This document shows, piece by piece, positions 1 to 64,000 of a stretch of DNA of 64,000 bases; position 1 is the first letter of the stretch; each line of letters begins with the position of its first letter. This DNA is from an uncultured Actinomycetes bacterium. Lineage in GTDB: Bacteria > Actinomycetota > Acidimicrobiia > Acidimicrobiales > RAAP-2. A program made the translations under genes and the position numbers. The stretch covers positions 1 to 64,000 of the forward strand of contig CAIKBU010000081.1 in assembly GCA_903825765.1 (NCBI GenBank), read 5' to 3'. The notes below the pieces were generated by a model. It had not been told where the DNA came from, did not search any database, and saw nothing but the letters and a program-made list of their open reading frames with translations.

Positions 1-1507
1 CACTCGATGAACTTTCAGCGGAGTGGCCACCCTCGCCACTTCTCGATGCGCCAGCGCCGCCCATGGCACCGGCGGCCGCACCAACTGCCGCCACCGTACC
101 AACGGCCGTCGCCAGGATTTCCTTGCGGTGCTGGCTCGGCACGTACTGGACATACTGTCCAAGTGGCCCCGAGGGAACAGCACCAATATGACCGAGCACC
201 GAACCAGCCGCCACGGTGAAATCCTCAAAACCAGCCACGCTCGTCTGTGTTCCGCTGACGAGACCGACGCTGACGCGGTGTGCCCCGACGGCCAGCGTCG
301 AGGGAAGTGTCAGGGTCAGGGTTGTTGAACCCGTCGCTGAGGTTTCGGCGGCAGTGGCGTTCAGCACATCGCCGTCAACCCAGGCGGAAAGTTGCAGTTG
401 TGCGGGGTACTGACCAACCGTAATCGTGACCTGGCAGTTGGCGATGGGGGTGTTCGGCGGCCCACAGAACCTCGTCACTGTTGACTGTCCGTGCAAGGAG
501 GCGAACGATCCGAACGACATCGTGGTGGGGGCCGACCGTGCCGCCAAAAACGCACCGTTCTTGGCGTTGGTGGCGACGACAGAACAGTGAGCGACGGCCG
601 CCCCACCGGTATAGGTCAATTGGTCGCCCCGTACGACACACTGCGGCGACTTTGTCACATACGACGTGACGTGGGCGCCAGAGCCGCCAGTGGTCTGCAG
701 CGTCATAGCCACCCCCGCAATACCGGTGCGTGCGCTCAAATGAAGCGGCGCCTGTGCCTTGAGGTGCGGGGGCGCAATCGTCAAGAGCGCGGTGGAGGTG
801 TCGTTAAACGTGACGTTCGGGTCACTGCCACCCCAGCAGTAAATCGTAAGGGGCGATGCCGTGGTGGTCACGGTGGTCGTGTAGTTCGACGAACAGGAGG
901 GAGAGGTCTCGACCGTCACCGGAATCTGTGGGCCCGTGGCCGATCCCGCGTGAAAACTGAAGGTGTAGGCCGGGGCCGCCGTCTTGGCAACGACCCTAAG
1001 GGCGTCGGGCACGACGAAGAGTGTTGCTTTATTGATGGTCAGAGAAGCGGTCGAAGAAACGTCGAGTGTGGTCGCCGTGTCGCTGCCCGCGCTACACGTA
1101 ATGGCACCGGCGTAGGATCCGACATTCCACGTGCCGTCGTAGCCCGAGGTGCACGTTGGCGGGGCCGTCAGCGTTGGCGTCACCACTGGTCCCGCCGGGC
1201 TCCCTTCGTGGTAGGTAAAGGTGTAGTTCGGCAGTGCGTCTGAGTAGGTAATGACCTGATTATCCGGCACGACGAACAACGTGCCTCCTCCATCGTGGGG
1301 GTACATCGACAACTCCCCCACCGTGGTGGGGATGTTCAACATATGCCCAGCGAACGTTACGGCTCCCGCCGAAATCGAGAAGAAGCTCGCCCCCAGTAGG
1401 ACGGTTGCGAGTGCCAAGGGAGCCAGCAGTGCCCCCACGAGCGCCAGTCGCACCCGTTGAACGAGTCGAACGTGCCCCGAGCGAGGGGGCCAGTCGCTGC
1501 GCTTCAT
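1..1507 (-). CDS. Secreted MBG/Ig-like repeat protein, partial (3' end beyond window)
   Basis: Open for 502 codons with no stop before the left edge, so the C-terminus is missing. The ATG at 1507 follows GGAGGG by 6 nt, and the gene starts 25 nt after the stop of the BspA-like gene, so the two form one operon. Residues 1-49 give a basic, then hydrophobic secretion signal ending near SAGA. Two MBG-like repeats (LFVVPD...Y.F.YH..S.TGP, about 77-160 and 162-245) with paired Cys follow, then Ig-like strands to about 435. Residues 466-486 are an Ala/Gly-rich hydrophobic stretch that may be a membrane segment, followed by a Ser/Gly-rich tail. The repeats match those of the upstream protein. A surface or adhesion role is inferred. 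Confidence 0.8.
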   Translation of the reverse strand, partial: MKRSDWPPRSGHVRLVQRVRLALVGALLAPLALATVLLGASFFSISAGAVTFAGHMLNIPTTVGELSMYPHDGGGTLFVVPDNQVITYSDALPNYTFTYHEGSPAGPVVTPTLTAPPTCTSGYDGTWNVGSYAGAITCSAGSDTATTLDVSSTASLTINKATLFVVPDALRVVAKTAAPAYTFSFHAGSATGPQIPVTVETSPSCSSNYTTTVTTTASPLTIYCWGGSDPNVTFNDTSTALLTIAPPHLKAQAPLHLSARTGIAGVAMTLQTTGGSGAHVTSYVTKSPQCVVRGDQLTYTGGAAVAHCSVVATNAKNGAFLAARSAPTTMSFGSFASLHGQSTVTRFCGPPNTPIANCQVTITVGQYPAQLQLSAWVDGDVLNATAAETSATGSTTLTLTLPSTLAVGAHRVSVGLVSGTQTSVAGFEDFTVAAGSVLGHIGAVPSGPLGQYVQYVPSQHRKEILATAVGTVAAVGAAAGAMGGAGASRSGEGGHSAESSSS

Positions 1508-1532
1508 TCGTCGTTTCCCTCCAGCGTTCATT

Positions 1533-4500
1533 TCAGTTGCTCACGTAGACCGCGTTGAGACCAAACGCCCACTTCAACTGAGCCGGTTGCGTGGTGACGC
1601 TGAGCGTCACGCTGGACAAGCCGAGGGACTGGAGCGCTGATCGTAGATAGGACGCAGTGGCCTGGGCGCGTTGGGTCGCCAGTGATGCGTTACTCGCATT
1701 GACGTACCCCGCCACGAAGACACTTGTCACGTGGGCGCCCTTGAGCGACGTGGCGTATCGCGTCAGTGACGCTTGATCGGCCGTCGTCAGGGTGCTTGAG
1801 CCGGCGCCGAACAAAACGTAGAGCGATTGGCCGTGCGGTGACGCAATCGTGACGGTCACTGGAAGCGAGTTAGCGCTGGCGTAGATGCCATTCGCCGCGT
1901 TGACCGCGGTGACGGTACAGATGCCCGTTCGCGTCGCACTCAGCAGCCCCGCCCTCACCGAGCACCCATCACCCGTCACTTGGTAGTGGTAGGACTTTAC
2001 CCCGCTACCACCGGTGGCGGTCAAGGTGAGTGGGGCGCCAATGACGGCCACCGTTGGCGAGCTAATGGCCACTCGCGTCTGCCTCGAAGGCGTAAAGGCG
2101 ACTGACACCGCAGCTGAGGAGACGCTGGCGTAAATACCGTTACCCGGATTGTTGGCCGTCACCGTGCAGGTTGTTCCCGATGACACCGTCAGCGAACGCC
2201 CACTGAGGAAGCATGAGGTGCCACTGACGTGGAACTGGGGCGCAACCACGCCCGATCCCCCAGCCGTCGTGAGGGTCACCGTCTGGCCGGCTACCGCGGT
2301 GGTCGCCGAGGTGATACTGAGGGTGGCCTGGAGGGCCCACGCGAAGTGAATTGTCACGGGTGGCGACGATGTCGCCACGTAATAGTCGGTCTGTGCATTG
2401 TGCGCACTGACCTGACAGTCAGTCGCCCCACTCGCCATCAGCGACGAACCCTGCAAGGTGCAGCCCAATCCCGCCACGGTGTAGGTCGTGGGTAACGACC
2501 CCGCGCCACCAGTGGCGGTGAGGACAAGTGCCGTACCCGCTACCCCACTGGTCGCGGCGGTGATCTGCAAAGGCGTTGGGGCAATGCGCGCAATCGTGAG
2601 ATTCGAAGTAGCACTCTCGTTAAAGGCGTAGTTCAGATCAGTGCCGTAGTTGCATCGAACGGTCAATGGCGACAGCGCCGCGGAGGTGGTCGCGCTGTAA
2701 CCACTCGCGCACACCGGCGTGACCTGAATACTCGGCGTTACCACTGGGCCGGTGGCGCTCCCCGTGTGATAGGCGAATGGGTACGACGGCACTGGACTAA
2801 GCGCGTTGACGGCGACAGCACTGGGCACGACAAAGAGGGTCACCTTACTCAGCGTGAGGTCTTGCGTCGTCAGTACTCCAACGAAGTTGCCATCGCTGGT
2901 CGCCGACACGGTCAGCGAACACTGTCCGGTACCGGCGGTCAACGTTACCTTCATGCCGTTCACCGCACACGCCGGATTCGACGACGTAACGGTCACCTTA
3001 CCGAGATCACCCTTGGTGAGGGAGTACGTAACGGTGTACACGCTGCCGTACGCCGTGCTCGATGGGGTTGAGGTGAAGCGAATGGTTGGGGTGGCCTGAT
3101 CAATGGTGAGGCGTGCACTCGTTGTCGTGTCGAAGACGTAATTCGGGTCGCGTCCACCCTGACAGTTAATCGTCAACGGCGAAAGTGCGACGCTCGATAG
3201 TGGACCGTAGGGCGACGCACACGTGGGCGACGACGATGGCGCCACGGTGACGACCGGACCATCGGTTGCGCCGAGGTGAAAACTGTAGGTGTACGGCGGG
3301 ACTGCGTCCCCGTAGATCATGCTCTGGTCATCGGGAACGACGAACAGAGTGTCGGGGCTGACAGTGATTGACGCCGTACTCGAGACGTTGAAGACGTAGT
3401 TCGGATCTTGCCCCGCCTGGCATTGAATAGTAAGTGGCGAGTCGGGCACCGTGGTGGTCGCCGAGTAGGGCGAGGTGCACGTTGGGCTCTGCTCCAACGC
3501 CACTGAGGCTGGTGATCCCGTCGGACTATCGGTAAAGAGCGCGTAGGTGTAGTCAGGAACGGCATCGCCATAGTTGACCTGTTGGGCGTCGGGGACGACG
3601 TAGAGCAAGATTGGTCGAATCGTGAGGGACGCCGTACTCGACGTGTCGAACACGTAGTTGGGGTCATAGCCCGTCGCGCAGGTGATCGCGTGTGCGTAGG
3701 TCCCGGCATTCCAGGTGCCGTCGTAGTCGGACGTGCAGTACGGCTCTGACGCTACCGACACCTCGAGGAGGGGGCCAGTAGGTGAGTTGAGGTGATAGGC
3801 AAACGTGAAATCCGGCGCGGCGTCGGCGTAGTTAATGCTCTGCGCAGTAGGCACCACGTACAGCGTCACCTGGGCAATAGTGATCGTGGGCACCAGTGAC
3901 ACGCCGTAATCTGAGCCGTAGTTGAACTGACTCGTCGGGTCTTGGTTCCCGCCGCCCTGGTATTGGGCCGTGATGACGTCGCCGGCAAATTCGATGTTCG
4001 GGTCGGTACACCCTGCCCCGTACCGCTCACCGCCACCCACCGCGGCGCCCAGGTCCGTCCAGGCGGATGACGAGCACGCCAGTGCCCCGTTGTCGCTAAT
4101 GGTCAACGTTCCCGTCGGAGGAGTCGATCCCGCTGGGATCGTGAGTGTCACTTGGTACGCATTCGAAAAGCCACCGAGCGGCGATCCGGTCAGCGTGAAG
4201 TTCAGTGCCGACAGGTTGCAGGTCACCACACCTTGACAGCGGTTCGTGAAGTTCACGACGTTCCCGACCGACCAGCGCGAAATATTTTGAGCGAAACTGG
4301 TCGCTCCCTGGAACAGATAACTCATGTCGGTGACGTTGGCGGTACGCCACGTCGCAAGGGGCTGGTTAAAGGCCGTCGCCGAGGCGAAGGTGCCACTCAT
4401 ATCAGTAACGCTCGAGGTGTCCCATTTGCCCAGGGGTTGGTTGAATGCGGTCGCACCCTGGAAGGTGGCGTTCAGGTTCGCCACCCTGCTCACGTTCCAT

Positions 4501-6197
4501 GTCTCGAGGGGCGCATTGAAGGCGGTGGCGTAACTAAAGGTGCCGTTGAGCGTCACGACGTTCGAGGTGTCCCACGCCAGTGCCTGATTGAAGGAGGGGT
4601 CGTAGGCGAAGGTGAAACTGAGATCAGTGACGTTCGTGGTCTTCCAAGCGTTGAGAGGTTGGTTGAAATCGCTCGCCCCAGCAAACATGTACGCCATAGT
4701 GGTGACGTTGTGCACGTCGGAAAAGAGTGGGCTGTTGAAACTCGTCGCGCCGGCGAACATGCCGCTCATATCGGTGACACTCTGAGTTGCGAGCCCCGTG
4801 AGGGAGCGGTTGAAGGCGGTGTCTCCTTGAAACATGCCGCTCATGTTCGTGACGTTCGGCGTGGTGGTGAACACCGCACTATCAAACGAGGTGGCCCCGA
4901 GGAACATGGCCGCCATCGACGTGCACGACGACAGGTCCCAGGCCGTCAAGGGCTGGTTGAAACTACTCGCGAGCTCGAACATTCCGTCCGCCGTCGTGAG
5001 TGCCTGGGTACGCCAACCGGCGAGTGGCTCATTGAAGGCGGTGGCATCAAGGAACATGTAACTGGCATCGGTGACGAGACCCATCGACCAATTCTCCAAG
5101 GGCTGATTGAACGACGAGGCGTTGGCGAACATGCCGTTCATCGTCGTCACCGAGGACGTGTCCCAACTCCCCAGTGGCTGATTGAACGACGTCGCACCCG
5201 AGAAGGTAAAGATCATTTCCTGCACGTTGGTCGTCGACCAATTGGCGAGTGGTTTATTGAATGCCGTGTCTTGCTGGAAGACGTAGTCCATTTGGGTGAC
5301 GTTGCTCGTATTCCAGGCGTTCAGCGGTTGGTCAAAGGAGCTCGCAAACTGAAACAGACCATTGAGGTTGGTGACATTGGCGACGTTCCAGTTACCGATG
5401 GGCTGGTTGAACGCCGACGCGTTTTGAAACATAAAGCTGAGGTCGGTTACCGCGCCGGTCTGCCAATTCGATAGTGGTTGGTTGAAGACCGGGTCGGAGG
5501 CGAACATAAAGCTCATCGAGGTGACCAACGCCGTCTGGGAAAACAGTGGACTATTAAACGCACTCGCCCCTTGAAACATGTAGCTCATGTCGGTGACGTT
5601 GTACGTGGCCCACGGTAACGGTTGATTAAACGATGTGGCACCCTCAAACATCCCCGCCATAGTCGTGACGGCGCTGGTGTCCCAGGTGGCGAGGGTGCCG
5701 TTGAATGACGTTGCACCGTCGAACATATAGCTGAGGTTCGATACGGTGCCGGGCAAGGTCGAGGGTACGTGTTGCAAGGTAATTGCCCCGTTGAAGGCGT
5801 AGGCGAAGGACTGCCACGGCCCCGACCAGCTGGTGACCGAGGTCAACGCCACCAATGGCGTCGCCGAGGCAGAACCGAAGCCCACCACCTGACTCGAAGC
5901 GGTAATCGTTACCGTGTAGGTACCGAGCGCCGCGTAGTGGTGCGACAACGACGAGTTGACCGACCCGTCGCCCCAGTTGATCTGCGAGCCACCGTCGGTC
6001 ACGGGCAAATTGTTCGCGTCGACCAATGGCAGTGACACGTCGGTCGGGTTCGTCAACACGAGCGTCATCGCAGGTCGAGTGGTCACCGCGGACGCGGTGC
6101 CACTCGCCACCATGGACCACGTCACGAAGAAGAAAACACCGACGACGAGACTGGCGGCGACGAGACAAACTTTCGTCAAGAGAATGCGCTTCGCCAT
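1533..6197 (-). CDS. Giant surface protein: PKD-like, BspA-type repeats, MBG/Ig repeats, OmpA-like C-terminus
   Basis: 1554 residues. The ATG at 6197 has a GGTGAGG site 5 nt upstream; a TTG at 6233 in frame lacks one. Residues 5-35 form a signal or anchor. A PKD-like domain (NWGDG...H.Y..LGTYTVTI) lies near 70-100. About 20 repeats of 24-25 residues with the pattern MF..A..FN.PL..W.TS.VT.M (BspA/DUF285 type) span about 130-650. Four MBG-like repeats (L.VVP....YGDA.P.Y.Y) and Ig-like units with paired Cys follow to about 1450. The last 99 residues resemble an OmpA peptidoglycan-binding domain (F..GSS.L..., GYVN..., TQRAQA). Known BspA repeats mediate adhesion. In a monoderm the OmpA-like end would tether the protein to peptidoglycan (inference). 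It is first in an operon with another MBG protein. Confidence 0.85.
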   Translation of the reverse strand: MAKRILLTKVCLVAASLVVGVFFFVTWSMVASGTASAVTTRPAMTLVLTNPTDVSLPLVDANNLPVTDGGSQINWGDGSVNSSLSHHYAALGTYTVTITASSQVVGFGSASATPLVALTSVTSWSGPWQSFAYAFNGAITLQHVPSTLPGTVSNLSYMFDGATSFNGTLATWDTSAVTTMAGMFEGATSFNQPLPWATYNVTDMSYMFQGASAFNSPLFSQTALVTSMSFMFASDPVFNQPLSNWQTGAVTDLSFMFQNASAFNQPIGNWNVANVTNLNGLFQFASSFDQPLNAWNTSNVTQMDYVFQQDTAFNKPLANWSTTNVQEMIFTFSGATSFNQPLGSWDTSSVTTMNGMFANASSFNQPLENWSMGLVTDASYMFLDATAFNEPLAGWRTQALTTADGMFELASSFNQPLTAWDLSSCTSMAAMFLGATSFDSAVFTTTPNVTNMSGMFQGDTAFNRSLTGLATQSVTDMSGMFAGATSFNSPLFSDVHNVTTMAYMFAGASDFNQPLNAWKTTNVTDLSFTFAYDPSFNQALAWDTSNVVTLNGTFSYATAFNAPLETWNVSRVANLNATFQGATAFNQPLGKWDTSSVTDMSGTFASATAFNQPLATWRTANVTDMSYLFQGATSFAQNISRWSVGNVVNFTNRCQGVVTCNLSALNFTLTGSPLGGFSNAYQVTLTIPAGSTPPTGTLTISDNGALACSSSAWTDLGAAVGGGERYGAGCTDPNIEFAGDVITAQYQGGGNQDPTSQFNYGSDYGVSLVPTITIAQVTLYVVPTAQSINYADAAPDFTFAYHLNSPTGPLLEVSVASEPYCTSDYDGTWNAGTYAHAITCATGYDPNYVFDTSSTASLTIRPILLYVVPDAQQVNYGDAVPDYTYALFTDSPTGSPASVALEQSPTCTSPYSATTTVPDSPLTIQCQAGQDPNYVFNVSSTASITVSPDTLFVVPDDQSMIYGDAVPPYTYSFHLGATDGPVVTVAPSSSPTCASPYGPLSSVALSPLTINCQGGRDPNYVFDTTTSARLTIDQATPTIRFTSTPSSTAYGSVYTVTYSLTKGDLGKVTVTSSNPACAVNGMKVTLTAGTGQCSLTVSATSDGNFVGVLTTQDLTLSKVTLFVVPSAVAVNALSPVPSYPFAYHTGSATGPVVTPSIQVTPVCASGYSATTSAALSPLTVRCNYGTDLNYAFNESATSNLTIARIAPTPLQITAATSGVAGTALVLTATGGAGSLPTTYTVAGLGCTLQGSSLMASGATDCQVSAHNAQTDYYVATSSPPVTIHFAWALQATLSITSATTAVAGQTVTLTTAGGSGVVAPQFHVSGTSCFLSGRSLTVSSGTTCTVTANNPGNGIYASVSSAAVSVAFTPSRQTRVAISSPTVAVIGAPLTLTATGGSGVKSYHYQVTGDGCSVRAGLLSATRTGICTVTAVNAANGIYASANSLPVTVTIASPHGQSLYVLFGAGSSTLTTADQASLTRYATSLKGAHVTSVFVAGYVNASNASLATQRAQATASYLRSALQSLGLSSVTLSVTTQPAQLKWAFGLNAVYVSN

Positions 6198-6390
6198 GAC
6201 TACCTCACCACACACCGTCGTCTCCACTTTCAATCACGTTTAGACCCAGTGGTGTTGGCCTTTCTCTATTTAACCACGCCAACCTGTCGTGCTGAGTCGG
6301 GCGCGCCGTACCTCGGCGTGTCACACGCGACCAGCGATGCATTGGCCCTCTCACGCGGGTGCGTCAGAGTGGTGGCGTTTCCAGACGCGG

Positions 6391-6396
6391 TACAGT
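6391..6396 (+). promoter_or_regulatory. Leaderless-type -10 (TACAGT)
   Basis: TACAGT ends 6 nt before the GTG at 6403. There is no Shine-Dalgarno sequence. This supports the GTG as start of a leaderless transcript. Confidence 0.55.
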
Positions 6397-6402
6397 AGCG
6401 CA

Positions 6403-6684
6403 GTGACTGATGCCAACGAACTCCCCGAAGAAATCGCCTACCTGCAATCCACGCCAGTGGAGCAAGTCCTCGGCAACCACATCTTTGTCCTTTTGCAGCT
6501 CGTCGCGGTTCACGTCGCGGCCACCCCACCGAATCTCGAAAGCGCGCAGCTGGTCATCGACATGCTGGTCGCGATGATCGAGACGGGCGGCGACCGCTTG
6601 GGCGAACACGTCACGTTGTATCGGGGCGCCCTCGCCGAGACCCAGCAAGCATTCGCGCGGGCCGTCGCCCAAAAAGGAAGCTAA
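6403..6684 (+). CDS. DUF1844-like small protein
   Basis: 93 residues of unknown function, with an amphipathic, mostly helical sequence (LPEEIAYL, HIFVLLQLVAVH, LVIDMLVAMIE, ALAETQQAF) resembling the DUF1844 family found in many bacteria. No catalytic motif is visible. The GTG at 6403 is chosen because TACAGT sits 6 nt upstream and the conserved-looking sequence begins right after it; the frame is open further upstream but reads as noncoding. The stop overlaps the stop of the convergent cold-shock-domain gene by 3 nt. Confidence 0.6.
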   Translation: MTDANELPEEIAYLQSTPVEQVLGNHIFVLLQLVAVHVAATPPNLESAQLVIDMLVAMIETGGDRLGEHVTLYRGALAETQQAFARAVAQKGS

Positions 6685-6884
6685 TCCACTATTCGAATCG
6701 CTGAGGCCTCGTCAACGCCGAGATGGCCGACGACGCGCGACGCCCTGACGGTGGCCCCAACTGGCACCTGGCGCGTACCGTCAGCAATCGTGACACAGTG
6801 GAAATACAATTCCTCACCGTCGCTACTGCGTAGCCACCCGTCACCGCGGTGAACGTCAAAGGAGACGACCTCACCGAGCAGCAT
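6681..6884 (-). CDS. Small cold-shock-domain (OB-fold) protein
   Basis: 67 residues with the cold-shock-domain layout: GEVVSFDVHRGDGWL (RNP1-like), then DGEELYFHCVTI (RNP2-like FHC in place of VHFS), then a V..G..V.A..V closing strand. Cold-shock proteins bind single-stranded RNA or DNA; the aromatic surface residues are only partly kept, so this is a divergent member. The start overlaps the ribH stop (TAATG), implying translational coupling. It is the last gene of the long pyr-to-rib operon. Confidence 0.7.
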   Translation of the reverse strand: MLLGEVVSFDVHRGDGWLRSSDGEELYFHCVTIADGTRQVPVGATVRASRVVGHLGVDEASAIRIVD

Positions 6885-7420
6885 TACGCCCCGAGTGGTC
6901 CACGCTTGACGATATTGACCATTTCGAGCGCCGTCAGGGCCGTTTCGCGCCCCTTGTTGGTATGGTCGGGCATCGAACGCTCCAGCGCCTGGTCCACCGT
7001 ATTGGTGGTCAGCACGCCAAAGATAACCGGGGTCCCTGTAGCGAGCTGGACGTCTTGCACCCCGCGGGCACACTCCCCCGCGACGACGTCGTAGTGGCCG
7101 GTGTCACCACGAATGACGGCACCTAACGTCAGCACGGCATCGACCCGACCCGAGGTGATCATGGCCTTGGCCAGGAGTGGCAGTTCAAAGGCTCCCGGGG
7201 CCCAACCGAGGACAATGTCGCGTCGCTCGACACCCTTCTCGAGGAGCGCCTCAAGGGCGGCATCAAGCAGTCGCGTCGTGACGCCACCATTGAATCGGCC
7301 ACAGGCGAGTCCAACACGGACACCACGGCCGTCTTCACTGGCCCGCAAGTACGTACCGACTCGTTCCGCGAGCAAGACTTCGGTCGTGGGGTCAAAGGCT
7401 GTCTCATTGGTCGATGTCAT
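6884..7420 (-). CDS. ribH: 6,7-dimethyl-8-ribityllumazine synthase
   Basis: Condenses 5-amino-6-ribitylaminouracil with 3,4-dihydroxybutanone 4-phosphate in riboflavin synthesis. 178 residues. Family segments are clear: [10 protein letters not shown], the substrate-binding [24 protein letters not shown] with the catalytic His, and [12 protein letters not shown]. The ATG at 7420 is preceded by GGAGGG and overlaps the end of ribBA by 17 nt, so the N-terminus is some 20 residues longer than in short homologues. A longer frame to 7519 would overlap ribBA further and lacks support. Confidence 0.95.
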
Positions 7421-8624
7421 CAAGGCCCTCCAGTAGGTGTCCCATTCGTTCGCGCTTCGTGCGAAGGTAGTCAATATTAAATGCCGTTGGTGTGCTCTCG
7501 AGAGGAACTCGCCCAACAATGTTCAGGCCGAATCCTTCGAGGCCACCGTACTTCGCCGGGTTGTTAGTCAGGAGTCGCATGGTGCTCACCCCGAGGTCGA
7601 CGAGGATTTGAGCACCGATGCCGTACTCACGAGAGTCCACTGGCAGACCGAGTTCGGTGTTGGCGTCGACGGTGTCGGCACCCTGCTCTTGCAAGGCGTA
7701 GGCGCGAATCTTGTGGCCGAGCCCAATGCCACGCCCCTCGTGTCCACGAAGGTACACAATCACTCCGGCACCCTCATCGGCCACCTTGGCGAGCGCTGAC
7801 TGAAGTTGGGGGCCGCAGTCGCAGCGCAGCGAGCCCAGTGCGTCGCCGGTGAGACACTCGGAGTGCACGCGAACCAGCACGTCGTCAGTTGTGGCGTCAC
7901 CGTAGACCAGGGCCATGTGCTGCTCACCGTCCAGCACACTTTCGTAGACCACCGCATTGAATTCGCCGTGCACCGTTGGCAGCGAGGCCTCAGCCACTCG
8001 CCGCACCAATTTTTCGTGCTTGCGGCGGTAGCGAATGAGATCCGCAATAGTAACGAGCGGCAGGCCGTGCTCCTCGGCGAACGCTTCGAGCTCCGGCATA
8101 CGAGCCATGTCGGACTTATCTTTGGTGACTATTTCACACAACACCCCAGAAGGAAACTTGCCCGCCAAGCGGCATAGGTCAACCGTGGCCTCGGTGTGAC
8201 CCGCTCGCTTTAAGACGCCGCCGGCGCGATATCGCAGCGGGAAAATGTGCCCCGGTCGATTGAGGTCAGTCGGCTTGGTGGCGGGATCGATGAGTGCGCG
8301 AATCGTCGCGGCGCGGTCAGCCGCGGAGATGCCCGTCGACGTGCCGTGGCGGTAATCGACGGTCACCGTGAAGGCGGTGCGCTGCGCTTCGGTGTTGGCC
8401 ACCACCATGAGGGGTAGTTCGAGTTCGTCGGCGCGTGCCGCCTCGAGTGGCGAGCAGATGACGCCCGAGGTGTGCTCGAGGAAGAAGGCCATCGCCTCGG
8501 GGGTCGCGTCTTCGGCGGCCATAATGAGGTCCCCCTCATTTTCGCGATCTTCGTCGTCGACGACCACGATCATGCCGCCACGCTTCAGTTGTTCAATTGC
8601 CTCTTCGATTGTCGCAATCGCCAT
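7404..8624 (-). CDS. ribBA: Bifunctional 3,4-DHBP synthase / GTP cyclohydrolase II
   Basis: Supplies both precursors of riboflavin. 406 residues. The N-terminal RibB half has [22 protein letters not shown] and [11 protein letters not shown], the metal- and substrate-binding residues of DHBP synthase. The RibA half (from about 205) has the zinc ligands in [10 protein letters not shown] with the preceding Cys of [17 protein letters not shown], and [12 protein letters not shown] with the catalytic Tyr/Arg region. Both halves look complete. The ATG overlaps the ribD stop (TAATG), so the riboflavin synthase gene often found between ribD and ribBA is absent here. Confidence 0.95.
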
Positions 8625-9610
8625 TAGATCTCCACATCCACTCGAATATCGTCACCAGTTGGTCGCACCGCCGTAAAGCGGGCTCGGCGCAGTTGCGACA
8701 GCGTACCGGTCGAAAGGGTCCGAAGCGCCGCGGTCGTGTCCTGACCACCAGCAAATGCGGGGGCTAGGTACCAGACCACGTGGTTTACCAACTCGGCGTC
8801 GATGAAGGCCGACACCGTACTCGGGCCACCCTCGATCAGAACTTGCAAAACATCGAGTTCGCCAAGTTCGTCCAAAATGTCGCGCAACGAACCGGTTCGC
8901 TCGAGGCAGGGTCGCACCCGGGCCGACGGTGGCGCAGCGCCGAGGACCACCCGAAGCGGCTCGAGCACGATGTCGCCGAGACGAGCGGTCAGCGCGGGGT
9001 CGTCGCTGCGAACGGTACCCGCGCCCACAATGATGGCCTGACTTTGGGCGCGCAGGAGGTGGCCATCACGTCGCGCCGCCTCACCGGTAATCCACTGCGA
9101 GGAACCGTCGGCCATCGCAACCGCGCCATCCAGCGTGCTCGCCACCTTGGCAATGACGTAGGGTCGCCCCGTAATACGGTGCCACAGGTACGGCGCTAGT
9201 TGGACGCGCACCTCTTCAATCAAAACGCCGGTCGTCACTTTTATGCCGGCCTCGCGAAGCGCGGCGACTCCCTTACCCGCAACGCGAGGATCAGGGTCGA
9301 GGGTGCCAACGACAATGTGGCTAATGCCGGCGTCAATAATCGCCTCGACGCACGGCCCGGTGCGCCCGACATGACAGCAGGGCTCCAACGTCACCACCAA
9401 CGTCCCACCACGAGCATCGCCGTTCGCGGCCGCGAGGGCCTCGATTTCGGCGTGCGACGAACCGGGCACTTGGGTATGACCACGTCCGCGTTCGACGCCG
9501 CCGGCGTCCAGAATGATGGCACCCACCCACGGATTTGGCGGGGCGTGCAGCCGGGCCTTGTCTCCTTCGACAATCGCCTCCGCCATCAGGTCCTCGAGGT
9601 GAAGTGTCAC
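8624..9610 (-). CDS. ribD: Bifunctional riboflavin biosynthesis deaminase/reductase
   Basis: Deaminates and then reduces the pyrimidine intermediate of riboflavin synthesis. 328 residues. The deaminase domain has the zinc site: HAE (SSHAEIEAL), then the [11 protein letters not shown] loop. The reductase domain begins near 150 ([13 protein letters not shown]) and has [15 protein letters not shown] and a C-terminal [12 protein letters not shown]. The GTG at 9610 overlaps the rpe stop by 3 nt; an ATG eight codons later (MAEAIVEG) is an alternative start. It is coupled tightly to ribBA downstream. Confidence 0.93.
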
Positions 9611-10296
9611 GCTCGGGCTCGAAGGGCGACGTCGCGAATTGCTGCGGCGGCGGCGAGGGGGTCGGGAGTCGCGAAAATAGCGGAACCCGCCACGAGTACA
9701 TTGGCACCCGCCGCGGCCGCTTCGGGTGCCGTGTGAAGGTCAATGCCCCCGTCAATTTCCAAGTCGCAGGCCAGTCCGCCTTCGTCAATATCGTGACGGG
9801 CGCGACGCAACTTCTCCAAGACATCGTCAATGAAACTCTGCCCACCAAATCCCGGGTGCACGCTCATAATCATCAGATAGTCGATGTCGGCCAGAAACGG
9901 GGCCGCCGCTTCGTAGGGGGTCTCGGGGTTGACCACCACCCCCACGCGCATACCGAGCGCCCGAGCGTCGCTGATGAGATTCTTGGTGCCACCGACTTCG
10001 ACGTGGACTGAGACCCCGTCGGCTCCCGATTTGGCGAAGGCCTCGAGGTAGCGACCGGGGTCGCTCATCATGAGGTGGCAGTCGAAGAATCGCTCGGAGT
10101 AGGGTCGCAGCGACTTGATGACGGGCGGTCCGAGGGAGATGTTTGGCACAAAGTGGCCGTCCATGACGTCCACGTGCAACCAGTCCGTCTGTGCGTCTAC
10201 CGCCTGCACCTGCGCGGCCAGTACACCGAAGTCAGCCGCCAAAATTGACGGGGCGATACGCAATGATCCAATGGGGCCGGGGTCGATGGCAGTCAC
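9607..10296 (-). CDS. rpe: Ribulose-phosphate 3-epimerase
   Basis: Interconverts ribulose 5-phosphate and xylulose 5-phosphate in the pentose phosphate pathway. 229 residues, a normal TIM-barrel length. Motifs: APSILAADFG, HVDVMDGHFVPN (metal His and catalytic Asp), CHLMM, MSVHPGFGGQSF and EIDGGI. The GTG at 10296 lies 15 nt after the fmt stop, and TAGGCT sits exactly 6 nt upstream of it, so the gene may also have its own leaderless promoter inside the operon. Confidence 0.95.
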   Translation of the reverse strand: MTAIDPGPIGSLRIAPSILAADFGVLAAQVQAVDAQTDWLHVDVMDGHFVPNISLGPPVIKSLRPYSERFFDCHLMMSDPGRYLEAFAKSGADGVSVHVEVGGTKNLISDARALGMRVGVVVNPETPYEAAAPFLADIDYLMIMSVHPGFGGQSFIDDVLEKLRRARHDIDEGGLACDLEIDGGIDLHTAPEAAAAGANVLVAGSAIFATPDPLAAAAAIRDVALRARA

Positions 10297-10302
10297 AACG
10301 CC

Positions 10303-10308
10303 AGCCTA
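10303..10308 (-). promoter_or_regulatory. Leaderless-type -10 (TAGGCT) for rpe
   Basis: TAGGCT on the minus strand, 6 nt before the rpe GTG. It lies in the 15-nt fmt-rpe gap, so it would be an internal promoter of the superoperon. Confidence 0.45.
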
Positions 10309-10311
10309 CGC

Positions 10312-11187
10312 CTACGACCAGGTGGCGTCCGACGCCAATCGGGCACCGGCCCACCACGCTGACGCTTCCATGGGTCGGCCACCCTCGGGCTGGACCCGGT
10401 CAAGCCACAAGATGCCATCGGTCATGGCGAGTCCGACGTGGGGACCGAAGGCCACCACTGACCCGGGTACCGCGGCGTGCACGTTTTCACCCTCATGCGC
10501 CGTCAGTACGCGAAAACGTTTCGTGGCTATGAGGCACCACGCGCGCTCCAGTCGAACAATCCGCGCGGCCTGGGATGGCGTCATGGTCGCAGCGAGGCGG
10601 AACGTGTCACTGGTCAACTTTTCGGCGTAAGTGGGCTCCCCCTTCTGCGCCCGCGCGTGTTGCAGCCGTTCTGGGGAAGCGAGCACCTCGACGAGGAGCG
10701 CGGCCCCGAGGCGGGCGAGTTCACCCGTCAGTTCCGACGCGGTCTTTTGACCCACCGGCACCCGCACCTCGGCGTGAACGGGTCCCGTATCGAGCGTGAC
10801 CTCGAGGCTCATAATGTCCACACCAGTCACCTCGTCCCCGGCCAGGATGGCGCGCTCCACGGGCGCCGCGCCGCGCCAGCGGGGCAAGAGCGAAAAGTGC
10901 ACGTTGAGCATGGGGAGACGTTCCAAGACTGGCCCAGGAATCATCGCTCCGTAGGCGACGACGACGCCACGCTCGGCGTCAACGCCGTCGAGGTCGCGAA
11001 CGTGGTGGAAGACGGGAATACCGTGCGCTTGGGCGGCAACCTTGACGGGGCTCGGTGAGAGTTCGGCGCCGCGCCCTCGGCGACGATCGGGACGAGTAAC
11101 AACGCACACGACCTCGTGACCGGCCGCTACCAGCGCGTCAAGTGAAGCGACGGCTGGTTCTGGCGTACCGAGGAAGACCAGTCGCAT
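10312..11187 (-). CDS. fmt: Methionyl-tRNA formyltransferase
   Basis: Formylates initiator Met-tRNA. 291 residues, slightly short. Motifs: VFLGTPEPAV at the N-terminus, NVHFSLLPRWRGAAPVERAI (the usual N.H.SLLP..RGAAP folate and catalytic segment) and TGVDIMSLEVTLDTGPV. The C-terminal tRNA-binding domain is present but shortened. Start and def stop overlap (TAATG), so the formylation and deformylation genes are coupled. The rsmB gene often found between fmt and rpe is missing. Confidence 0.95.
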   Translation of the reverse strand: MRLVFLGTPEPAVASLDALVAAGHEVVCVVTRPDRRRGRGAELSPSPVKVAAQAHGIPVFHHVRDLDGVDAERGVVVAYGAMIPGPVLERLPMLNVHFSLLPRWRGAAPVERAILAGDEVTGVDIMSLEVTLDTGPVHAEVRVPVGQKTASELTGELARLGAALLVEVLASPERLQHARAQKGEPTYAEKLTSDTFRLAATMTPSQAARIVRLERAWCLIATKRFRVLTAHEGENVHAAVPGSVVAFGPHVGLAMTDGILWLDRVQPEGGRPMEASAWWAGARLASDATWS

Positions 11188-11717
11188 TAGTGACCGAAGG
11201 GATTGAGCCCTGGGCTCTGCGCCGATCGCATCTTAATTTTGGCGATGTCGCGCTTGGATTCCTGCGTTTGCTCCGGCGTCAAGCAGTGCAGCAACAGGTG
11301 GCCGTCGAGGTGGTCCGTCTCGTGCAAGAAGATGCGAGCATGAAACTCTTCAACGTCCATATCAATCGGATTACCGTCGAGATCGAGGCCAACTAAATGC
11401 ACTCGGTTTGGTCGCAGAATCTCCCAACTCAGTCCGGGCACCGAAAGGCACCCTTCTTCGTAGAGCCATTCACCGCTGGTCTCAATGATGCGAGGGTTGA
11501 TCACCGTGCGTGGCCCGAGGCCGTCACCCGCGTCATAGACGAACATCCGCTTCGAAATACCCACCTGATTTGCCGCGAGGCCCACACCTGGAGCGCGATA
11601 CATCGTCTCAATCATTGTCAATGCCAACTGGGCAATTTTGCCGTCAATGTTGTCTATTTCCTGCGTGGCCATGGCCAAGACGGGGTCACCGTAGGTGCGT
11701 ATGGGGAGAGTGCTCAC
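11187..11717 (-). CDS. def: Peptide deformylase
   Basis: Removes the formyl group from nascent proteins. 176 residues. All three family motifs are present: GVGLAANQVG, EEGCLSVPG (metal Cys) and HETDHLDGHLL (the HExxH metal site). The GTG at 11717 has no clear ribosome site but has TATCGT exactly 6 nt upstream, so a leaderless transcript starting here is plausible. The 45-nt gap to priA is the longest in the superoperon, which fits a second transcription start. Confidence 0.95.
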   Translation of the reverse strand: MSTLPIRTYGDPVLAMATQEIDNIDGKIAQLALTMIETMYRAPGVGLAANQVGISKRMFVYDAGDGLGPRTVINPRIIETSGEWLYEEGCLSVPGLSWEILRPNRVHLVGLDLDGNPIDMDVEEFHARIFLHETDHLDGHLLLHCLTPEQTQESKRDIAKIKMRSAQSPGLNPFGH

Positions 11718-11723
11718 CCTTCT

Positions 11724-11729
11724 ACGATA
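11724..11729 (-). promoter_or_regulatory. Leaderless-type -10 (TATCGT) for def
   Basis: TATCGT on the minus strand, ending 6 nt before the def GTG, in the 45-nt priA-def gap. Confidence 0.5.
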
Positions 11730-11762
11730 GCCCTGCGATGGAGAAAAGGCTGACCGCGGTCG

Positions 11763-13466
11763 CTAGCGCACCGCAACGCGCAGCTTGCCGGCGCCGCGCA
11801 CGCCGTGGGCTAGGACGTCGCACAGCGCGTCGACGGAGCCAGCGCGCAACGTCGTTACGCCTTCCTTCGTCGAACGTCGAATCGACCCCGTGTTGAGACT
11901 GGCGAGAAAATCCTCCGCCCCTTCTCCCGACACTTCGGCGACCGCACCGAAGGGCGGAAGTCCCAGGGCTTCGGCGGTGTCAACGTCATCGGTTCGCAGT
12001 GTCGTCACGTCACCCGATCGCAGCACCTGGAGGACTTCGTCGTCTCGCCGCGTTTGCACAACGACCAGGCCGCGCGCGTCGCGACGCGCGCCCACCAGTC
12101 GTCCCGCTTTGGCCACGGCTTCAATCGCTTGGCGTCGCGCCTCAGTGCGGGGTGCGAGGAGGTACTGGTCGTAATCGACGAATATCACCACGCCACAGCG
12201 CCGGATGCGCGTAAAAATGGCCTCCGTGCCCACCACCACGCGTGACGTGGGGACGCCGTCACTCGATGCCGTTACCTCCGTGACGTCGTGTCCGAGCTGG
12301 GCCGCGACATCGCGCACCAGGGTGGTGACACCCGACTGGACTCGCTTGAGATTGGTGGCGCTGCACGATCGGCAGAAGTTTTCCCGCAGTTCGTGGGCCT
12401 CGGGGCACACCAAGTGCTCCCCCTCCTCACGCTCGGGTTGACCACAGATTACGCAGCGAGCCAGCTCGCTACATTTTTTACACATATAGAGCCGACCTCC
12501 CCCGAGGCGCTGCAAGATGATGGCCACGGCCAGCGGTTCAGGGCCTTCGAGGGCGCGCTGTGCCGCGAGCACGGCTGGCAGTGACAACACGCCTTCGTGG
12601 GGGTCACGACTGCGGCGGTCAACAATCTCCACGCGAGGCCATCCATCAAGGTCCCGTTGCTCACTGAGTGCGCCAACGTTAAGCAGCGATGGTGATGGGA
12701 GCACTGAGGTGGCCCACACGGGAGCGTCGTCTCGCCGACAGCGCTCCACCACCACCGAGGTAGCGTCCCACGTGGGCGAACCTTCCGAGCGGTAGGCGTC
12801 GTCGTCGGCGTCAATGATGACCGCCCCGCACAGTTGCGGTGCGGGAGCGAAGGCCACCCCGCGAGCACCCACAATCACGGGCCAACCAGCCCGCATCCGC
12901 GACCACTGGTCGTCACCGTAGGCGACGGCGAGCCCGCGTTGCTCGAGGCGCCCCCGAAGACGCTGCGCCCACGCGTCGGTTGGCACCAAGACGAGCAGCG
13001 AGCCCGCACGCTCCCGAGTGTGCTCGTAGGCGTCCAAGATGAGTTCGAGGGGGTCCTGGGTTGGGGTCATCTGCCACACCCCCGGGGCGTAGTGCGTCAC
13101 GGGGCGAAGGGAATCCTCGAGGGGTGCGGCAAGTGGCGACGTTGGCAAGGTGGCCACAATGGTCCCCGGTGAGGCTGCGGTGAGGAATCGGGCGAGCGGA
13201 CCGGCCCAGCGCCACGCCGCCCAGCGCAGCAGCGGAAGTATGGCCGGCGGAGGGCCAAAGCCGAGGGATTTGACCACCGGTTTTCTCGTCACCGCGGCGT
13301 CTGGAGCCTCCACGAATTCGCAGATCCAGCCCCGCACCGATCGACCGTTGAAGTTGAGGCGGACACGATCGCCCACCCCCACGTGGGCCATGGTATCGGG
13401 GAGGTCGTAATCAAAGCCACGGTCAACCGCGACGACTTCGGTAACGACGCGGACGACTGACGGCAT
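11763..13466 (-). CDS. priA: PriA-like primosomal protein, ATPase site degenerate
   Basis: 567 residues, shorter than the roughly 730 of E. coli PriA. The N-terminal DNA-binding domain is recognisable (VVTEVVAVDRGFDYDLP, VGDRVRLNFNGRSVRGWI). The zinc region is kept (CKKCSELARCVICG, then C..., FCRSCSATN). The Walker A P-loop (GSGKT) is missing, and the DEEH box reads DADDD, so ATP hydrolysis is unlikely. Known actinobacterial PriA proteins show the same loss and are annotated as probable primosomal protein N'. It lies 2 nt from the metK stop, in operon. Confidence 0.85.
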   Translation of the reverse strand: MPSVVRVVTEVVAVDRGFDYDLPDTMAHVGVGDRVRLNFNGRSVRGWICEFVEAPDAAVTRKPVVKSLGFGPPPAILPLLRWAAWRWAGPLARFLTAASPGTIVATLPTSPLAAPLEDSLRPVTHYAPGVWQMTPTQDPLELILDAYEHTRERAGSLLVLVPTDAWAQRLRGRLEQRGLAVAYGDDQWSRMRAGWPVIVGARGVAFAPAPQLCGAVIIDADDDAYRSEGSPTWDATSVVVERCRRDDAPVWATSVLPSPSLLNVGALSEQRDLDGWPRVEIVDRRSRDPHEGVLSLPAVLAAQRALEGPEPLAVAIILQRLGGGRLYMCKKCSELARCVICGQPEREEGEHLVCPEAHELRENFCRSCSATNLKRVQSGVTTLVRDVAAQLGHDVTEVTASSDGVPTSRVVVGTEAIFTRIRRCGVVIFVDYDQYLLAPRTEARRQAIEAVAKAGRLVGARRDARGLVVVQTRRDDEVLQVLRSGDVTTLRTDDVDTAEALGLPPFGAVAEVSGEGAEDFLASLNTGSIRRSTKEGVTTLRAGSVDALCDVLAHGVRGAGKLRVAVR

Positions 13467-13468
13467 TG

Positions 13469-14659
13469 CTACAGCGACAGTTCGCGCCGTAGGTCGTCAA
13501 CCCGCGGTGTCTGCTCCCAGCCAAAACCTTCATCCGTTCGGCCAAAGTGGCCGTAGGCCGCGGTCGACTGGTACTGCGGTCGACGTAAATCAAGGTCACG
13601 AATAATGGCGGCGGGACGGAGGTCGAAAAGGGCCTCGACGGCCTTGGCGATGCGGGCGCGGTCGACTCGTTCGGTGCCGAAGGTCTCGACCAACACCGAT
13701 ACCGGGCGAGCCACGCCGATGGCGTAGGCCACCTGCACCTCGCATCGCTCGGCCGCGCCAGCGGCGACGACGTGCTTCGCGACCCAGCGAGCGGCGTAGG
13801 CGGCGGAACGGTCAACCTTCGATGGATCCTTGCCCGAAAAAGCGCCGCCACCGTGGCGAGCCATACCGCCGTAGGTGTCCACGATGATTTTGCGGCCCGT
13901 AAGGCCGGTGTCTGCGTGGGGCCCACCAAGGACGAACTGTCCTGAGGGATTAATGAAGACCCGCATGCCCGACACGTCGAGGTCGACGGGCAGCATGGGT
14001 CGAATAACTTCGTCCATGACGTCACGAACAATGGTCTCGTTCGAGACGCCGGGTTCGTGCTGCGTCGAAATGAGCACGGTGTCAACGGCAACCGGGCGGC
14101 CATCCTCGTAGGCAATCGTGACCTGCGTCTTACCGTCGGGGCGAAGATACGGGACCGCACCGGTGCGACGAGCTTGTGACAAGCGCATGGAGAGTCGGTG
14201 AGCGAGCCAAATTGGGGTCGGCATGTAGTCGTCATTATCGGAACAGGCGTAGCCGAACATCATGCCCTGGTCACCAGCACCGAGCGCGTCGAAGTCATCT
14301 TCCTGTACGCCGGCCCGAAGTTCGTGTGAGGCGTCAACGCCCGCGGCGATGTCAGGGCTCTGCTTGTCGAGTGAGACGAGTACCGCGCAGCTCGCGCCGT
14401 CGAAGCCCTTCGCGCCATCGTCGTAACCAATGTCGATAATTGTCTTACGTGCCAGGGCGTTTATGTCCACTACGGCCGTCGTCGTTATTTCACCGGCCAC
14501 CACACAAAGACCAGTCGTGACGAGGGTTTCACAGGCAACCCGGGCGTTGGGGTCTTGGGTCAAAATAGCGTCCAAAATGGCGTCAGAAACCTGATCGGCA
14601 ACTTTGTCCGGGTGACCCTCGGTCACTGATTCCGAGGTAAAGAGTGTCCGGTCCGTCAT
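13469..14659 (-). CDS. metK: S-adenosylmethionine synthetase
   Basis: Makes SAM from methionine and ATP. 396 residues, standard length. Motifs: [20 protein letters not shown] near the N-terminus, [12 protein letters not shown] (the signature hexapeptide region), and [19 protein letters not shown]. The ATG at 14659 overlaps the coaBC stop (ATGA) and has GAGGAG 6 nt upstream. No SAM riboswitch precedes it; expression presumably comes from the operon. Confidence 0.97.
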
Positions 14660-15891
14660 GATTCTCCTCGTAACAACGTTGTAGCAACCCTAGTCAACAG
14701 ATGACTCGCCACTGCTTCTTTCGACGTCAGCGCCACCACATCATCGGGCTCACCATGGCGCAAAATAGTTACTGCATTCGTCGATGTTCCAAAGCCGACC
14801 CCGGGTGCCGAAACATCATTGAGCACGAGAAAATCGACCGGCTTGCGATCAAGCTTCTCCCCCGCGTGACGTCGAGCGTCCGTCGTTTCCGCGGCGAACG
14901 CGACAAGGACCTGGCCAGGTGTCTGGCGAGCGAGCAGATCAGCCACGATGTCGAGCGTTGGTAGCAGTTCGAGGGTTGGTACGCCGTCGACCTTCTTCAT
15001 CTTCTCCGTTTTGGCACGCACCGTAAAGTCCGAGACCGCCGCGGCCATAATCACCACGTCCGCATCTCGCGAGGCGTCAATCACCGCTGCGTGCATCTCA
15101 GCCGCCGACGTGACGGGCACGACGTGGACGTGCGAGCGGACATCGAGCGCAACGTCGCGGGTCGCGGCCGTTACCAGTGTGACCTGCGCTCCCATGCGCC
15201 GCGCCACTTCGGCGATGGCGTAGCCCTGGTGGCCAGAACTGCGATTCGTGAGTACTCGGACCGGATCAATTGCCTCACTGGTACCGCCAGCTGAGACAAC
15301 GACGCGACGACCCGAGAGCGCGCCAACGGGCCCGTGGACCATTGCCCTCACCACGTCGACAATCACGTCGGGCTCCGGCAATCGGCCCATGCCCTCATCG
15401 CCACCGGCGAGGTGACCCGACACCGGCGGGACCACCGTCATTCCCCTAGCGCGCAGGGTGGAGAGATTGGCCTGCACTGAGGGCTGTTCCCACATCTCGG
15501 TGTGCATGGCTGGACAGAGCACCACGGGAGCGCGTGAGGCGAGCACCGTGGCGGTGAGTAAATCGTTAGCCAACCCCGCCGCCAGGCGAGCAATCACGTG
15601 GGCCGTGGCGGGGGCAATGACAATCAAATCGGCCTGTTGGCCGAGCATCGTATGCGGACTCACCGATGTCGGGTCCCCGTAGAGCGAAGTGCGCGCTGGC
15701 TCGGAGGCGAGCGCACTGAAGGTCGTGGCACCGACGAAGTGTGAGGCGTCGGCGGTCAACACCGGCGAAACAAAATACCCCTCCTCCATGAGGAGGCGCA
15801 GTAGTAGGACGGCTTTGTAAGCGGCAACGCCGCCCGTCACCCCCAGAACAATGCGGGGGTGCGAAACGCTAGGCGTCGGGTGTGGCGTCAA
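14656..15891 (-). CDS. coaBC: Phosphopantothenoylcysteine synthetase/decarboxylase
   Basis: Two steps of coenzyme A synthesis. 411 residues from a TTG at 15891. The CoaC half has [13 protein letters not shown], the ASHFVG His region, and [22 protein letters not shown]. The CoaB half (from about 185) has [23 protein letters not shown] and MAAAVSDF...KMKK. No ATG or GTG lies before the flavin-binding GG motif, so the TTG that overlaps the rpoZ end by 23 nt is the best start; the frame further upstream is an rpoZ shadow. Coupled to metK downstream. Confidence 0.9.
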
Positions 15892-16225
15892 GAAGAGCGT
15901 CGAATTCGCTCGTTGGCGTCTCGAGGCCGTCGAGTGGCGTGGCCGCTTCGGCCGCCTTCGCCGCTTCGAGCTCCTCGGGCGACAGGCGCTTGTAGACCAG
16001 CTTCTCTTCGATGATCTCCTGGAAGGCGAATGAGAGTGACTTATTCGAGTCAATGTTCACCTGGGGAGGAACAATCTTGCCCTCACCGCGGCCCAGGCCG
16101 TTGAAGTAGTTCGTGATGGCACGGGCGCGCACCGAGGCGACGGCCACGAGTGAGAATTTCGAGTCGCCAACGGCGTGCAGCAACGCTTCGATGGGTGGAT
16201 CAACCAACGTAGGGTATTCGGCCAT
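15869..16225 (-). CDS. rpoZ: DNA-directed RNA polymerase subunit omega
   Basis: Helps assemble and stabilise RNA polymerase. 118 residues, with LVDPPIEALLHAVGDSKFSLVAVASVRARAITNYFN matching the N-terminal omega core (usual P..E.L......KY.L....A.RARQI), then YKRLSPEELEAAKAAEA. An acidic tail of about 25 residues follows the core. The ATG has AAAGGAAG 5 nt upstream. It sits between gmk and coaBC, its usual actinobacterial place. Confidence 0.92.
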   Translation of the reverse strand: MAEYPTLVDPPIEALLHAVGDSKFSLVAVASVRARAITNYFNGLGRGEGKIVPPQVNIDSNKSLSFAFQEIIEEKLVYKRLSPEELEAAKAAEAATPLDGLETPTSEFDALLDATPDA

Positions 16226-16235
16226 GTGGCTTCCT

Positions 16236-16802
16236 TTACAGACCAGTTCGTCGCGAATGACGAAGACTCTCCAGTATAGAGAGAATTTCGTCAGCGGCGC
16301 CCGTCACCTCGTGATTCGTCACGATAAAGTCCGCTAAATCACGACCCGCGGCGATTTCTTCGCGGCTCAGGCGCAGTCGTCGTTGCACGTGATCATCACT
16401 GTCTCCACGGCCACGGAGCCGCGTTTCTAGCTCTTCGAGCGACGGAGGGAGAAGCAAGATGACAATGGCGTCGGGGTCGTGACTGCGCACCTGCTGCGCC
16501 CCCTGCACCTCGATTTCGAGCAAGAGGTCTCTCGTTTCGTCAACGGTCGGTCGAGGTGTGCCGTAGAGGTTGTCATTAAATGACGCCCACTCCAAGAACA
16601 GATCTCGCCCGATTGCGGCTTCGAACTGGTCGCGAGTAACGAAGACGTACTCATCACCCACCTCGGAAGGTCGAATTGCCCTCGTCGTCCACGACCGAGA
16701 GAGCCACAGACGTTCGTCGGCGGCGAGCAAGGCGCGGACGATGGTCCCCTTCCCCACCCCGCCGGGGCCGATGAGGACAATGACCAGGGGCTTAGCGGAC
16801 AA
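16236..16802 (-). CDS. gmk: Guanylate kinase
   Basis: Phosphorylates GMP to GDP. 188 residues from a TTG at 16802. The P-loop is GPGGVGKGT (usual GPSGVGKGT). SRSWTTRAIRPSEVGDEYVFV is the GMP-binding segment with its conserved Arg/Tyr, followed by FLEWASFNDNLYGTP and LLLEIEVQGAQQV. The TTG overlaps the mihF end by 11 nt. Upstream frame extends to 16904 but only as a mihF shadow. No better start codon lies before the P-loop. Confidence 0.92.
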   Translation of the reverse strand: MSAKPLVIVLIGPGGVGKGTIVRALLAADERLWLSRSWTTRAIRPSEVGDEYVFVTRDQFEAAIGRDLFLEWASFNDNLYGTPRPTVDETRDLLLEIEVQGAQQVRSHDPDAIVILLLPPSLEELETRLRGRGDSDDHVQRRLRLSREEIAAGRDLADFIVTNHEVTGAADEILSILESLRHSRRTGL

Positions 16803-17112
16803 GGGCGTGAAAGAGGGCTTCGCGCTGTTTGGGGCCAAGGCCACGAATGCGACGGGACTGGGCGATTGAGCCCTGCTCCATAATGCGGGCAGCTTTAACT
16901 TCACCGATAGCGGGGAGGGCGCTTATCAAATCGAATGCGCGCATTTGGGCGACGCACACTTCCTGATCTGCGAGGGCGAACAGTTCTTCGAGCGAGAGTT
17001 CGCCCGATTTAATACGTCGCTTGACCTCGGCTCGACGCCGCCGATTGGCGACAGCAGCCTTCGACGCGGCAACTCGCTGTTCGTGGGTCAGTGATGGAGG
17101 GACGGGGCTCAT
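16792..17112 (-). CDS. mihF: Actinobacterial integration host factor (MihF)
   Basis: Nucleoid-associated DNA-binding protein typical of Actinobacteria, unrelated to proteobacterial IHF. 106 residues. The N-terminal LTHEQRVAASKAAVANRRRRAEVKRRIKSGELSL region is basic and helical. The C-terminal half carries the helix-two-turn-helix DNA-binding signature (LISALPAIGEVKAARIME, then IRGLGPKQREAL). It is found beside pyrF and gmk, as in mycobacteria. TAGAGT lies 7 nt before the ATG. A strong lineage marker. Confidence 0.95.
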   Translation of the reverse strand: MSPVPPSLTHEQRVAASKAAVANRRRRAEVKRRIKSGELSLEELFALADQEVCVAQMRAFDLISALPAIGEVKAARIMEQGSIAQSRRIRGLGPKQREALFHALVR

Positions 17113-17119
17113 ACGTCTG

Positions 17120-17125
17120 ACTCTA
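17120..17125 (-). promoter_or_regulatory. Leaderless-type -10 (TAGAGT) for mihF
   Basis: TAGAGT on the minus strand, 7 nt before the mihF ATG, in the 33-nt pyrF-mihF gap. Confidence 0.4.
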
Positions 17126-17145
17126 TCCGTCTGGTGCGACGTCGC

Positions 17146-17994
17146 CTACAACACGCTCGCGAGGTCGTCGCGCCACCGTCGCACGGCGTCTCGCAGCCCA
17201 GCGCGCTCGGGGCCGGCGCTCGCAATGGCCCGCGAGACGTTGACGACCACGCTGCCCGGAGCGCAACGTTCAAAGAGGCGACCCACCTGGTCAGGCGTGG
17301 CCCCCTGTGCGCCAACGCCCGGAACAAGATAGGGACCGCCGAGGCGAGCTAGGTCAAATTCTGGTCGTTGACGAGTGGCGCCCAGCACCACGCCGAGCCC
17401 GCCGAGGGCGTCGGCTCCCGCACCCTGACGCCACGTGGCGTTACGCTGCGCAATCTCGCGCAGCACCATGTCTTCCACTGATTCGCCGTCGTCGGACCGC
17501 GATCGCTGGAGTCCACGACCTTCGTCGTTCGACGTCGCGGCGAGGACGAAGAGGCCCTTCCCCGACTGTGCGTAGGTAAAGAATGATTCCAGAGCGGCCA
17601 CGCCGGTATAGGGGCTCAGGGTCAAGGCGTCGACACACAGTGGCGAGGTCTCACTCAACCAGGCGGCGGCGTAGCCGTCATTGGTAGACCCAATATCGCC
17701 TCGTTTCGCGTCGGCGATGACGAGGATGTCGGCGGCCCGTGCGTCGCGAATCAATCGCTCAAGCACCACGTAACCGGCCGCACCGAATCGCTCAAAATAA
17801 GCGACCTGCGGCTTGATCGCTACCGCCGTCCCAATAGAGGCTTCGAGTAACGCGAGGGAAAAGAACTCCAGCCCCTCCACGTGATCGACACGCCCCCAGG
17901 CTTGAAGGGCGGTCACACTGGGGTCAATGCCGACGCATAATGGCCCGAGGTCGGCACTTCGCTCCTGCAGGCGCTGGCCGAACGACTCAACCAT
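17146..17994 (-). CDS. pyrF: Orotidine 5'-phosphate decarboxylase (type 2)
   Basis: Last step of UMP synthesis. 282 residues; of the longer type 2 subfamily common in Actinobacteria. Motifs: CVGIDPS, KPQVAYFERFG, the catalytic VIADAKRGDIGSTNDGYA (Asp-Lys-Asp triad), LSPYTG, and LVPGVGAQGATPDQ. The ATG at 17994 overlaps the pyrD end by 8 nt. A frame to 18027 exists but overlaps pyrD more. Confidence 0.95.
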   Translation of the reverse strand: MVESFGQRLQERSADLGPLCVGIDPSVTALQAWGRVDHVEGLEFFSLALLEASIGTAVAIKPQVAYFERFGAAGYVVLERLIRDARAADILVIADAKRGDIGSTNDGYAAAWLSETSPLCVDALTLSPYTGVAALESFFTYAQSGKGLFVLAATSNDEGRGLQRSRSDDGESVEDMVLREIAQRNATWRQGAGADALGGLGVVLGATRQRPEFDLARLGGPYLVPGVGAQGATPDQVGRLFERCAPGSVVVNVSRAIASAGPERAGLRDAVRRWRDDLASVL

Positions 17995-18889
17995 GGGCCA
18001 CACCTCGCAGTTCACGTATGGCCCCAACGCCGTTGGCCTTCATCCACGCGTCGGCCTCTTTTTGGATACGCCAGGGCGCCCGTGGATTGGCGAAGGTGGC
18101 TGTTCCCACTTCCACCGCACTGGCCCCCGCCATCACCATGGCCACCGCGTCCTCGCCGGAGCTGATCCCACCAACACCGATAATTGGCGTGTCGGGAAAA
18201 GCGCGGTGACATTCGTACACGGCGCGCAGGGCCACAGGGAAAATACCGGGCCCACTCATACCCCCACCACCGTTGCCGAGTGTCGGTCGACGCGTCGTGA
18301 CGTCAATCGCGAGTCCGAGCACCGTGTTGACGAGGACGAGCGCCTGCGCCCCCGCCGACAAGGCAGCTTCCGCGATTGCCACTAAGTCGGGGGTATTCGG
18401 ACTGAGTTTGGCCCAGAGTGGCACCCCGGCGGCCGTGGCCGCTTCCACAACGGCCGCGGTAGCCGTGGCCGAGTGGGCAAAGATGCTGGACCGGCTTTCG
18501 AGGTTCGGGCAACTGGCATTGACTTCCATAGCCACAATGTCGGCGCCCGCCATGGCCGAGGCCGCGTCGGCGAATTCGTCGGCGGTGCGGCCCCAAATCG
18601 AGGCCACCACGTCGGCGCCTCGTTGGCGAAGGGCGGGCAGGGAGTGCTCTCGCCACGCCGCCACGCCGGGACCCGCGAGCCCCACCGCGTTGAGCATGTC
18701 GGGCCCGCTCGCCGCGACGCGTGGGGCGGGATTTCCTTCCCAGGCGAAAGCGGCCAGTGACTTGGTCACCACTGCTCCCAAGGTGGCCACGTCGCCGTAC
18801 CCGGCGAGTTCGTCGCCGAGTCCCGCCGTTCCCGACGCCGTCAAGACAAAGGAGCGCAGCGCAACGGTGCCGATGGTGGTCGGATTCAT
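17987..18889 (-). CDS. pyrD: Dihydroorotate dehydrogenase, class 1B-like catalytic subunit
   Basis: Oxidises dihydroorotate to orotate using FMN. 300 residues. MEVNASCPN carries the Cys that serves as base in class 1 enzymes (class 2 uses Ser). [22 protein letters not shown] and the [13 protein letters not shown] region match class 1B (PyrDB). The ATG at 18889 overlaps the carB stop (ATGA). Class 1B enzymes usually work with the iron-sulfur flavoprotein PyrK; no pyrK lies in this operon or window, so the electron acceptor is unclear. Confidence 0.92.
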
Positions 18890-21800
18890 CCGTGCAATTC
18901 CTGCAACGAACGAACACTCCAGCCGTTGGCCCGCGAATCGGCAATTCCTTTGACGGCGGCCGCGGCCGCGCTCATGGTCGTCAGGCACGAGACCTTGAAC
19001 ACCGTGGCCGCCGTGCGAATCGCCTGACCGTCGGCACGAGCCGAACGGCCCGAGGGTGTATTGATCACCATCTGTACCAGGCCCGACGAAATAAGGTCCG
19101 AGGCCGTGCGGGCATCTCCCCCTTCGGCGATTTTTCCCACCTCGGTGGTGATGTGCACACCGTGTTCGGCCAAGTACCTGGCCGTGCCGGTGGTGGCCGC
19201 CAGGGTGAAGCCGAGGGCCACCAAATCGCGTGCCACCTCGAGCCCCGCGGCCTTGTCGCGGTCGGACAGTGAAAAGAAGACCTGCCCCTCATCCGGGAGA
19301 CGGGTGCCGGCGGCCAATTGCGCCTTGGCGAAGGCCACGCCAAAGCTCTCGCCGATACCCATCACTTCGCCGGTGGACCGCATTTCGGGACCGAGGAGTG
19401 TGTCGACCGTCGGGAACCGATTGAAGGGCATTACCGCCTCCTTGACACTGACGTAGTCGGGCGTCGGTGTTGCTGCGGGAACGACACCCCGGTCGCGCAG
19501 TTGGGCCAGGGAGTCACCCATCATGACGTGCACGGCCACCTGGGCGAGCGAAACGCCAGTGGCTTTTGCCACGAATGGCACCGTTCGACTCGCTCGCGGA
19601 TTGGCCTCCAGCACGAAGACCTCGTCATCTTTTACCGCATACTGCACGTTAATCAGGCCGACCACGCCCAGAGCAGTGGCAATGCGTTCGGTGTAGTCGC
19701 GCAACGTGGCGACCACCGAAGGCCGCAGGGTTTGCGGGGGCAGCGCGCAAGCGGAGTCGCCGGAGTGGACGCCCGCCTCTTCAACGTGCTCCATGATGCC
19801 AGCGATGTAGATGTCACCCATGTGGTCGCGTACGGCGTCCACATCGACTTCAACGGCGTCTTCGAGGAAGCGGTCAAGCAGAATCGGGCGGCTCTGGGAG
19901 ACACCGCCCTCTCGAGCCAGTGAACCGTGCGCACTCGTCAGATCGGTCATGACGCGTACGAGCGACTCGTCGTCGTACACGATCTCCATCGCGCGGCCAC
20001 CGAGCACGTAACTCGGACGGACCAGCACCGGAAAGCCAATGCGCGAGACGATCGCCTGCGCCTGCGCCAAGGTCAACGCCACATCGCCCGGTGGTTGGCG
20101 AAGTCCAATGGACTGACAGAGGGCCGACCACTGCTCGCGGTCCTCGGCCAGGTCAATGGAGCTGACTGGTGTGCCGAGGACGAGCGCCGGATCGATGCTG
20201 TGCGAGAGCTTGAGGGGCGTCTGACCTCCGAGAGAGACCACCACACCGACGACGCGTGCGCCATCGGTGCACGCCGCCTGTTCGGCCGCAATAATCTCCG
20301 CCAAGTCGTCGGGGGTCAGTGGTTCGAAGTAGAGGCGGTCCGAGGTTGAGTAGTCGGTGGAGACAGTTTCGGGATTACAGTTCACCATCACCGTTTCAAT
20401 TCCGCGGTCACGCAACGCCATGGCGGCGTGCACGCAGCAGTAGTCAAACTCAATGCCTTGACCAATGCGGTTCGGGCCCGATCCGAGGATGAGCACGCGG
20501 TCGCGACTCGAGGAGCGAACCTCGGACTCATCTTCGTAGGTGCTGTAGTGATACGGCGTCAACGACGAGAACTCGGCGGCGCAGGTGTCGACCGTCTTGA
20601 ACGTCGTCACGACCCCCGCGGCGACGCGATACTCACGCACACTGGTCGCCTCCGTGCCGGTGAGCGCGGCCACTTGGGCGTCGGAGAAGCCACGCTGCTT
20701 GATGCGTCGCCACGCCCGACGGTCGAGGTGGGCGATGTCGACTTCGGTACGGATCTCCTGACCGACCTTGACCATATCGGCCAACTCGTGGACGAACCAG
20801 CGGTCAATCTTGGTGCGGCGGACCACCTCATCTTCACTCGCCCCGCGACGGAGGATTTCGTGGAGCGCGTACAGGCGCTCGGGCGTGGCCAAGACGCATC
20901 GGTGCCACAACGTCTCGTCATCGACGTCGGCGAACTCCGTATCGTCACCCGGCACGAAGCCGAGTCGGCCCTGTTCGAGGGAGCGAATAGCCTTCTGCAG
21001 CGATTCGGCAAAGGTACGACCAATGGCCATTACCTCTCCGACCGACTGCATTCGGGTACCGAGTTCCGGCGTAGCCCCGGGGAGTTTTTCGAAGGCCCAG
21101 CGAGGAATCTTGGTCACGACGTAGTCGATAGTTGGCTCGAATGATGCCGGCGTCACCTTGGTGATGTCGTTGTCGATTTCGTCCAGGGTGTAGCCAACGG
21201 CCAGGCGGGCGGCAATCTTGGCGATTGGGTAGCCCGTCGCCTTCGAAGCCAGGGCTGATGAACGGCTCACCCGAGGGTTCATCTCAATGACGAGTCGCTC
21301 CCCATTTTCTGGATTGACGGCGAACTGAACATTCGATCCGCCCGTTTCCACGCCCACCCGACGTAAGACGGCGAAGGCGTCGTCACGCATGGCCTGGTAT
21401 TCAACGTCAGACAACGTCTGTTGGGGGGCCACCGTAATGGAGTCGCCCGTGTGAACACCCATCGGGTCAAAGTTCTCGATACTGCAGACAATGATGCAGT
21501 TGTCCTTGGCGTCACGCATGACTTCGAGTTCGTACTCTTTCCATCCCGCGATGGACTGTTCGACCAAGATTTCTCGTACCGGCGAGGCCGCAATGCCCTC
21601 CTCGGCCAGTTGGGTGAGGTGCTCACGCGTCGCGGCAATGCCGGTGCCGGCGCCACCCAAAATGAATGAGGGTCGAACAATAATGGGGTAGCCAATCGTT
21701 TCGGCGATGGCCAGCGCCTCGTCGACCGAGTGAGCGAAGCCCGACACGGGAACGGCGAGACCAATGTCACCCATGGCCGCCTTGAAGAGCTCACGGTCTT

Positions 21801-22179
21801 CGGCCGTCGAAATTGCCTCCGGACGCGCACCGATGACCTCCACGTTGTACCGCTCGAGCACGCCAGCCGCCACAAGCTCCATCGTCAAGTTGAGCGCGGT
21901 TTGACCGCCCAACGTGGGCAGCAGTGCGTCAGGTCGCTCTTTGGCAATAATGTCCGCCACCACCGAGACGTCGAGCGGCTCGACGTACGTCACGTCAGCG
22001 GTGGCCGGGTCGGTCATGATGGTCGCGGGGTTGGAATTGACGAGCACCACGCGGTAGCCCTCTTCGCGCAGCACCTGGCAGGCCTGCGTGCCGGAGTAGT
22101 CAAATTCGCAGGCTTGACCGATAACGATCGGGCCTGAGCCGATGACCATGATGGTCGAAATATCACTACGACGTGGCAT
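18886..22179 (-). CDS. carB: Carbamoyl-phosphate synthase large subunit
   Basis: Makes carbamoyl phosphate for pyrimidines and arginine. 1097 residues, full length. Two tandem ATP-grasp halves are visible: [19 protein letters not shown] at the start and [19 protein letters not shown] near 550, each followed by [13 protein letters not shown] or [13 protein letters not shown]. Paired [20 protein letters not shown] and [18 protein letters not shown] segments end the ATP-binding regions. A MGS-like allosteric domain closes the protein (from about 950). ATG overlaps carA stop (TAATG). Confidence 0.97.
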
Positions 22180-23270
22180 TAAGCACGCTCCATTCGTCCG
22201 GTTCGCACGAGGGTTTCAAAACGATCAAAGAGATACCGCGCGTCGTGCGGGCCAGGGCCCGCTTCGGGGTGATACTGCACGGAGAAGCAGCGCTCCGCGG
22301 CGGCGGCCACGCCCTCAATGACGCCGTCGTTGAGATTCACGTGACTGACGATGCCGCGTTCGAGCGAGTCGGGGGTGACGGCATAGTTGTGATTCTGCGC
22401 CGTGATCTCAATTCGACCCGTCGAAAGGTCAGCGACCGGGTGATTGCTCCCGTGGTGACCAAAGGGCAGTTTGTACGTCGTCGCGCCGAGGGCCGTCGAG
22501 AGTAGCTGGTGGCCGAGGCAAATGCCGAAGAGGGGAACGGTATCGACGAGTGCACGAACAACCGCGACCTGGTCGCCGAGGGCGGCGGGGTCGCCGGGGC
22601 CATTCGACAAGAACACGCCGTCAGGACGCAGATCGAGAATCGCGTCCGCACTGGTGCTCGCCGGCACGACGGTGAGTCGGAATCGCTCCGCCAACTGCCG
22701 CACCATGGTGGTCTTGATGCCGTAGTCCACGGCCACGACGTGGACATCGCCACTCCCGCGGGTGTAGAGGGTCGGGGTCGATACTTGCGAGACGAAGTCC
22801 GTAGCGTCAGTGCCGACCGCGGTGGCCGCCGCCGCGCGCACCGCCTCTTGCGACGCATGACCGAAGGCACCGGGCAGGGCGCCAAACTGACGCAAATGGC
22901 GTGTAAGGCGGCGTGTGTCAATGCCCACAATGGCCGGGATGCGGTGCTGTACGAGGAAGGATTCGAGCCCCATGGTGGCACGCCAGTTGGAGGGCACCGT
23001 GGCCAAATCACGGGCGACGATGCCGCGGCACCACGGTCGCAGTGCTTCGTCGTCGAGCGGTGTAACCCCGTAGTTGCCGATGTGAGGGTAGGTGAAGCTA
23101 ATGATCTGACCGGCGTAGCTCGGGTCGGTAATGACTTCTTGGTAGCCACTGAGGGCCGTGTTGAAGACGAACTCACCGGTGGTCACGCCATTTTCAGCGA
23201 GATGACCCGCGGCGTATCCCTCGAAGATCGTGCCGTCGGCCAGCACGAGAACTGCGGGTGGGCGGATCAT
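22179..23270 (-). CDS. carA: Carbamoyl-phosphate synthase small (glutaminase) subunit
   Basis: Releases ammonia from glutamine for CarB. 363 residues. The N-terminal domain is intact ([38 protein letters not shown]). The class I amidotransferase triad is complete: [10 protein letters not shown] with the nucleophilic Cys, and [10 protein letters not shown] with His and Glu. FLSNGPGDP is also present. Overlaps pyrC at its 5' end (ATGA) and carB at its 3' end, so all three are translationally coupled. Confidence 0.97.
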
Positions 23271-24565
23271 TGCAAAACTCCCTCGTGGACGACCAGACGT
23301 CCCTTGACGATAGTGCTCCGGACTCGACCGACGAGGGGTCGTCCGTGATACGGCGTATTGGTGGCCTTGGAATGCAGGGCATTGCGGTCACCAACCCAGG
23401 TCTGGGAGGGATCAAACACAACGACGTTGGCGTCCTCGCCGACCATGATGACACCACCGTGCGCGCTGAGCCCTACGCGGGCATCGCTGGCCCGCAGTTG
23501 AGCGATTCGGGCCGGACCACGCGACAGCAGGTTGAAAAAGGCGACCGGATTCGCACCGAGCGCTTCGTTGGTGAGTGCGGCGACGTGCTCAAGACCCAGC
23601 ATGCCCGCCGGTGCCTCATCGAAGGCCAAGTCCTTGAGCTCGGGGGTGTGGGGGGCGTGGTCGGTCGCCACGGCATCGATGGCTCCGGTACTCAGGGCCG
23701 CGTGGAGGGCGGCGCGGTCAGCTTCGGGTCGAAGCGGCGGGTGCACCTTGAACTGGGGATCAAAGGTGCGACACGCCTCCTCAGAGAGTACGAAGTGGTG
23801 GGGGGCAACCTCGCACGTTACGTCGAGCCCCTCGAGGCGGGCCGCCGTCACCATGGCCAGCGACGTCGCCGTTGAGAGGTGCAAGAAATGCACCCGACCA
23901 CCAGTCAGTCGGACCAGGGCAATGTCTCGCTGCACCATCAGTTCCTCGGCCACTGCCGAGCGCCCCGCCAGTCCAAGTTGTGCGCTGAGGACGCCCTCAT
24001 TCATAACCCCACCGTTGGCCAACTGCTCATCTTCGCAGTGCTGCGCCAGGCGCAGGCCGAGTGGGGCCGCGTACTCGAGAGCACGTCGCATCACGAGGGG
24101 GTTCTGCACTCCCGTGCCGTCATCGGTGAAGAGGCGTACCCCGAGGGCCGCCAACTCGGCCAGCGGTGCGAGCGACTCACCCTTGCGGCCAAGAGTGATT
24201 GCCCCGGCCACGGCCACGTCGATTGCAGTTTTTGCCCCCTGCGCCAAAACGTACGAAACCAGTGGCACATTGTCGAGGGCGGGCTCGGTGTTGGGCATGG
24301 CGACCACCGCCGAAAAGCCGCCCATGGCGGCGGCGAGTGCGCCGGACGCAATCGTCTCGGCGGCCTCGCGACCGGGTTCGCGAAGGTGGGTGTGGATATC
24401 GACGAACGCTGGTCCGACCCAACAGCCCGAGGCGTCAATGATGGTGGCGTTGGCTGTTGAGAGCGCCTCCCCTACGGCCACAATCACGCCCGATTCAATG
24501 CGAATGTCTGCTCGAAATACCGTGTCGGGGCCGACAATGGTGCCCCCGCGAATCACTAGGTTCAT
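23267..24565 (-). CDS. pyrC: Dihydroorotase
   Basis: Cyclises carbamoyl aspartate to dihydroorotate. 432 residues, class I type. Metal-binding motifs: [29 protein letters not shown], and [10 protein letters not shown]. The ATG at 24565 overlaps the pyrB stop (ATGA); a GTG one codon upstream is possible. AAGGAG lies 9 nt before the ATG. In operon between pyrB and carA. Confidence 0.96.
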
Positions 24566-25536
24566 CACAACTCCTTCTTTTCGGCCAAACTCAAATACAG
24601 CACCGCCATGCGCACGGGTACGCCGTTGGCGACCTGGCGAGTTATTACCGACTGCGGCAGATCGGCGACGTCTGAATCAATTTCGACACCACGATTCATC
24701 GGACCTGGGTGCATCACAATGGCGTCGGGCTTGAGGAGTGGCACACGCGTGGCGGTCAGACCAAACGTACTAGTGAACTCACTGAGTGACGGCACATAGG
24801 AGCCCGTTCCCCGCTCGTGCTGCAGTCGCAAGAGACCAACGACGTCCGCCCACGCCAGGGCCTCTTCAAAATCTGACGAAACCGTCACCGGCCACCCTTC
24901 GAGACTGGGGGGCAGCAGGGTCCCCGGGGCCGCAACTTTCACCTCAGCGCCGAGGGCGCTGTACGCCGCGATGTCGGAACGAGCCACTCGTGAGTGGCGG
25001 ATGTCTCCGACAATCAACACTCGGAGTCCCTCAAAGAGCGAACTCCCCGACACACTGGCCACGACACCGTGTCGCTCAGCCAAGATTTGACGAACCGTGA
25101 AGGCGTCCAGCAAGCCCTGGGTGGGGTGTTGGTGCTGGCCGTCTCCAGCATTGACCACCCGCACGTGCGGGACGTACCGACTGACCTGCAGTGCGGCGCC
25201 GGAGGAGCGATGACGCAAGACGACCGCATCAAGACCCAAGGCATCGATGGTCGAAATGGTGTCGCGTAATGACTCACCCTTCTTGACGGAACTCGACGCC
25301 ACCGCGAGAGAGACCACATCAGCGCCCAAGCGCTTCGCCGCCGTTTCGAAACTCAGTCGCGTCCGCGTCGACTCTTCAAAAAACAAGGAGGCCACGACGC
25401 GGCCCTTGAGCACCGGGACCTTTTTAATTGTCCGCTGATTCACTTCAAAGAACGATTCTGCGGTGTCCAGCACATCGAGGATTGCCTCTCGTGACATGCC
25501 GTCGAGGGTCAGAAGGTTGGCGCCGCGGATACTCAT
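24565..25536 (-). CDS. pyrB: Aspartate carbamoyltransferase catalytic subunit
   Basis: Joins carbamoyl phosphate and aspartate, the committed step of pyrimidine synthesis. 323 residues. Motifs: [13 protein letters not shown] (carbamoyl phosphate site), [18 protein letters not shown], and [12 protein letters not shown]. The ATG at 25536 overlaps the pyrR stop (ATGA). No regulatory subunit pyrI is present, as is usual outside enterics. Confidence 0.97.
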
Positions 25537-26102
25537 CGGGCAACCCCGGAGCCGAGCCACACACCGTCGAGCGTCGCCCGAACGGACTCACTGAGTGCCG
25601 TGGGCAGATTCTTTCCGACGAAATCGGGACGAATTGGCAACTCCCGGTGACCTCGGTCGACGAGGACGGCCAACTGGACCGCGGTCGGACGACCCCAATC
25701 GGCCAGCGCAGCGAAGGCCGCCCGGATTGTGCGCCCGGTAAAGAGGACGTCGTCGACCAGTACAACGGTGCGATTTGTCAGATCGTCACGAAGCGTCGTC
25801 ATCGATGCTCCCTTGAGGGGATGCTCGCCGATGTCATCGCGGTAGTAGGTGACGTCGAGGGCGGCAACCGGTACTGCAACCTGACCAATACCACCCAGCA
25901 GTGTGGCCAGTTGCTCGGCAATCGCCACGCCTCCTCGCTGGATACCCACAACAGTCACGTTGTCGAGACCTTGATTTCGCTCGATGACCTCATGGGCCAT
26001 GCGCTTCATCGCTCGCGATACGTCCTCAGCGGTTAAAAGCTGACTCTTAACGACAAATGCCAGGCCGCGTTGGCGGTCCTGGCGTTCTTCATGGTGCGTC
26101 AT
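25533..26102 (-). CDS. pyrR: PyrR bifunctional pyr operon regulator / uracil phosphoribosyltransferase
   Basis: Binds pyr mRNA when UMP is high and can also salvage uracil. 189 residues with the PRPP-binding loop VVLVDDVLFTGRTIRAA and the IQRGG turn. ATG at 26102 with GGGAGA just upstream. The leader holds an exact match to the PyrR RNA-binding consensus (26120-26133) about 10 nt upstream of that ribosome site. First gene of the 20-gene superoperon. Confidence 0.96.
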   Translation of the reverse strand: MTHHEERQDRQRGLAFVVKSQLLTAEDVSRAMKRMAHEVIERNQGLDNVTVVGIQRGGVAIAEQLATLLGGIGQVAVPVAALDVTYYRDDIGEHPLKGASMTTLRDDLTNRTVVLVDDVLFTGRTIRAAFAALADWGRPTAVQLAVLVDRGHRELPIRPDFVGKNLPTALSESVRATLDGVWLGSGVAR

Positions 26103-26119
26103 AGTTCTCCCGTCGTACG

Positions 26120-26133
26120 AGCCTCACGGGACT
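26120..26133 (-). promoter_or_regulatory. PyrR-binding RNA element
   Basis: The minus strand reads AGTCCCGTGAGGCT, matching the PyrR-binding consensus known from Bacillus (ARUCCNGNGAGGYU) at every position. Flanking CGAG and CTCG extend the stem, with the expected bulged U. It lies about 17 nt upstream of the pyrR ATG, next to the ribosome site, with no terminator between, so repression of translation as in mycobacteria is more likely than attenuation (inference). Confidence 0.75.
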
Positions 26134-26149
26134 CGCTTCACGACAACAT

Positions 26150-26184
26150 CACTGCGGGGATCGAACTGGTCGACCCCCGCAGTG
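26150..26184 (-). terminator. Strong hairpin between ctaE and pyrR
   Basis: A 15-bp stem with one mismatch (CACTGCGGGG-TCGA pairing with its complement) around a 5-nt loop, starting 14 nt after the ctaE stop. There is no long U tract, so termination is likely but not certain. It would insulate the pyr operon from the cox operon. Confidence 0.6.
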
Positions 26185-26197
26185 AGTCTGTACTTCG

Positions 26198-26959
26198 TTA
26201 ATGAATTGTGTTAATCGTAGTCGTTACCGCAGAGCCGATCACGGCGGAAATCCCTACCCAGACCCAGAACAGGCGCACCAAGCGAGCCTGGAACCACTTA
26301 TCACCGGTAATGGCACCGCGAGCCGAACGAATAGCCAACCCGATACCCAAGAAGGCAAGGATGGCCAAGTGCACGAGTCCCGAACCAATGATGACCATCA
26401 TTGTCGAGGCGTACGCGGTGTACGACATGGTGTGCGAGTCGTTGACCGCCACAAAAATTGCGGGAATCGAGTGGAGCTGCTTCAGGCTCAGCGCCATGGT
26501 CACGACGACGAGTGCCGTTGCGACCCATGCCACGGCCGAGAAGTTCCTCGTGTTCTTGGTGGCCCGAAGACCCTTTTCACCAGCCCACACAACCAGGCCC
26601 GAAACCAAGGTCAAAATCGACACAATCCAGTTCAGTCCGGCCGAGAGTGGCGCTTGCGTGATCAGGTGTCCGTCTGGCAAACCCGTCGATCCGTCGAGCG
26701 CCTCATAAAAAGCGTACGAATGACCGCCGGGGCCCACCGTGGGGAGGCCCACCATGGACATCCAGTGCCCACCAGTGTTCACTCCTCGCAGATACAAGTA
26801 GGTGAAGAGGAGTGCCGACAACGTAATGGCGTCACCGCTGATGAAGAGCCAGATAGCCATGCGCTGACGGCCATCAACAACCTCAGGAGGCTCGTGGTGG
26901 CCACCGTCGTGACCGCCGTGGCCGTGGGCATCATGCTCATTGTGGGTATCGATACTCAT
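26198..26959 (-). CDS. ctaE: Cytochrome c oxidase subunit III
   Basis: Membrane subunit of the heme-copper oxidase. 253 residues with a cytosolic His/Asp-rich N-terminus (first 30 residues) and about six to seven membrane segments, beginning RMAIWLFISGDAITLSALLFTYLYLR. The conserved Glu of subunit III (usual FL.SE..FF) is replaced by Asp (ISGDA). The ATG overlaps the ctaD stop (ATGA). Last gene of the cox operon, followed by a strong hairpin. Confidence 0.9.
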   Translation of the reverse strand: MSIDTHNEHDAHGHGGHDGGHHEPPEVVDGRQRMAIWLFISGDAITLSALLFTYLYLRGVNTGGHWMSMVGLPTVGPGGHSYAFYEALDGSTGLPDGHLITQAPLSAGLNWIVSILTLVSGLVVWAGEKGLRATKNTRNFSAVAWVATALVVVTMALSLKQLHSIPAIFVAVNDSHTMSYTAYASTMMVIIGSGLVHLAILAFLGIGLAIRSARGAITGDKWFQARLVRLFWVWVGISAVIGSAVTTTINTIH

Positions 26960-28818
26960 GCGCGCACCAGTTCCTCTTGGTAGTTGTAAGGGTCTTCAGT
27001 AATAACGGGGAGAACATCGAAGTTTTCGAGTGGTGGTGGCGTTGGCACCAGCCATTCCAGTGAGTTCGCCTGCCACGGGTTGGGGCCAGACGGCACACCG
27101 TGGTTCCAGGAGCGAACGACGGCTCCCAAGAGAACGAGCATGCCGGACATAATCATGTAGGCACCCATCGTCGACACGAAGTTCGCGTGCTCAAAGATCA
27201 TCGAGTACGAGGAGTAGCGACGAGGCATTCCCTTGAAGCCCGCGACGAACATTGACAAGAACGTCACCTGCACGCCCAAGAAAACGAGCCAGAAGGAGAT
27301 GCGGCCCATCGTTTCATCAAGGAATCGACCAGTGACCTTCGGGTACCAGAAGCACAGAGCCGCCAGAGCACCGAACAGCACCGAACCAACGAAGACATAG
27401 TGGAAGTGCGCCGTCACAAAGACGGTGCCGTGGAACTGGTTGTCAATCGGGATGTCCGACAGGTAGATGCCCGTGATACCCGCGATGATGAAGTTGAAAA
27501 TGAATCCAAAGAGCCATACCGTCGGAAGCTTCATCCAAATGTTGCCTCGCCAGATAGTCCCGATGATGACGAGGAAGAACAGCCCGGTCGGAATCGAAAT
27601 CAACTCCGTCGTCAACATGAACGGACCGCCCAACGTTGGGGCCCAGCCAGTGGTGAACATGTGATGTGCCCACACCAAGATTGAGAGTCCAGCCAAGCCC
27701 GTCATACCCGCGATGGCGGTGCGGTAGCTAAACACGGGCTTGCGCGACATTACCGAGGCAATCTCGAAGAGTGCTCCGACGGCGGGCAACAAGATCACGT
27801 AGACCTCCGGGTGACCCATCAACCAGAACAAGTTGGCCTGGAGCCAGCCAGTGCCGCCACCGTCGGCCACGAAGAAGCTCGTGCTCACGGTACGGTCCAG
27901 CAACGTCTGCGCTTCGACCAACGAGAAGAAGGGGAAGGCGTAGAGACCAAGTGCGGCGGCAATCATCGACGCCCACACGAAGATCGGGAGTCGCGCGAGC
28001 GTCATGCCCTTGGTGCGCATCGTCATTACCGTACAAATCGTGTTAATTCCGGCCACTGTGGTCGACACCGTAAACACGATGATTGCCATGGCGAAGAAGT
28101 CCATACCGACACCGGCCTGGTCGGCGATTGGTGCCAACACCACCCATCCCATCGTCAACGAACCAACTGCCAAAACAGAGAGTAGGAGTCCCGCGGCACT
28201 CACCAGTGTCCACAGACTCAATGCGTTCAGTCGAGGAAATGCCATGTCTCGAGCACCGCACATGATCGGAACGACGAAGTTGGCCCACGGACCCGCCACC
28301 GCAACAATCAGCGCCAGGATCATCAACATACCGTGGACGGCGACGAAGCCGTTGTAGACCTGCTGGTTGACGAAGTGATTGCCGGGAACAATCAGCTCGG
28401 TACGAATGGCCATTGCCAAAATGCCACCGGCGCCGAGCAGAACGGCCGTCATAACGATGTACTGCACGCCGACCACCTTGTGGTCAGTGCAGTACTTCCA
28501 GTAGCGGGCTCGCCCCTGGTTCTCACCGGCGTAGTACAGGTCATCGGCGCGGGTGTGGTCGGCCCCGATCAACCAACGGGCGGGACCATTCAACGCACCG
28601 ATGCCCAGCCAGAAGCCGAACATCCAGCCGAAGGTGAGCGCCGTAGTGACGAGGTCCGAGTAGTTACGGCTCGAGGCGTCGAGGAAGTGGTGGGCCAGAA
28701 ACCAGGCCAACCAAGCGAAAACGACGCCACCAATGAGTGCGGTAACGAAGTTCTGCTTCCGAGCCAAGCCGCCGCCTTCAGTGGCGGCCTGCTGCGTGTG
28801 TTCAAGTGTTGTTGTCAT
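26956..28818 (-). CDS. ctaD: Cytochrome c oxidase subunit I
   Basis: Catalytic heme-copper subunit. 620 residues, about 12 or more membrane segments plus extra C-terminal hydrophobic sequence. Heme ligands H162 (VHGMLM), H471 and H473 (AHFHYV); CuB ligands H336 in GHPEVY, with cross-linking Y340, and H385/H386 (WAHHMF). The D-channel residues N180, D191 and N198 and gate Glu E338 are present, so the A1 type fits. The usual K-channel Lys after PTG is Phe (F414), and the Mg-site HD is H463-G464. The ATG follows GGGGGAG; operon with ctaC and ctaE. Confidence 0.95.
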   Translation of the reverse strand: MTTTLEHTQQAATEGGGLARKQNFVTALIGGVVFAWLAWFLAHHFLDASSRNYSDLVTTALTFGWMFGFWLGIGALNGPARWLIGADHTRADDLYYAGENQGRARYWKYCTDHKVVGVQYIVMTAVLLGAGGILAMAIRTELIVPGNHFVNQQVYNGFVAVHGMLMILALIVAVAGPWANFVVPIMCGARDMAFPRLNALSLWTLVSAAGLLLSVLAVGSLTMGWVVLAPIADQAGVGMDFFAMAIIVFTVSTTVAGINTICTVMTMRTKGMTLARLPIFVWASMIAAALGLYAFPFFSLVEAQTLLDRTVSTSFFVADGGGTGWLQANLFWLMGHPEVYVILLPAVGALFEIASVMSRKPVFSYRTAIAGMTGLAGLSILVWAHHMFTTGWAPTLGGPFMLTTELISIPTGLFFLVIIGTIWRGNIWMKLPTVWLFGFIFNFIIAGITGIYLSDIPIDNQFHGTVFVTAHFHYVFVGSVLFGALAALCFWYPKVTGRFLDETMGRISFWLVFLGVQVTFLSMFVAGFKGMPRRYSSYSMIFEHANFVSTMGAYMIMSGMLVLLGAVVRSWNHGVPSGPNPWQANSLEWLVPTPPPLENFDVLPVITEDPYNYQEELVRA

Positions 28819-28828
28819 AATTCTCCCC

Positions 28829-29566
28829 CTATGCCTTCATTGACTGGCTAGCCAGCCACTGAGAAAACTGCTGCTTCGACACGACGTTGCCGGTCGTGAC
28901 CATGAATGCGTGGTTAAGACCACAGAACTGCGTACAACGAACATCGAAGGTGCCCAACGCCGTGGGCGTGGTGTGGATCTCGGTTATGGTCCCGACGTTC
29001 GCGTCAACCTGGACACCCATGTTGGCAATCCAGAAGCCGTGTGTCACGTCAAGTGCCTTGATGTGAAACACCACCGTCCGGCCCTCCGGTAAGACCAACG
29101 TGGGCGACTGCACGTTCGTACCAGGGTACGAGAACGTCCACAGCCACTGCTGACCAGTAACGTCCACGACAAGTGGGTTACGACCAATACCACCGTTGTC
29201 CACCGAAAGGGCTCCGAGGCCCCAAATCAAGAGGAACACCGTCAAGGCCGTCGATGCCAGCACCCACGAGGTCACTGCGAGCGGGTGCTCACGGGTTTGG
29301 CTCGCCGCGGGAGCCGGTACGGAGTCGCCACGGTGCACCCAGTGTCGAAGCGCGTGCAGACACACGGCGTAGACCCCTGCGGCCACCGGTGCGGCGGCCA
29401 CGGAGAAGACCACGATGGTCAGAATCGACAGATGCATGTTGTCGCTCATAGACCGGGGCATCAGGTGTGCAGGGCCATAGACCCCGATTACCACGCCCAG
29501 CACGGTCAAGAGGAATATCGAGATGTACATCCCGGTGAGCTTTTCTTTCTTTGGTGTCATTGCCAT
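28829..29566 (-). CDS. ctaC: Cytochrome c oxidase subunit II
   Basis: CuA-bearing subunit that takes electrons from cytochrome c or a cupredoxin. 245 residues. Membrane segments near 12-32, 45-71 and 97-120, then the cupredoxin domain. CuA ligands: H176 (DVTHGFWI), C211, C215, H219, M222. The loop reads CTQFCGLNH: the Glu common in A-type CSELCG is Gln213, as in Thermus ba3. The aromatic GQQWLWTFSYP electron-entry patch is present. No lipobox. ATG with AAGGAG upstream; no fused cytochrome c domain. Confidence 0.95.
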   Translation of the reverse strand: MAMTPKKEKLTGMYISIFLLTVLGVVIGVYGPAHLMPRSMSDNMHLSILTIVVFSVAAAPVAAGVYAVCLHALRHWVHRGDSVPAPAASQTREHPLAVTSWVLASTALTVFLLIWGLGALSVDNGGIGRNPLVVDVTGQQWLWTFSYPGTNVQSPTLVLPEGRTVVFHIKALDVTHGFWIANMGVQVDANVGTITEIHTTPTALGTFDVRCTQFCGLNHAFMVTTGNVVSKQQFSQWLASQSMKA

Positions 29567-29574
29567 GATGCTCC

Positions 29575-30282
29575 TTACTTAACCGTCAACGTGCCGGACA
29601 TGTAGCCCCACGACGACATTGCGTATCCGAACTGACCTTCGCGCGATCCACCGCACGGAAATTCGCAGTTCCACTGGTAAACGCCAGGCGTGCCGACCTT
29701 GAACGAGAACGTGACGACGACCGGCGAACCGTACGTTGCGTCACCTACGGTCTCCGAATTCGTCGACGGGCTCGCCGGCAGCGGCACCGAGACAAACAAA
29801 GGCGATCCGCTGCCGGGAACGCCCCGCAACGTGAAGGTGTGTCCAATGCTCGTCGGGTCGACACTCGACAGGGTCTGGACTGGGGTCGAGTCGCCCTTCT
29901 CAGTCGGAATCATGTACTGAGCAGTGCCACCCGTGGTGCCCCACACCCGACCAAAGAAGGCCTCATTATTCAGCGGTCCACCACTGTCGTACTGGCGGAT
30001 TGTCATTGTGATGACCGATCCAGCCTTCGCAACCAGGTTGTCATTCGAGTACGAGACCCAGTCTGGGTGGGGCCCGCCACCCTTGCCGTGCATGCCCTCG
30101 AGTGAATCGGGGAACGAATCAATCGTCAATGAGCAGTGTCCCGCCTCCCCCACAATGGGTTGGCATATCTTGGCGGACTGATGCGGAGTGGCGCTCGCCA
30201 AAGCGACGCCGGCCAGTGCCAATGCACCCCCTCCGAGCACTACCGATGCGAGTGCTGTGGCAAATGCCTTCGAGCGTTCCAT
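29575..30282 (-). CDS. Secreted cupredoxin-like protein of the cox operon
   Basis: 235 residues, not assigned to a named family. Signal peptide at 1-31 (ALALAGVALASA). The C-terminal half looks like a cupredoxin: H148 in SIGHTFTL, then PGVYQWNCEFPC with C206-x3-C210, the CuA spacing, and Met222 and Met228 nearby. The His expected four residues after the second Cys in CuA is absent (R214). It is first in the cox operon, 8 nt before ctaC, with GGGGGA before its ATG. It could deliver electrons or copper to CtaC (inference). Confidence 0.65.
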   Translation of the reverse strand: MERSKAFATALASVVLGGGALALAGVALASATPHQSAKICQPIVGEAGHCSLTIDSFPDSLEGMHGKGGGPHPDWVSYSNDNLVAKAGSVITMTIRQYDSGGPLNNEAFFGRVWGTTGGTAQYMIPTEKGDSTPVQTLSSVDPTSIGHTFTLRGVPGSGSPLFVSVPLPASPSTNSETVGDATYGSPVVVTFSFKVGTPGVYQWNCEFPCGGSREGQFGYAMSSWGYMSGTLTVK

Positions 30283-30346
30283 GTGTTCCCCCTGTCCCAA
30301 GAGATCGCTCCCCTGATGACGATTGTGTTACTTCTCAAACAAAGTC

Positions 30347-30352
30347 ACTATA
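30347..30352 (-). promoter_or_regulatory. Probable -10 of cox operon (TATAGT)
   Basis: TATAGT on the minus strand, 64 nt before the first cox-operon ATG, in the divergent gap. A clear -35 was not seen; the nearest candidate is TTATGG at 15 nt. Confidence 0.4.
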
Positions 30353-30388
30353 GCCAATTTAAGGGTTCCATAAGGTGAGCCTGAAAAA

Positions 30389-30754
30389 ATGTTAGTGGAT
30401 AGCATTAAGTCAGTGAAACCATCATCGTCATCAACATTTCGCATCCATTGTGGGTTGTTCCTGGCCGAGATTCTTTGTGTCCCCGCCTTCCTTTTTGAAC
30501 TCAGTCGGGCGCAGAGCGGAAACACGCTTTCGTGGGCCTACGTGTTCGAATGGCCGATTCTTGGCGGTTACGCCGTTTATATGTGGGCCAAAATGCTCAA
30601 AGAAGAACGAGGTGACGACGCGCGGTCGAGGAGCCGTCGAGCTCACATTGACGTCGACGCGACCCCCGATCCCGAACTTGACGCGTGGAACGCGTACCTG
30701 GCCAAAGTGCACGGCACTGAGGTTCAGGGCGACGTCGAAAACCGCGAAGACTGA
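30389..30754 (+). CDS. Small membrane protein, unknown
   Basis: 121 residues. Two hydrophobic stretches (about 20-40 and 47-66, with the aromatic FEWPILGGYAVYMWAKML), then a charged cytoplasmic tail rich in Arg, Asp and Glu. No known domain recognised. ATG preceded by AAGGTGA at 12 nt. It is transcribed divergently from the cox operon, and its 3' end overlaps ctaG on the opposite strand by 31 nt. A role near the oxidase is suggested only by position. Confidence 0.6.
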   Translation: MLVDSIKSVKPSSSSTFRIHCGLFLAEILCVPAFLFELSRAQSGNTLSWAYVFEWPILGGYAVYMWAKMLKEERGDDARSRSRRAHIDVDATPDPELDAWNAYLAKVHGTEVQGDVENRED

Positions 30755-31566
30755 CGCTCTAGTGCGGCGAGCAACGAGCCGTCGCGCGCCATAACTCGCC
30801 GCACAATGAGCACGAGACACGGAACGGCCCAGAAGTCACCACACACCCACAAAATTGCTGCGGACAGTTGCTGTTGTTGAAAGGCCACCGCTGGGCTAGG
30901 GCCCATGCCAGGCATCGCGTCCATGGCACTCGTGGGCGCCATGGTGTACCAGGCCGCCTTGGTGAAGATTGACATCGCCATCGCCATCACCAGCATTTCG
31001 AACATTGTCACCGCAATCATGACCAGTTGCCAGCGCAGTCGCGCCTTTGGCCGCTTCGGCCACGCCGGAATGATGAAATGAAAGAAAAAGAGTCCCGACG
31101 CCAGAAACGCCGGCTCCATTAACCAGTCCATCGCCCAACGCCGAGCCATCACGAAATTGAAAATCGATGGCACGTGGGCGCACACCATGACGCCATTCAT
31201 CACTACCGCGGCCACCAAGGGATGACAAAGCCAAGCGGGCGTGCGCCAGTGTCGCAAGTAGTACCGACGCATCACGCTTCGACGCAACGAGACCGGTACA
31301 ACCCAAACTAAGGAGCGTGCGGTCGAGCCACCAATAAGGCCCATTGGTACGAGGAACATGACAATCACGTGGGACATCATGTGATCAGGCAAACTGCTCA
31401 TCCCACGGGCCGCGAAGGGCGACGCGGTCGCGAACCACAGGAGGAGCCACGACCCTACGGAAAGCGACCACTGTGCGTAGGTTCGACGGCGACGCTGGGG
31501 GCGGCGAATCAGTCCCAGCGTTGACACAATGCCACCTGCAATGGCAACGATGCCCAGTGGGGTCAC
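30724..31566 (-). CDS. ctaG: CtaG-type cytochrome oxidase assembly protein
   Basis: 280 residues, about seven membrane segments, of the Bacillus caa3-type CtaG family (unrelated to the Cox11 CtaG of proteobacteria). Conserved-looking His and Met: DHMMSHVIVMFLVP, then HVPSIFNFVM and PGMG..., which fit copper handling. The GTG at 31566 overlaps the stop of the SCO fusion gene (GTGA), so both are made together. Overlaps the convergent small membrane gene at its end. Confidence 0.85.
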   Translation of the reverse strand: MTPLGIVAIAGGIVSTLGLIRRPQRRRRTYAQWSLSVGSWLLLWFATASPFAARGMSSLPDHMMSHVIVMFLVPMGLIGGSTARSLVWVVPVSLRRSVMRRYYLRHWRTPAWLCHPLVAAVVMNGVMVCAHVPSIFNFVMARRWAMDWLMEPAFLASGLFFFHFIIPAWPKRPKARLRWQLVMIAVTMFEMLVMAMAMSIFTKAAWYTMAPTSAMDAMPGMGPSPAVAFQQQQLSAAILWVCGDFWAVPCLVLIVRRVMARDGSLLAALERQSSRFSTSP

Positions 31567-33302
31567 GAACGCAGTCCCGTGGCGTGGAGCAGCTGCAGAA
31601 TCTCGGCTTCATCGGACGTCTGCGTGTAGCGAGCGCCACTCAGGGGATCGTCGGGCATAATCCAGCGCAGTCGACCGTGCGGGTCAATGACAAAGAGATA
31701 GTCAGCGTGGAGGCTCATGACGCCAGTTTTTGCTGGAAGCACGGTCATGCCGTAGGAATTCCACACGGCTTTCAGCTTGGGGAGTGGGCCGGTGGCGAAC
31801 GTAAAGTGCGGCACCGAACTCAATTGATGAGCCGCGACGAAATGACGCACATCACTGAGCGATTCGTGGAGCGGGTTCGCCGCCACCACCACGATGTCGA
31901 GCGGGGCGTTTGCCGGTAGTAATTGACGCATGTGCTTGAGCTGAGCGGCCATGAGGGGGCAATCGGTGTAGCACACTGGATCCAGGAAGGTCAAGATTGT
32001 GTAGCGCCCGCGTTGATGACCGAACGTGAATGGGGCACCGTGTTGGTCGGTCAACGTGAATCCTGGGGCAACATTGTTCACCGATGACGCCAGGCCATTC
32101 GAGGCAACAAAGAACGTCGTTTCGGGTGGTTGCAGCGTTGCCACGGCCATGGTCACCACGGAATAGGCAACCATCGCCAGGGCGAAGGAAGCAGCGACGC
32201 CTCCCGTGAGCGAGCGCAATTCGCGAGGAAGTCGTCGCGGTAACGATGGGTGCGACGTCCACTTCGGGGCGGCGGCGAAGGTCAGTGCGCCGAGGGGAAT
32301 GAGCGAATTCAGGTCAGTGGCGAGTCCACCGAAAATCGCGGCGTCCTGAGCCACGACCCAAAAAAGCACGCTGAACACGATTGTTGACCACACCGGCCAG
32401 TTCAAGTCTCGCTGCGGTGCGAGCCACAGCCCCACTGCCGTGACGAGTAACCACAGAATGACGATGAGGTTTGAACCGCCACCGAGCGTCCCCGCGACGG
32501 TGCCACCGTGCAAGGCGAGCGACGCAATCCAGTGAGGTTGCGCCACTTGGGTCATGTTCTGCGTCATCTGGGTAAGCGCGTTGCCATTACCACCGTGCCA
32601 GAACCCATCCGAGGGCAGACACTGTCGCAAGGCACCAAGTGCCAGGATCACACTCACCGTACGAAGCGTGACCCGAGAAAATGCGGCCGACCAGACCCGT
32701 GGCGAAACGGCGAGCCATCCACCGGCGATGACGTAAAACAATGTCGCACCCGGCCATCCAAACAGAATCGACCCAGAGGATGAAAAGAGGCCACCCGCGC
32801 CGTTGCCGAACAGCCAAATCGTGGCTGCCCATGCCGCCGAAACCGCGGCAATCCAGCGTCCCAGAACGTTGTTGGAGAGGAGGAGGCAGAGGCCAATACC
32901 CACCTGTATCCACGCCGCCCCCACCGCGAATACCAAAGGGTGCTCATTCCACATGGTGATACCCGATTGCATCATGGCGTGGAGCCACAGCGGCGCCCCG
33001 TCCATCGCGGGAGCCACCACGTCATTACCGAGTCCCAGTGGCATGGCTGGTTGAAACTGCAGGACGCCATCAATCAGCCAAATGAGCCCAAAGGCGTAGC
33101 GCAAGTAACTGCGGCTTCGCGGTTCGAAGACGCCGGTCTGCGACAAATTAAAGGTGCGCAACCGACCGGAGAGCAATGACGCCAGCAACAGCAGCATGCC
33201 GAGCGCCACAAAAAGAGCGACGGACCGAACAAACAGCTGGTGATGAAACAGCGCCACGACAATCTCATTCGTTAGAACGATATGACCGTGATTCATCACC
33301 AT
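31563..33302 (-). CDS. Polytopic membrane protein fused to SCO1/SenC copper chaperone
   Basis: 579 residues. Residues 1 to about 390 are a membrane region of eight or so helices, with a His-containing N-terminus (NHGH, FHHQ) and a DoxX-like stretch (about 66-160). From about 410 a full SCO domain follows: VAPGFTLTDQHGAPFTF, the copper ligands C444 and C448 in CYTDC, and H532 in SLHADYLFVID. SCO proteins load CuA of subunit II. The frame is continuous, so the fusion is genuine in this sequence. Downstream of nusB by 8 nt, coupled to ctaG. Confidence 0.85.
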   Translation of the reverse strand: MVMNHGHIVLTNEIVVALFHHQLFVRSVALFVALGMLLLLASLLSGRLRTFNLSQTGVFEPRSRSYLRYAFGLIWLIDGVLQFQPAMPLGLGNDVVAPAMDGAPLWLHAMMQSGITMWNEHPLVFAVGAAWIQVGIGLCLLLSNNVLGRWIAAVSAAWAATIWLFGNGAGGLFSSSGSILFGWPGATLFYVIAGGWLAVSPRVWSAAFSRVTLRTVSVILALGALRQCLPSDGFWHGGNGNALTQMTQNMTQVAQPHWIASLALHGGTVAGTLGGGSNLIVILWLLVTAVGLWLAPQRDLNWPVWSTIVFSVLFWVVAQDAAIFGGLATDLNSLIPLGALTFAAAPKWTSHPSLPRRLPRELRSLTGGVAASFALAMVAYSVVTMAVATLQPPETTFFVASNGLASSVNNVAPGFTLTDQHGAPFTFGHQRGRYTILTFLDPVCYTDCPLMAAQLKHMRQLLPANAPLDIVVVAANPLHESLSDVRHFVAAHQLSSVPHFTFATGPLPKLKAVWNSYGMTVLPAKTGVMSLHADYLFVIDPHGRLRWIMPDDPLSGARYTQTSDEAEILQLLHATGLRS

Positions 33303-33310
33303 GGCAACAC

Positions 33311-33712
33311 CTAACTTCCGAGTTCGTCGGCAATTGCCGTCATCACACCATTGACAAAATAGGGGGCTTCATCGCCCGAATAGGTCTTCGCTATTTCAAC
33401 AGCTTCGTCCAATATAACGGCGCGGGGTGGCGCATCTTCCATCAGCAACTCCCCTACCGCCATTTCCATAACCAGCCGGTCAATAAGTGCAATGCGCTCG
33501 AGGGGCCAGTCAATTGAGTGGGCACTGATTAATTGGTGCGCTCGCTCACGGCGAAGCAACGCGGCATTTACGAGGGCGACGGTGTAGGGATCAGGTGCCA
33601 CATGGAGATCGAGCAGAATCGTGGTGACTGGTCGCTCTTTTATCGCCGCTTCGTAGAGCAGTTCGAGGGCTCGTTCGCGCGCGAGGTGACGCTGGACGCC
33701 GAATTCGCTCAC
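33311..33712 (-). CDS. nusB: Transcription antitermination protein NusB
   Basis: Binds boxA RNA with NusE (S10) in rRNA antitermination. 133 residues. Core features: HLARERALELLYEA at the N-terminus, then IDRLVMEMAVGELL and PPRAVILDEAVEIAKTYS...YFVNGVM, the usual conserved C-terminal half. The GTG overlaps the efp stop (TAGTG). In most Actinobacteria the next gene is pyrR; here the SCO fusion and oxidase genes intervene. Confidence 0.93.
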   Translation of the reverse strand: MSEFGVQRHLARERALELLYEAAIKERPVTTILLDLHVAPDPYTVALVNAALLRRERAHQLISAHSIDWPLERIALIDRLVMEMAVGELLMEDAPPRAVILDEAVEIAKTYSGDEAPYFVNGVMTAIADELGS

Positions 33713-34275
33713 TAGGCGCGAGTCATGTACTCGCCGGTGCGAGTATCGACCTTGATGACTTCATCGGGACCTACGAAGAGTGGCACTTGGACGATGAAGC
33801 CCGTTTCGAGGGTGGCGGGCTTGCGAGCGCCAGACACGCGGTCGCCCTGAATGCCGGGTTCAGTTTCAGCAATGCGCAGCTCGACCGACGCGGGCAACTC
33901 CACGCCAATAACTTCACCCTGAAACTGAATGATCATGGCCTTGCCGGTTTCCTTCAGGAAATTTGCGGCGTCACCCAGACTCTTCGACGACACGGGAATC
34001 TGATCAAAGGTGTCCTGGTCCATGAAGATGTACTCATCGCCATCGCGGTACAGGTACTGGGTGTCCATCTTGTCGATGATGGCCTGCTCCATCTTTTCGC
34101 CCGAGTTGTAGGTGCGCTCAATGACGGCGCCGGTCCGAGCATTGCGCAGCTTCGTCCGCACGAACGCACCACCCTTGCCGGGCTTGACGTGCTGGAAGTC
34201 AATGACCGTAAAGAGGCCTTCGTCGATCTTGAGCGTGATGCCGTTCTTGATGTCTGACGTGTTGATGGAAGCCAT
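33712..34275 (-). CDS. efp: Elongation factor P
   Basis: Relieves ribosome stalling at proline runs. 187 residues, three beta-barrel domains. The tip loop reads KPGKGGAF, with Lys in the usual place for modification, and the C-terminus carries GDRVSGARKPATLETGF, the EF-P signature. A TAGACT hexamer at 34311-34316 in the 69-nt gap after aroQ suggests a separate promoter with a short leader. Confidence 0.97.
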   Translation of the reverse strand: MASINTSDIKNGITLKIDEGLFTVIDFQHVKPGKGGAFVRTKLRNARTGAVIERTYNSGEKMEQAIIDKMDTQYLYRDGDEYIFMDQDTFDQIPVSSKSLGDAANFLKETGKAMIIQFQGEVIGVELPASVELRIAETEPGIQGDRVSGARKPATLETGFIVQVPLFVGPDEVIKVDTRTGEYMTRA

Positions 34276-34310
34276 GAGGCTCAGTCCCTTTCGTGCGAGT
34301 TGCGCCCCAC

Positions 34311-34316
34311 AGTCTA
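34311..34316 (-). promoter_or_regulatory. Possible efp -10 (TAGACT)
   Basis: TAGACT on the minus strand, 35 nt before the efp ATG, leaving room for a short leader with an AAAGGGA ribosome site. Confidence 0.35.
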
Positions 34317-34344
34317 CGCAACGCCTGCGTGGCGCGACGACAGG

Positions 34345-34779
34345 TCAGGCGAGGAGTGCGGCCACGGCCCGCACCGCGAGTTCGTAGCTGAGTCCACCGA
34401 ACCCGGCAATTGAACCACTCACCACCGACGCCAGGGTGCTCACGTGGCGGTAGGGCTCACGGGCGGCGGGGTTGGAGAGATGGACCTCGACCGACGGGCC
34501 GTCAAAAATCGCCAGTGCATCACTTAACGCCCACGAGGTGTGCGTCAGCGCGCCCGCATTGAAAATGATGCCCGCTGCGGAACCGCGGGCCTTGTGTAGC
34601 GCTTCAATCAGGACACTTTCGTCATTTGACTGAAGGTGACGGATGGTCAGTCCGAACTCTGCGGCGACGTGACTGGCGCGCTCGATGTGCTGCCCCAGTG
34701 TCTGGGTTCCGTAAATTTCGGGACTTCGGATACCGAGCTGATCCAAGTTGGGGCCGGACAACACTAAAAGTTCACTCAT
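34345..34779 (-). CDS. aroQ: 3-dehydroquinate dehydratase, type II
   Basis: Third shikimate-pathway step. 144 residues, the usual length. Motifs: LSGPNLDQLGIRSPEIYG with the catalytic Tyr, IIFNAGALTHTSWAL, and EVHLSNPAAREPYRHVS with the catalytic His. The loop GIRSPE replaces the usual GxREP, a mild variation. ATG overlaps the aroB stop (ATGA). Confidence 0.95.
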   Translation of the reverse strand: MSELLVLSGPNLDQLGIRSPEIYGTQTLGQHIERASHVAAEFGLTIRHLQSNDESVLIEALHKARGSAAGIIFNAGALTHTSWALSDALAIFDGPSVEVHLSNPAAREPYRHVSTLASVVSGSIAGFGGLSYELAVRAVAALLA

Positions 34780-35828
34780 CGAACCTCCTCTTCATACCTA
34801 CGGTACGCCGCTCGAACATCATCGGCGTCGACGGTGACGGAGCCAAATCCGTCGGGACCGGGCAACACGAATACCAGATTGTGGTGGGCTTTCTTGTCGC
34901 GCGCCATGACCTCGAGCACTTCCTCAACGTCGAAAGCCACGGGCGGGCGGATGGCGAGACCGAAGTGGGCCACGACAGCGTCACTGTAGCGAACATACGA
35001 TTCGTCCACGCGACCCAAGTCACGAGCGAGGCGTGCGGCAAACGCCAGGCCACAGGCCACCGCCTCACCATGGCGAAGCAAGTCGTCATCGTGCGCCAAG
35101 GCCAATCGTTCAATGGCGTGTCCCAATGTGTGCCCGTAGTTCAAGAGAGCGCGTTCACCGGTGCGTTCAAACTCGTCTCGCGCGACAATGGTGGCCTTTA
35201 GCGCCACCGCCATAGCAACGAAGTCTTCGACGGACGCAGTGTCGAGTTCCTCGAGTGGTCGTTGCTCGAGTAACCAGCATTTCGCGACCTCACCGAAGCC
35301 CCCGCGACGTTCCCGTTCGGAGAGCGTGGTGAGCATTTCGAGGTCGCAGATCACCGCTCGGGGTTGATGAAATGCACCGACGAGGTTCTTCCCCGCCGGG
35401 ACGTTCACCGCTGTCTTGCCCCCAATGGCGGCGTCAACCTGGCCAGCTACCGTTGTTGAAACGTGCACCACCGCCACCCCACGAAGGTAGACCGCGGCGA
35501 TAAAACCGGCCACGTCAGTCGTGGCTCCGCCACCGACTGCCACAATGACGTCGTGGCGCGACACCGTCGCTCTGGCGAGGTCATCGCAGACCCGAGCCAC
35601 GACCGCCATGTCCTTCGCAGCCTCGCCTTCGGGCACCTCGATCACCAGTGACGCCAGCGGCACCGTGAGATCCCACCAGGGCTGCTTTCGTAGTGAGGGT
35701 GTCGTGATGAACACCGCCACTTTGGCGCGCGGCGCGGCGGCGGCGACAACCGTGGCCAGCTCTCGACGGGCACCGGCGCCGATGTGGACGTTGTAGGGCG
35801 CATCGCTGAGGGCAACGGTAATGATCAT
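34776..35828 (-). CDS. aroB: 3-dehydroquinate synthase
   Basis: Cyclises DAHP to dehydroquinate. 350 residues. NAD and zinc motifs: VGGGATTDVAGFIAA, TTVAGQVDAAIGGKTAVN, GGFGEVAKC, LLNYGHTLGHAIE and RHGEAVACGL, with metal ligands Glu, His and His. The ATG overlaps the aroK stop (ATGA). Operon aroC-aroK-aroB-aroQ. Confidence 0.96.
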   Translation of the reverse strand: MIITVALSDAPYNVHIGAGARRELATVVAAAAPRAKVAVFITTPSLRKQPWWDLTVPLASLVIEVPEGEAAKDMAVVARVCDDLARATVSRHDVIVAVGGGATTDVAGFIAAVYLRGVAVVHVSTTVAGQVDAAIGGKTAVNVPAGKNLVGAFHQPRAVICDLEMLTTLSERERRGGFGEVAKCWLLEQRPLEELDTASVEDFVAMAVALKATIVARDEFERTGERALLNYGHTLGHAIERLALAHDDDLLRHGEAVACGLAFAARLARDLGRVDESYVRYSDAVVAHFGLAIRPPVAFDVEEVLEVMARDKKAHHNLVFVLPGPDGFGSVTVDADDVRAAYRRYEEEVR

Positions 35829-36322
35829 GTCCTGAGGCCTTCCTGCGACAAAATCGCCTCGACAATGTCGCGCAGTTCGCCCGAGGAGTCAATACGAACG
35901 CTGGCCACCTCTCGGTACCACGGGGATCGCTCCGCGCGCAGGGCGGCTAGGCGCTCCGCGGGCTGGTCCCCGAGGAGGGGGCGGTCGCCACCTCCGAGGC
36001 GTTCGAGCACGATGTCGTCAGGAGAGTCGAGCCACACGGTACGTTCGCCCACGAGCAAGGAACGGGCCCGTGCCGTGGTGACAATGCCGCCGCCAGTACT
36101 GACGATGACGTCTTCACTGAGCACCGAGGCGAGGCACTCGGCCTCCAAGGAACGAAAGAGCACTTCACCCCTCGTTCGCAAGACCTCTTGCACCGTGGCG
36201 CCTTCACGTTCAAAAAAGACCGTGTCCGTGTCGCGAACGTCGCAGCCCAACGCACGTCCGAGCTCTTGCGCCACCGTCGTCTTGCCCACCCCGGGCAATC
36301 CCACGAGGACCAGGCGCGCCAT
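35825..36322 (-). CDS. aroK: Shikimate kinase
   Basis: Phosphorylates shikimate. 165 residues. P-loop GLPGVGKTT, DTDTVFF (the DxD metal and substrate site), GEVLFRSLE with the substrate-binding Arg, and STGGGIV. The lid region reads GGDRPLL. It lies 2 nt after the aroC stop. Confidence 0.95.
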   Translation of the reverse strand: MARLVLVGLPGVGKTTVAQELGRALGCDVRDTDTVFFEREGATVQEVLRTRGEVLFRSLEAECLASVLSEDVIVSTGGGIVTTARARSLLVGERTVWLDSPDDIVLERLGGGDRPLLGDQPAERLAALRAERSPWYREVASVRIDSSGELRDIVEAILSQEGLRT

Positions 36323-36324
36323 TA

Positions 36325-37515
36325 TTACGCCGGCCGTGCCGCTGACGAGGTGGAACCAAGCGTGGCGATGTAGGAGTCGTGGTTGCGCACAAACTCTTCG
36401 AGCGAGTCACCACCGAATTTTCGTAGGGCTTCATTCGCCAGCACGAGCGACAGCATGGCCTCCGTGACGACACCGAGAGCGGGCACCGCCGTGACGTCGG
36501 TGCGCTCCTTGAATGACACCGTCGACTCACCCGTCGCGACATCGACGGTTTCGAGTACTGGGCGATTAAGCGTGGCCAAGGGCTTCATGGCCACTTTGGC
36601 AATCAATGGTGCTCCCGAGGTCATGCCACCTTCGAGTCCTCCGGCGTGGTCGCTGCGACGCACGAACCCACCCGAGCGTGTCTCATCGCTATCGCGGGCA
36701 ATCGCGTCGTGCGCCTGCGACCCGCGCTGCGCCGCCTGCGCCATACCATCACCAATCTCGACGGCCTTCACGGCCTGAATACTCATGAGGGCACCGGCGA
36801 TGAGACCGTCGAGCTTTCGGTCCCAGTGAACGTGGCTGCCCAGTCCAACGGGCACCCCGTAGGCAATAACTTCCACGATGCCACCGAGGGAGTCCCCCTC
36901 TTTGGCCGCGGCCTTGATTTCTTCAATCATCGCTGCGGCGCTGGCCTCGTCGAAGCAACGCACTTCCGATTCATCAATGGCGGCAAACTCGGTGGCACTG
37001 GGTCGAACACCAGTGGGTACCGCCGCCCCGCCGATGCGCACCACGTGTGAGCCAATCGTGACCCCGAGGTGCGACAACAGCGCACGGGCGAGGGCGCCGG
37101 CAACCACGCGGGCCGCCGTTTCTCGGGCACTCGCGCGTTCTAAAACGTCACGTGCGTCGTCAAAGGCGTACTTTTGCATGCCCACTAAGTCCGCGTGGCC
37201 GGGGCGGGGCGTCGTCAACTTGTCACTGGGCGTGCCGGGGGCAGCAGACATCTCCTGCTCCCACTTCGGCCACTCCGAGTTCAAAATCTCGATCGCCACG
37301 GGAGAGCCCAGTGTCCGACCGTGGCGGATACCACCGGTCAGTCGCAATACGTCACGCTCGAAGCGCATGCGGGGGCCGCGACCGTAGCCAAGTCGGCGAC
37401 GAGCGAGTTGGTCGGCGAGCATGTCCTCGGTAATTGGAAGGCCGGCGGGTAGACCTTCGACGATGACGGTAAGCGATGGTCCGTGGCTTTCGCCAGCGGT
37501 AAGAAAGCGCAGCAT
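36325..37515 (-). CDS. aroC: Chorismate synthase
   Basis: Final common step to chorismate, using reduced FMN. 396 residues. Motifs: LTAGESHGPSLT, RPGHADLVG, RASARETAARVVAGA, and GGFVRRSDHAGGLEGG. Two adjacent ATG codons exist; 37515 is chosen because TAGAAT lies exactly 6 nt before it (leaderless layout) and homologues start MLRFLTAGESHG. No Shine-Dalgarno is visible. First gene of the aro-efp-nusB unit. Confidence 0.96.
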   Translation of the reverse strand: MLRFLTAGESHGPSLTVIVEGLPAGLPITEDMLADQLARRRLGYGRGPRMRFERDVLRLTGGIRHGRTLGSPVAIEILNSEWPKWEQEMSAAPGTPSDKLTTPRPGHADLVGMQKYAFDDARDVLERASARETAARVVAGALARALLSHLGVTIGSHVVRIGGAAVPTGVRPSATEFAAIDESEVRCFDEASAAAMIEEIKAAAKEGDSLGGIVEVIAYGVPVGLGSHVHWDRKLDGLIAGALMSIQAVKAVEIGDGMAQAAQRGSQAHDAIARDSDETRSGGFVRRSDHAGGLEGGMTSGAPLIAKVAMKPLATLNRPVLETVDVATGESTVSFKERTDVTAVPALGVVTEAMLSLVLANEALRKFGGDSLEEFVRNHDSYIATLGSTSSAARPA

Positions 37516-37521
37516 CATTAA

Positions 37522-37527
37522 ATTCTA
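37522..37527 (-). promoter_or_regulatory. Leaderless-type -10 (TAGAAT) for aroC
   Basis: TAGAAT on the minus strand, 6 nt before the ATG at 37515. It decides between the two adjacent ATG codons. Confidence 0.6.
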
Positions 37528-37551
37528 GACGCTGACGATTTCTAACTATGC

Positions 37552-38199
37552 CTAGTTCGCGTCGGCGTAAAAAGGATTGACGCCCGAGGCGTGGTCGGTG
37601 ACGTCACGCACGTCGGTGAGTTCAGGAATCGCGCCACGCAAGGCCGTCTCAATTCCCTGCGACAACGTCATTCGGCTCATCGCACAGCCCTGGCAACCAC
37701 CCGACATCTTGATGTACGCCACCTTCGACACGTCGTCCATGGCCACCAGGTCGGCCCGGCCGCCGTGTGAGGCAATCGAGGGGTTGACTTGTTCGTCGAG
37801 CACGCTCACCGCTAACTGCGCCAGCGCCGATTCAATGCCGAGGGCCAAGATCTCGGCGGGCACGCCAGGGTTGGACTCCTCGGGAGTCGGGTGGTTCGGG
37901 TTCACCAGCACCAGACCACCACCACCATCGGCCGCGAACTCGAGTCGGCTTCCACGCAGGCGGTGCACGCTGGCTTCGGGAATCACAATGGTGACGTCGC
38001 CGTCACGACCGATGGCGGCCCCTTCGGGCGCGTCACTGATGTCGGAGAAGTAGAGGTCGTAGGCGTAGCCATTCCCCTGCGTACCGGTGACTTCAATGTA
38101 GAGACCAAGTCCCTCGCTCGCGGCTTCGCCCGCCATGGCGTCCAACACGACGTTGCGTGCCTCGTCAGTAAGTGTCAACACGTCGAAAGAAGTAGTCAT
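37552..38199 (-). CDS. nfuA: NfuA-type iron-sulfur carrier
   Basis: Carries 4Fe-4S clusters to target enzymes. 215 residues. The N-terminal half is an A-type (HesB/IscA) fold that has lost the cluster cysteines, as in known NfuA. The C-terminal NifU domain has the cluster site in SGGCQGCAMS (C169 and C172). Possible client enzymes are not in this window. TAGAAT lies 6 nt before the ATG, and the 33-nt gap to aroC leaves room for read-through. Confidence 0.88.
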   Translation of the reverse strand: MTTSFDVLTLTDEARNVVLDAMAGEAASEGLGLYIEVTGTQGNGYAYDLYFSDISDAPEGAAIGRDGDVTIVIPEASVHRLRGSRLEFAADGGGGLVLVNPNHPTPEESNPGVPAEILALGIESALAQLAVSVLDEQVNPSIASHGGRADLVAMDDVSKVAYIKMSGGCQGCAMSRMTLSQGIETALRGAIPELTDVRDVTDHASGVNPFYADAN

Positions 38200-38205
38200 A
38201 GAACT

Positions 38206-38211
38206 ATTCTA
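38206..38211 (-). promoter_or_regulatory. Leaderless-type -10 (TAGAAT) for nfuA
   Basis: TAGAAT on the minus strand, 6 nt before the nfuA ATG, in a 51-nt divergent gap. Confidence 0.6.
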
Positions 38212-38238
38212 AGGGTGCGCCACCACGGTGGCACCAAC

Positions 38239-38244
38239 TAAGTT
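38239..38244 (+). promoter_or_regulatory. Leaderless-type -10 (TAAGTT)
   Basis: TAAGTT ends 6 nt before the GTG at 38251, back to back with the nfuA promoter. Confidence 0.5.
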
Positions 38245-38250
38245 CGTGCG

Positions 38251-38982
38251 GTGACGCAGAGCCCGACCAGTAGCCACGAATGGTTGACCTTCCTCGACCC
38301 AGTCGCCGAGACGACGTGGTTCGTTGACATTACCTTCTTAGTCAGTAACTGGTCCTGCATCTTTGGCAATGGCTGCCAGGGCGTGTTGACCGGCGCCGCA
38401 CCCGAACTGGTCCAGGGGTGTTGCAGCTACGGCGCACACTTCACCGACGAGGATGATCGCCAGCGAGTCGAACTCGCCGCAACCCGACTCACCGCCGACC
38501 AATGGCAGTTCAAGAACAAGGGCCGCAGCGGAACGACCCGAACAACGAAGAGTGGCGAACTCGTCACCAAATTGGTCCAAGACGCCTGTATTTTCCTCAA
38601 TCGTCCCGACTTTCACCGCGGGGCCGGTTGTGCCTTGCACGTCCTGGCCCTCGACAGCGGCGAAAGCTACATTCCCCTGAAACCCGACGTCTGCTGGCAG
38701 GTACCGCTTCGAAAAGAGGAGATCACGCTCGCGAGTGGTGACACCTTGATGCGCATTGCTCAATGGAATCGGAGCGACTGGGGTAGCGGCGGGAGTGAAT
38801 TCCACTGGTGGTGCACGCAAGACGACGGTGCCTTTTCCGGAAAAGACCGCGTGGTGGACACGTTGAAGGAAGAGCTCATCGCTCTTATGAATCCTTGGGC
38901 GTACGAGCAAGTGCTCGACTACTGCAATGGACGACGTCGCAAGGCAACGGCCGTGGCCCACCCCGTACTACGCCGCCGCTGA
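38251..38982 (+). CDS. Cysteine-rich protein, unknown
   Basis: 243 residues, soluble, no signal peptide. Nine Cys, several in a cluster pattern: C36-x5-C42, the adjacent C57-C58 (QGCCSYGAHF), C113, C127 (GAGCALH) and C148 (PDVCWQV). This resembles the metal-binding layout of YkgJ-type proteins, and an iron-sulfur or zinc site is plausible. No catalytic domain recognised. GTG start with a leaderless-type promoter. Divergent from nfuA, which may hint at iron-sulfur biology, but this is only context. Confidence 0.65.
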   Translation: MTQSPTSSHEWLTFLDPVAETTWFVDITFLVSNWSCIFGNGCQGVLTGAAPELVQGCCSYGAHFTDEDDRQRVELAATRLTADQWQFKNKGRSGTTRTTKSGELVTKLVQDACIFLNRPDFHRGAGCALHVLALDSGESYIPLKPDVCWQVPLRKEEITLASGDTLMRIAQWNRSDWGSGGSEFHWWCTQDDGAFSGKDRVVDTLKEELIALMNPWAYEQVLDYCNGRRRKATAVAHPVLRRR

Positions 38983-38986
38983 GGAC

Positions 38987-39196
38987 TTACTCCGAGGCGA
39001 GGGGGTCTTCTTCGGCGAAGACAGTGCGGGGCAGCGAACCGAGAATTTCGTCATAACGGTCCTCCTCCACCAGGCACCATTCAGCGTGAATGTCTTCGGG
39101 AGCCGCACCACATTCCACGCAGGTTGTAGCGCGAGGACCAGTGGAACGCTTCATTTCGCGCGCTTCAACAAAGCGGCGGTGGCGACCCTTTTTCAC
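38987..39196 (-). CDS. Small zinc-ribbon-like protein
   Basis: 69 residues. A basic N-terminus, then TTCVECGAAPEDIHAEWC with CxxC and a nearby His and Cys that could bind one zinc, and an acidic C-terminal half. The GTG has GAGGAG 6 nt upstream. Convergent with the cysteine-rich gene, 4 nt apart. Function unknown. Confidence 0.6.
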   Translation of the reverse strand: MKKGRHRRFVEAREMKRSTGPRATTCVECGAAPEDIHAEWCLVEEDRYDEILGSLPRTVFAEEDPLASE

Positions 39197-39297
39197 GTCA
39201 ACTCCTCACTGGCTGCGGGCCATAACTGGCGGCAACCGAGGCTCATATCTCTTGAGCCGGACTTCCATACTACCAACTCGCTGCTGCCACGGAGCCC

Positions 39298-39303
39298 TAT
39301 GGT
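39298..39303 (+). promoter_or_regulatory. Leaderless-type -10 (TATGGT)
   Basis: TATGGT ends 6 nt before the GTG at 39310. Confidence 0.45.
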
Positions 39304-39309
39304 GGTCAG

Positions 39310-39537
39310 GTGACTTCTTCCTTCGACCCCAACGACATGATTCAACGCTTCCGCGAGCGCGCCGACGCCGTTCGCCGACGGGGTGTCCCACCCATCGAAG
39401 GCCCCGAACGCCAGCGTTTCATGGAGGCGTCCCGTCTCGATTTTCAGGACTACGCCATGTTGGGAGACGCCGTGGCATCACTCAACGATGGCATTTTGCG
39501 CCTCGAGATCGACCTTCGTCCGCCGAGCGACGCTTAG
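39310..39537 (+). CDS. Small protein, unknown
   Basis: 75 residues, charged and probably helical (IQRFRERADAVRRRG, ERQRFMEASRLDFQDYAML). No domain recognised. GTG with a leaderless-type promoter, so the start is well placed. The last 4 nt overlap the end of the lipoprotein gene on the other strand. Confidence 0.55.
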   Translation: MTSSFDPNDMIQRFRERADAVRRRGVPPIEGPERQRFMEASRLDFQDYAMLGDAVASLNDGILRLEIDLRPPSDA

Positions 39538-39965
39538 CCCTTCGCCACAACTGATGCTCGCAGGCCGCTGGCCGCGAGGCCACCGACGCCCGTCACCAGA
39601 AGGTCCAGCGCCCGGGTTCGCTGCGTCGTAGACGCGCCGGCTTGGTAGCACACGTTGGCGGCACCGCCGAGAGCGTTGTACGCCGCCGCGAGGTCGGTCG
39701 ATAGTTGAGCATCAGGTGTCGGGAGCGCGGCGTTGGCCGCCAATGTATCAACGCTGAGTACCGCACAGACGGTGTGCAAGTCCTTGGCTGAGGTGGCCGA
39801 GTTCCTCAGCGCCAGTGCCGCTTGGTGGGCGTCGCGGCGAAGTTGCTCGGCGTTCGTGGTGAAATTGCTGTTCTGTAGCCACGAGCGCACCGCGGTCGCG
39901 GCACTTTGCGTACCGCAACTCGATAACAGTAGTCCCGCCACCACGAGGGCGAGGAGTCGCCTCAT
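39534..39965 (-). CDS. Putative lipoprotein
   Basis: 143 residues. A short basic N-terminus and hydrophobic core lead to the lipobox LLSSC, so it should be lipidated by the LspA pathway and anchored outside the membrane. The rest is Ala-rich and helical with two further Cys (VCAVL, NVCYQ) that could form a disulfide. Start overlaps the tyrS stop (ATGA). Function unknown. Confidence 0.75.
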   Translation of the reverse strand: MRRLLALVVAGLLLSSCGTQSAATAVRSWLQNSNFTTNAEQLRRDAHQAALALRNSATSAKDLHTVCAVLSVDTLAANAALPTPDAQLSTDLAAAYNALGGAANVCYQAGASTTQRTRALDLLVTGVGGLAASGLRASVVAKG

Positions 39966-41245
39966 GAAGCGACGATGAGGTGTAGTTCTCGGCGCCCGCG
40001 ACGCAGAACCAGATACTTACCGTGCAGCGCGTTTTGCAGGTTGATGGTCTCGTCACCGGCGACGCGACGGTTGTTGACGTAGACACCGCCTTGCTCGAGG
40101 AAGCGTCGTGCCTCCCCCTTCGACTTCGCCAGACCACACCGCACCAGTGCATCGGCCGGCTCAACACCCGCGAGCAACTCCTCGCGAGCGAACGTCGAGG
40201 AGGGTGCATCGGCCATAACGACCAACAACATCGCCTCGTCAAGTTCGGCGATGGCCTCGGAGAACAACGCTTCCCCCGCTCGCTGGGCAGCGTTCGCGGC
40301 CTCGTCACCGTGGACCAGGGCCACCACCGCATTGGCGAGCGCCCGCTGCGCGAGGCGCTCCTGTGGGCGCTCGGTGGTCGCCGCGTCGAGTTCACGAATG
40401 GTGTCGTGGTCGAGGAAGGTGAAGAAGCGCAGCAAGGTTGGCACGGTCTGATCATCGGCATTGAGCAAAAATTGGTGCAAGGCGAAGGGAGGCGTCAGGT
40501 CGGCGTCGAGCCACACTTTTTGATTGCCGCCCTCGGACTTGCCAAACTTCTGCCCATCGGCGCGAAGGAGGAGTGGTGAAGTAACGCCCGCCGCGCCCTT
40601 ACCGGTCACCTTTCGAATGAGTTCAGTACCCATGGTGATGTTGCCCCACTGGTCTGATCCCCCGAGTTGCAACGTGCAGCCGTGGTCCACGTTGAGCCGG
40701 AGGAAGTCGTAGGCCTGCAGCAGCATGTAGGAGAACTCGGTGAAGGACAGCCCCACGTCGTCACGATCAAGGCGACTCTTAACTGAGTCCTTGGCAATCA
40801 TCTGATTCACCGTGAAGTGCTTCCCCACATCACGCAGAAAGTCCGTGAGTGAAATGGTCGTAAGCCAGTCCGCGTTGTTGAGCAGCAGCGCCTGAGACGC
40901 ACCGGCACTAGGCGAGAAGTCGAGAAAGCGACTGAGTTGTTCGCGGATGCCGGTCACGTTGGCGTCGAGTTGTTCGGCGGTCAACAGGGGTCGCTCGGAT
41001 GCTTTGAAGCTAGGGTCACCAATCATGCCCGTTCCACCGCCGGCGAGGGCGATCGGCCGATTACCCGCCATCTGGAGGCGACGCAAATTGCACAGTTGCA
41101 ACAAACTGCCCAAGTGCAGTGACGAAGCGGTGGGATCAAAGCCGATGTAGGCAGTTACCCCGCCCGCACTCAGACGGTCCAGGACCCCTTCGTCAGTGGA
41201 CTGGTGCACCAGTCCACGAAATTCCCAGTCTGCGCGCAACGTCAT
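39962..41245 (-). CDS. tyrS: Tyrosyl-tRNA synthetase
   Basis: Charges tRNA-Tyr. 427 residues. Class I signatures: GFDPTASSLHLGSLL (HIGH as HLGS) and KFGKSEGG (KMSKS as KFGKS). A C-terminal S4 RNA-binding domain ends the protein (EARRFLEQGGVYVNNRRV). The ATG at 41245 is preferred over a GTG at 41251 because TAGACT sits 6 nt upstream of it. No T-box leader was seen. Confidence 0.96.
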   Translation of the reverse strand: MTLRADWEFRGLVHQSTDEGVLDRLSAGGVTAYIGFDPTASSLHLGSLLQLCNLRRLQMAGNRPIALAGGGTGMIGDPSFKASERPLLTAEQLDANVTGIREQLSRFLDFSPSAGASQALLLNNADWLTTISLTDFLRDVGKHFTVNQMIAKDSVKSRLDRDDVGLSFTEFSYMLLQAYDFLRLNVDHGCTLQLGGSDQWGNITMGTELIRKVTGKGAAGVTSPLLLRADGQKFGKSEGGNQKVWLDADLTPPFALHQFLLNADDQTVPTLLRFFTFLDHDTIRELDAATTERPQERLAQRALANAVVALVHGDEAANAAQRAGEALFSEAIAELDEAMLLVVMADAPSSTFAREELLAGVEPADALVRCGLAKSKGEARRFLEQGGVYVNNRRVAGDETINLQNALHGKYLVLRRGRRELHLIVAS

Positions 41246-41251
41246 TGCCAC

Positions 41252-41257
41252 AGTCTA
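41252..41257 (-). promoter_or_regulatory. Leaderless-type -10 (TAGACT) for tyrS
   Basis: TAGACT on the minus strand, 6 nt before the ATG at 41245. Confidence 0.55.
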
Positions 41258-41282
41258 GAAGTCCGACCTACGACGATTGTTT

Positions 41283-42026
41283 TCAAAATGATGAGGAGGA
41301 AGAGGGGCCATTGATTTTTAGCCACAGGACCCACGAGTTCCACCAGCCGGCTACTTCAGCGACGCCGATGAAAATAAGCATGATGCCACCGAGAAGGCCA
41401 ATGACCTTGGCGTGTCGCCGCAACCAACCAGAGGCACCTATCATCCATTCCGAAGCGAGCGCCGCCACGACGAAAGGCAGCCCCAGACCGAGGCAGTACA
41501 CGAAGGCGAGGAGGGAGCCGCGAACCGCGGTGGCGCCTGACGAGGACGAGGCGAGGCCCAAGATCGCCCCGAGTGTCGGGCCGATACACGGTGTCCAGCC
41601 GAGGGCGAATAACACCCCAAGAAGGGCCGCACCGAGAACGGAGGCCCGCGGCAGCCGATGACTACGTCGTTCGCGCTGGAGCCACGCTGACGGCCACCAG
41701 CCGGCAAAGAAGAAGCCGAGCGCGATGGTTACGAGACCGAACACAATGGCCAACGTGCGTTGGTGCTGACTCAGTGTTGCCCCAAATGCCCCAAAGAGCG
41801 CCCCAAAAGAAACGAAGACAGAGGCAAATCCCACCACGAACGCGAGGGAGCCGAGGACCGCGCGGCCTCGACCACCTCGGGTGACGCTCGATCCGGTGGC
41901 GCCACTCAAAAATGCCAGGTACCCCGGGAGGAGTGGCAAGACGCAGGGCGACAAAAAAGACAGCAGGCCGGCCGCAAACGCGAAGGGTAGGGCCGCGAGT
42001 AGTGAGGCCGGGAGAGCGGCTACCAC
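41283..42026 (-). CDS. ccdA: CcdA-type cytochrome c biogenesis protein
   Basis: Membrane thiol transporter that passes electrons outward to keep apocytochrome c or copper-site cysteines reduced. 247 residues, six membrane segments. The two conserved Cys are in LLSFLSPCVLPLLPGY and GWTPCIGPTLG. The C-terminus ends in a Ser run. GTG overlaps the menD stop by 7 nt, so it is made with MenD. No ResA/B/C genes are in the window. Confidence 0.9.
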   Translation of the reverse strand: MVAALPASLLAALPFAFAAGLLSFLSPCVLPLLPGYLAFLSGATGSSVTRGGRGRAVLGSLAFVVGFASVFVSFGALFGAFGATLSQHQRTLAIVFGLVTIALGFFFAGWWPSAWLQRERRSHRLPRASVLGAALLGVLFALGWTPCIGPTLGAILGLASSSSGATAVRGSLLAFVYCLGLGLPFVVAALASEWMIGASGWLRRHAKVIGLLGGIMLIFIGVAEVAGWWNSWVLWLKINGPSSSSSF

Positions 42027-43666
42027 GGCACCGCTCCACGGATCTCTCTATTTAGCGACGCGTGCATCTCGACATTTTCGTGCCGCGGTGGCACTGAGGC
42101 AACGACGACGCTGAGACCCCCTCGCGCGAGCCCCGACGTCACCGCCGAGGTGAGCTGCGCAACCGTGGAAACCCGTTCGGCGTGGTGCCCGAAGGCGGCC
42201 GCAATCCGCACGAGGTCGTGATGACGGGCGGTGGCGAAGAGCTGTTCAAAGCGGTCAGTACTAAGCGCTGTGGCCTGGGGTAAGAAGTTGAAAATACCAC
42301 CACCGTCATTGTCAACGACAACCAGCACCGCGCAGCCCTCCACCCCATCGACCAGTGCGGACACGTCATGAAGGAAGGTCACGTCGCCAACCAAGCCCAC
42401 GGCCTTATCGCCCGCCGCGACACCGAGCACCGTGGAAACGACGCCGTCGATGCCATTGGCGCCGCGATTGGCGAAGACGGGAGCTACTCGAGATGGCGCC
42501 CACCATTCCACGTCGCGAACGGGCATCGAGGATCCGACCACGAGCGGAGTCGCGGTCGCGACCCCCAACTCCACTACCGTTCGTGCCACGGTGATTTCTG
42601 TGAGTTCATCACCGAGCGTGACGGCCAGGTGCTCGCCAACGAGTCGTGACGCCGTGGCCCACCGCTGCACAAAGTCACTCGCACCGCGCATCTGCGTCGC
42701 CCGACCATCGGGGAGGCCGGGGAGACGATCACCGATAATGCCGTCGGGGTCGGCCAAGAATCCGGCGCCGGTGAACCCAACAACTCGAGGTGCCCACTCG
42801 CGAAGGCGTTGGGCCAGAACCTTGGAGGCGGGAGCGCCCCCGAGTCGCACAACAACATCGGGGCGAAGTCCAGCCGCTACTTCGTCATCGCGCAACAGCG
42901 GATCGGCGTAGGGCAGTGTGTGAGGAACCGTCGCGTCGCCAATGATCGCCCACTGCAGGCCCCAGAGTTCTTGCACAACTGCGGCGGAGACGCCCGCTCC
43001 CACCACGCACAGCACCGACGCACCGTTGACTTCGAAGGCGGAGCGTAACGCCGGAATGACGGGTGCGAAAACCCAGGGGTCATTGTCCGATCGACCCTCG
43101 GGGAGCTCTTCGGCCTCACCAAGCAGCGGTTCGATGAAGGAAAGATTGGCGTGAACGGGTCCCGCGGGGCGGTCATCAAAGCCCCGCGCCGCTCGCCACA
43201 GCCGATTCGCAAACGGTCGCCACGTCGGCCGTGCGTCTTCCCTGGCCACGCCCGGCTCGGCGAAGTGGCGCACCATCGGCCCAAAGAGCGCCGTTTGCTC
43301 GATGGTCTGTGGTGCCCCGATGCCGCGAAGTTCTGGGGGGCGGTCCGCCGTCAGGATGAGCAACGGCACGCACGACAAATCGGCCTCCGCGACGGCCGCG
43401 TGTAGTTCGGCAGCGGCCGTGCCACTGGTAACGAGTACCGCCACCGGTCGACGAGTGCGTAGCGCTCGACCGAGCGCGAAGAACGCCGCCGACCGCTCAT
43501 CGATTCGAACGTGACAGTGGAGTTCCGACCGTGAGGCGAAGGCCAGTGCGAGGGGCGTCGAACGCGAACCGGGACAAAGTACGACGTCGAGGAGCCCCGC
43601 TCGAACCCATTCGTCCACAATCGTGGCGCAGAATGTCGCTTGCACGGTACTGACCGGTACGCTCAC
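42020..43666 (-). CDS. menD: MenD (SEPHCHC synthase)
   Basis: First committed step of menaquinone synthesis; uses thiamine diphosphate. 548 residues. Motifs: VVLCPGSRSTPLALA, RIDERSAAFFALG with the catalytic Glu, TSGTAAAELHAAVAEA, and the ThDP box GDVTFLHDVSALV...VVVDNDGGGIFNFLPQ. GTG at 43666 has AGGAG at 11 nt; a GTG at 43645 is the alternative. It diverges from menH with only 4 nt between starts. Confidence 0.93.
   Translation of the reverse strand: MSVPVSTVQATFCATIVDEWVRAGLLDVVLCPGSRSTPLALAFASRSELHCHVRIDERSAAFFALGRALRTRRPVAVLVTSGTAAAELHAAVAEADLSCVPLLILTADRPPELRGIGAPQTIEQTALFGPMVRHFAEPGVAREDARPTWRPFANRLWRAARGFDDRPAGPVHANLSFIEPLLGEAEELPEGRSDNDPWVFAPVIPALRSAFEVNGASVLCVVGAGVSAAVVQELWGLQWAIIGDATVPHTLPYADPLLRDDEVAAGLRPDVVVRLGGAPASKVLAQRLREWAPRVVGFTGAGFLADPDGIIGDRLPGLPDGRATQMRGASDFVQRWATASRLVGEHLAVTLGDELTEITVARTVVELGVATATPLVVGSSMPVRDVEWWAPSRVAPVFANRGANGIDGVVSTVLGVAAGDKAVGLVGDVTFLHDVSALVDGVEGCAVLVVVDNDGGGIFNFLPQATALSTDRFEQLFATARHHDLVRIAAAFGHHAERVSTVAQLTSAVTSGLARGGLSVVVASVPPRHENVEMHASLNREIRGAVPW
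43658..43663 (+). promoter_or_regulatory. Possible leaderless -10 (TACGCT) for menH
   Basis: TACGCT ends 7 nt before the menH ATG and lies within the first codons of the divergent menD. Confidence 0.35.
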
Positions 43667-43670
43667 GGGT

Positions 43671-44417
43671 ATGGCACTCCTGACTATGGACCAACGAGGT
43701 GACGGTCCAGGGTTGATGTGGCTCCACGGCTTTACGCAAACGCGCGCGACGGCCGAGCCATTCCTCTCCATTCTGGCAGGAAACCATCGACTTATGACCC
43801 CCGATCTCCCCGGTCACGGCGCGAGTGCGGGGGTGAACGCTTCACTCGATGCCACGGCCGATCTCGTGGCAACTCTGCGCTCGCGAGAACCCTCGGCCCT
43901 CGGGGGCTACTCGTTCGGTGGGCGCGTGGCACTCCACGTCGCCCTCGCTGACCCCACCAGTGTCTCGCACCTCGTCCTGGTGTCGACCTCGATGGGCATC
44001 GCCGACGCCGACGAACGTACGGCGAGGCAGCGCAGTGACGAAGCACTCGCGCACATGATTCGACAACACGGGGTCGAGGCATTTCTTGCCTATTGGCGTC
44101 AGCTTCCCCTGTTCGCCACCACGCCAAATGACGCCTGGGGTACACGAAGCGCCGACGGCGAAGGACTCGCCACCTCGCTCGAGCGAGCCGGTGTGGGGAC
44201 GCAGGACTACCTCGCCCCTCGTCTCGCCGCACTCACCATGCCGGTGCTCCTCGTCTACGGAACACTCGACCCGAAGTACGAAGCGGCAGCGAAGGCCATG
44301 GCGGCCCTCCTCCCCCGAGCCACGGTGGCCCCAATTGACGGTGCTGGCCACGCGGCGCACTTGGAACAACCCGCCGTGGTGGCGGAGATCATCCACCGCT
44401 TTCTCGCTACCGAGTAA
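43671..44417 (+). CDS. menH: MenH-like alpha/beta hydrolase (SHCHC synthase)
   Basis: Releases pyruvate to form SHCHC after MenD. 248 residues. Alpha/beta-hydrolase triad visible: nucleophile in GYSFGGR, Asp in YGTLDPKY, His in GAGHAAHLEQP. The early WLHGFTQ forms the oxyanion loop, typical of MenH. The family is broad, but position against menD makes MenH the best call. Overlaps the menA end by 11 nt, convergent. Confidence 0.85.
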   Translation: MALLTMDQRGDGPGLMWLHGFTQTRATAEPFLSILAGNHRLMTPDLPGHGASAGVNASLDATADLVATLRSREPSALGGYSFGGRVALHVALADPTSVSHLVLVSTSMGIADADERTARQRSDEALAHMIRQHGVEAFLAYWRQLPLFATTPNDAWGTRSADGEGLATSLERAGVGTQDYLAPRLAALTMPVLLVYGTLDPKYEAAAKAMAALLPRATVAPIDGAGHAAHLEQPAVVAEIIHRFLATE

Positions 44418-45276
44418 CGAGGAACCACACAGTCGCGAAGCCACCCGTGACGAGTTGCGCGCGGGCTGAATACTTGAGCAGGATCAACAACTCACGACCG
44501 GTCTTGGGTGAAAAGGCGATCTGGAGAGCCGGGATGTACACGACGAGGGCGACCGCGCCTACCGCGGCGGCACCTCCGTAGAGGGCACCGAGCACGGTCG
44601 CAAGCACGCAAACGCCGTAGAGAACGGCTCCGTTTCGTCGCCCCACGCGGGCGGCCAGGGTGCGCTTGCCGGAGAGCCGGTCGCCGTCAATGTCACGAAG
44701 GTTGTTCGCCTCCAGCAGGGCACACGCCATCGCCCCCGCGACCAATCCCCACCACCACACGTGGACGGGCAGGTGATTGTGCTGAGCGAAGGCCGTGCCG
44801 ACCGTTGCCACGAACCCGAAGTAGACGAGCACGAACAACTCGCCCAGCCCCATGTAGCCGTACGGCTTCGGTCCACCGGTGTAGAGCCAGCCCGCCACAA
44901 TCGCCGTTGCCCCGATCAACAAAAACCACCACGTTGTCCGCGAGGCCAACGCCGCGCCGGCCACGCCCGCGAGGGCGTAGCAAAGAAAGGCCGCTTGCTT
45001 GACTTGAGTAGCCGGGACGAGGCGCGAGGCCGTCAGGCGAAAGGGACCCACCCGCTCTTCATCGGTGCCGCGCACGCCGTCGGAGTAGTCGTTGGCGTAG
45101 TTCGTGCCAATCTGCAAAAACAAGGCCACCAGCAGGCAGAGCAGGGTGTTGACCAGGTTTACGCCGTGTGCGGCGAAGGTGGCCCCGATGCCGACGGGTA
45201 CCGCGGCGGCGGGCAGCGTTCGAGGTCGCGCCGCTTGCCACCAGCGATCAATGGGACCCGGTGTCGTGGTACTCAT
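44407..45276 (-). CDS. menA: 1,4-dihydroxy-2-naphthoate polyprenyltransferase
   Basis: Attaches the isoprenoid tail to make demethylmenaquinone. 289 residues, about eight membrane segments. The two Asp-rich prenyltransferase motifs are present: [14 protein letters not shown] and [17 protein letters not shown]. The start overlaps the menB stop (ATGA). Confidence 0.94.
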
Positions 45277-46166
45277 GGTCGCTTCGGGAATCGTGAGAAG
45301 TCGGGGGCACGGTGTTCGACGAACGCGTTGCGTCCTTCTTGGCCCTCCTCAGACATGTAAAACAACATGGTGGCGTCACCCGCCAACTGCTGAATGCCCG
45401 CGAGACCGTCTTCGGCCGCATTGAAACCAGCTTTCAGCATGCGCAGGGCCAGAGGCGACAGTGTCAAAATTTGACGACACCAGGCGACCGTCTCACGTTC
45501 GAGATCGTCGAGGGGAACAACCGTGTTTACGAGGCCCCAGTCGAGTGCCTGTGCCGCGTCATACTGGCGACAGAGGAACCACACCTCTTTGGCGCGCTTG
45601 AGGCCAATCGTATTGGCCAACAGTGACGAGCCGTACCCGCCATCAAATGAGCCCACTCGCGGACCCGTTTGGCCAAAGCGAGCATTGTCCGCCGCGAGGG
45701 AGAGGTCGCACACCAAGTGCAAGATGTGACCGCCGCCAATCGCGTAGCCGGCAATTTGGGCAATAACTGGCTTCGGGAGTCGGCGAATCTGGACTTGTAA
45801 GTCCAGCACGTTAAGTCGCCCCACCCCCTGCTGGGCGACCTCGTCGTCTCCGATGTAGCCGTCGTCGCCACGAATCTTTTGGTCCCCACCCGAACAGAAT
45901 GCGTCGGGTCCGGCCCCGGTCAAGACAATCACGCCGACGCTCGTGTCATTACGCGCTCGTTCGAAGGCATTAATTAGCTCAAAGAGTGTCTGGGGGCGAA
46001 ACGCGTTGCGACGCTCCGGGCGGTTGATGGTGATGCGGGCAATGCCTTCGGCAACTTCGAAAATAATGTCGACGTACTCGTGGGCCACTCGCCACTCGGG
46101 TAGGGGCAGCGAGCGAAACTGGTCGACGGGGTCGACGGGGTCGCCAGAAATCACGGTAGTAGCCAT
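45273..46166 (-). CDS. menB: 1,4-dihydroxy-2-naphthoyl-CoA synthase
   Basis: Ring-closing step of menaquinone synthesis. 297 residues, crotonase fold. Motifs: [63 protein letters not shown]. The GGDQ and the Ser-Phe-Asp-Gly-Gly loop are typical MenB, distinguishing it from other crotonases. TAGCGT lies 6 nt before the ATG. Confidence 0.96.
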
Positions 46167-46172
46167 ACCCCC

Positions 46173-46178
46173 ACGCTA
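46173..46178 (-). promoter_or_regulatory. Leaderless-type -10 (TAGCGT) for menB
   Basis: TAGCGT on the minus strand, 6 nt before the menB ATG, in the 56-nt gap that also serves menE. Confidence 0.5.
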
Positions 46179-46210
46179 CCGGACGCCCTTCATTGGTACG
46201 GCGCTGCTCC

Positions 46211-46216
46211 TAGGCT
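46211..46216 (+). promoter_or_regulatory. Leaderless-type -10 (TAGGCT) for menE
   Basis: TAGGCT ends 6 nt before the menE GTG. A GGAG directly touching the GTG is too close to act as a ribosome site, which favours a leaderless start. Confidence 0.5.
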
Positions 46217-46222
46217 ACGGAG

Positions 46223-47317
46223 GTGCCCTCCCTCGTTGCTCTCGACTTCCCCCTCGGCCCCGCCCTCGTGGAGGAACTCACGGAGTGCGCCATGACGAGC
46301 CAAGCCTTTTGCCTGGTCGATCAGCGACTCTCTCCCCGCGCTCGTGAAGCGGCGCTCGTCGCGATGGGCGCGACGCACCTGCGCTCCCCCAGCGGTACGG
46401 TAACCCTCACAACGGGTCGCGAGGTCGAGGATGGTGACGCCCTCGTCATGCTGACGTCTGGCTCAAGCGGTACGCCCAAGGCAGCAATTCACACGTGGCA
46501 GTCGCTGATCGCCAGCGCCGCGATCACCCAAGCCACCCTGCGTAGTGACCGCGCGCCCGTTTGGATGGCGGGTCTCCCTCCCTCCCACATTGGCGGCCTC
46601 GCGGTGCTCCTGCGATGTGTACTCAATGACGCCGAACTCCGTTTCGGTGACGATCTGGCCATTGGTCCGTCCATGGGGGCAACACATATTTCCGTTGTAC
46701 GAACCCAGCTGACTCGCTTCGACCTGTCCGACTACGACGTCGTGTTGGTCGGTGGCGGCAAGCCACCGGGGTCGGTCGCACCCAATGTGCACGCCACGTG
46801 GGGTCTCACCGAAACCGGCTCCGGCATCGTCTACGACGGCGTGGCCCTCCCCGAGGTAGCGGTGCGCGTCATCAACGGCGAACTCTGCGTGCGCACGCCC
46901 ACGCTCTTTCGCGCGTACCGTGATGCGCAACGGCCGAGTGTGGAAGCTGACGGCGTCGCATGGTTTCCCACCGGCGACGGTGGTGACGTGCGCGATGGTC
47001 GCGTCTCGGTCCATGGTCGCATCAAATTCGTGATTACGACTGGCGGCGAAAAAGTGTGGCCCGACGACCTCGAACAGTTGTTTCTGAGCGTCGCCGGCGT
47101 ACGAGACGTGGCGGTCACCGGCGTCGACGACGACGAGTGGGGTCAGCGCATCATCGCTCTCGTGGTCGCTGACGAGCCACTCGACGAGGCGTTAAAGGGA
47201 ATTGCCCACGAGCACATTGGCCCGTGGGCTAAACCCAAAGAGATCCGCTACGTCGCGGCAATTCCCCGCACCGCCAACGGCAAAATCAAACGAGATGCGC
47301 TCGAGCATCTGCGCTAG
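46223..47317 (+). CDS. menE: o-Succinylbenzoate-CoA ligase
   Basis: Activates o-succinylbenzoate with CoA before MenB. 364 residues, shorter than the 450-500 of most adenylate-forming ligases: the N-terminal part is reduced, as in actinobacterial MenE. Motifs: LTSGSSGTPKAAIHT (ATP-binding), ATWGLTETGSGIV, FPTGDGGDV, and the hinge GRIKFVITTGGEKV, then catalytic Lys in TANGKIKRDAL. Confidence 0.92.
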   Translation: MPSLVALDFPLGPALVEELTECAMTSQAFCLVDQRLSPRAREAALVAMGATHLRSPSGTVTLTTGREVEDGDALVMLTSGSSGTPKAAIHTWQSLIASAAITQATLRSDRAPVWMAGLPPSHIGGLAVLLRCVLNDAELRFGDDLAIGPSMGATHISVVRTQLTRFDLSDYDVVLVGGGKPPGSVAPNVHATWGLTETGSGIVYDGVALPEVAVRVINGELCVRTPTLFRAYRDAQRPSVEADGVAWFPTGDGGDVRDGRVSVHGRIKFVITTGGEKVWPDDLEQLFLSVAGVRDVAVTGVDDDEWGQRIIALVVADEPLDEALKGIAHEHIGPWAKPKEIRYVAAIPRTANGKIKRDALEHLR

Positions 47318-47323
47318 TAGCAA

Positions 47324-48076
47324 CTATTTCGTGAGGCCAGTGATCGTACCGAGCAAACTTTCCACGGTGTACTGGTCAGTGGGGTCGTCACGAACAATCG
47401 AACCGAGACGAAGAACGACAATGCGGTCGCAGACCTCCAAAACGTGCGGCAAGGTGTGCGAGATGAACAACACGCATAGTCCCTGCTCCCGCGCTGCGCG
47501 GATGACGTTAAGCACCTCTTGTGATTGGCGAGCACCGAGGTGGTTCGTCGGTTCGTCAAGGATGATGACGTTCTTGGCCCACATGACTGCGCGACCAATA
47601 GCGACCGCCTGACGTTGGCCACCGGAAAGGTCTGACACGGTCTTTCGACCAGCGGGCACCGAGATGCCCACTTTGTCGAGTTCCTCAAGGGCCTGGCGCT
47701 CCATGCGGCGCTGGTCGAGAAAGCCAAGCTTGCCCAGTGGACCACTGCGCACGAGTTCACGACCCAAGAAGATGTTCGCGCCAATAGTGAGATGAGGAGC
47801 GAGCCCCGAGTCCTGATAGAGGGTTTCAATACCGGCCGCCATCGAGTCGTGTGGTGACTTCCAGTGGCGGGCCTCGCCATTGACCAGTAGGTCACCGCTA
47901 TCGGGAGCGTGCACACCGGAAATGACTTTGATCAGCGTTGACTTCCCTGCACCGTTGTCGCCAACGAGTCCAATCACTTCACCGGCGTGTGCCTTGAAGC
48001 TCACGTCCGTGAGGGCCTGCACCGAACCGTACGATTTTGAGATTGAACGAAGTTCAAGCAGTGGGGCGTTACTCAT
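47324..48076 (-). CDS. Sugar ABC transporter ATP-binding protein (CUT2, FrcA-like)
   Basis: Energises the importer below. 250 residues with a single ATPase domain, unlike the double-domain RbsA, so FrcA-like. Walker A GDNGAGKST, Q-loop YQDSG, signature LSGGQRQAVAIGRA, Walker B VIILDEP, and switch His in ISHTLPHV. ATG at 48076 with AAGGAG, overlapping the permease stop (ATGA). Confidence 0.92.
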   Translation of the reverse strand: MSNAPLLELRSISKSYGSVQALTDVSFKAHAGEVIGLVGDNGAGKSTLIKVISGVHAPDSGDLLVNGEARHWKSPHDSMAAGIETLYQDSGLAPHLTIGANIFLGRELVRSGPLGKLGFLDQRRMERQALEELDKVGISVPAGRKTVSDLSGGQRQAVAIGRAVMWAKNVIILDEPTNHLGARQSQEVLNVIRAAREQGLCVLFISHTLPHVLEVCDRIVVLRLGSIVRDDPTDQYTVESLLGTITGLTK

Positions 48077-49095
48077 CGACGGCTCCTTGTGCCACGAAGT
48101 GCCTGCAGGGCGGCCGCGATGGCAATGATTGCTCCCACCACCACTTGATTCCACGTCGGCGGGACATTGATAAAGACGAGGCCATCGGTCACGATGGTCA
48201 AAATGGCACACCCGAGCAGGGCGCCAACCACACTGCCCATGCCTCCGGTCAGTGACACGCCACCGATAACCACGCAGGCGATCGCTTCGAGGTTGGCCGT
48301 CGCATCGGTCGTTGGCGAACCAGCGCCAATACGGATGAACCAGAACATACCAACGAGGCCCGAGAGTAGGCCCGAGAGCACGTAAATCGAGGCGATGTGA
48401 CGCTTGATATTGATGCCGGCGGCACGCGCGGCGAAGTCATTAGAGCCAATGGCGAAGGTGTAGCGCCCGTAGCGAGTGAAGTGCAGCACGATGCACATCA
48501 CGGTGGCGATTACCAGCACGATAAGCGAGAGCCACGTAAAGATCCACCACCCGGTGGAGCTCCAAATAATGGCGGATTGGATATTGCCAACGTCGCCGCC
48601 GCCCGAGACTACGAGTGCGTATCCCGCACCGGCGCTCAAGGTAATGAGCGTTGCGACGAAGGGCACCATATTGACGACAGTGATAAGAAAGGCGTTGATT
48701 GTCCCGACCACCAGACCAACGAGGGCGCAGATCAGCGTGCCGAGCAGAAGAAGTGGTACCTGACCCATGTGGCCCTGGTAGTGATTCATCACCTCGGCAC
48801 CGAGGACACCGGAGATGGCGACCGTTGAGCCAACGGAGAGATCGATACCGCCCGACACAATGACGTAGGTTTCGGCAATAGCGAGCAGCACGAGACCACT
48901 GAAGTCCACCACCAGGCTCGATATTTCACCGGTCCGGAAGAACCGTGCATTCTGCGATCCAAAATAGAAGAAGAGGGCAACGAAAACAACCAGCAAAATG
49001 GTGAGCTGGTTAGTCGCTAGGGAGCCCAGTGAGTTGCCCTTTTTTGTGGGGGGTGTGGCCTTGGCGGCTTCGACCGACGATGACTGTACTGACAC
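48073..49095 (-). CDS. Sugar ABC transporter permease (CUT2, RbsC/FrcC-like)
   Basis: 340 residues, eight to ten membrane segments. The family signature is clear: AIAETYVIVSGGIDLSVGSTVAISG, then AFLITVVNMVPFVATLITLSAG and ACVVIGGVSLTGGMGSVVGAL. GTG start with AAGGAAG 7 nt upstream. Separated from the binding-protein gene by 101 nt that hold a terminator, so its expression depends on read-through or on another promoter. Confidence 0.94.
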   Translation of the reverse strand: MSVQSSSVEAAKATPPTKKGNSLGSLATNQLTILLVVFVALFFYFGSQNARFFRTGEISSLVVDFSGLVLLAIAETYVIVSGGIDLSVGSTVAISGVLGAEVMNHYQGHMGQVPLLLLGTLICALVGLVVGTINAFLITVVNMVPFVATLITLSAGAGYALVVSGGGDVGNIQSAIIWSSTGWWIFTWLSLIVLVIATVMCIVLHFTRYGRYTFAIGSNDFAARAAGINIKRHIASIYVLSGLLSGLVGMFWFIRIGAGSPTTDATANLEAIACVVIGGVSLTGGMGSVVGALLGCAILTIVTDGLVFINVPPTWNQVVVGAIIAIAAALQALRGTRSRR

Positions 49096-49137
49096 GAGAA
49101 ACTTCCTTCACTCACCCAACGGGGATGTCTTGCGGTA

Positions 49138-49186
49138 GAAAAAGACGGCCCTCGAGCGCCCCAAGGGGAGACGCTCGAGGGCCGTC
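49138..49186 (-). terminator. Rho-independent terminator between binding protein and permease
   Basis: A perfect 15-bp stem (GACGGCCCTCGAGCG with its complement) with an inner CCCC-AA-GGGG, followed on the minus strand by six T. It starts 10 nt after the binding-protein stop, well placed to make extra binding-protein mRNA relative to the membrane genes. Confidence 0.9.
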
Positions 49187-49196
49187 CTCTAGACAA

Positions 49197-50207
49197 CTAC
49201 GCCGTAGCGTAGACCCACTTCGCGAGAGTCGCGGCACTGCTTGAGGGAGTCAAGACAGGGTTTGACAACTGCGTGAGGTGAGGAACGTGCTGCTTCATTG
49301 CGGCCATGTAGGCGTACTTCACGGCCAACATGCCTTCGGTCTCAGGCTGCTGGGAGATGATGCCGGCCAACGTGCCCGCCTTGAGGCTGGCTTCGTTGGT
49401 TGCGTAGGCGTCGTAGCCAATGACCTTGATGGATGCAACAGCACCCTTTGCGGCCACGGCAGCAGTTGCGCCTTCTGCGTCGGTACCGTCAACGGCGAAG
49501 ATGCCGACGAGGTTGTTCGCGGCAATGTCCTGCTCGAAACCGCTCTGGGCGGTAGCGGGACTGGACTGCGAGACCACTGCCTGAAGGAGCTTCATGTTGG
49601 AGAACTTCTTCTTGACTTCATCATTGAACCCCTTGACACGAGCGGCGTCGGTCGAGGTGGTCAGCGACGAGACACCAACGGCCACGGCGCACTTCGACGA
49701 CGAGGTGCACACGGTGCTGTAGTTGATGGCCTTCGCCAATGCGTCAGCAGCCGCCTGGCCACCCTGGTAGTTGTAGCCAGTGACCCACGCCGAGATGTTG
49801 CTCTGGTTCGCGTTACCCGAGTCCACGTTGACGACAGGAATGCCGGCATTGACGAACTGTGATGTGATGCCAGCGAGCGCCTTGGTGTCGGTCGGTGCGA
49901 TGACAATAGCGTTCGGCTTCTGCGAGTACAGCTGCTCCAGGATTGGAAGCTGCGTCGAGGGCGAGTACTGCGATGGGTTACCGGACCAGATCAGGTTGAC
50001 ACCCAACTTGGCGGCTTCGGCGTAGGCACCAACCGACATCGAGATGAAGAATGGGTCTGCTTCAGCACCAACGTTGAAGGCAATGGTCAGCTTGGGCTTC
50101 GCGGCCGACGCGGCAGTAGCGGAGCTACCGAGCGCAGCGAACATCGAAGCGGCCAGGGTTGATGCCGCAGCAGCCCCCTGGATGAAACGCATGGAACGTG
50201 ATTTCAT
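49197..50207 (-). CDS. Sugar-binding protein of the ABC importer
   Basis: 336 residues, Peripla_BP_4 type (RbsB-like): LTIAFNVGAEADPFFISMSVG, LEQLYSQKPNAIVIAPTDTKAL, GIPVVNVDSGN, and IIGYDAY-type ligand loop (VIGYDAYATNEAS). A Sec signal (1-32, ending ATAASAA) has no lipobox Cys, which is unusual for a monoderm. The ATG at 50207 has GGGGGGA at 7 nt. Ligand unknown; the neighbouring PfkB kinase suggests a sugar. Confidence 0.92.
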   Translation of the reverse strand: MKSRSMRFIQGAAAASTLAASMFAALGSSATAASAAKPKLTIAFNVGAEADPFFISMSVGAYAEAAKLGVNLIWSGNPSQYSPSTQLPILEQLYSQKPNAIVIAPTDTKALAGITSQFVNAGIPVVNVDSGNANQSNISAWVTGYNYQGGQAAADALAKAINYSTVCTSSSKCAVAVGVSSLTTSTDAARVKGFNDEVKKKFSNMKLLQAVVSQSSPATAQSGFEQDIAANNLVGIFAVDGTDAEGATAAVAAKGAVASIKVIGYDAYATNEASLKAGTLAGIISQQPETEGMLAVKYAYMAAMKQHVPHLTQLSNPVLTPSSSAATLAKWVYATA

Positions 50208-50245
50208 TTGTTTTCCCCCCTTGTCCATCGATAGAGTCCATCTCT

Positions 50246-50273
50246 TCGATATCGGACAACGTTGTCTTTACAA
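50246..50273 (-). promoter_or_regulatory. Promoter of the sugar transport operon
   Basis: On the minus strand, TTGTAA (50268-50273), 16-nt spacer, TATCGA (50246-50251). The spacer contains the palindromic operator. Confidence 0.5.
50255..50266. promoter_or_regulatory. LacI-family operator candidate (upstream of importer)
   Basis: GACAACGTTGTC, a perfect 12-bp palindrome with the central CG typical of LacI-family sites, between -35 and -10. Nearly identical to the site at 51404-51415. Confidence 0.7.
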
Positions 50274-50326
50274 TAACGAACAGTCGGAGTGCTGTCAAAC
50301 ACTCACCGTGCAATTTTTTTGCGGCG

Positions 50327-51358
50327 CTACGAAACGGTAATTTCACCGGACCCACGCGAGCGTAGGTCGGTCGAAATAATCATCCGTTCAGCCGGTCCGC
50401 CTTCGCCGCGAATGCGTCGAAAGAGCAGTGATGCGGCCATCTGGCCAATCCGCAACGGATCTTGCGCCACCACGGTAACGCCAGGGCGCAAGAGGTCCGC
50501 GAGGAGAAAATCGTCGAAGCCGATGAGGGCGATGTCATTTTCTTTCCCCGCCGCCCGGAGCGCTCGCACGGCCGCGATCGTCAAAAGGTTCTGGCCCGTG
50601 AACAGTGCCGTTGGTGGGCGCTCGGTGGCCAGCATCTTCGTTACTGCCGCCTCGGCAGCTTCTTGCGAACGAAGGTTCTTCACCATGAGCGAGGACTCAC
50701 TCTCAAGACCCAACTCACTGAGGGCGTCGTGGAAACCGCGAAATCGCTCCTGTGCGGTGACAATCGTCGAAAGATCGCCCAGATAACCAATACGACGATG
50801 CCCGTGGCTGGCCAAGTGTTGTACGGCTTCTCGCGCTCCGGCGTAGGAGTCGGACATCACGCAGTCGGCTCGCAGTTGTACCGGGGGTCGGTCGACAAAG
50901 ACAATTGGTGTTCCCGCCTGCTGTTCAATTTCGAGGTAGGCGTGGTTCTGGCTGGCGGGGGCAATGATGATCCCGTCAACTCGATGGCGAATCATGGTGC
51001 CGACAAGTAGGGGCTCGCGGTCCGGGTCTTCATCGAAACTGCCCCCGAGGACGGTGAACCCTTCCTTCAATGCGCATTCTTCAATCGCGCGGTAGATAAC
51101 GGCCGAAAAGGGGTTCGACAGGTCTTCGAGAAGTACAGCAATCTGCGACGAACGGCGGTCGCTACGGCGAAGGGCGCTCGCACCAAAGTTATGTTGGTAC
51201 CGCAACTCGCTCACGGCCGCGAGTACTCGCTCGACCATATCCGCATTGACCGTTGACTCCTCATTGATCACTCGAGAGACGGTCTTGAGACTGACGCCCG
51301 CCAACGCCGCCACGTCCTTCATGGTGGCACGAGTTGATGTGGCTGGGGGCGTTGGCAT
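50327..51358 (-). CDS. LacI-family transcriptional regulator
   Basis: 343 residues. N-terminal helix-turn-helix TMKDVAALAGVSLKTVSRVIN with hinge ALRRSDRRSSQIAVLL, then a sugar-binding domain (PFSAVIYRAIEECALKEGFTV, FVDRPP, IALIGFDDF). The ATG at 51358 precedes the HTH by ten residues. It likely represses the importer below and the divergent kinase through the two matching palindromes, and so itself. Confidence 0.93.
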   Translation of the reverse strand: MPTPPATSTRATMKDVAALAGVSLKTVSRVINEESTVNADMVERVLAAVSELRYQHNFGASALRRSDRRSSQIAVLLEDLSNPFSAVIYRAIEECALKEGFTVLGGSFDEDPDREPLLVGTMIRHRVDGIIIAPASQNHAYLEIEQQAGTPIVFVDRPPVQLRADCVMSDSYAGAREAVQHLASHGHRRIGYLGDLSTIVTAQERFRGFHDALSELGLESESSLMVKNLRSQEAAEAAVTKMLATERPPTALFTGQNLLTIAAVRALRAAGKENDIALIGFDDFLLADLLRPGVTVVAQDPLRIGQMAASLLFRRIRGEGGPAERMIISTDLRSRGSGEITVS

Positions 51359-51380
51359 ACGTTTCAATTCTGTCAGAGTT

Positions 51381-51409
51381 TTGTCACTTTTCAATGTAGA
51401 TGGGATAAC
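51381..51409 (+). promoter_or_regulatory. Promoter of the PfkB kinase gene
   Basis: TTGTCA (51381-51386), 17-nt spacer, GATAAC (51404-51409). The operator overlaps the -10. Confidence 0.5.
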
Positions 51410-51415
51410 GTTGTC
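51404..51415. promoter_or_regulatory. LacI-family operator candidate (kinase/regulator gap)
   Basis: GATAACGTTGTC, one base from the perfect palindrome at 50255-50266, and overlapping the kinase -10. Confidence 0.65.
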
Positions 51416-51464
51416 TCGCAACTGCGGTGACGAAACTTTCGCACTCACTTCACAAGGAGCCCCC

Positions 51465-52382
51465 GTGCCAGCCGGAACAGTCGTCATTGGCGAGAATCTC
51501 GTTGACTTGTTGGTGCACAACGATCGAGTCGACGCCGTGATTGGTGGTGGACCACTCAACGTGGCGCGAACACTTGCACGCCTCAACTCCCCGACTTCTC
51601 TCTTGAGCGGGATCTCCGGCGACGCGTTTGGTCAACAGATTCGCCGTGCGCTCGAACTCGACAATGTTTCACTCATCGAACCAGGTGCGAGCGCGCTGCC
51701 CACCACGTTGGCCGTGGTCACCGTTGACCCCGCCGGACCGCGCTATCACTTTCATCTCCAGCACACCGCCGCATTTGCCGTGCAGGCACCCGAGATTGTC
51801 GACGCTCGTGCCCTCTACGTGGGCACCCTGGGCCTTATTGTCGAACCCATGGCGAGCGCCAGCGAGCACGCATTCCTCTCTGCGCCCCCTACGGTGCTTC
51901 GGGTTATTGACCCGAACTGCCGGCCGAGTGCGACGTCCGACCCGAGTTGCTACCGAGACCGCCTTCGCCGCCTCTTCGCGGTGGCTGATGTCGTGAAAGT
52001 GTCCGTCGAGGACCTTGACTTTCTCTTCGGCCCCGGCAATCATGACCGAGCTCGATCAATTCTCGACCAGGGCGCCCGAACCGTCGTCGTGACTGACGGC
52101 CCCCACCCAATTTCGCTGTGGCACGCGTCGTACTGCACAACGGTTGCGGTGCCGGCGGCAGCTGTCGTCGATTCGGTCGGCGCCGGTGATTCGTTCATTG
52201 GTGGCTTTATTGCGTGGTGGCTGGGACACCAACTCTCGCCCGCCGACTTAGCCGACGAAGCGACGGTGACGACAGCGATCGTCGCCGCTAGCGCAATCTC
52301 TCGACACACCTGTGAGCAGGCCGGTGCTAACCCGCCCTACGCCGCGCAAGTCGCCAACCTACCGAGCTGGCAGTGGCTGTAA
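51465..52382 (+). CDS. PfkB-family carbohydrate kinase
   Basis: 305 residues, ribokinase fold. GGGPLNVARTLARL is the substrate-binding GG-N segment, and DSVGAGDSFIGGFIAWW holds the anion hole and catalytic Asp. GTG at 51465 has AAGGAG 5 nt upstream; the frame runs open further upstream but that part antisenses the regulator. Probably phosphorylates the imported sugar (fructose-like is a guess). Its 3' end overlaps the oxidoreductase gene by 24 nt. Confidence 0.9.
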   Translation: MPAGTVVIGENLVDLLVHNDRVDAVIGGGPLNVARTLARLNSPTSLLSGISGDAFGQQIRRALELDNVSLIEPGASALPTTLAVVTVDPAGPRYHFHLQHTAAFAVQAPEIVDARALYVGTLGLIVEPMASASEHAFLSAPPTVLRVIDPNCRPSATSDPSCYRDRLRRLFAVADVVKVSVEDLDFLFGPGNHDRARSILDQGARTVVVTDGPHPISLWHASYCTTVAVPAAAVVDSVGAGDSFIGGFIAWWLGHQLSPADLADEATVTTAIVAASAISRHTCEQAGANPPYAAQVANLPSWQWL

Positions 52383-53336
52383 CTGCTCCATAATCCATGT
52401 CATCGTGTCCATGATGGCAATCGATTCATCAAGTGGCATCACGGGACTTTCCAGTAGCCCGAGTTCGAGGCATCGGGCAACCTCAATCGCCTGGTAGTGC
52501 AGACCGCGACCACTGACGTCAAAGGTGGAACGAACGGCGTCACCGACTCGTGGAATGAACGTGAAACTTGTGGGTGCATAAAAGTCGCCGTCAATTTCAA
52601 CTCGACCGTCGACGCCGGTAATGCAGGCGTGTGTGGCGCTGCGCGCAAACGACGTTGTCGTCAGTACGGCGTGCGCACCACTGTCGTACCCAAAGATCAT
52701 CGAACACTGGCCATCAACGCCGGTGAAGGCGGGGTCGACCATCGCCATCTGGCGAGAATGTTGGCCGAGCAGCATTGACGCAAACGAGATCGGGTAGACC
52801 CCTAAGTCGAGGAGGGCGCTGCCACCGAGTTCTGGTGCGAAGAGTCGCGAGGTCGGATCTTCAGCAAACCATTTTCCGTGATCGGCCTCGAACGTCGTGA
52901 GGCGCCCCAGGGCGCCGCTGGCAATCAATTCTCGAAGAGCGACCACGTGTGGCAAGAAGCGGGTCCACATCGCCTCCATTGCGAAGAGGCCCTTGGAGCG
53001 CGCGAGAGCAACCAGTGTCCGTGCCTCGTCGCCACTCATGGTGAACGCCTTTTCCACGAGGACGGGCTTGCCGTTCTCCAGCGCCAGCGTCGCGTTCTCG
53101 AGGTGCATCGGGTGAGGGGTGGCGATGTAGACGGCATCAACGTTGGTGTCCGCGCAGAGCGCTTCGTACGAACCATACGGCACGCCCCCGAACTCTTCGG
53201 TAAAGGCCTGGGCGTGGGCCAGGGTGCGCGATCCCACCGCTACAACCTCGCCCTCGTCAATGAGGCGTAGCCCTTCGGCGAAGGTTCGCGCAATTTTCCC
53301 CGTGCCGAGAATGCCCCAGCGAACTGTACGTGTCAT
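52359..53336 (-). CDS. Gfo/Idh/MocA-family oxidoreductase
   Basis: 325 residues. Rossmann GILGTGKIA at the N-terminus, ATPHPMHLENA, and KPVLVEKAF (the conserved EKP-like site, here EKA). C-terminal domain includes GGSALLDLGVYPISF. These act on sugars or polyols with NAD(P). ATG at 53336 with GAGGAG. Convergent with the PfkB kinase; sharing a sugar pathway is inferred from position. Confidence 0.88.
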   Translation of the reverse strand: MTRTVRWGILGTGKIARTFAEGLRLIDEGEVVAVGSRTLAHAQAFTEEFGGVPYGSYEALCADTNVDAVYIATPHPMHLENATLALENGKPVLVEKAFTMSGDEARTLVALARSKGLFAMEAMWTRFLPHVVALRELIASGALGRLTTFEADHGKWFAEDPTSRLFAPELGGSALLDLGVYPISFASMLLGQHSRQMAMVDPAFTGVDGQCSMIFGYDSGAHAVLTTTSFARSATHACITGVDGRVEIDGDFYAPTSFTFIPRVGDAVRSTFDVSGRGLHYQAIEVARCLELGLLESPVMPLDESIAIMDTMTWIMEQLQPLPAR

Positions 53337-53387
53337 GACTCTCCTCTTTCGGATTCGACGATAGCGGAGGGATTCAGTCGTGGGGCT

Positions 53388-53393
53388 TAACCT
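53388..53393 (+). promoter_or_regulatory. Leaderless-type -10 (TAACCT)
   Basis: TAACCT ends 6 nt before the ATG at 53400. The AAGGAG in between touches the ATG, too close for normal ribosome binding. Confidence 0.5.
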
Positions 53394-53399
53394 AAGGAG

Positions 53400-55382
53400 A
53401 TGCCTTTGCTTCGAGACCAACCGGCCCTCGCCTCCGCCTACCTTCTGTCCCACCGTGATAATCCCGTGGACTGGTGGTCGTGGGGAGACGACGCCTTCGA
53501 CGAAGCCCGTCGACGAGGCGTGCCCGTCTTTCTTTCGGTGGGCTACGCCGCGTGCCACTGGTGTCACGTCATGGCGCACGAATCATTTGAGAATCCCGTG
53601 GTCGGGGCCCAACTGAACCGCGACTTCGTCGCCATCAAAGTTGACCGAGAGGAGCGTCCCGACGTTGACCAGGTGTACATGGCCGCCACGCAACTACTCA
53701 GCGGCCATGGCGGCTGGCCCATGTCAGTCTTCATCTTGCCCGATGGCCGACCATTCACGGCTGGCACCTACTACCCTCCCGAAGACCGCGGTGGACAGGT
53801 GGGCTTTGGCCGGTTACTCGACGCCATAGCCAGCGCATGGCGAGAGCGGTACGACGACATCGTGGACCAGGCCAATGCTCTCGAGCGTGCACTTCGACGC
53901 GAAGTTGCCTTTGTCGATGCGCTCGCCCCTCGCGTTGACTCACTCGATCTGGCGTCGGTGCGCCATCTGCTCGCCCAGGAAATTGCTGACGCCACCGACT
54001 CCCACGGGGGGCAGGGGGCGCCTCGATTCCCCCGTCCTAGTTTCGTTCGCGCTCTGCTGCAAGCGGGCCGAAGTGACGTCGCCGAAACAATCCTGCGGGC
54101 GATGGCCTTCGAGGGCCTCTACGACCACATAGAAGGAGGCTTCGCTCGCTACAGCGTGGACGCAAGTTGGCACGTACCCCACTTTGAACAAATGCTGAGT
54201 GACCAAGCGCTCTTGACCCTCGCCTACGCCGAAGCGGCCGTGCGCAATGGACGACGTGAATGGCATGAGGTAGCGATGGCGACCGCCCAACGGATCCGCG
54301 ACGCCTTTTCGGTAAGCACGGGCTTCGCCTCCGCACTCGACGCCGACGCCGGCGGCCACGAAGGTTCCCACGTCACGTGGACGGTCGACGAGGTCCGAGC
54401 GGCGCTCGAGCGCGCCGGTTGCCCCGACGACGTTGCCGCCGCTCTCGAACGGTGGCGTATTACGACGCCGGGTCTGTTTGAAGGGCGTTCCATCCCTCGA
54501 CTCAACTCGGGTGCTCCTTTTCTCACACCCCCAGCACTCGCCAAAGCGCGGCGTGGGCTGCAGGTGACTCGCGCCACTCGCCCCCAGCCGGTCCGTGACG
54601 AAAAAGTCGTTCTGGAGTTCAACGCCATGACGGCTCGGGCCTTCTTATCCCTCGGCGACGACGAGTTCACCACTGACGCATTGGTCCTCCTTCGGTCCCT
54701 GGAAACGACGCACTTACGCCACGACACCTGGTGGCGCACCAGTGAGTGTCACGTCCACGCCACCGCCGCCGATCTCTCGTGGTTCCTCGACGCCACCATT
54801 GACGCGTTCGAGCGAACCGGCGACGATACGTGGCGCCGCCTGGCTCGCCGCGTGTCGAACTATCTCATCGCCCACCACTGGGACGGCGCCGTGCCAACCG
54901 CGATGAACTCATCCGTTGGTCACGGCCTGTTCGCAACGAGCGATGCGGTGACCGATTTGTTTGTTCGACCAAAGGAAATCTTCGACGGCGCGACGCCGTC
55001 CAGCCACGCCATCGCCACGCGCGCCCTCGCACGCCTCGCTCTCATTGACGGTGACGGCGATGTCTTGGCGGTGGCCCAGCGGTTGGTGACCCTTGCGAAC
55101 GAGCTTCTGAGCACCCACCCCCGCAGCGTGGTGGACTTGGTTGACGCGGCCGGATTTGCTCTCGAGGGCGTCGAGATTGTCATTCCCGGTGCGCCCTCGG
55201 CACTCGCCGACCACGTACGATTGCATCCTGTGTCAAACGCTGTCCTCATCACCGGAAACGGAACCTCACCCCTCCTTGCGGGGCGCCGCGACGGCGTGGC
55301 CTACGTCTGTCGTCGAGGCGTCTGCCAGACCCCCGTCAGCTCGGTCGACGACCTTGAGCACCTGCTTGGACCACTGCGCTAA
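53400..55382 (+). CDS. Thioredoxin-fold DUF255 protein (YyaL/SSP411-like)
   Basis: 660 residues. The N-terminal thioredoxin-like domain has NPVDWWSWGDDAF and the CxxC site ACHWCHVMAHESF (C52 and C55), then DREERPDVDQVYM and GWPMSVFILPDG. The remaining 450 residues form an alpha/alpha barrel like six-hairpin glycosidases (GGFARYSVDASWHVPHFEQML). The family is widespread but its substrate is unknown. Start ATG 53400; a TTG two codons on is possible. Overlaps the next gene (TAATG). Confidence 0.93.
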   Translation: MPLLRDQPALASAYLLSHRDNPVDWWSWGDDAFDEARRRGVPVFLSVGYAACHWCHVMAHESFENPVVGAQLNRDFVAIKVDREERPDVDQVYMAATQLLSGHGGWPMSVFILPDGRPFTAGTYYPPEDRGGQVGFGRLLDAIASAWRERYDDIVDQANALERALRREVAFVDALAPRVDSLDLASVRHLLAQEIADATDSHGGQGAPRFPRPSFVRALLQAGRSDVAETILRAMAFEGLYDHIEGGFARYSVDASWHVPHFEQMLSDQALLTLAYAEAAVRNGRREWHEVAMATAQRIRDAFSVSTGFASALDADAGGHEGSHVTWTVDEVRAALERAGCPDDVAAALERWRITTPGLFEGRSIPRLNSGAPFLTPPALAKARRGLQVTRATRPQPVRDEKVVLEFNAMTARAFLSLGDDEFTTDALVLLRSLETTHLRHDTWWRTSECHVHATAADLSWFLDATIDAFERTGDDTWRRLARRVSNYLIAHHWDGAVPTAMNSSVGHGLFATSDAVTDLFVRPKEIFDGATPSSHAIATRALARLALIDGDGDVLAVAQRLVTLANELLSTHPRSVVDLVDAAGFALEGVEIVIPGAPSALADHVRLHPVSNAVLITGNGTSPLLAGRRDGVAYVCRRGVCQTPVSSVDDLEHLLGPLR

Positions 55383-56098
55383 TGGCATTTCGTCGCGACC
55401 CCAGTGCCCGAGCAATCAAGGAGCTCGTCGAAGGAATGACGACGCGCACCGACGTACGCGTTACCCCGGGTTCCCAGGTTTTTGGCCTCGTGCTGGGCTC
55501 GACAACTGAGTCCACCACGGTGATTGATCTGGCATCACATGCCATCATGCGTTGGCGCATACCGTGGCCCGCTGGCGTCACTTCCGACCTGACGCTCTTT
55601 GACGTCGTCGAGGGCACGCTGGCGGACGACCCCGAGCGCGACGACCTCGCTCAGCCCGAAGCGGTCACCCTCGGCGAACTCCCCCGCCGGCTCGGTACCT
55701 ACCGCGGACGACGCGTTCGTTCGTGGCTGGAAACCTTGGCGACACCGGGTGACGGCCCACTGTTTGGCTTTCGCGGACCGAGTGCGCCCTACTGGGAGTT
55801 TCGCGGTGAACGACCGAGCGTGGCGCTGGTAGCTCCCGACCAAGGTCCCCAATTGATGCGTCGATTCGACGATGGGTCAACGTGGGTGCGCTTTGGCTGG
55901 ATTGGCGACGACATTTGGTTGCTGTGCGAAGACCAACACGCCATTCGAACGATTGAGGCCACTCGTCGCAACACCCTCTCGGGTAAGGATCTCGCGACCG
56001 CACTGGGTTTTCGCCCCGCGTACGTACTGGTCACCTTGAGTGCACCAATTGATGGTCACACGTACAAGAGTTGCACCGGGCTGTTGCCCCGGGGCTGA
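55382..56098 (+). CDS. Conserved-looking protein, unknown
   Basis: 238 residues, soluble, no signal peptide or motif recognised. Predicted mixed alpha/beta with many aromatic residues (PYWEFRGERPSVAL, WVRFGWIGDDIWLL). The start overlaps the stop of the DUF255 gene (TAATG), so the two are translated together and may act together. Ends 1 nt from the convergent gene. Confidence 0.7.
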   Translation: MAFRRDPSARAIKELVEGMTTRTDVRVTPGSQVFGLVLGSTTESTTVIDLASHAIMRWRIPWPAGVTSDLTLFDVVEGTLADDPERDDLAQPEAVTLGELPRRLGTYRGRRVRSWLETLATPGDGPLFGFRGPSAPYWEFRGERPSVALVAPDQGPQLMRRFDDGSTWVRFGWIGDDIWLLCEDQHAIRTIEATRRNTLSGKDLATALGFRPAYVLVTLSAPIDGHTYKSCTGLLPRG

Positions 56099-56099
56099 G

Positions 56100-56771
56100 T
56101 TATTTGAACAACTTGCCCGATGCGAGTGCTTCGGCCATAGCCCAGCCAAAGACAACCAGACGCTGGCCACTGGCGGCGTCGAGGTTCTCAAAGAAGGATG
56201 CCGCACCTTCGGGGATGGCGCCCTTGCTCGCCACGTAGTCGAGCCCACCAACGGGTGTCGCCCCGACTGACATGATGAACGTCTTGTCGTCGATGGCCTT
56301 CTCAGAACCAAAACGCTTGGCCAAGCGACGACCCCACGCGCGATCTTCACCGGTGGGCCGGTAGCCCAGACGCGGCACAATGTCCTCGAGGCCATTGAAG
56401 GCTCGGTAGCCATCGGCCGAGAGCAGTCGCGATCCGAGCAACACGTCCTCGTCAGGGAAGGCGAGCAACGCACGACGGAACTGGTCGTGGAGTATCACCT
56501 TGAGCGTTTGGTCAGACTTGGCGTTTCGGTCAACCAACATGACGCCCACGAGCAAGGAAGGGGTGCCCCCAATGCGCTCGAGCGTGCAGAAGGCGTAGCC
56601 ACGCAACTTGTCGTTTTCACGCGCTTGGGTGACCAGTACCCACTCGTCACGCTGCTTCGACAGAAAACCAATGTCAAACGACGGCTCTCGATCGGCACAC
56701 AGATCAGCCATTTCGGCCAGTTCGACATCGCTCAGTGCGGTGGTGTCTTTCGTGGAAACGCTAAATGCCAT
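56100..56771 (-). CDS. Protein of unknown function, weakly GNAT-like
   Basis: 223 residues. The middle (WVLVTQ..., LRGYAFCTLERIGGTPSLLVGVMLVDR) resembles the beta strands of GNAT acetyltransferases, but no clear acetyl-CoA pyrophosphate loop is seen, so no activity is assigned. ATG with TAGACT exactly 6 nt upstream. A single-gene unit between convergent and co-directional neighbours, 39 nt downstream of dnaE. Confidence 0.65.
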   Translation of the reverse strand: MAFSVSTKDTTALSDVELAEMADLCADREPSFDIGFLSKQRDEWVLVTQARENDKLRGYAFCTLERIGGTPSLLVGVMLVDRNAKSDQTLKVILHDQFRRALLAFPDEDVLLGSRLLSADGYRAFNGLEDIVPRLGYRPTGEDRAWGRRLAKRFGSEKAIDDKTFIMSVGATPVGGLDYVASKGAIPEGAASFFENLDAASGQRLVVFGWAMAEALASGKLFK

Positions 56772-56777
56772 TTTGAC

Positions 56778-56783
56778 AGTCTA
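56778..56783 (-). promoter_or_regulatory. Leaderless-type -10 (TAGACT)
   Basis: TAGACT on the minus strand, 6 nt before the ATG at 56771. Confidence 0.55.
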
Positions 56784-56810
56784 CGGTGCTTTCTCGGTGG
56801 TCGTAATCGC

Positions 56811-59800
56811 CTAGCCCCGAATCACATTTCTGCCGAATTCTGAGCGCAAATCAGGGACAACCGCGGCAATCGAAACGTTGAAATCGTCACCCAGCTGAAA
56901 GGACTGACCGCCTTCACCCACTTCGAGAACGACCCGCGATGGTCCCGGGTACTGGACCAAAATATCCTTCAGTGTCCCAATCGTCGCTGCGGTCAACTGC
57001 TCCGGAAGGAAACACAGGCGCAACTCGCGAGGTCCAGCATCGACTTTCACCACTTCGATCTGTGTTGCTGCGAAGCGGGGCTCTTCGGCGTCACGATCAT
57101 CCACGCGGACGGTGACGACAACGATGTTGTCCTTGGTGAGCATCGGACTCAGTCCGTCAAACCCTTTGGCCGAAACGTTCAGTTCAATCGAACCGCCAAG
57201 GTCTTCGAGGCGCAACCTGGCGTAGGGCTTGCCCTCCTTCGTCGTGCGGAGCGTCACTTCCGACATGATCCCGCCGACCTTGAACTGGTGGCGCACTTTT
57301 CCGGGCTCCGCTGCCGACTCGCGCAACTGCGCTATTGTCCCGTCAACCTTGGTCGCGAGAATCTGCTCAACCGTGTAGAGCGGGTGGTCCGACACGTAGG
57401 TTCCCAGCATTTCACGCTCAAAGTCCAGCTTGGCCGACTGTGCGTATTCGGTCGGTGGAATTGGAATTTCCGTACCGTCCCAGTCGCCTTCGCCGGGCGT
57501 CTCGCTAAACGTCGCAAACAGGGTGCTGATGCCCACCGCGAGGTCTTTTCGACGCGCCACCGTGACCTCAATGAGCTCGTCGACCTTGAGACTAAAGCCC
57601 AGTCGTGGCACGCCGAGGGAATCAAAGGCGCCCGCCTTGATCAGTGACTCCATCGTGCGACGGTTGAGCACGGCGGGGTCAACGCGACGAACGAAGTCGT
57701 AGACCGACGCAAAGGGGCCCGCCTTTTCTCGTTCCTCGACAATCTTTTCAACCAAGGCTTCGCCCACATTTCGAACGGCCGCCATACCAAAGACAATCGT
57801 GCGCTCGTCGCGCAGCGCTGGGGTGTAATCGGCGAATGACTGATTGACGTCGGGCACGTCGACCTTGATATTCATCATGCGAGCCTCGTTGAGATAGAGG
57901 GACGCCTTGTCCTTGTCGTCACGAAATGACGTCAGCAGCGCCGCCATGTACTCAACCGGGTAGTTCGCCTTCAGCCACGCATTCTGATACGCGATGAAGG
58001 CGTACCCGTAGGCGTGACTCTTGTTGAAGGCGTAGTCAGCAAATGGCTCAATCTTGTCGAAGATGCCCTCGGCGAGCGAGCGTTCGTACCCCTGGTTCTC
58101 AGCGCCCGTAATGAACTTGGCCCGCTGCGCCTGAATCATGTCGCGAATCTTCTTCGAACACGCTTTACGCAAGTCATCAGCCTCAGTCATAGTGAAGCCA
58201 GCAATTTTGGTCGCCACGCGCATGATGTCTTCTTGATAGATCATCAATCCCGATGTTTCGCCGAGGATTTCTTCGAGGTCGGGGTGGTCGAACGTGACCT
58301 CCTGTCGCCCATTCTTCCGGTCCGCGTAGTCGTTGTGGACGTTTTCGCTCAACGGCCCCGGGCGGTAGAGCGCCGTCAATGCAGCGATGTCGTCGAACGA
58401 GGTGGGGGCGAGGCGCCGCATGAGCGTTCGCATCGGCGTCCCCTCTAGTTGGAAGATACCAATGGAGTTCCCCTGGCGGAGCATCGAGAAGACCTTTTCG
58501 TCGTCCATCGCCACATTGTCAATGTCGATGCGTTCGCCCGTTTTTCGCTCAATATGGTCGAGCGCGCGCTCGATGATGGCGAGGTTACGAAGTCCCAGGA
58601 AGTCCATCTTGAGGAGGCCGAGCTTCTCAATTGCCGTGGCTTCGTATTGCGTCACAATCGGGGCGTCGTCACCGGCCGCGTTCGACGACTTGCGCTGCAC
58701 CGGTACGTAGTCCAACACTGGACCACGGGTAATCACCACGGCCGCGGCGTGAATGCCATCCTGGCGTCGCTTATCGACGAACCCCTTCGCCGTGTCAATA
58801 ATGTGTGCAACCTCGGTGCTGTCCTCGTACATCTTGCGCAGGTCGTGCGCTTCGGCGTACCGTGATTCCAACCCCGGTGTCGGGGTAAAGCACGCGGCGA
58901 GGGGCAAGTCTTGCCCCATGACGAGCGCGGGCATTGCCTTGCAAATATTGTCCGCCAATGAAGGCGGGTACCCGAGTACGCGGGCGGAGTCTCGAACCGC
59001 GGCGCGAGCCTTAATCGTCGAGAACGTCACAATTTGAGCTACGTGGTCGGCGCCGTAGCGTTCGGCGGCGTAGCGAATCATGTCGCCGCGGTACCGCTCG
59101 TCAAAGTCCATATCGATGTCGGGCATCTGCTTGCGACCGGGGTTGAGGAAGCGTTCAAAAATCAGGCCGTAGCGAATCGGATCAAGGTCGACGATACGCA
59201 GGCAGTAGGCGATGCAACAGCCAGCGGCTGATCCGCGACCCGGACCAACCCGAATTCCCTTGTCGCGTGCGTGACGAATAAGGTCCCACACGACGAGGAA
59301 GTAGTCCGAGAAGCCCATGTCGGCCACCACGCGAAGTTCGTAGTCGAGTCGCTCGATAACCGTCTCGGGCAAATCGTGTCCGTAGCGCTCCCGGGCTCCG
59401 GCGTAGGTGAGTTCACGGAGGTAGCGGTCAGCGCCGTCTTTGTGTGTGGCGCCACGAAGCTCGCTGGGAATTGGAAATTCCGGTAGCGCGCTATTGCCGA
59501 ATTCGATGGTGACGTCCACTCGCTCGGCAATCGCCAGAGTGTTGTCGCACGCTTCAGGAATATCACGGAACAGGTAGCGCATTTCAGCCGCTGATTTGAG
59601 ATAGTGCTGGTCGCTCGAGAAGCGGAAGCGGTCCGGGTCGGACACGCGCGCGCCCGTGCCAATGCACAACAGGGCATCGTGCATCTCAAAATCTGAGTGC
59701 TTGACGTAGTGGAGGTCGTTCGTTGCCAGCAGGGGCGCCGTGAGATCCTTCGCGATTTGTAGCAAACCAGGGTTGGTGCGAACCTGCTCGGGCATCCCGT

Positions 59801-60374
59801 GGTCTTGCATCTCGATGAAGAAGTTGTCGGCCCCAAAAATGGTCTGCAGTCGACCGGCAAGTTCAAGGGCCTTTCCGTAGTCGTCGCGTAAAAGGGCCTG
59901 CAGCACCACACCGCCGAGACATCCCGACGTGGCGATCAGCCCTTCGTGGTGCTCTTCGAGCAGTTCCCAGTCGAGTCGTGGCTTGTAGTAATAACCCTCC
60001 AAGTAGGCGCGCGAGGAGAGTTCACGAAGATTCTTGTACCCGGTATTCGACTGCGCCAGCAACGTCAAGTGGTGGTAGAGCTTCTGACCGCCCTCCGTAT
60101 CGCCACCGGTGTCGTCAATCTTTCCGCGCCGTGGTGGACGATCAAACCGCGAGTTCGCCGCCATGTAGGCCTCGAGACCGATGATGGGCGTAATGCCGTG
60201 CTTGCGACAGGATTCGTAGAAGTCAATGACGCCGTACATGTTGCCGTGGTCGGTGATCCCAATTGCCGTCTGCCCATCAGCCTTGGCCGCGAGCACCATT
60301 TCCTCGACACGTGCGGCCCCGTCGAGCATCGAGTACTCCGTGTGGTTGTGAAGGTGAACGAAGCCGTCAGCCAT
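56811..60374 (-). CDS. dnaE: DNA polymerase III alpha subunit
   Basis: Replicative polymerase. 1187 residues, DnaE1 length. N-terminal PHP domain (HLHNHTEYSMLDGAAR, TDHGNMYG); catalytic Asp residues in PDIDMDF (D419, D421); GPGRGSAAGC; C-terminal OB-fold and tail. ATG at 60374 gives the usual MADGFVHLHNHTEYS start; the longer frame to 60416 has no ribosome site. Likely own promoter upstream (TAGTCT about 50 nt before the ATG). Confidence 0.96.
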   Translation of the reverse strand: MADGFVHLHNHTEYSMLDGAARVEEMVLAAKADGQTAIGITDHGNMYGVIDFYESCRKHGITPIIGLEAYMAANSRFDRPPRRGKIDDTGGDTEGGQKLYHHLTLLAQSNTGYKNLRELSSRAYLEGYYYKPRLDWELLEEHHEGLIATSGCLGGVVLQALLRDDYGKALELAGRLQTIFGADNFFIEMQDHGMPEQVRTNPGLLQIAKDLTAPLLATNDLHYVKHSDFEMHDALLCIGTGARVSDPDRFRFSSDQHYLKSAAEMRYLFRDIPEACDNTLAIAERVDVTIEFGNSALPEFPIPSELRGATHKDGADRYLRELTYAGARERYGHDLPETVIERLDYELRVVADMGFSDYFLVVWDLIRHARDKGIRVGPGRGSAAGCCIAYCLRIVDLDPIRYGLIFERFLNPGRKQMPDIDMDFDERYRGDMIRYAAERYGADHVAQIVTFSTIKARAAVRDSARVLGYPPSLADNICKAMPALVMGQDLPLAACFTPTPGLESRYAEAHDLRKMYEDSTEVAHIIDTAKGFVDKRRQDGIHAAAVVITRGPVLDYVPVQRKSSNAAGDDAPIVTQYEATAIEKLGLLKMDFLGLRNLAIIERALDHIERKTGERIDIDNVAMDDEKVFSMLRQGNSIGIFQLEGTPMRTLMRRLAPTSFDDIAALTALYRPGPLSENVHNDYADRKNGRQEVTFDHPDLEEILGETSGLMIYQEDIMRVATKIAGFTMTEADDLRKACSKKIRDMIQAQRAKFITGAENQGYERSLAEGIFDKIEPFADYAFNKSHAYGYAFIAYQNAWLKANYPVEYMAALLTSFRDDKDKASLYLNEARMMNIKVDVPDVNQSFADYTPALRDERTIVFGMAAVRNVGEALVEKIVEEREKAGPFASVYDFVRRVDPAVLNRRTMESLIKAGAFDSLGVPRLGFSLKVDELIEVTVARRKDLAVGISTLFATFSETPGEGDWDGTEIPIPPTEYAQSAKLDFEREMLGTYVSDHPLYTVEQILATKVDGTIAQLRESAAEPGKVRHQFKVGGIMSEVTLRTTKEGKPYARLRLEDLGGSIELNVSAKGFDGLSPMLTKDNIVVVTVRVDDRDAEEPRFAATQIEVVKVDAGPRELRLCFLPEQLTAATIGTLKDILVQYPGPSRVVLEVGEGGQSFQLGDDFNVSIAAVVPDLRSEFGRNVIRG

Positions 60375-60452
60375 GAGTGCAGTGCCTTTCGCGCGCCCAC
60401 CCATGGGCCAACGCATGGGCGAAGACTACGCAGGGGGTGTTACACGACATGG

Positions 60453-60929
60453 CTACAGGTACGTTCCGGGGCGTTCGGGGGCGGCACCGAGCGATCGGTC
60501 GCGCGCCACTTCCATCTGTGCGGCGGCCGCCTGCTGGGCGAACAGTGAGGCCTGAATGCCGTGAAAGAGACCTTCGAGCCACCCCACCAGTTGCGCCTGA
60601 GCGAGGCGGAGCTCTGAGTCGCTGGGCACTTCAGCACGAAAGGAGGGCACCATTCGCTGTAGTTCGTCAGCCAGGTCCGTCGACAGTGACCCCGAAAGTT
60701 CGTGCAGCGTCGTTTCGTGTATTTCTTTGAGACGTCGGCGACCTTGTTCATCCAACGGAGCACTTCGCGCTTCGTCGAGGAGTGATTTCACCATCGCACC
60801 GAGTCGCATCACTTTGGCCGGCTGGCTAATGAAGTCTGACTCTTCCACTGCCGTGAATTCGGGCGTTGGTGCGGCGGTGCCCGGGCTCAGCACTTCATCG
60901 GGATCAACGGAAATCGGGCGTTCGGGCAT
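60453..60929 (-). CDS. bpa: Bacterial proteasome activator PafE/Bpa
   Basis: ATP-independent ring that opens the actinobacterial 20S proteasome. 158 residues. The conserved helical core is PAKVMRLGAMVKSLLDEARSAPLDEQGRRRLKEIHE and SDSELRLAQAQLVGWLEGLFHGIQASLFAQQ. It ends GTYL, the GxYL-type C-terminus that docks on the proteasome alpha ring. The ATG at 60929 is preferred (AAGGGTG at 6 nt); a GTG at 60938 is possible. Implies proteasome genes elsewhere in this genome. Confidence 0.9.
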   Translation of the reverse strand: MPERPISVDPDEVLSPGTAAPTPEFTAVEESDFISQPAKVMRLGAMVKSLLDEARSAPLDEQGRRRLKEIHETTLHELSGSLSTDLADELQRMVPSFRAEVPSDSELRLAQAQLVGWLEGLFHGIQASLFAQQAAAAQMEVARDRSLGAAPERPGTYL

Positions 60930-60998
60930 TTCTGACACCCTTGCAGTGTGCCAGATTTCGCCACCCTCGTGCCCACGGCAACTCGGAGGTGCTCTTAG

Positions 60999-61004
60999 TA
61001 GACT
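60999..61004 (+). promoter_or_regulatory. Leaderless-type -10 (TAGACT) for Rrf2 gene
   Basis: TAGACT ends 6 nt before the GTG at 61011. Confidence 0.55.
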
Positions 61005-61010
61005 GCTTCC

Positions 61011-61475
61011 GTGAGAGTTTCGACCCGAGGTGACTACGCCAGCCGAGCATTACTCAGCCTCGCACTTCGTGACGACCTCGAGGTGCCGGTATCCGTTCGT
61101 GACCTCGCTGAGCGCACCGGACTCCCCCAGCCCTACCTCGAGCAAATTCTGCTGAATTTGAAGGGTGTTGGGCTCGTTCGGTCAAAGCGTGGTGTCGGGG
61201 GTGGCTACGTGCTCGCCCGTGAGGCCGACGCGATCACGTTGGCCGAAATCGTAGCCGCTGTTGACGGCCCAATTGTCGCCGGCGACTTCGGCGAGCCACA
61301 CCGTGATGGGGCGTGCGACCACGAAGGTCAGTGTGTCCTGCTCGGGGTCTGGGCCGAAGTTGGCGAGCACATGCGAGTTCATCTCGCGAGTTTCACTCTG
61401 GCTGACATGGTCAACCAGGCTCGCGGTTCACGCCGGCCGAGCGCCACTCTCAAGCACCCCGAAGCCCATTCTTAA
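61011..61475 (+). CDS. Rrf2-family transcriptional regulator
   Basis: 154 residues. Winged helix: TRGDYASRALLSLAL, VSVRDLAERTGLPQPYLEQILLNLKGVGLVRSKRGVGGGYVLAR. The cluster region holds C102 and C108 (CDHEGQC) but not the third Cys of IscR, NsrR-type proteins (W114 at that spacing), so any iron-sulfur cluster would be held differently. GTG start with a leaderless promoter. Next to, and co-directional with, the sigma gene. Confidence 0.88.
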   Translation: MRVSTRGDYASRALLSLALRDDLEVPVSVRDLAERTGLPQPYLEQILLNLKGVGLVRSKRGVGGGYVLAREADAITLAEIVAAVDGPIVAGDFGEPHRDGACDHEGQCVLLGVWAEVGEHMRVHLASFTLADMVNQARGSRRPSATLKHPEAHS

Positions 61476-61499
61476 AACCTTCCTAAGACGAATTTCAGG

Positions 61500-61519
61500 G
61501 TTACCTACTGTGTGGTAAC
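61500..61519. promoter_or_regulatory. Inverted repeat overlapping sigma-factor promoter
   Basis: GTTACC, 8 nt, GGTAAC. It overlaps a TAACTT -10 candidate (61516-61521), so it is a plausible operator of an unknown regulator. Confidence 0.45.
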
Positions 61520-61585
61520 TTACGCAGGTAGTCGTAGGAGAAATTAGCCGTTGTCGGGCTACATGTGCTTATGTGAGGAGCTGTT

Positions 61586-62437
61586 GTGAATACCACCCCC
61601 CGCCGTTCCGCCGTGAATACCAATGATATGTTGGGCCTTTTGATGCGCGATCTGGACCGCTACCCAATGCCGAACTACGACGAACAAGTCGAATTGGCCA
61701 AGCGCGTGACCGAAGGTGACGAAGAGGCCAAAAAGCAAATGGTCGCCGCCAACCTCCGACTCGTCCTCCACTGGGCGCGTCGCTACCAGGACCGTGGCGT
61801 CGAGATGGTCGACCTCGTCCAAGAGGGCACCTTTGGTCTGCTTCGCGCAGTCGAAAAGTTTGACTGGGAGCGTGGATTCAAGTTCTCAACGTACGCCACC
61901 TGGTGGATTCGTCAGGCCCTCCAGCGTGCCGTCCAGCAACACGGTCGCACCATTCGTATCCCCCTGGAAGTCGGCGAGCAATTGCAGCGTCTCGAGGCCA
62001 CCACGGCCGAGTTGACCTCACTCTTCGGGCGCAAGCCCACCGACGACGAACTCCTCGAGGCCACCGGGATGAGCCGCGAATTGCGCGAGAGTCTCAAGGG
62101 CCTCGCCGGTGTCACCGCTAGTCTCGACCAGCCCGCGTCGTCTGATTCAGCGACCACACTCGGTGACCTCGTTGCGCCAAGCCAGTCCGACTGGGTCGGC
62201 GACGTCGAGCAGTCACTCATGGACGACCAACTGCACGGCGCCCTCAAGGGCCTTACAGCACTCCAGCGTGATGTTGTCACCTTGCGTTTTGGACTCAACG
62301 GCGCTACCCCACTGTCGCTTCAGGCCACCGCCGAAGTGATGGACATCGGCGTTCGTCGCGTGCGCCGCGCTGAAGAAGAAGCGTTGGCTCTGTTGCGCAC
62401 CGATGACCGCGTGCTCGCAGTCCGCGCTGACGCCTAG
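61586..62437 (+). CDS. RNA polymerase sigma factor, group 2 (SigA/SigB-like)
   Basis: 283 residues. Region 2: LVLHWARRYQDRGVEMVDLVQEGTFGLLRAVEKFDWERGFKFSTYATWWIRQAL, the core-binding and -10-reading part; region 3 follows; region 4.2 (LSLQATAEVMDIGVRRVRRAEEEALALL) reads -35. There is no region 1.1 and the protein is short, so it is not the housekeeping RpoD. GTG with GAGGAG at 6 nt. Its stop overlaps the convergent rluD-like stop. Confidence 0.9.
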   Translation: MNTTPRRSAVNTNDMLGLLMRDLDRYPMPNYDEQVELAKRVTEGDEEAKKQMVAANLRLVLHWARRYQDRGVEMVDLVQEGTFGLLRAVEKFDWERGFKFSTYATWWIRQALQRAVQQHGRTIRIPLEVGEQLQRLEATTAELTSLFGRKPTDDELLEATGMSRELRESLKGLAGVTASLDQPASSDSATTLGDLVAPSQSDWVGDVEQSLMDDQLHGALKGLTALQRDVVTLRFGLNGATPLSLQATAEVMDIGVRRVRRAEEEALALLRTDDRVLAVRADA

Positions 62438-63417
62438 AACCCTTCGTCGACGAAGCCCGGCACCAGCGGGACGAGGTCGTCGGGTAGCGGGCTTCCCGCG
62501 CTGACTCGCTCACCCGTGACGGGATGGGCGAAGGCGAGTGTCCGTGAGTGCAAGAAGAATCGGTCTTGCTCTAATCGGCGATCACGACGGTGGCCGTAAC
62601 GGGGGTCGTTCACCACCGGGTGGCCGATAGTGCCCATATGGACACGAATCTGATGTGTCCGGCCGGTGTCGAGTGACAACTTCAGCAGCGTCACGGGCTG
62701 GGGCTTGTCGATGCGCATTAAGACGTCGTAGCCCGTGCGGGCCTCGCGGCCATCACTGCGCACGGCCATCAGCGTTGGTGTCCGCGTTGACCGGCCGATG
62801 GGGGCATCGACGACGCCACGCTCCTCGACGACGTGGCCCTCCACGAGCCCCAAGTAGGTTCGCTCCATCGCACGGCTGGCGAGCTGTTCGCGCAGGCCCT
62901 CGAGCCCCTCAGCGGTCTTAGCAACGACGAGAACACCCGATGTCCCCTTATCGAGGCGGTGAACAATCCCAGGACGGAAGGGGTCGCAGAGCCCAGCGTC
63001 ACTGAGTGCCTGCAGTTCGGGAAAACGGGCCAAGAGGCCGGCGACGAGCGTGTTGTCTCGCTGACCAGCGCCCGGGTGGACCACTTGTCCAGAATGCTTG
63101 TTCACAATGGCGAAGTGCGGGTCGTCGTAGACCACGTCAATTTCGACCGAGGCATCAGGTGTCACGGTGCCATCGTCGGGTGGAGGGAGCAATGCAACGA
63201 GCAACTGCCCTTCGCTCACAATGGCGGATCCCTTGAGAATGACCTTGCCATCAAGCGTGACCACGCCCGAGCGAAGGAGCGCGGTGGCGTCGTTGCGTGA
63301 CATGCCCGTCAACATGGCGATGACTCGGTCAATGCGCGTCTCGTCTAACGTTCCGGGAATTGGAAGTTCGAGTGTCTCACCATCAAAGGGATCACTGTTG
63401 TCAATGTCGTCTACCAC
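62434..63417 (-). CDS. RluA-family 23S rRNA/tRNA pseudouridine synthase
   Basis: 327 residues. An N-terminal S4-like domain (RIDRVIAMLTGMSRNDATALLRSGVVTLDGK), then the catalytic HRLDKGTSGVLVVAKT with the essential Asp, and LDTGRTHQIRVHMGTIGHPVV. It fits RluD, but the family has several members with different sites. GTG overlaps the lspA stop by 7 nt, the usual lspA-rluD pairing. Confidence 0.93.
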   Translation of the reverse strand: MVDDIDNSDPFDGETLELPIPGTLDETRIDRVIAMLTGMSRNDATALLRSGVVTLDGKVILKGSAIVSEGQLLVALLPPPDDGTVTPDASVEIDVVYDDPHFAIVNKHSGQVVHPGAGQRDNTLVAGLLARFPELQALSDAGLCDPFRPGIVHRLDKGTSGVLVVAKTAEGLEGLREQLASRAMERTYLGLVEGHVVEERGVVDAPIGRSTRTPTLMAVRSDGREARTGYDVLMRIDKPQPVTLLKLSLDTGRTHQIRVHMGTIGHPVVNDPRYGHRRDRRLEQDRFFLHSRTLAFAHPVTGERVSAGSPLPDDLVPLVPGFVDEGF

Positions 63418-63887
63418 GGGACCACCATTCGTTTGCCCCGAAGGACAAGTAGGAGAAGCAAGAGAAAACCAGCCGACACTGCGATGTCAGCCACATTAAA
63501 AACCGGAAATCCACCGACAGCCACAAAATCGGTGACCCGCGGCGGCGACGCCGCTAGGCGGTCAAGCACGTTCGCCACCCCGCCACCGAGGAGTAACCCC
63601 AGCCCCCACATCGCAACGCCTGGTTGGGCGCGCAGGGCTAGTGCCAACAAGACCAGGGCAACTATCACGGCAACGATGACACTCACCGACGGCGTGTTGC
63701 GACTGAGCGAGAACGAAATGCCACTGTTGAAGGTCAGACGGAACCAGAGCGGCCCAACGATATGGGTCGGACCATGCATCAACTGCTGTCGAGCCCACCA
63801 CTTCGTGGCGGCATCAACAACAATGACGCCACCCGAAAGGGCGAGGACGCCCAGATTGAGCCGTCGACTCAGACGCTTGCGCGACAC
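63411..63887 (-). CDS. lspA: Lipoprotein signal peptidase
   Basis: Cleaves prolipoproteins at the lipobox. 158 residues, four membrane segments. Catalytic Asp residues are in GGVANVLDRL and VFNVADIAVSAG. Start is uncertain: GTG at 63887 overlaps the dksA-like end by 19 nt and keeps the expected N-terminus; earlier GTG codons also exist in frame. Coupled to the pseudouridine synthase downstream. Confidence 0.9.
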   Translation of the reverse strand: MSRKRLSRRLNLGVLALSGGVIVVDAATKWWARQQLMHGPTHIVGPLWFRLTFNSGISFSLSRNTPSVSVIVAVIVALVLLALALRAQPGVAMWGLGLLLGGGVANVLDRLAASPPRVTDFVAVGGFPVFNVADIAVSAGFLLLLLLVLRGKRMVVPW

Positions 63888-64000
63888 GACATGCACATGA
63901 ACGCCGGCAACTGAACCTCCAGGCGTTCGCGTGGACGAATCGGTTCGTAGCACTCGTCACAACGACCGTAGCTGCCCTCAGCCACGCGAGCGAGGGCGAC
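63869..64000 (-). CDS. DksA/TraR-type zinc-finger protein, partial (5' end beyond window)
   Basis: The last 43 codons are present, to a TGA at 63869-63871. They read VAEGSYGRCDECYEPI, then RLEVQLPAFMCMSC: the CxxC...CxxC zinc finger of DksA/TraR proteins with its surrounding motif. These bind RNA polymerase in many bacteria. Only the C-terminal finger is visible, so the coiled-coil acidic tip cannot be checked. Precedes lspA, as often in Actinobacteria. Confidence 0.85.
   Translation of the reverse strand, partial: VALARVAEGSYGRCDECYEPIRPRERLEVQLPAFMCMSCRASV

Follow-up and report, generated by a model that had tools for sequence, protein, structure and literature searches.

An unnamed cupredoxin family, probably a distant relative of the CuA domain, is tied to a second oxidase of actinobacteria

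A cytochrome c oxidase operon in a 64,000-nucleotide stretch of actinobacterial DNA (the window, a term used here for that whole stretch) is headed by a gene for a cupredoxin-like protein. We call it CUP, for cupredoxin-like oxidase partner. CUP represents a real, widespread, and unnamed cupredoxin family that is tied to a second actinobacterial oxidase. Its fold, homology, invariant residues, constant gene order, and covariation with COX2 were established computationally. On balance, we lean slightly toward CUP being a membrane-anchored, CuA-related cupredoxin that acts as an electron transfer partner or subunit of the second aa3-type oxidase. Two aa3-type oxidases are present in many actinobacteria, among them the very abundant freshwater acI group, and only one heme-c protein was detected in the genomes checked. 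If the reading is true, a conserved cupredoxin dedicated to the second oxidase, with CuA ligands that have changed, would directly answer how that oxidase is supplied with electrons, and CUP would show that a CuA-like site can exchange a His for a Met in nature.

Table 1. CUP and neighboring genes in the window
Feature	Coordinates	Strand	Remarks
CUP (cupredoxin-like oxidase partner)	29575..30282	-	235 aa; helix 2-29; domain about 46-235; putative ligands H148, C206, C210, M222, M228
CUP metal-loop region C206-EFP-C210-GGSREGQFGYA-M222-SSWGY-M228-SG	29596..29667	-	codons 206-229
Cytochrome c oxidase subunit II (COX2), CuA motif complete CTQFCGLNHAFM	28829..29566	-	PF00116 5.1e-13
Cytochrome c oxidase subunit I (COX1), 620 aa	26956..28818	-	PF00115 7e-119
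Putative subunit III (COX3), 253 aa	26198..26959	-	third conserved gene, after cox1
ORF121, small divergent membrane protein, conserved, function unassigned	30389..30754	+	frequent neighbor of CUP loci
CtaG, caa3-type assembly factor	30724..31566	-	PF09678 2.4e-27
Membrane protein fused to SCO1/SenC domain	31563..33302	-	PF02630 9.9e-10, residues 414-544

Read on the minus strand, the CUP open reading frame begins at 30282 and ends at 29575, and its ATG start is preceded by AGGGGG. The operon runs in the order CUP-COX2-COX1-COX3, with gaps of 8 bp and 10 bp followed by a 4-bp overlap, and upstream of CUP lie the divergent ORF121, then ctaG, and then the gene for the membrane/SCO fusion. A promoter scan gave no sigma-70-like site. 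COX2 of the window has the full CuA set, C211-TQF-C215-GLN-H219-AF-M222, and matched the NCBIfam CoxB model at 3.1e-32, falling under that model's cut-off. The window COX1 contains the motifs HPEVY, HHMF, and HFHY; it is also extended at the N terminus by about 100 residues and falls below the NCBI equivalog cut-offs. No Pfam or NCBIfam match was obtained with the putative subunit III, and no Pfam match with ORF121, which bears a WAYVFEWP motif, overlaps the end of ctaG, and is divergently transcribed. The SCO fusion is 579 aa long, and its multi-helix N terminus appears DoxX-like by reading.

Residues 2 to 29 of CUP form a hydrophobic N-terminal helix, consistent with export or membrane anchoring. 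An earlier note on this DNA had described the protein as secreted, which the helix fits, and as the first gene of a cox operon, which proved true in the window and at every related locus that could be checked. At the loci with sufficient DNA, the next same-strand genes after CUP were cox2 (71 of 71), cox1 (68 of 68), and cox3 (61 of 61), a perfect adjacency that holds for the closest homologues, on which the count was made. ORF121 was near CUP in 45 of 49 loci with sufficient DNA. In a mirror-tree comparison, in which the distances were not tree corrected, CUP correlated with COX2 at an r of 0.91 and with COX1 at 0.90, against 0.94 for COX2 with COX1. A diverged form, subtype B, with the motif CFVPCG, is present in other genera. 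Its position on the chromosome is unchanged, following NusB and the SCO fusion, yet the cox set that it heads is a different one, with a COX1 of about 40% identity. One locus (L055:311-8364) holds two full CUP-COX2-COX1-COX3 operons in tandem.

Genome searches returned orthologues with 56 to 67% identity within the same genus, and a scan of GTDB with a 15-sequence alignment as the query yielded 447 related stretches, the best 80 of which (79 loci) were retained for locus analysis. The retained loci came from Acidimicrobiaceae, acI/Planktophila, Nocardioides, Intrasporangium, Pseudonocardiales, Frankiales, and Streptosporangiales records. CUP was found in 52 of 395 sampled genomes of the class and, with a stricter cut-off, in 14 of 397 genomes of a phylum-wide sample. 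A plasmid search with the Intrasporangium homologue found none. Membership in a named family was considered and rejected: CUP matched no family in Pfam or NCBIfam, the 64 aligned family members matched no cupredoxin model in either collection, and comparison with PDB sequences (phmmer etc.) gave spurious or nonsignificant matches only. We found no description of the CUP family in the open-access literature, which is weak evidence for absence; cupredoxins in the cox clusters of iron oxidizers are already known (PMC8239418, PMC4059628).

The fold of CUP was predicted with AF2 using 64 family members, giving a pLDDT of 89.8 and a pTM of 0.85 (89.4 and 0.88 for the trimmed domain). The top Foldseek matches in the PDB were all copper cupredoxins or cupredoxin-domain enzymes, including the CuA domain of nitrous oxide reductase (N2OR), NirK, and ba3 subunit II, and the three best proteins for the trimmed domain were auracyanin (7.4e-5), AcoP (1.0e-4), and rusticyanin (1.2e-4). 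TM-scores for single-domain matches were low, 0.31 to 0.54, owing to insertions and a helical loop. Model confidence is lowest within the loop that follows C206 (block pLDDT of 62 to 83). H148 lies in strand 146-154 of the model, C206 just past strand 200-205, and M228 just ahead of strand 229-234, so that these three residues are predicted to occupy the classical cupredoxin ligand places. CUP thus shows the features of the cupredoxin superfamily, a Greek-key beta sandwich with a His before one strand and Cys and Met around the last loop. A short-loop paralogue passes the PF13473 Cupredoxin_1 model (4.2e-9) and matches PDB cupredoxins, nitrosocyanin (0.0037), and N2OR CuA; its subtype is joined to that of the window protein by hhalign at 4.9e-34.

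Seven residues, H148, C206, P209, C210, M222, M228, and G230, were invariant in all 129 homologues, which span three subtypes. The family pattern is H...C-x3-C-x(4 or 10-12)-M-x5-M: 10 to 12 residues separate C210 from the first Met, a distance reduced to 4 in the short type, and the spacing between the two Met is always five residues. Chance resemblance was rejected on the invariance of the pentad H148/C206/C210/M222/M228 in these homologues. When the 129-member all-subtype profile was compared with COX2 by hhalign, the E value was 1.7e-5 (probability 79), and the tandem subtype alone gave 1.3e-7 (probability 94), against 0.034 to 0.039 for reversed profiles and 0.027 to 0.9 for 20 column shuffles. 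The oxidase-linked subtype alone gave no match to COX2 (E value of 0.14). Since only profiles that include the tandem subtype reach COX2, the link is a remote one, and CUP is probably a distant relative of the CuA domain of oxidase subunit II. In the alignment, H148, C206, C210, and M228 fall on the His, Cys, Cys, and Met of the COX2 CuA site, and the CuA loop His lies opposite the variable CUP residue 225. CUP therefore has the C-x3-C, upstream His, and C-terminal Met of CuA sites, and it does not have the loop His of C-x3-C-x3-H-x2-M, the second-copper ligand. A disulfide alone would not need an invariant His and two Met, which makes M222 the leading candidate for a substitute for the missing loop His. 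The N-terminal Cys40 and Cys50 were rejected as part of a metal site, as they are mostly present or absent together (62 of 79 members have none and 14 have two), and they likely form a local disulfide.

Part of this had been anticipated. The earlier note had placed H148 and C206-x3-C210 where the translated frame, which also has P209, indeed has them, and had remarked on the missing CuA loop His; the window protein contains none downstream of C210. M222 and M228, likewise invariant, were absent from that first reading. Its description of the spacing as CuA-like is supported by the profile comparison as remote CuA homology. It had also proposed a cupredoxin fold and named any other predicted fold beforehand as a refutation; AF2 and Foldseek agree on a cupredoxin, and no other fold was obtained. 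Its remark that it knew of no named family for the protein was borne out by Pfam and NCBIfam, neither of which gave a match.

The genome of the window (96% complete) contains two COX1 genes. The other cox locus, an ordinary aa3 type near succinate dehydrogenase-like genes, had no CUP within the fetched stretch. The only heme-c protein detected in this genome was QcrC, a diheme protein with two CxxCH motifs, so the second oxidase has no obvious soluble cytochrome c donor. A complete acI chromosome (carrying locus L078) likewise has two COX1 genes, the ordinary one a few kilobases from the single diheme protein and the other adjoining CUP. A second, split cytochrome b occurs besides QcrB at L144:9174-10867 (contig C4 of genome G000) and L149:7002-8566, consisting of a short protein of the cytochrome b N-terminal type and a 316- to 317-aa partner; no CUP-family cupredoxin was found within the fetched stretch.

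That CUP binds copper, transfers electrons, and associates physically with the oxidase is inferred, as is its donor. CUP would face outward, anchored in the membrane, and would most likely bind copper through His148, Cys206, Cys210, Met222, and Met228. The ligand set would derive from CuA, with the loop His lost and a Met in the longer loop possibly substituting for it. CUP would be coexpressed with the second aa3-type oxidase, probably attached to it, and would hand electrons to the CuA of subunit II, replacing the missing soluble cytochrome c or working in line with it. The likeliest electron donor to CUP would be QcrC of the bcc complex. It counts against this reading that, to our knowledge, the His-Cys2-Met2 ligand set matches no characterized electron transfer cupredoxin.

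Other members of the family occur in arrays. At 12 fetched loci (L123-L131 and L133-L135), mostly two to four divergent CUP paralogues stand in tandem, with a 4Fe-4S (Fer4) protein and an NrfD-type membrane protein alongside in 11 of the 12, and often with a histidine kinase and a response regulator. No cox2 was detected within the fetched stretches. The arrays may possibly represent a quinol-to-cupredoxin module, with no catalytic subunit detected. A single open frame at L131:4502-6160 encodes a DoxX-like membrane part and a CUP-family cupredoxin, a counterpart to the window's SCO fusion; the two parts may be genuinely fused or may be joined by the annotation alone. A wider proposal, which we put forward tentatively, is that a CuA-derived His1Cys2Met2 site on a dedicated subunit replaces cytochrome c for the second aa3-type oxidase and that the tandem members serve a 4Fe-4S/NrfD quinol module. 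If this is true, the CUP family would be a general, undescribed cupredoxin electron carrier system of Actinomycetota.

The main rival is that CUP is a copper chaperone, its Cu(I)-binding His-Cys2-Met2 site loading the CuA of subunit II together with the neighboring SCO domain, outside the electron path. The neighborhood is rich in copper assembly genes, with the SCO1/SenC fusion and CtaG at the same locus, CUP always adjoins cox2, and soft Cys and Met ligands suit Cu(I). Moreover, SCO and PCuAC proteins cooperate in CuA assembly, and the fold of PCuAC is cupredoxin-like (PMC9145763). However, CUP lacks the PCuAC motif and family match, SCO was near CUP in just 19 of 31 loci with sufficient DNA, and no CUP lies near the ordinary CuA oxidase that this genome also encodes. 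The array paralogues lie beside FeS/NrfD redox proteins with no COX2 within the fetched stretches, which, taken across the family, speaks for electron transfer rather than copper loading, though subtypes may differ in function. We regard a chaperone role as unlikely.

A structural or protective accessory subunit, in which the Cys pair forms only a disulfide and the His and Met serve packing, strikes us as quite improbable. Constant gene order and covariation with COX2 would suit any stable subunit, and Cys residues four apart could form a disulfide in an oxidizing compartment, but H148, M222, and M228 are invariant with both Cys across the 129 sequences, including paralogues with another loop length and no oxidase nearby, and H148, C206, C210, and M228 align with CuA ligands. 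The disulfide-only reading of the Cys pair is unlikely because one His and two Met are co-conserved with it. That CUP has an unrelated envelope function and is a neighbor through operon history alone is very hard to credit: nothing specific spoke for it, the unbroken adjacency to cox2 extends across Acidimicrobiia, acI, Nocardioides, Intrasporangium, Pseudonocardiales, and Streptosporangiales records, and a distinct subtype is kept at the same locus beside a different cox set.

The conserved, putatively metal-binding residues of CUP are unlike those of every named cupredoxin with which we compared them. SCO proteins also use Cx3C plus His, and CUP resembles both them and PCuAC in its neighborhood and soft ligands. 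SCO1/SenC proteins, however, have a thioredoxin fold with CxxxCP plus His, whereas CUP has CEFPCG in a cupredoxin model and no PF02630 match. PCuAC proteins carry the motif H(M)X10MX21HXM, whereas CUP has no HXM and no match to the family. Nitrosocyanin and Cupredoxin_1 were matched by a divergent paralogue, whereas the window CUP matches neither, and the curated Pfam and NCBIfam models for sulfocyanin and other cupredoxin families gave no match to CUP. The type 1 copper proteins auracyanin and rusticyanin, small soluble or anchored electron carriers, are among its best fold matches but use two His, one Cys, and one Met, compared to one fully invariant His, two Cys, and two Met in CUP. The CuA domains of COX2 and nitrous oxide reductase share with it the cupredoxin fold, the core His, Cx3C, and a C-terminal Met; in contrast, CUP lacks the loop His, separates its second Cys from its first Met by 4 or 10 to 12 residues, and has an invariant second Met.

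No AcoP chain was among the PDB sequence matches of CUP. AcoP is a membrane-anchored cupredoxin that is cotranscribed and copurifies with an aa3 oxidase (PMC4059628, PMC5982212), and CUP, too, is a cupredoxin with a predicted N-terminal membrane helix encoded with aa3 oxidase genes. The AcoP ligands are H85 and C159-x6-H166-x4-M171 (PMC4059628), whereas the corresponding CUP residues are H148, C206-x3-C210, and M222-x5-M228. By analogy, AcoP appears to be the closest functional counterpart of CUP, yet CUP is not AcoP, because the ligands and sequence differ.
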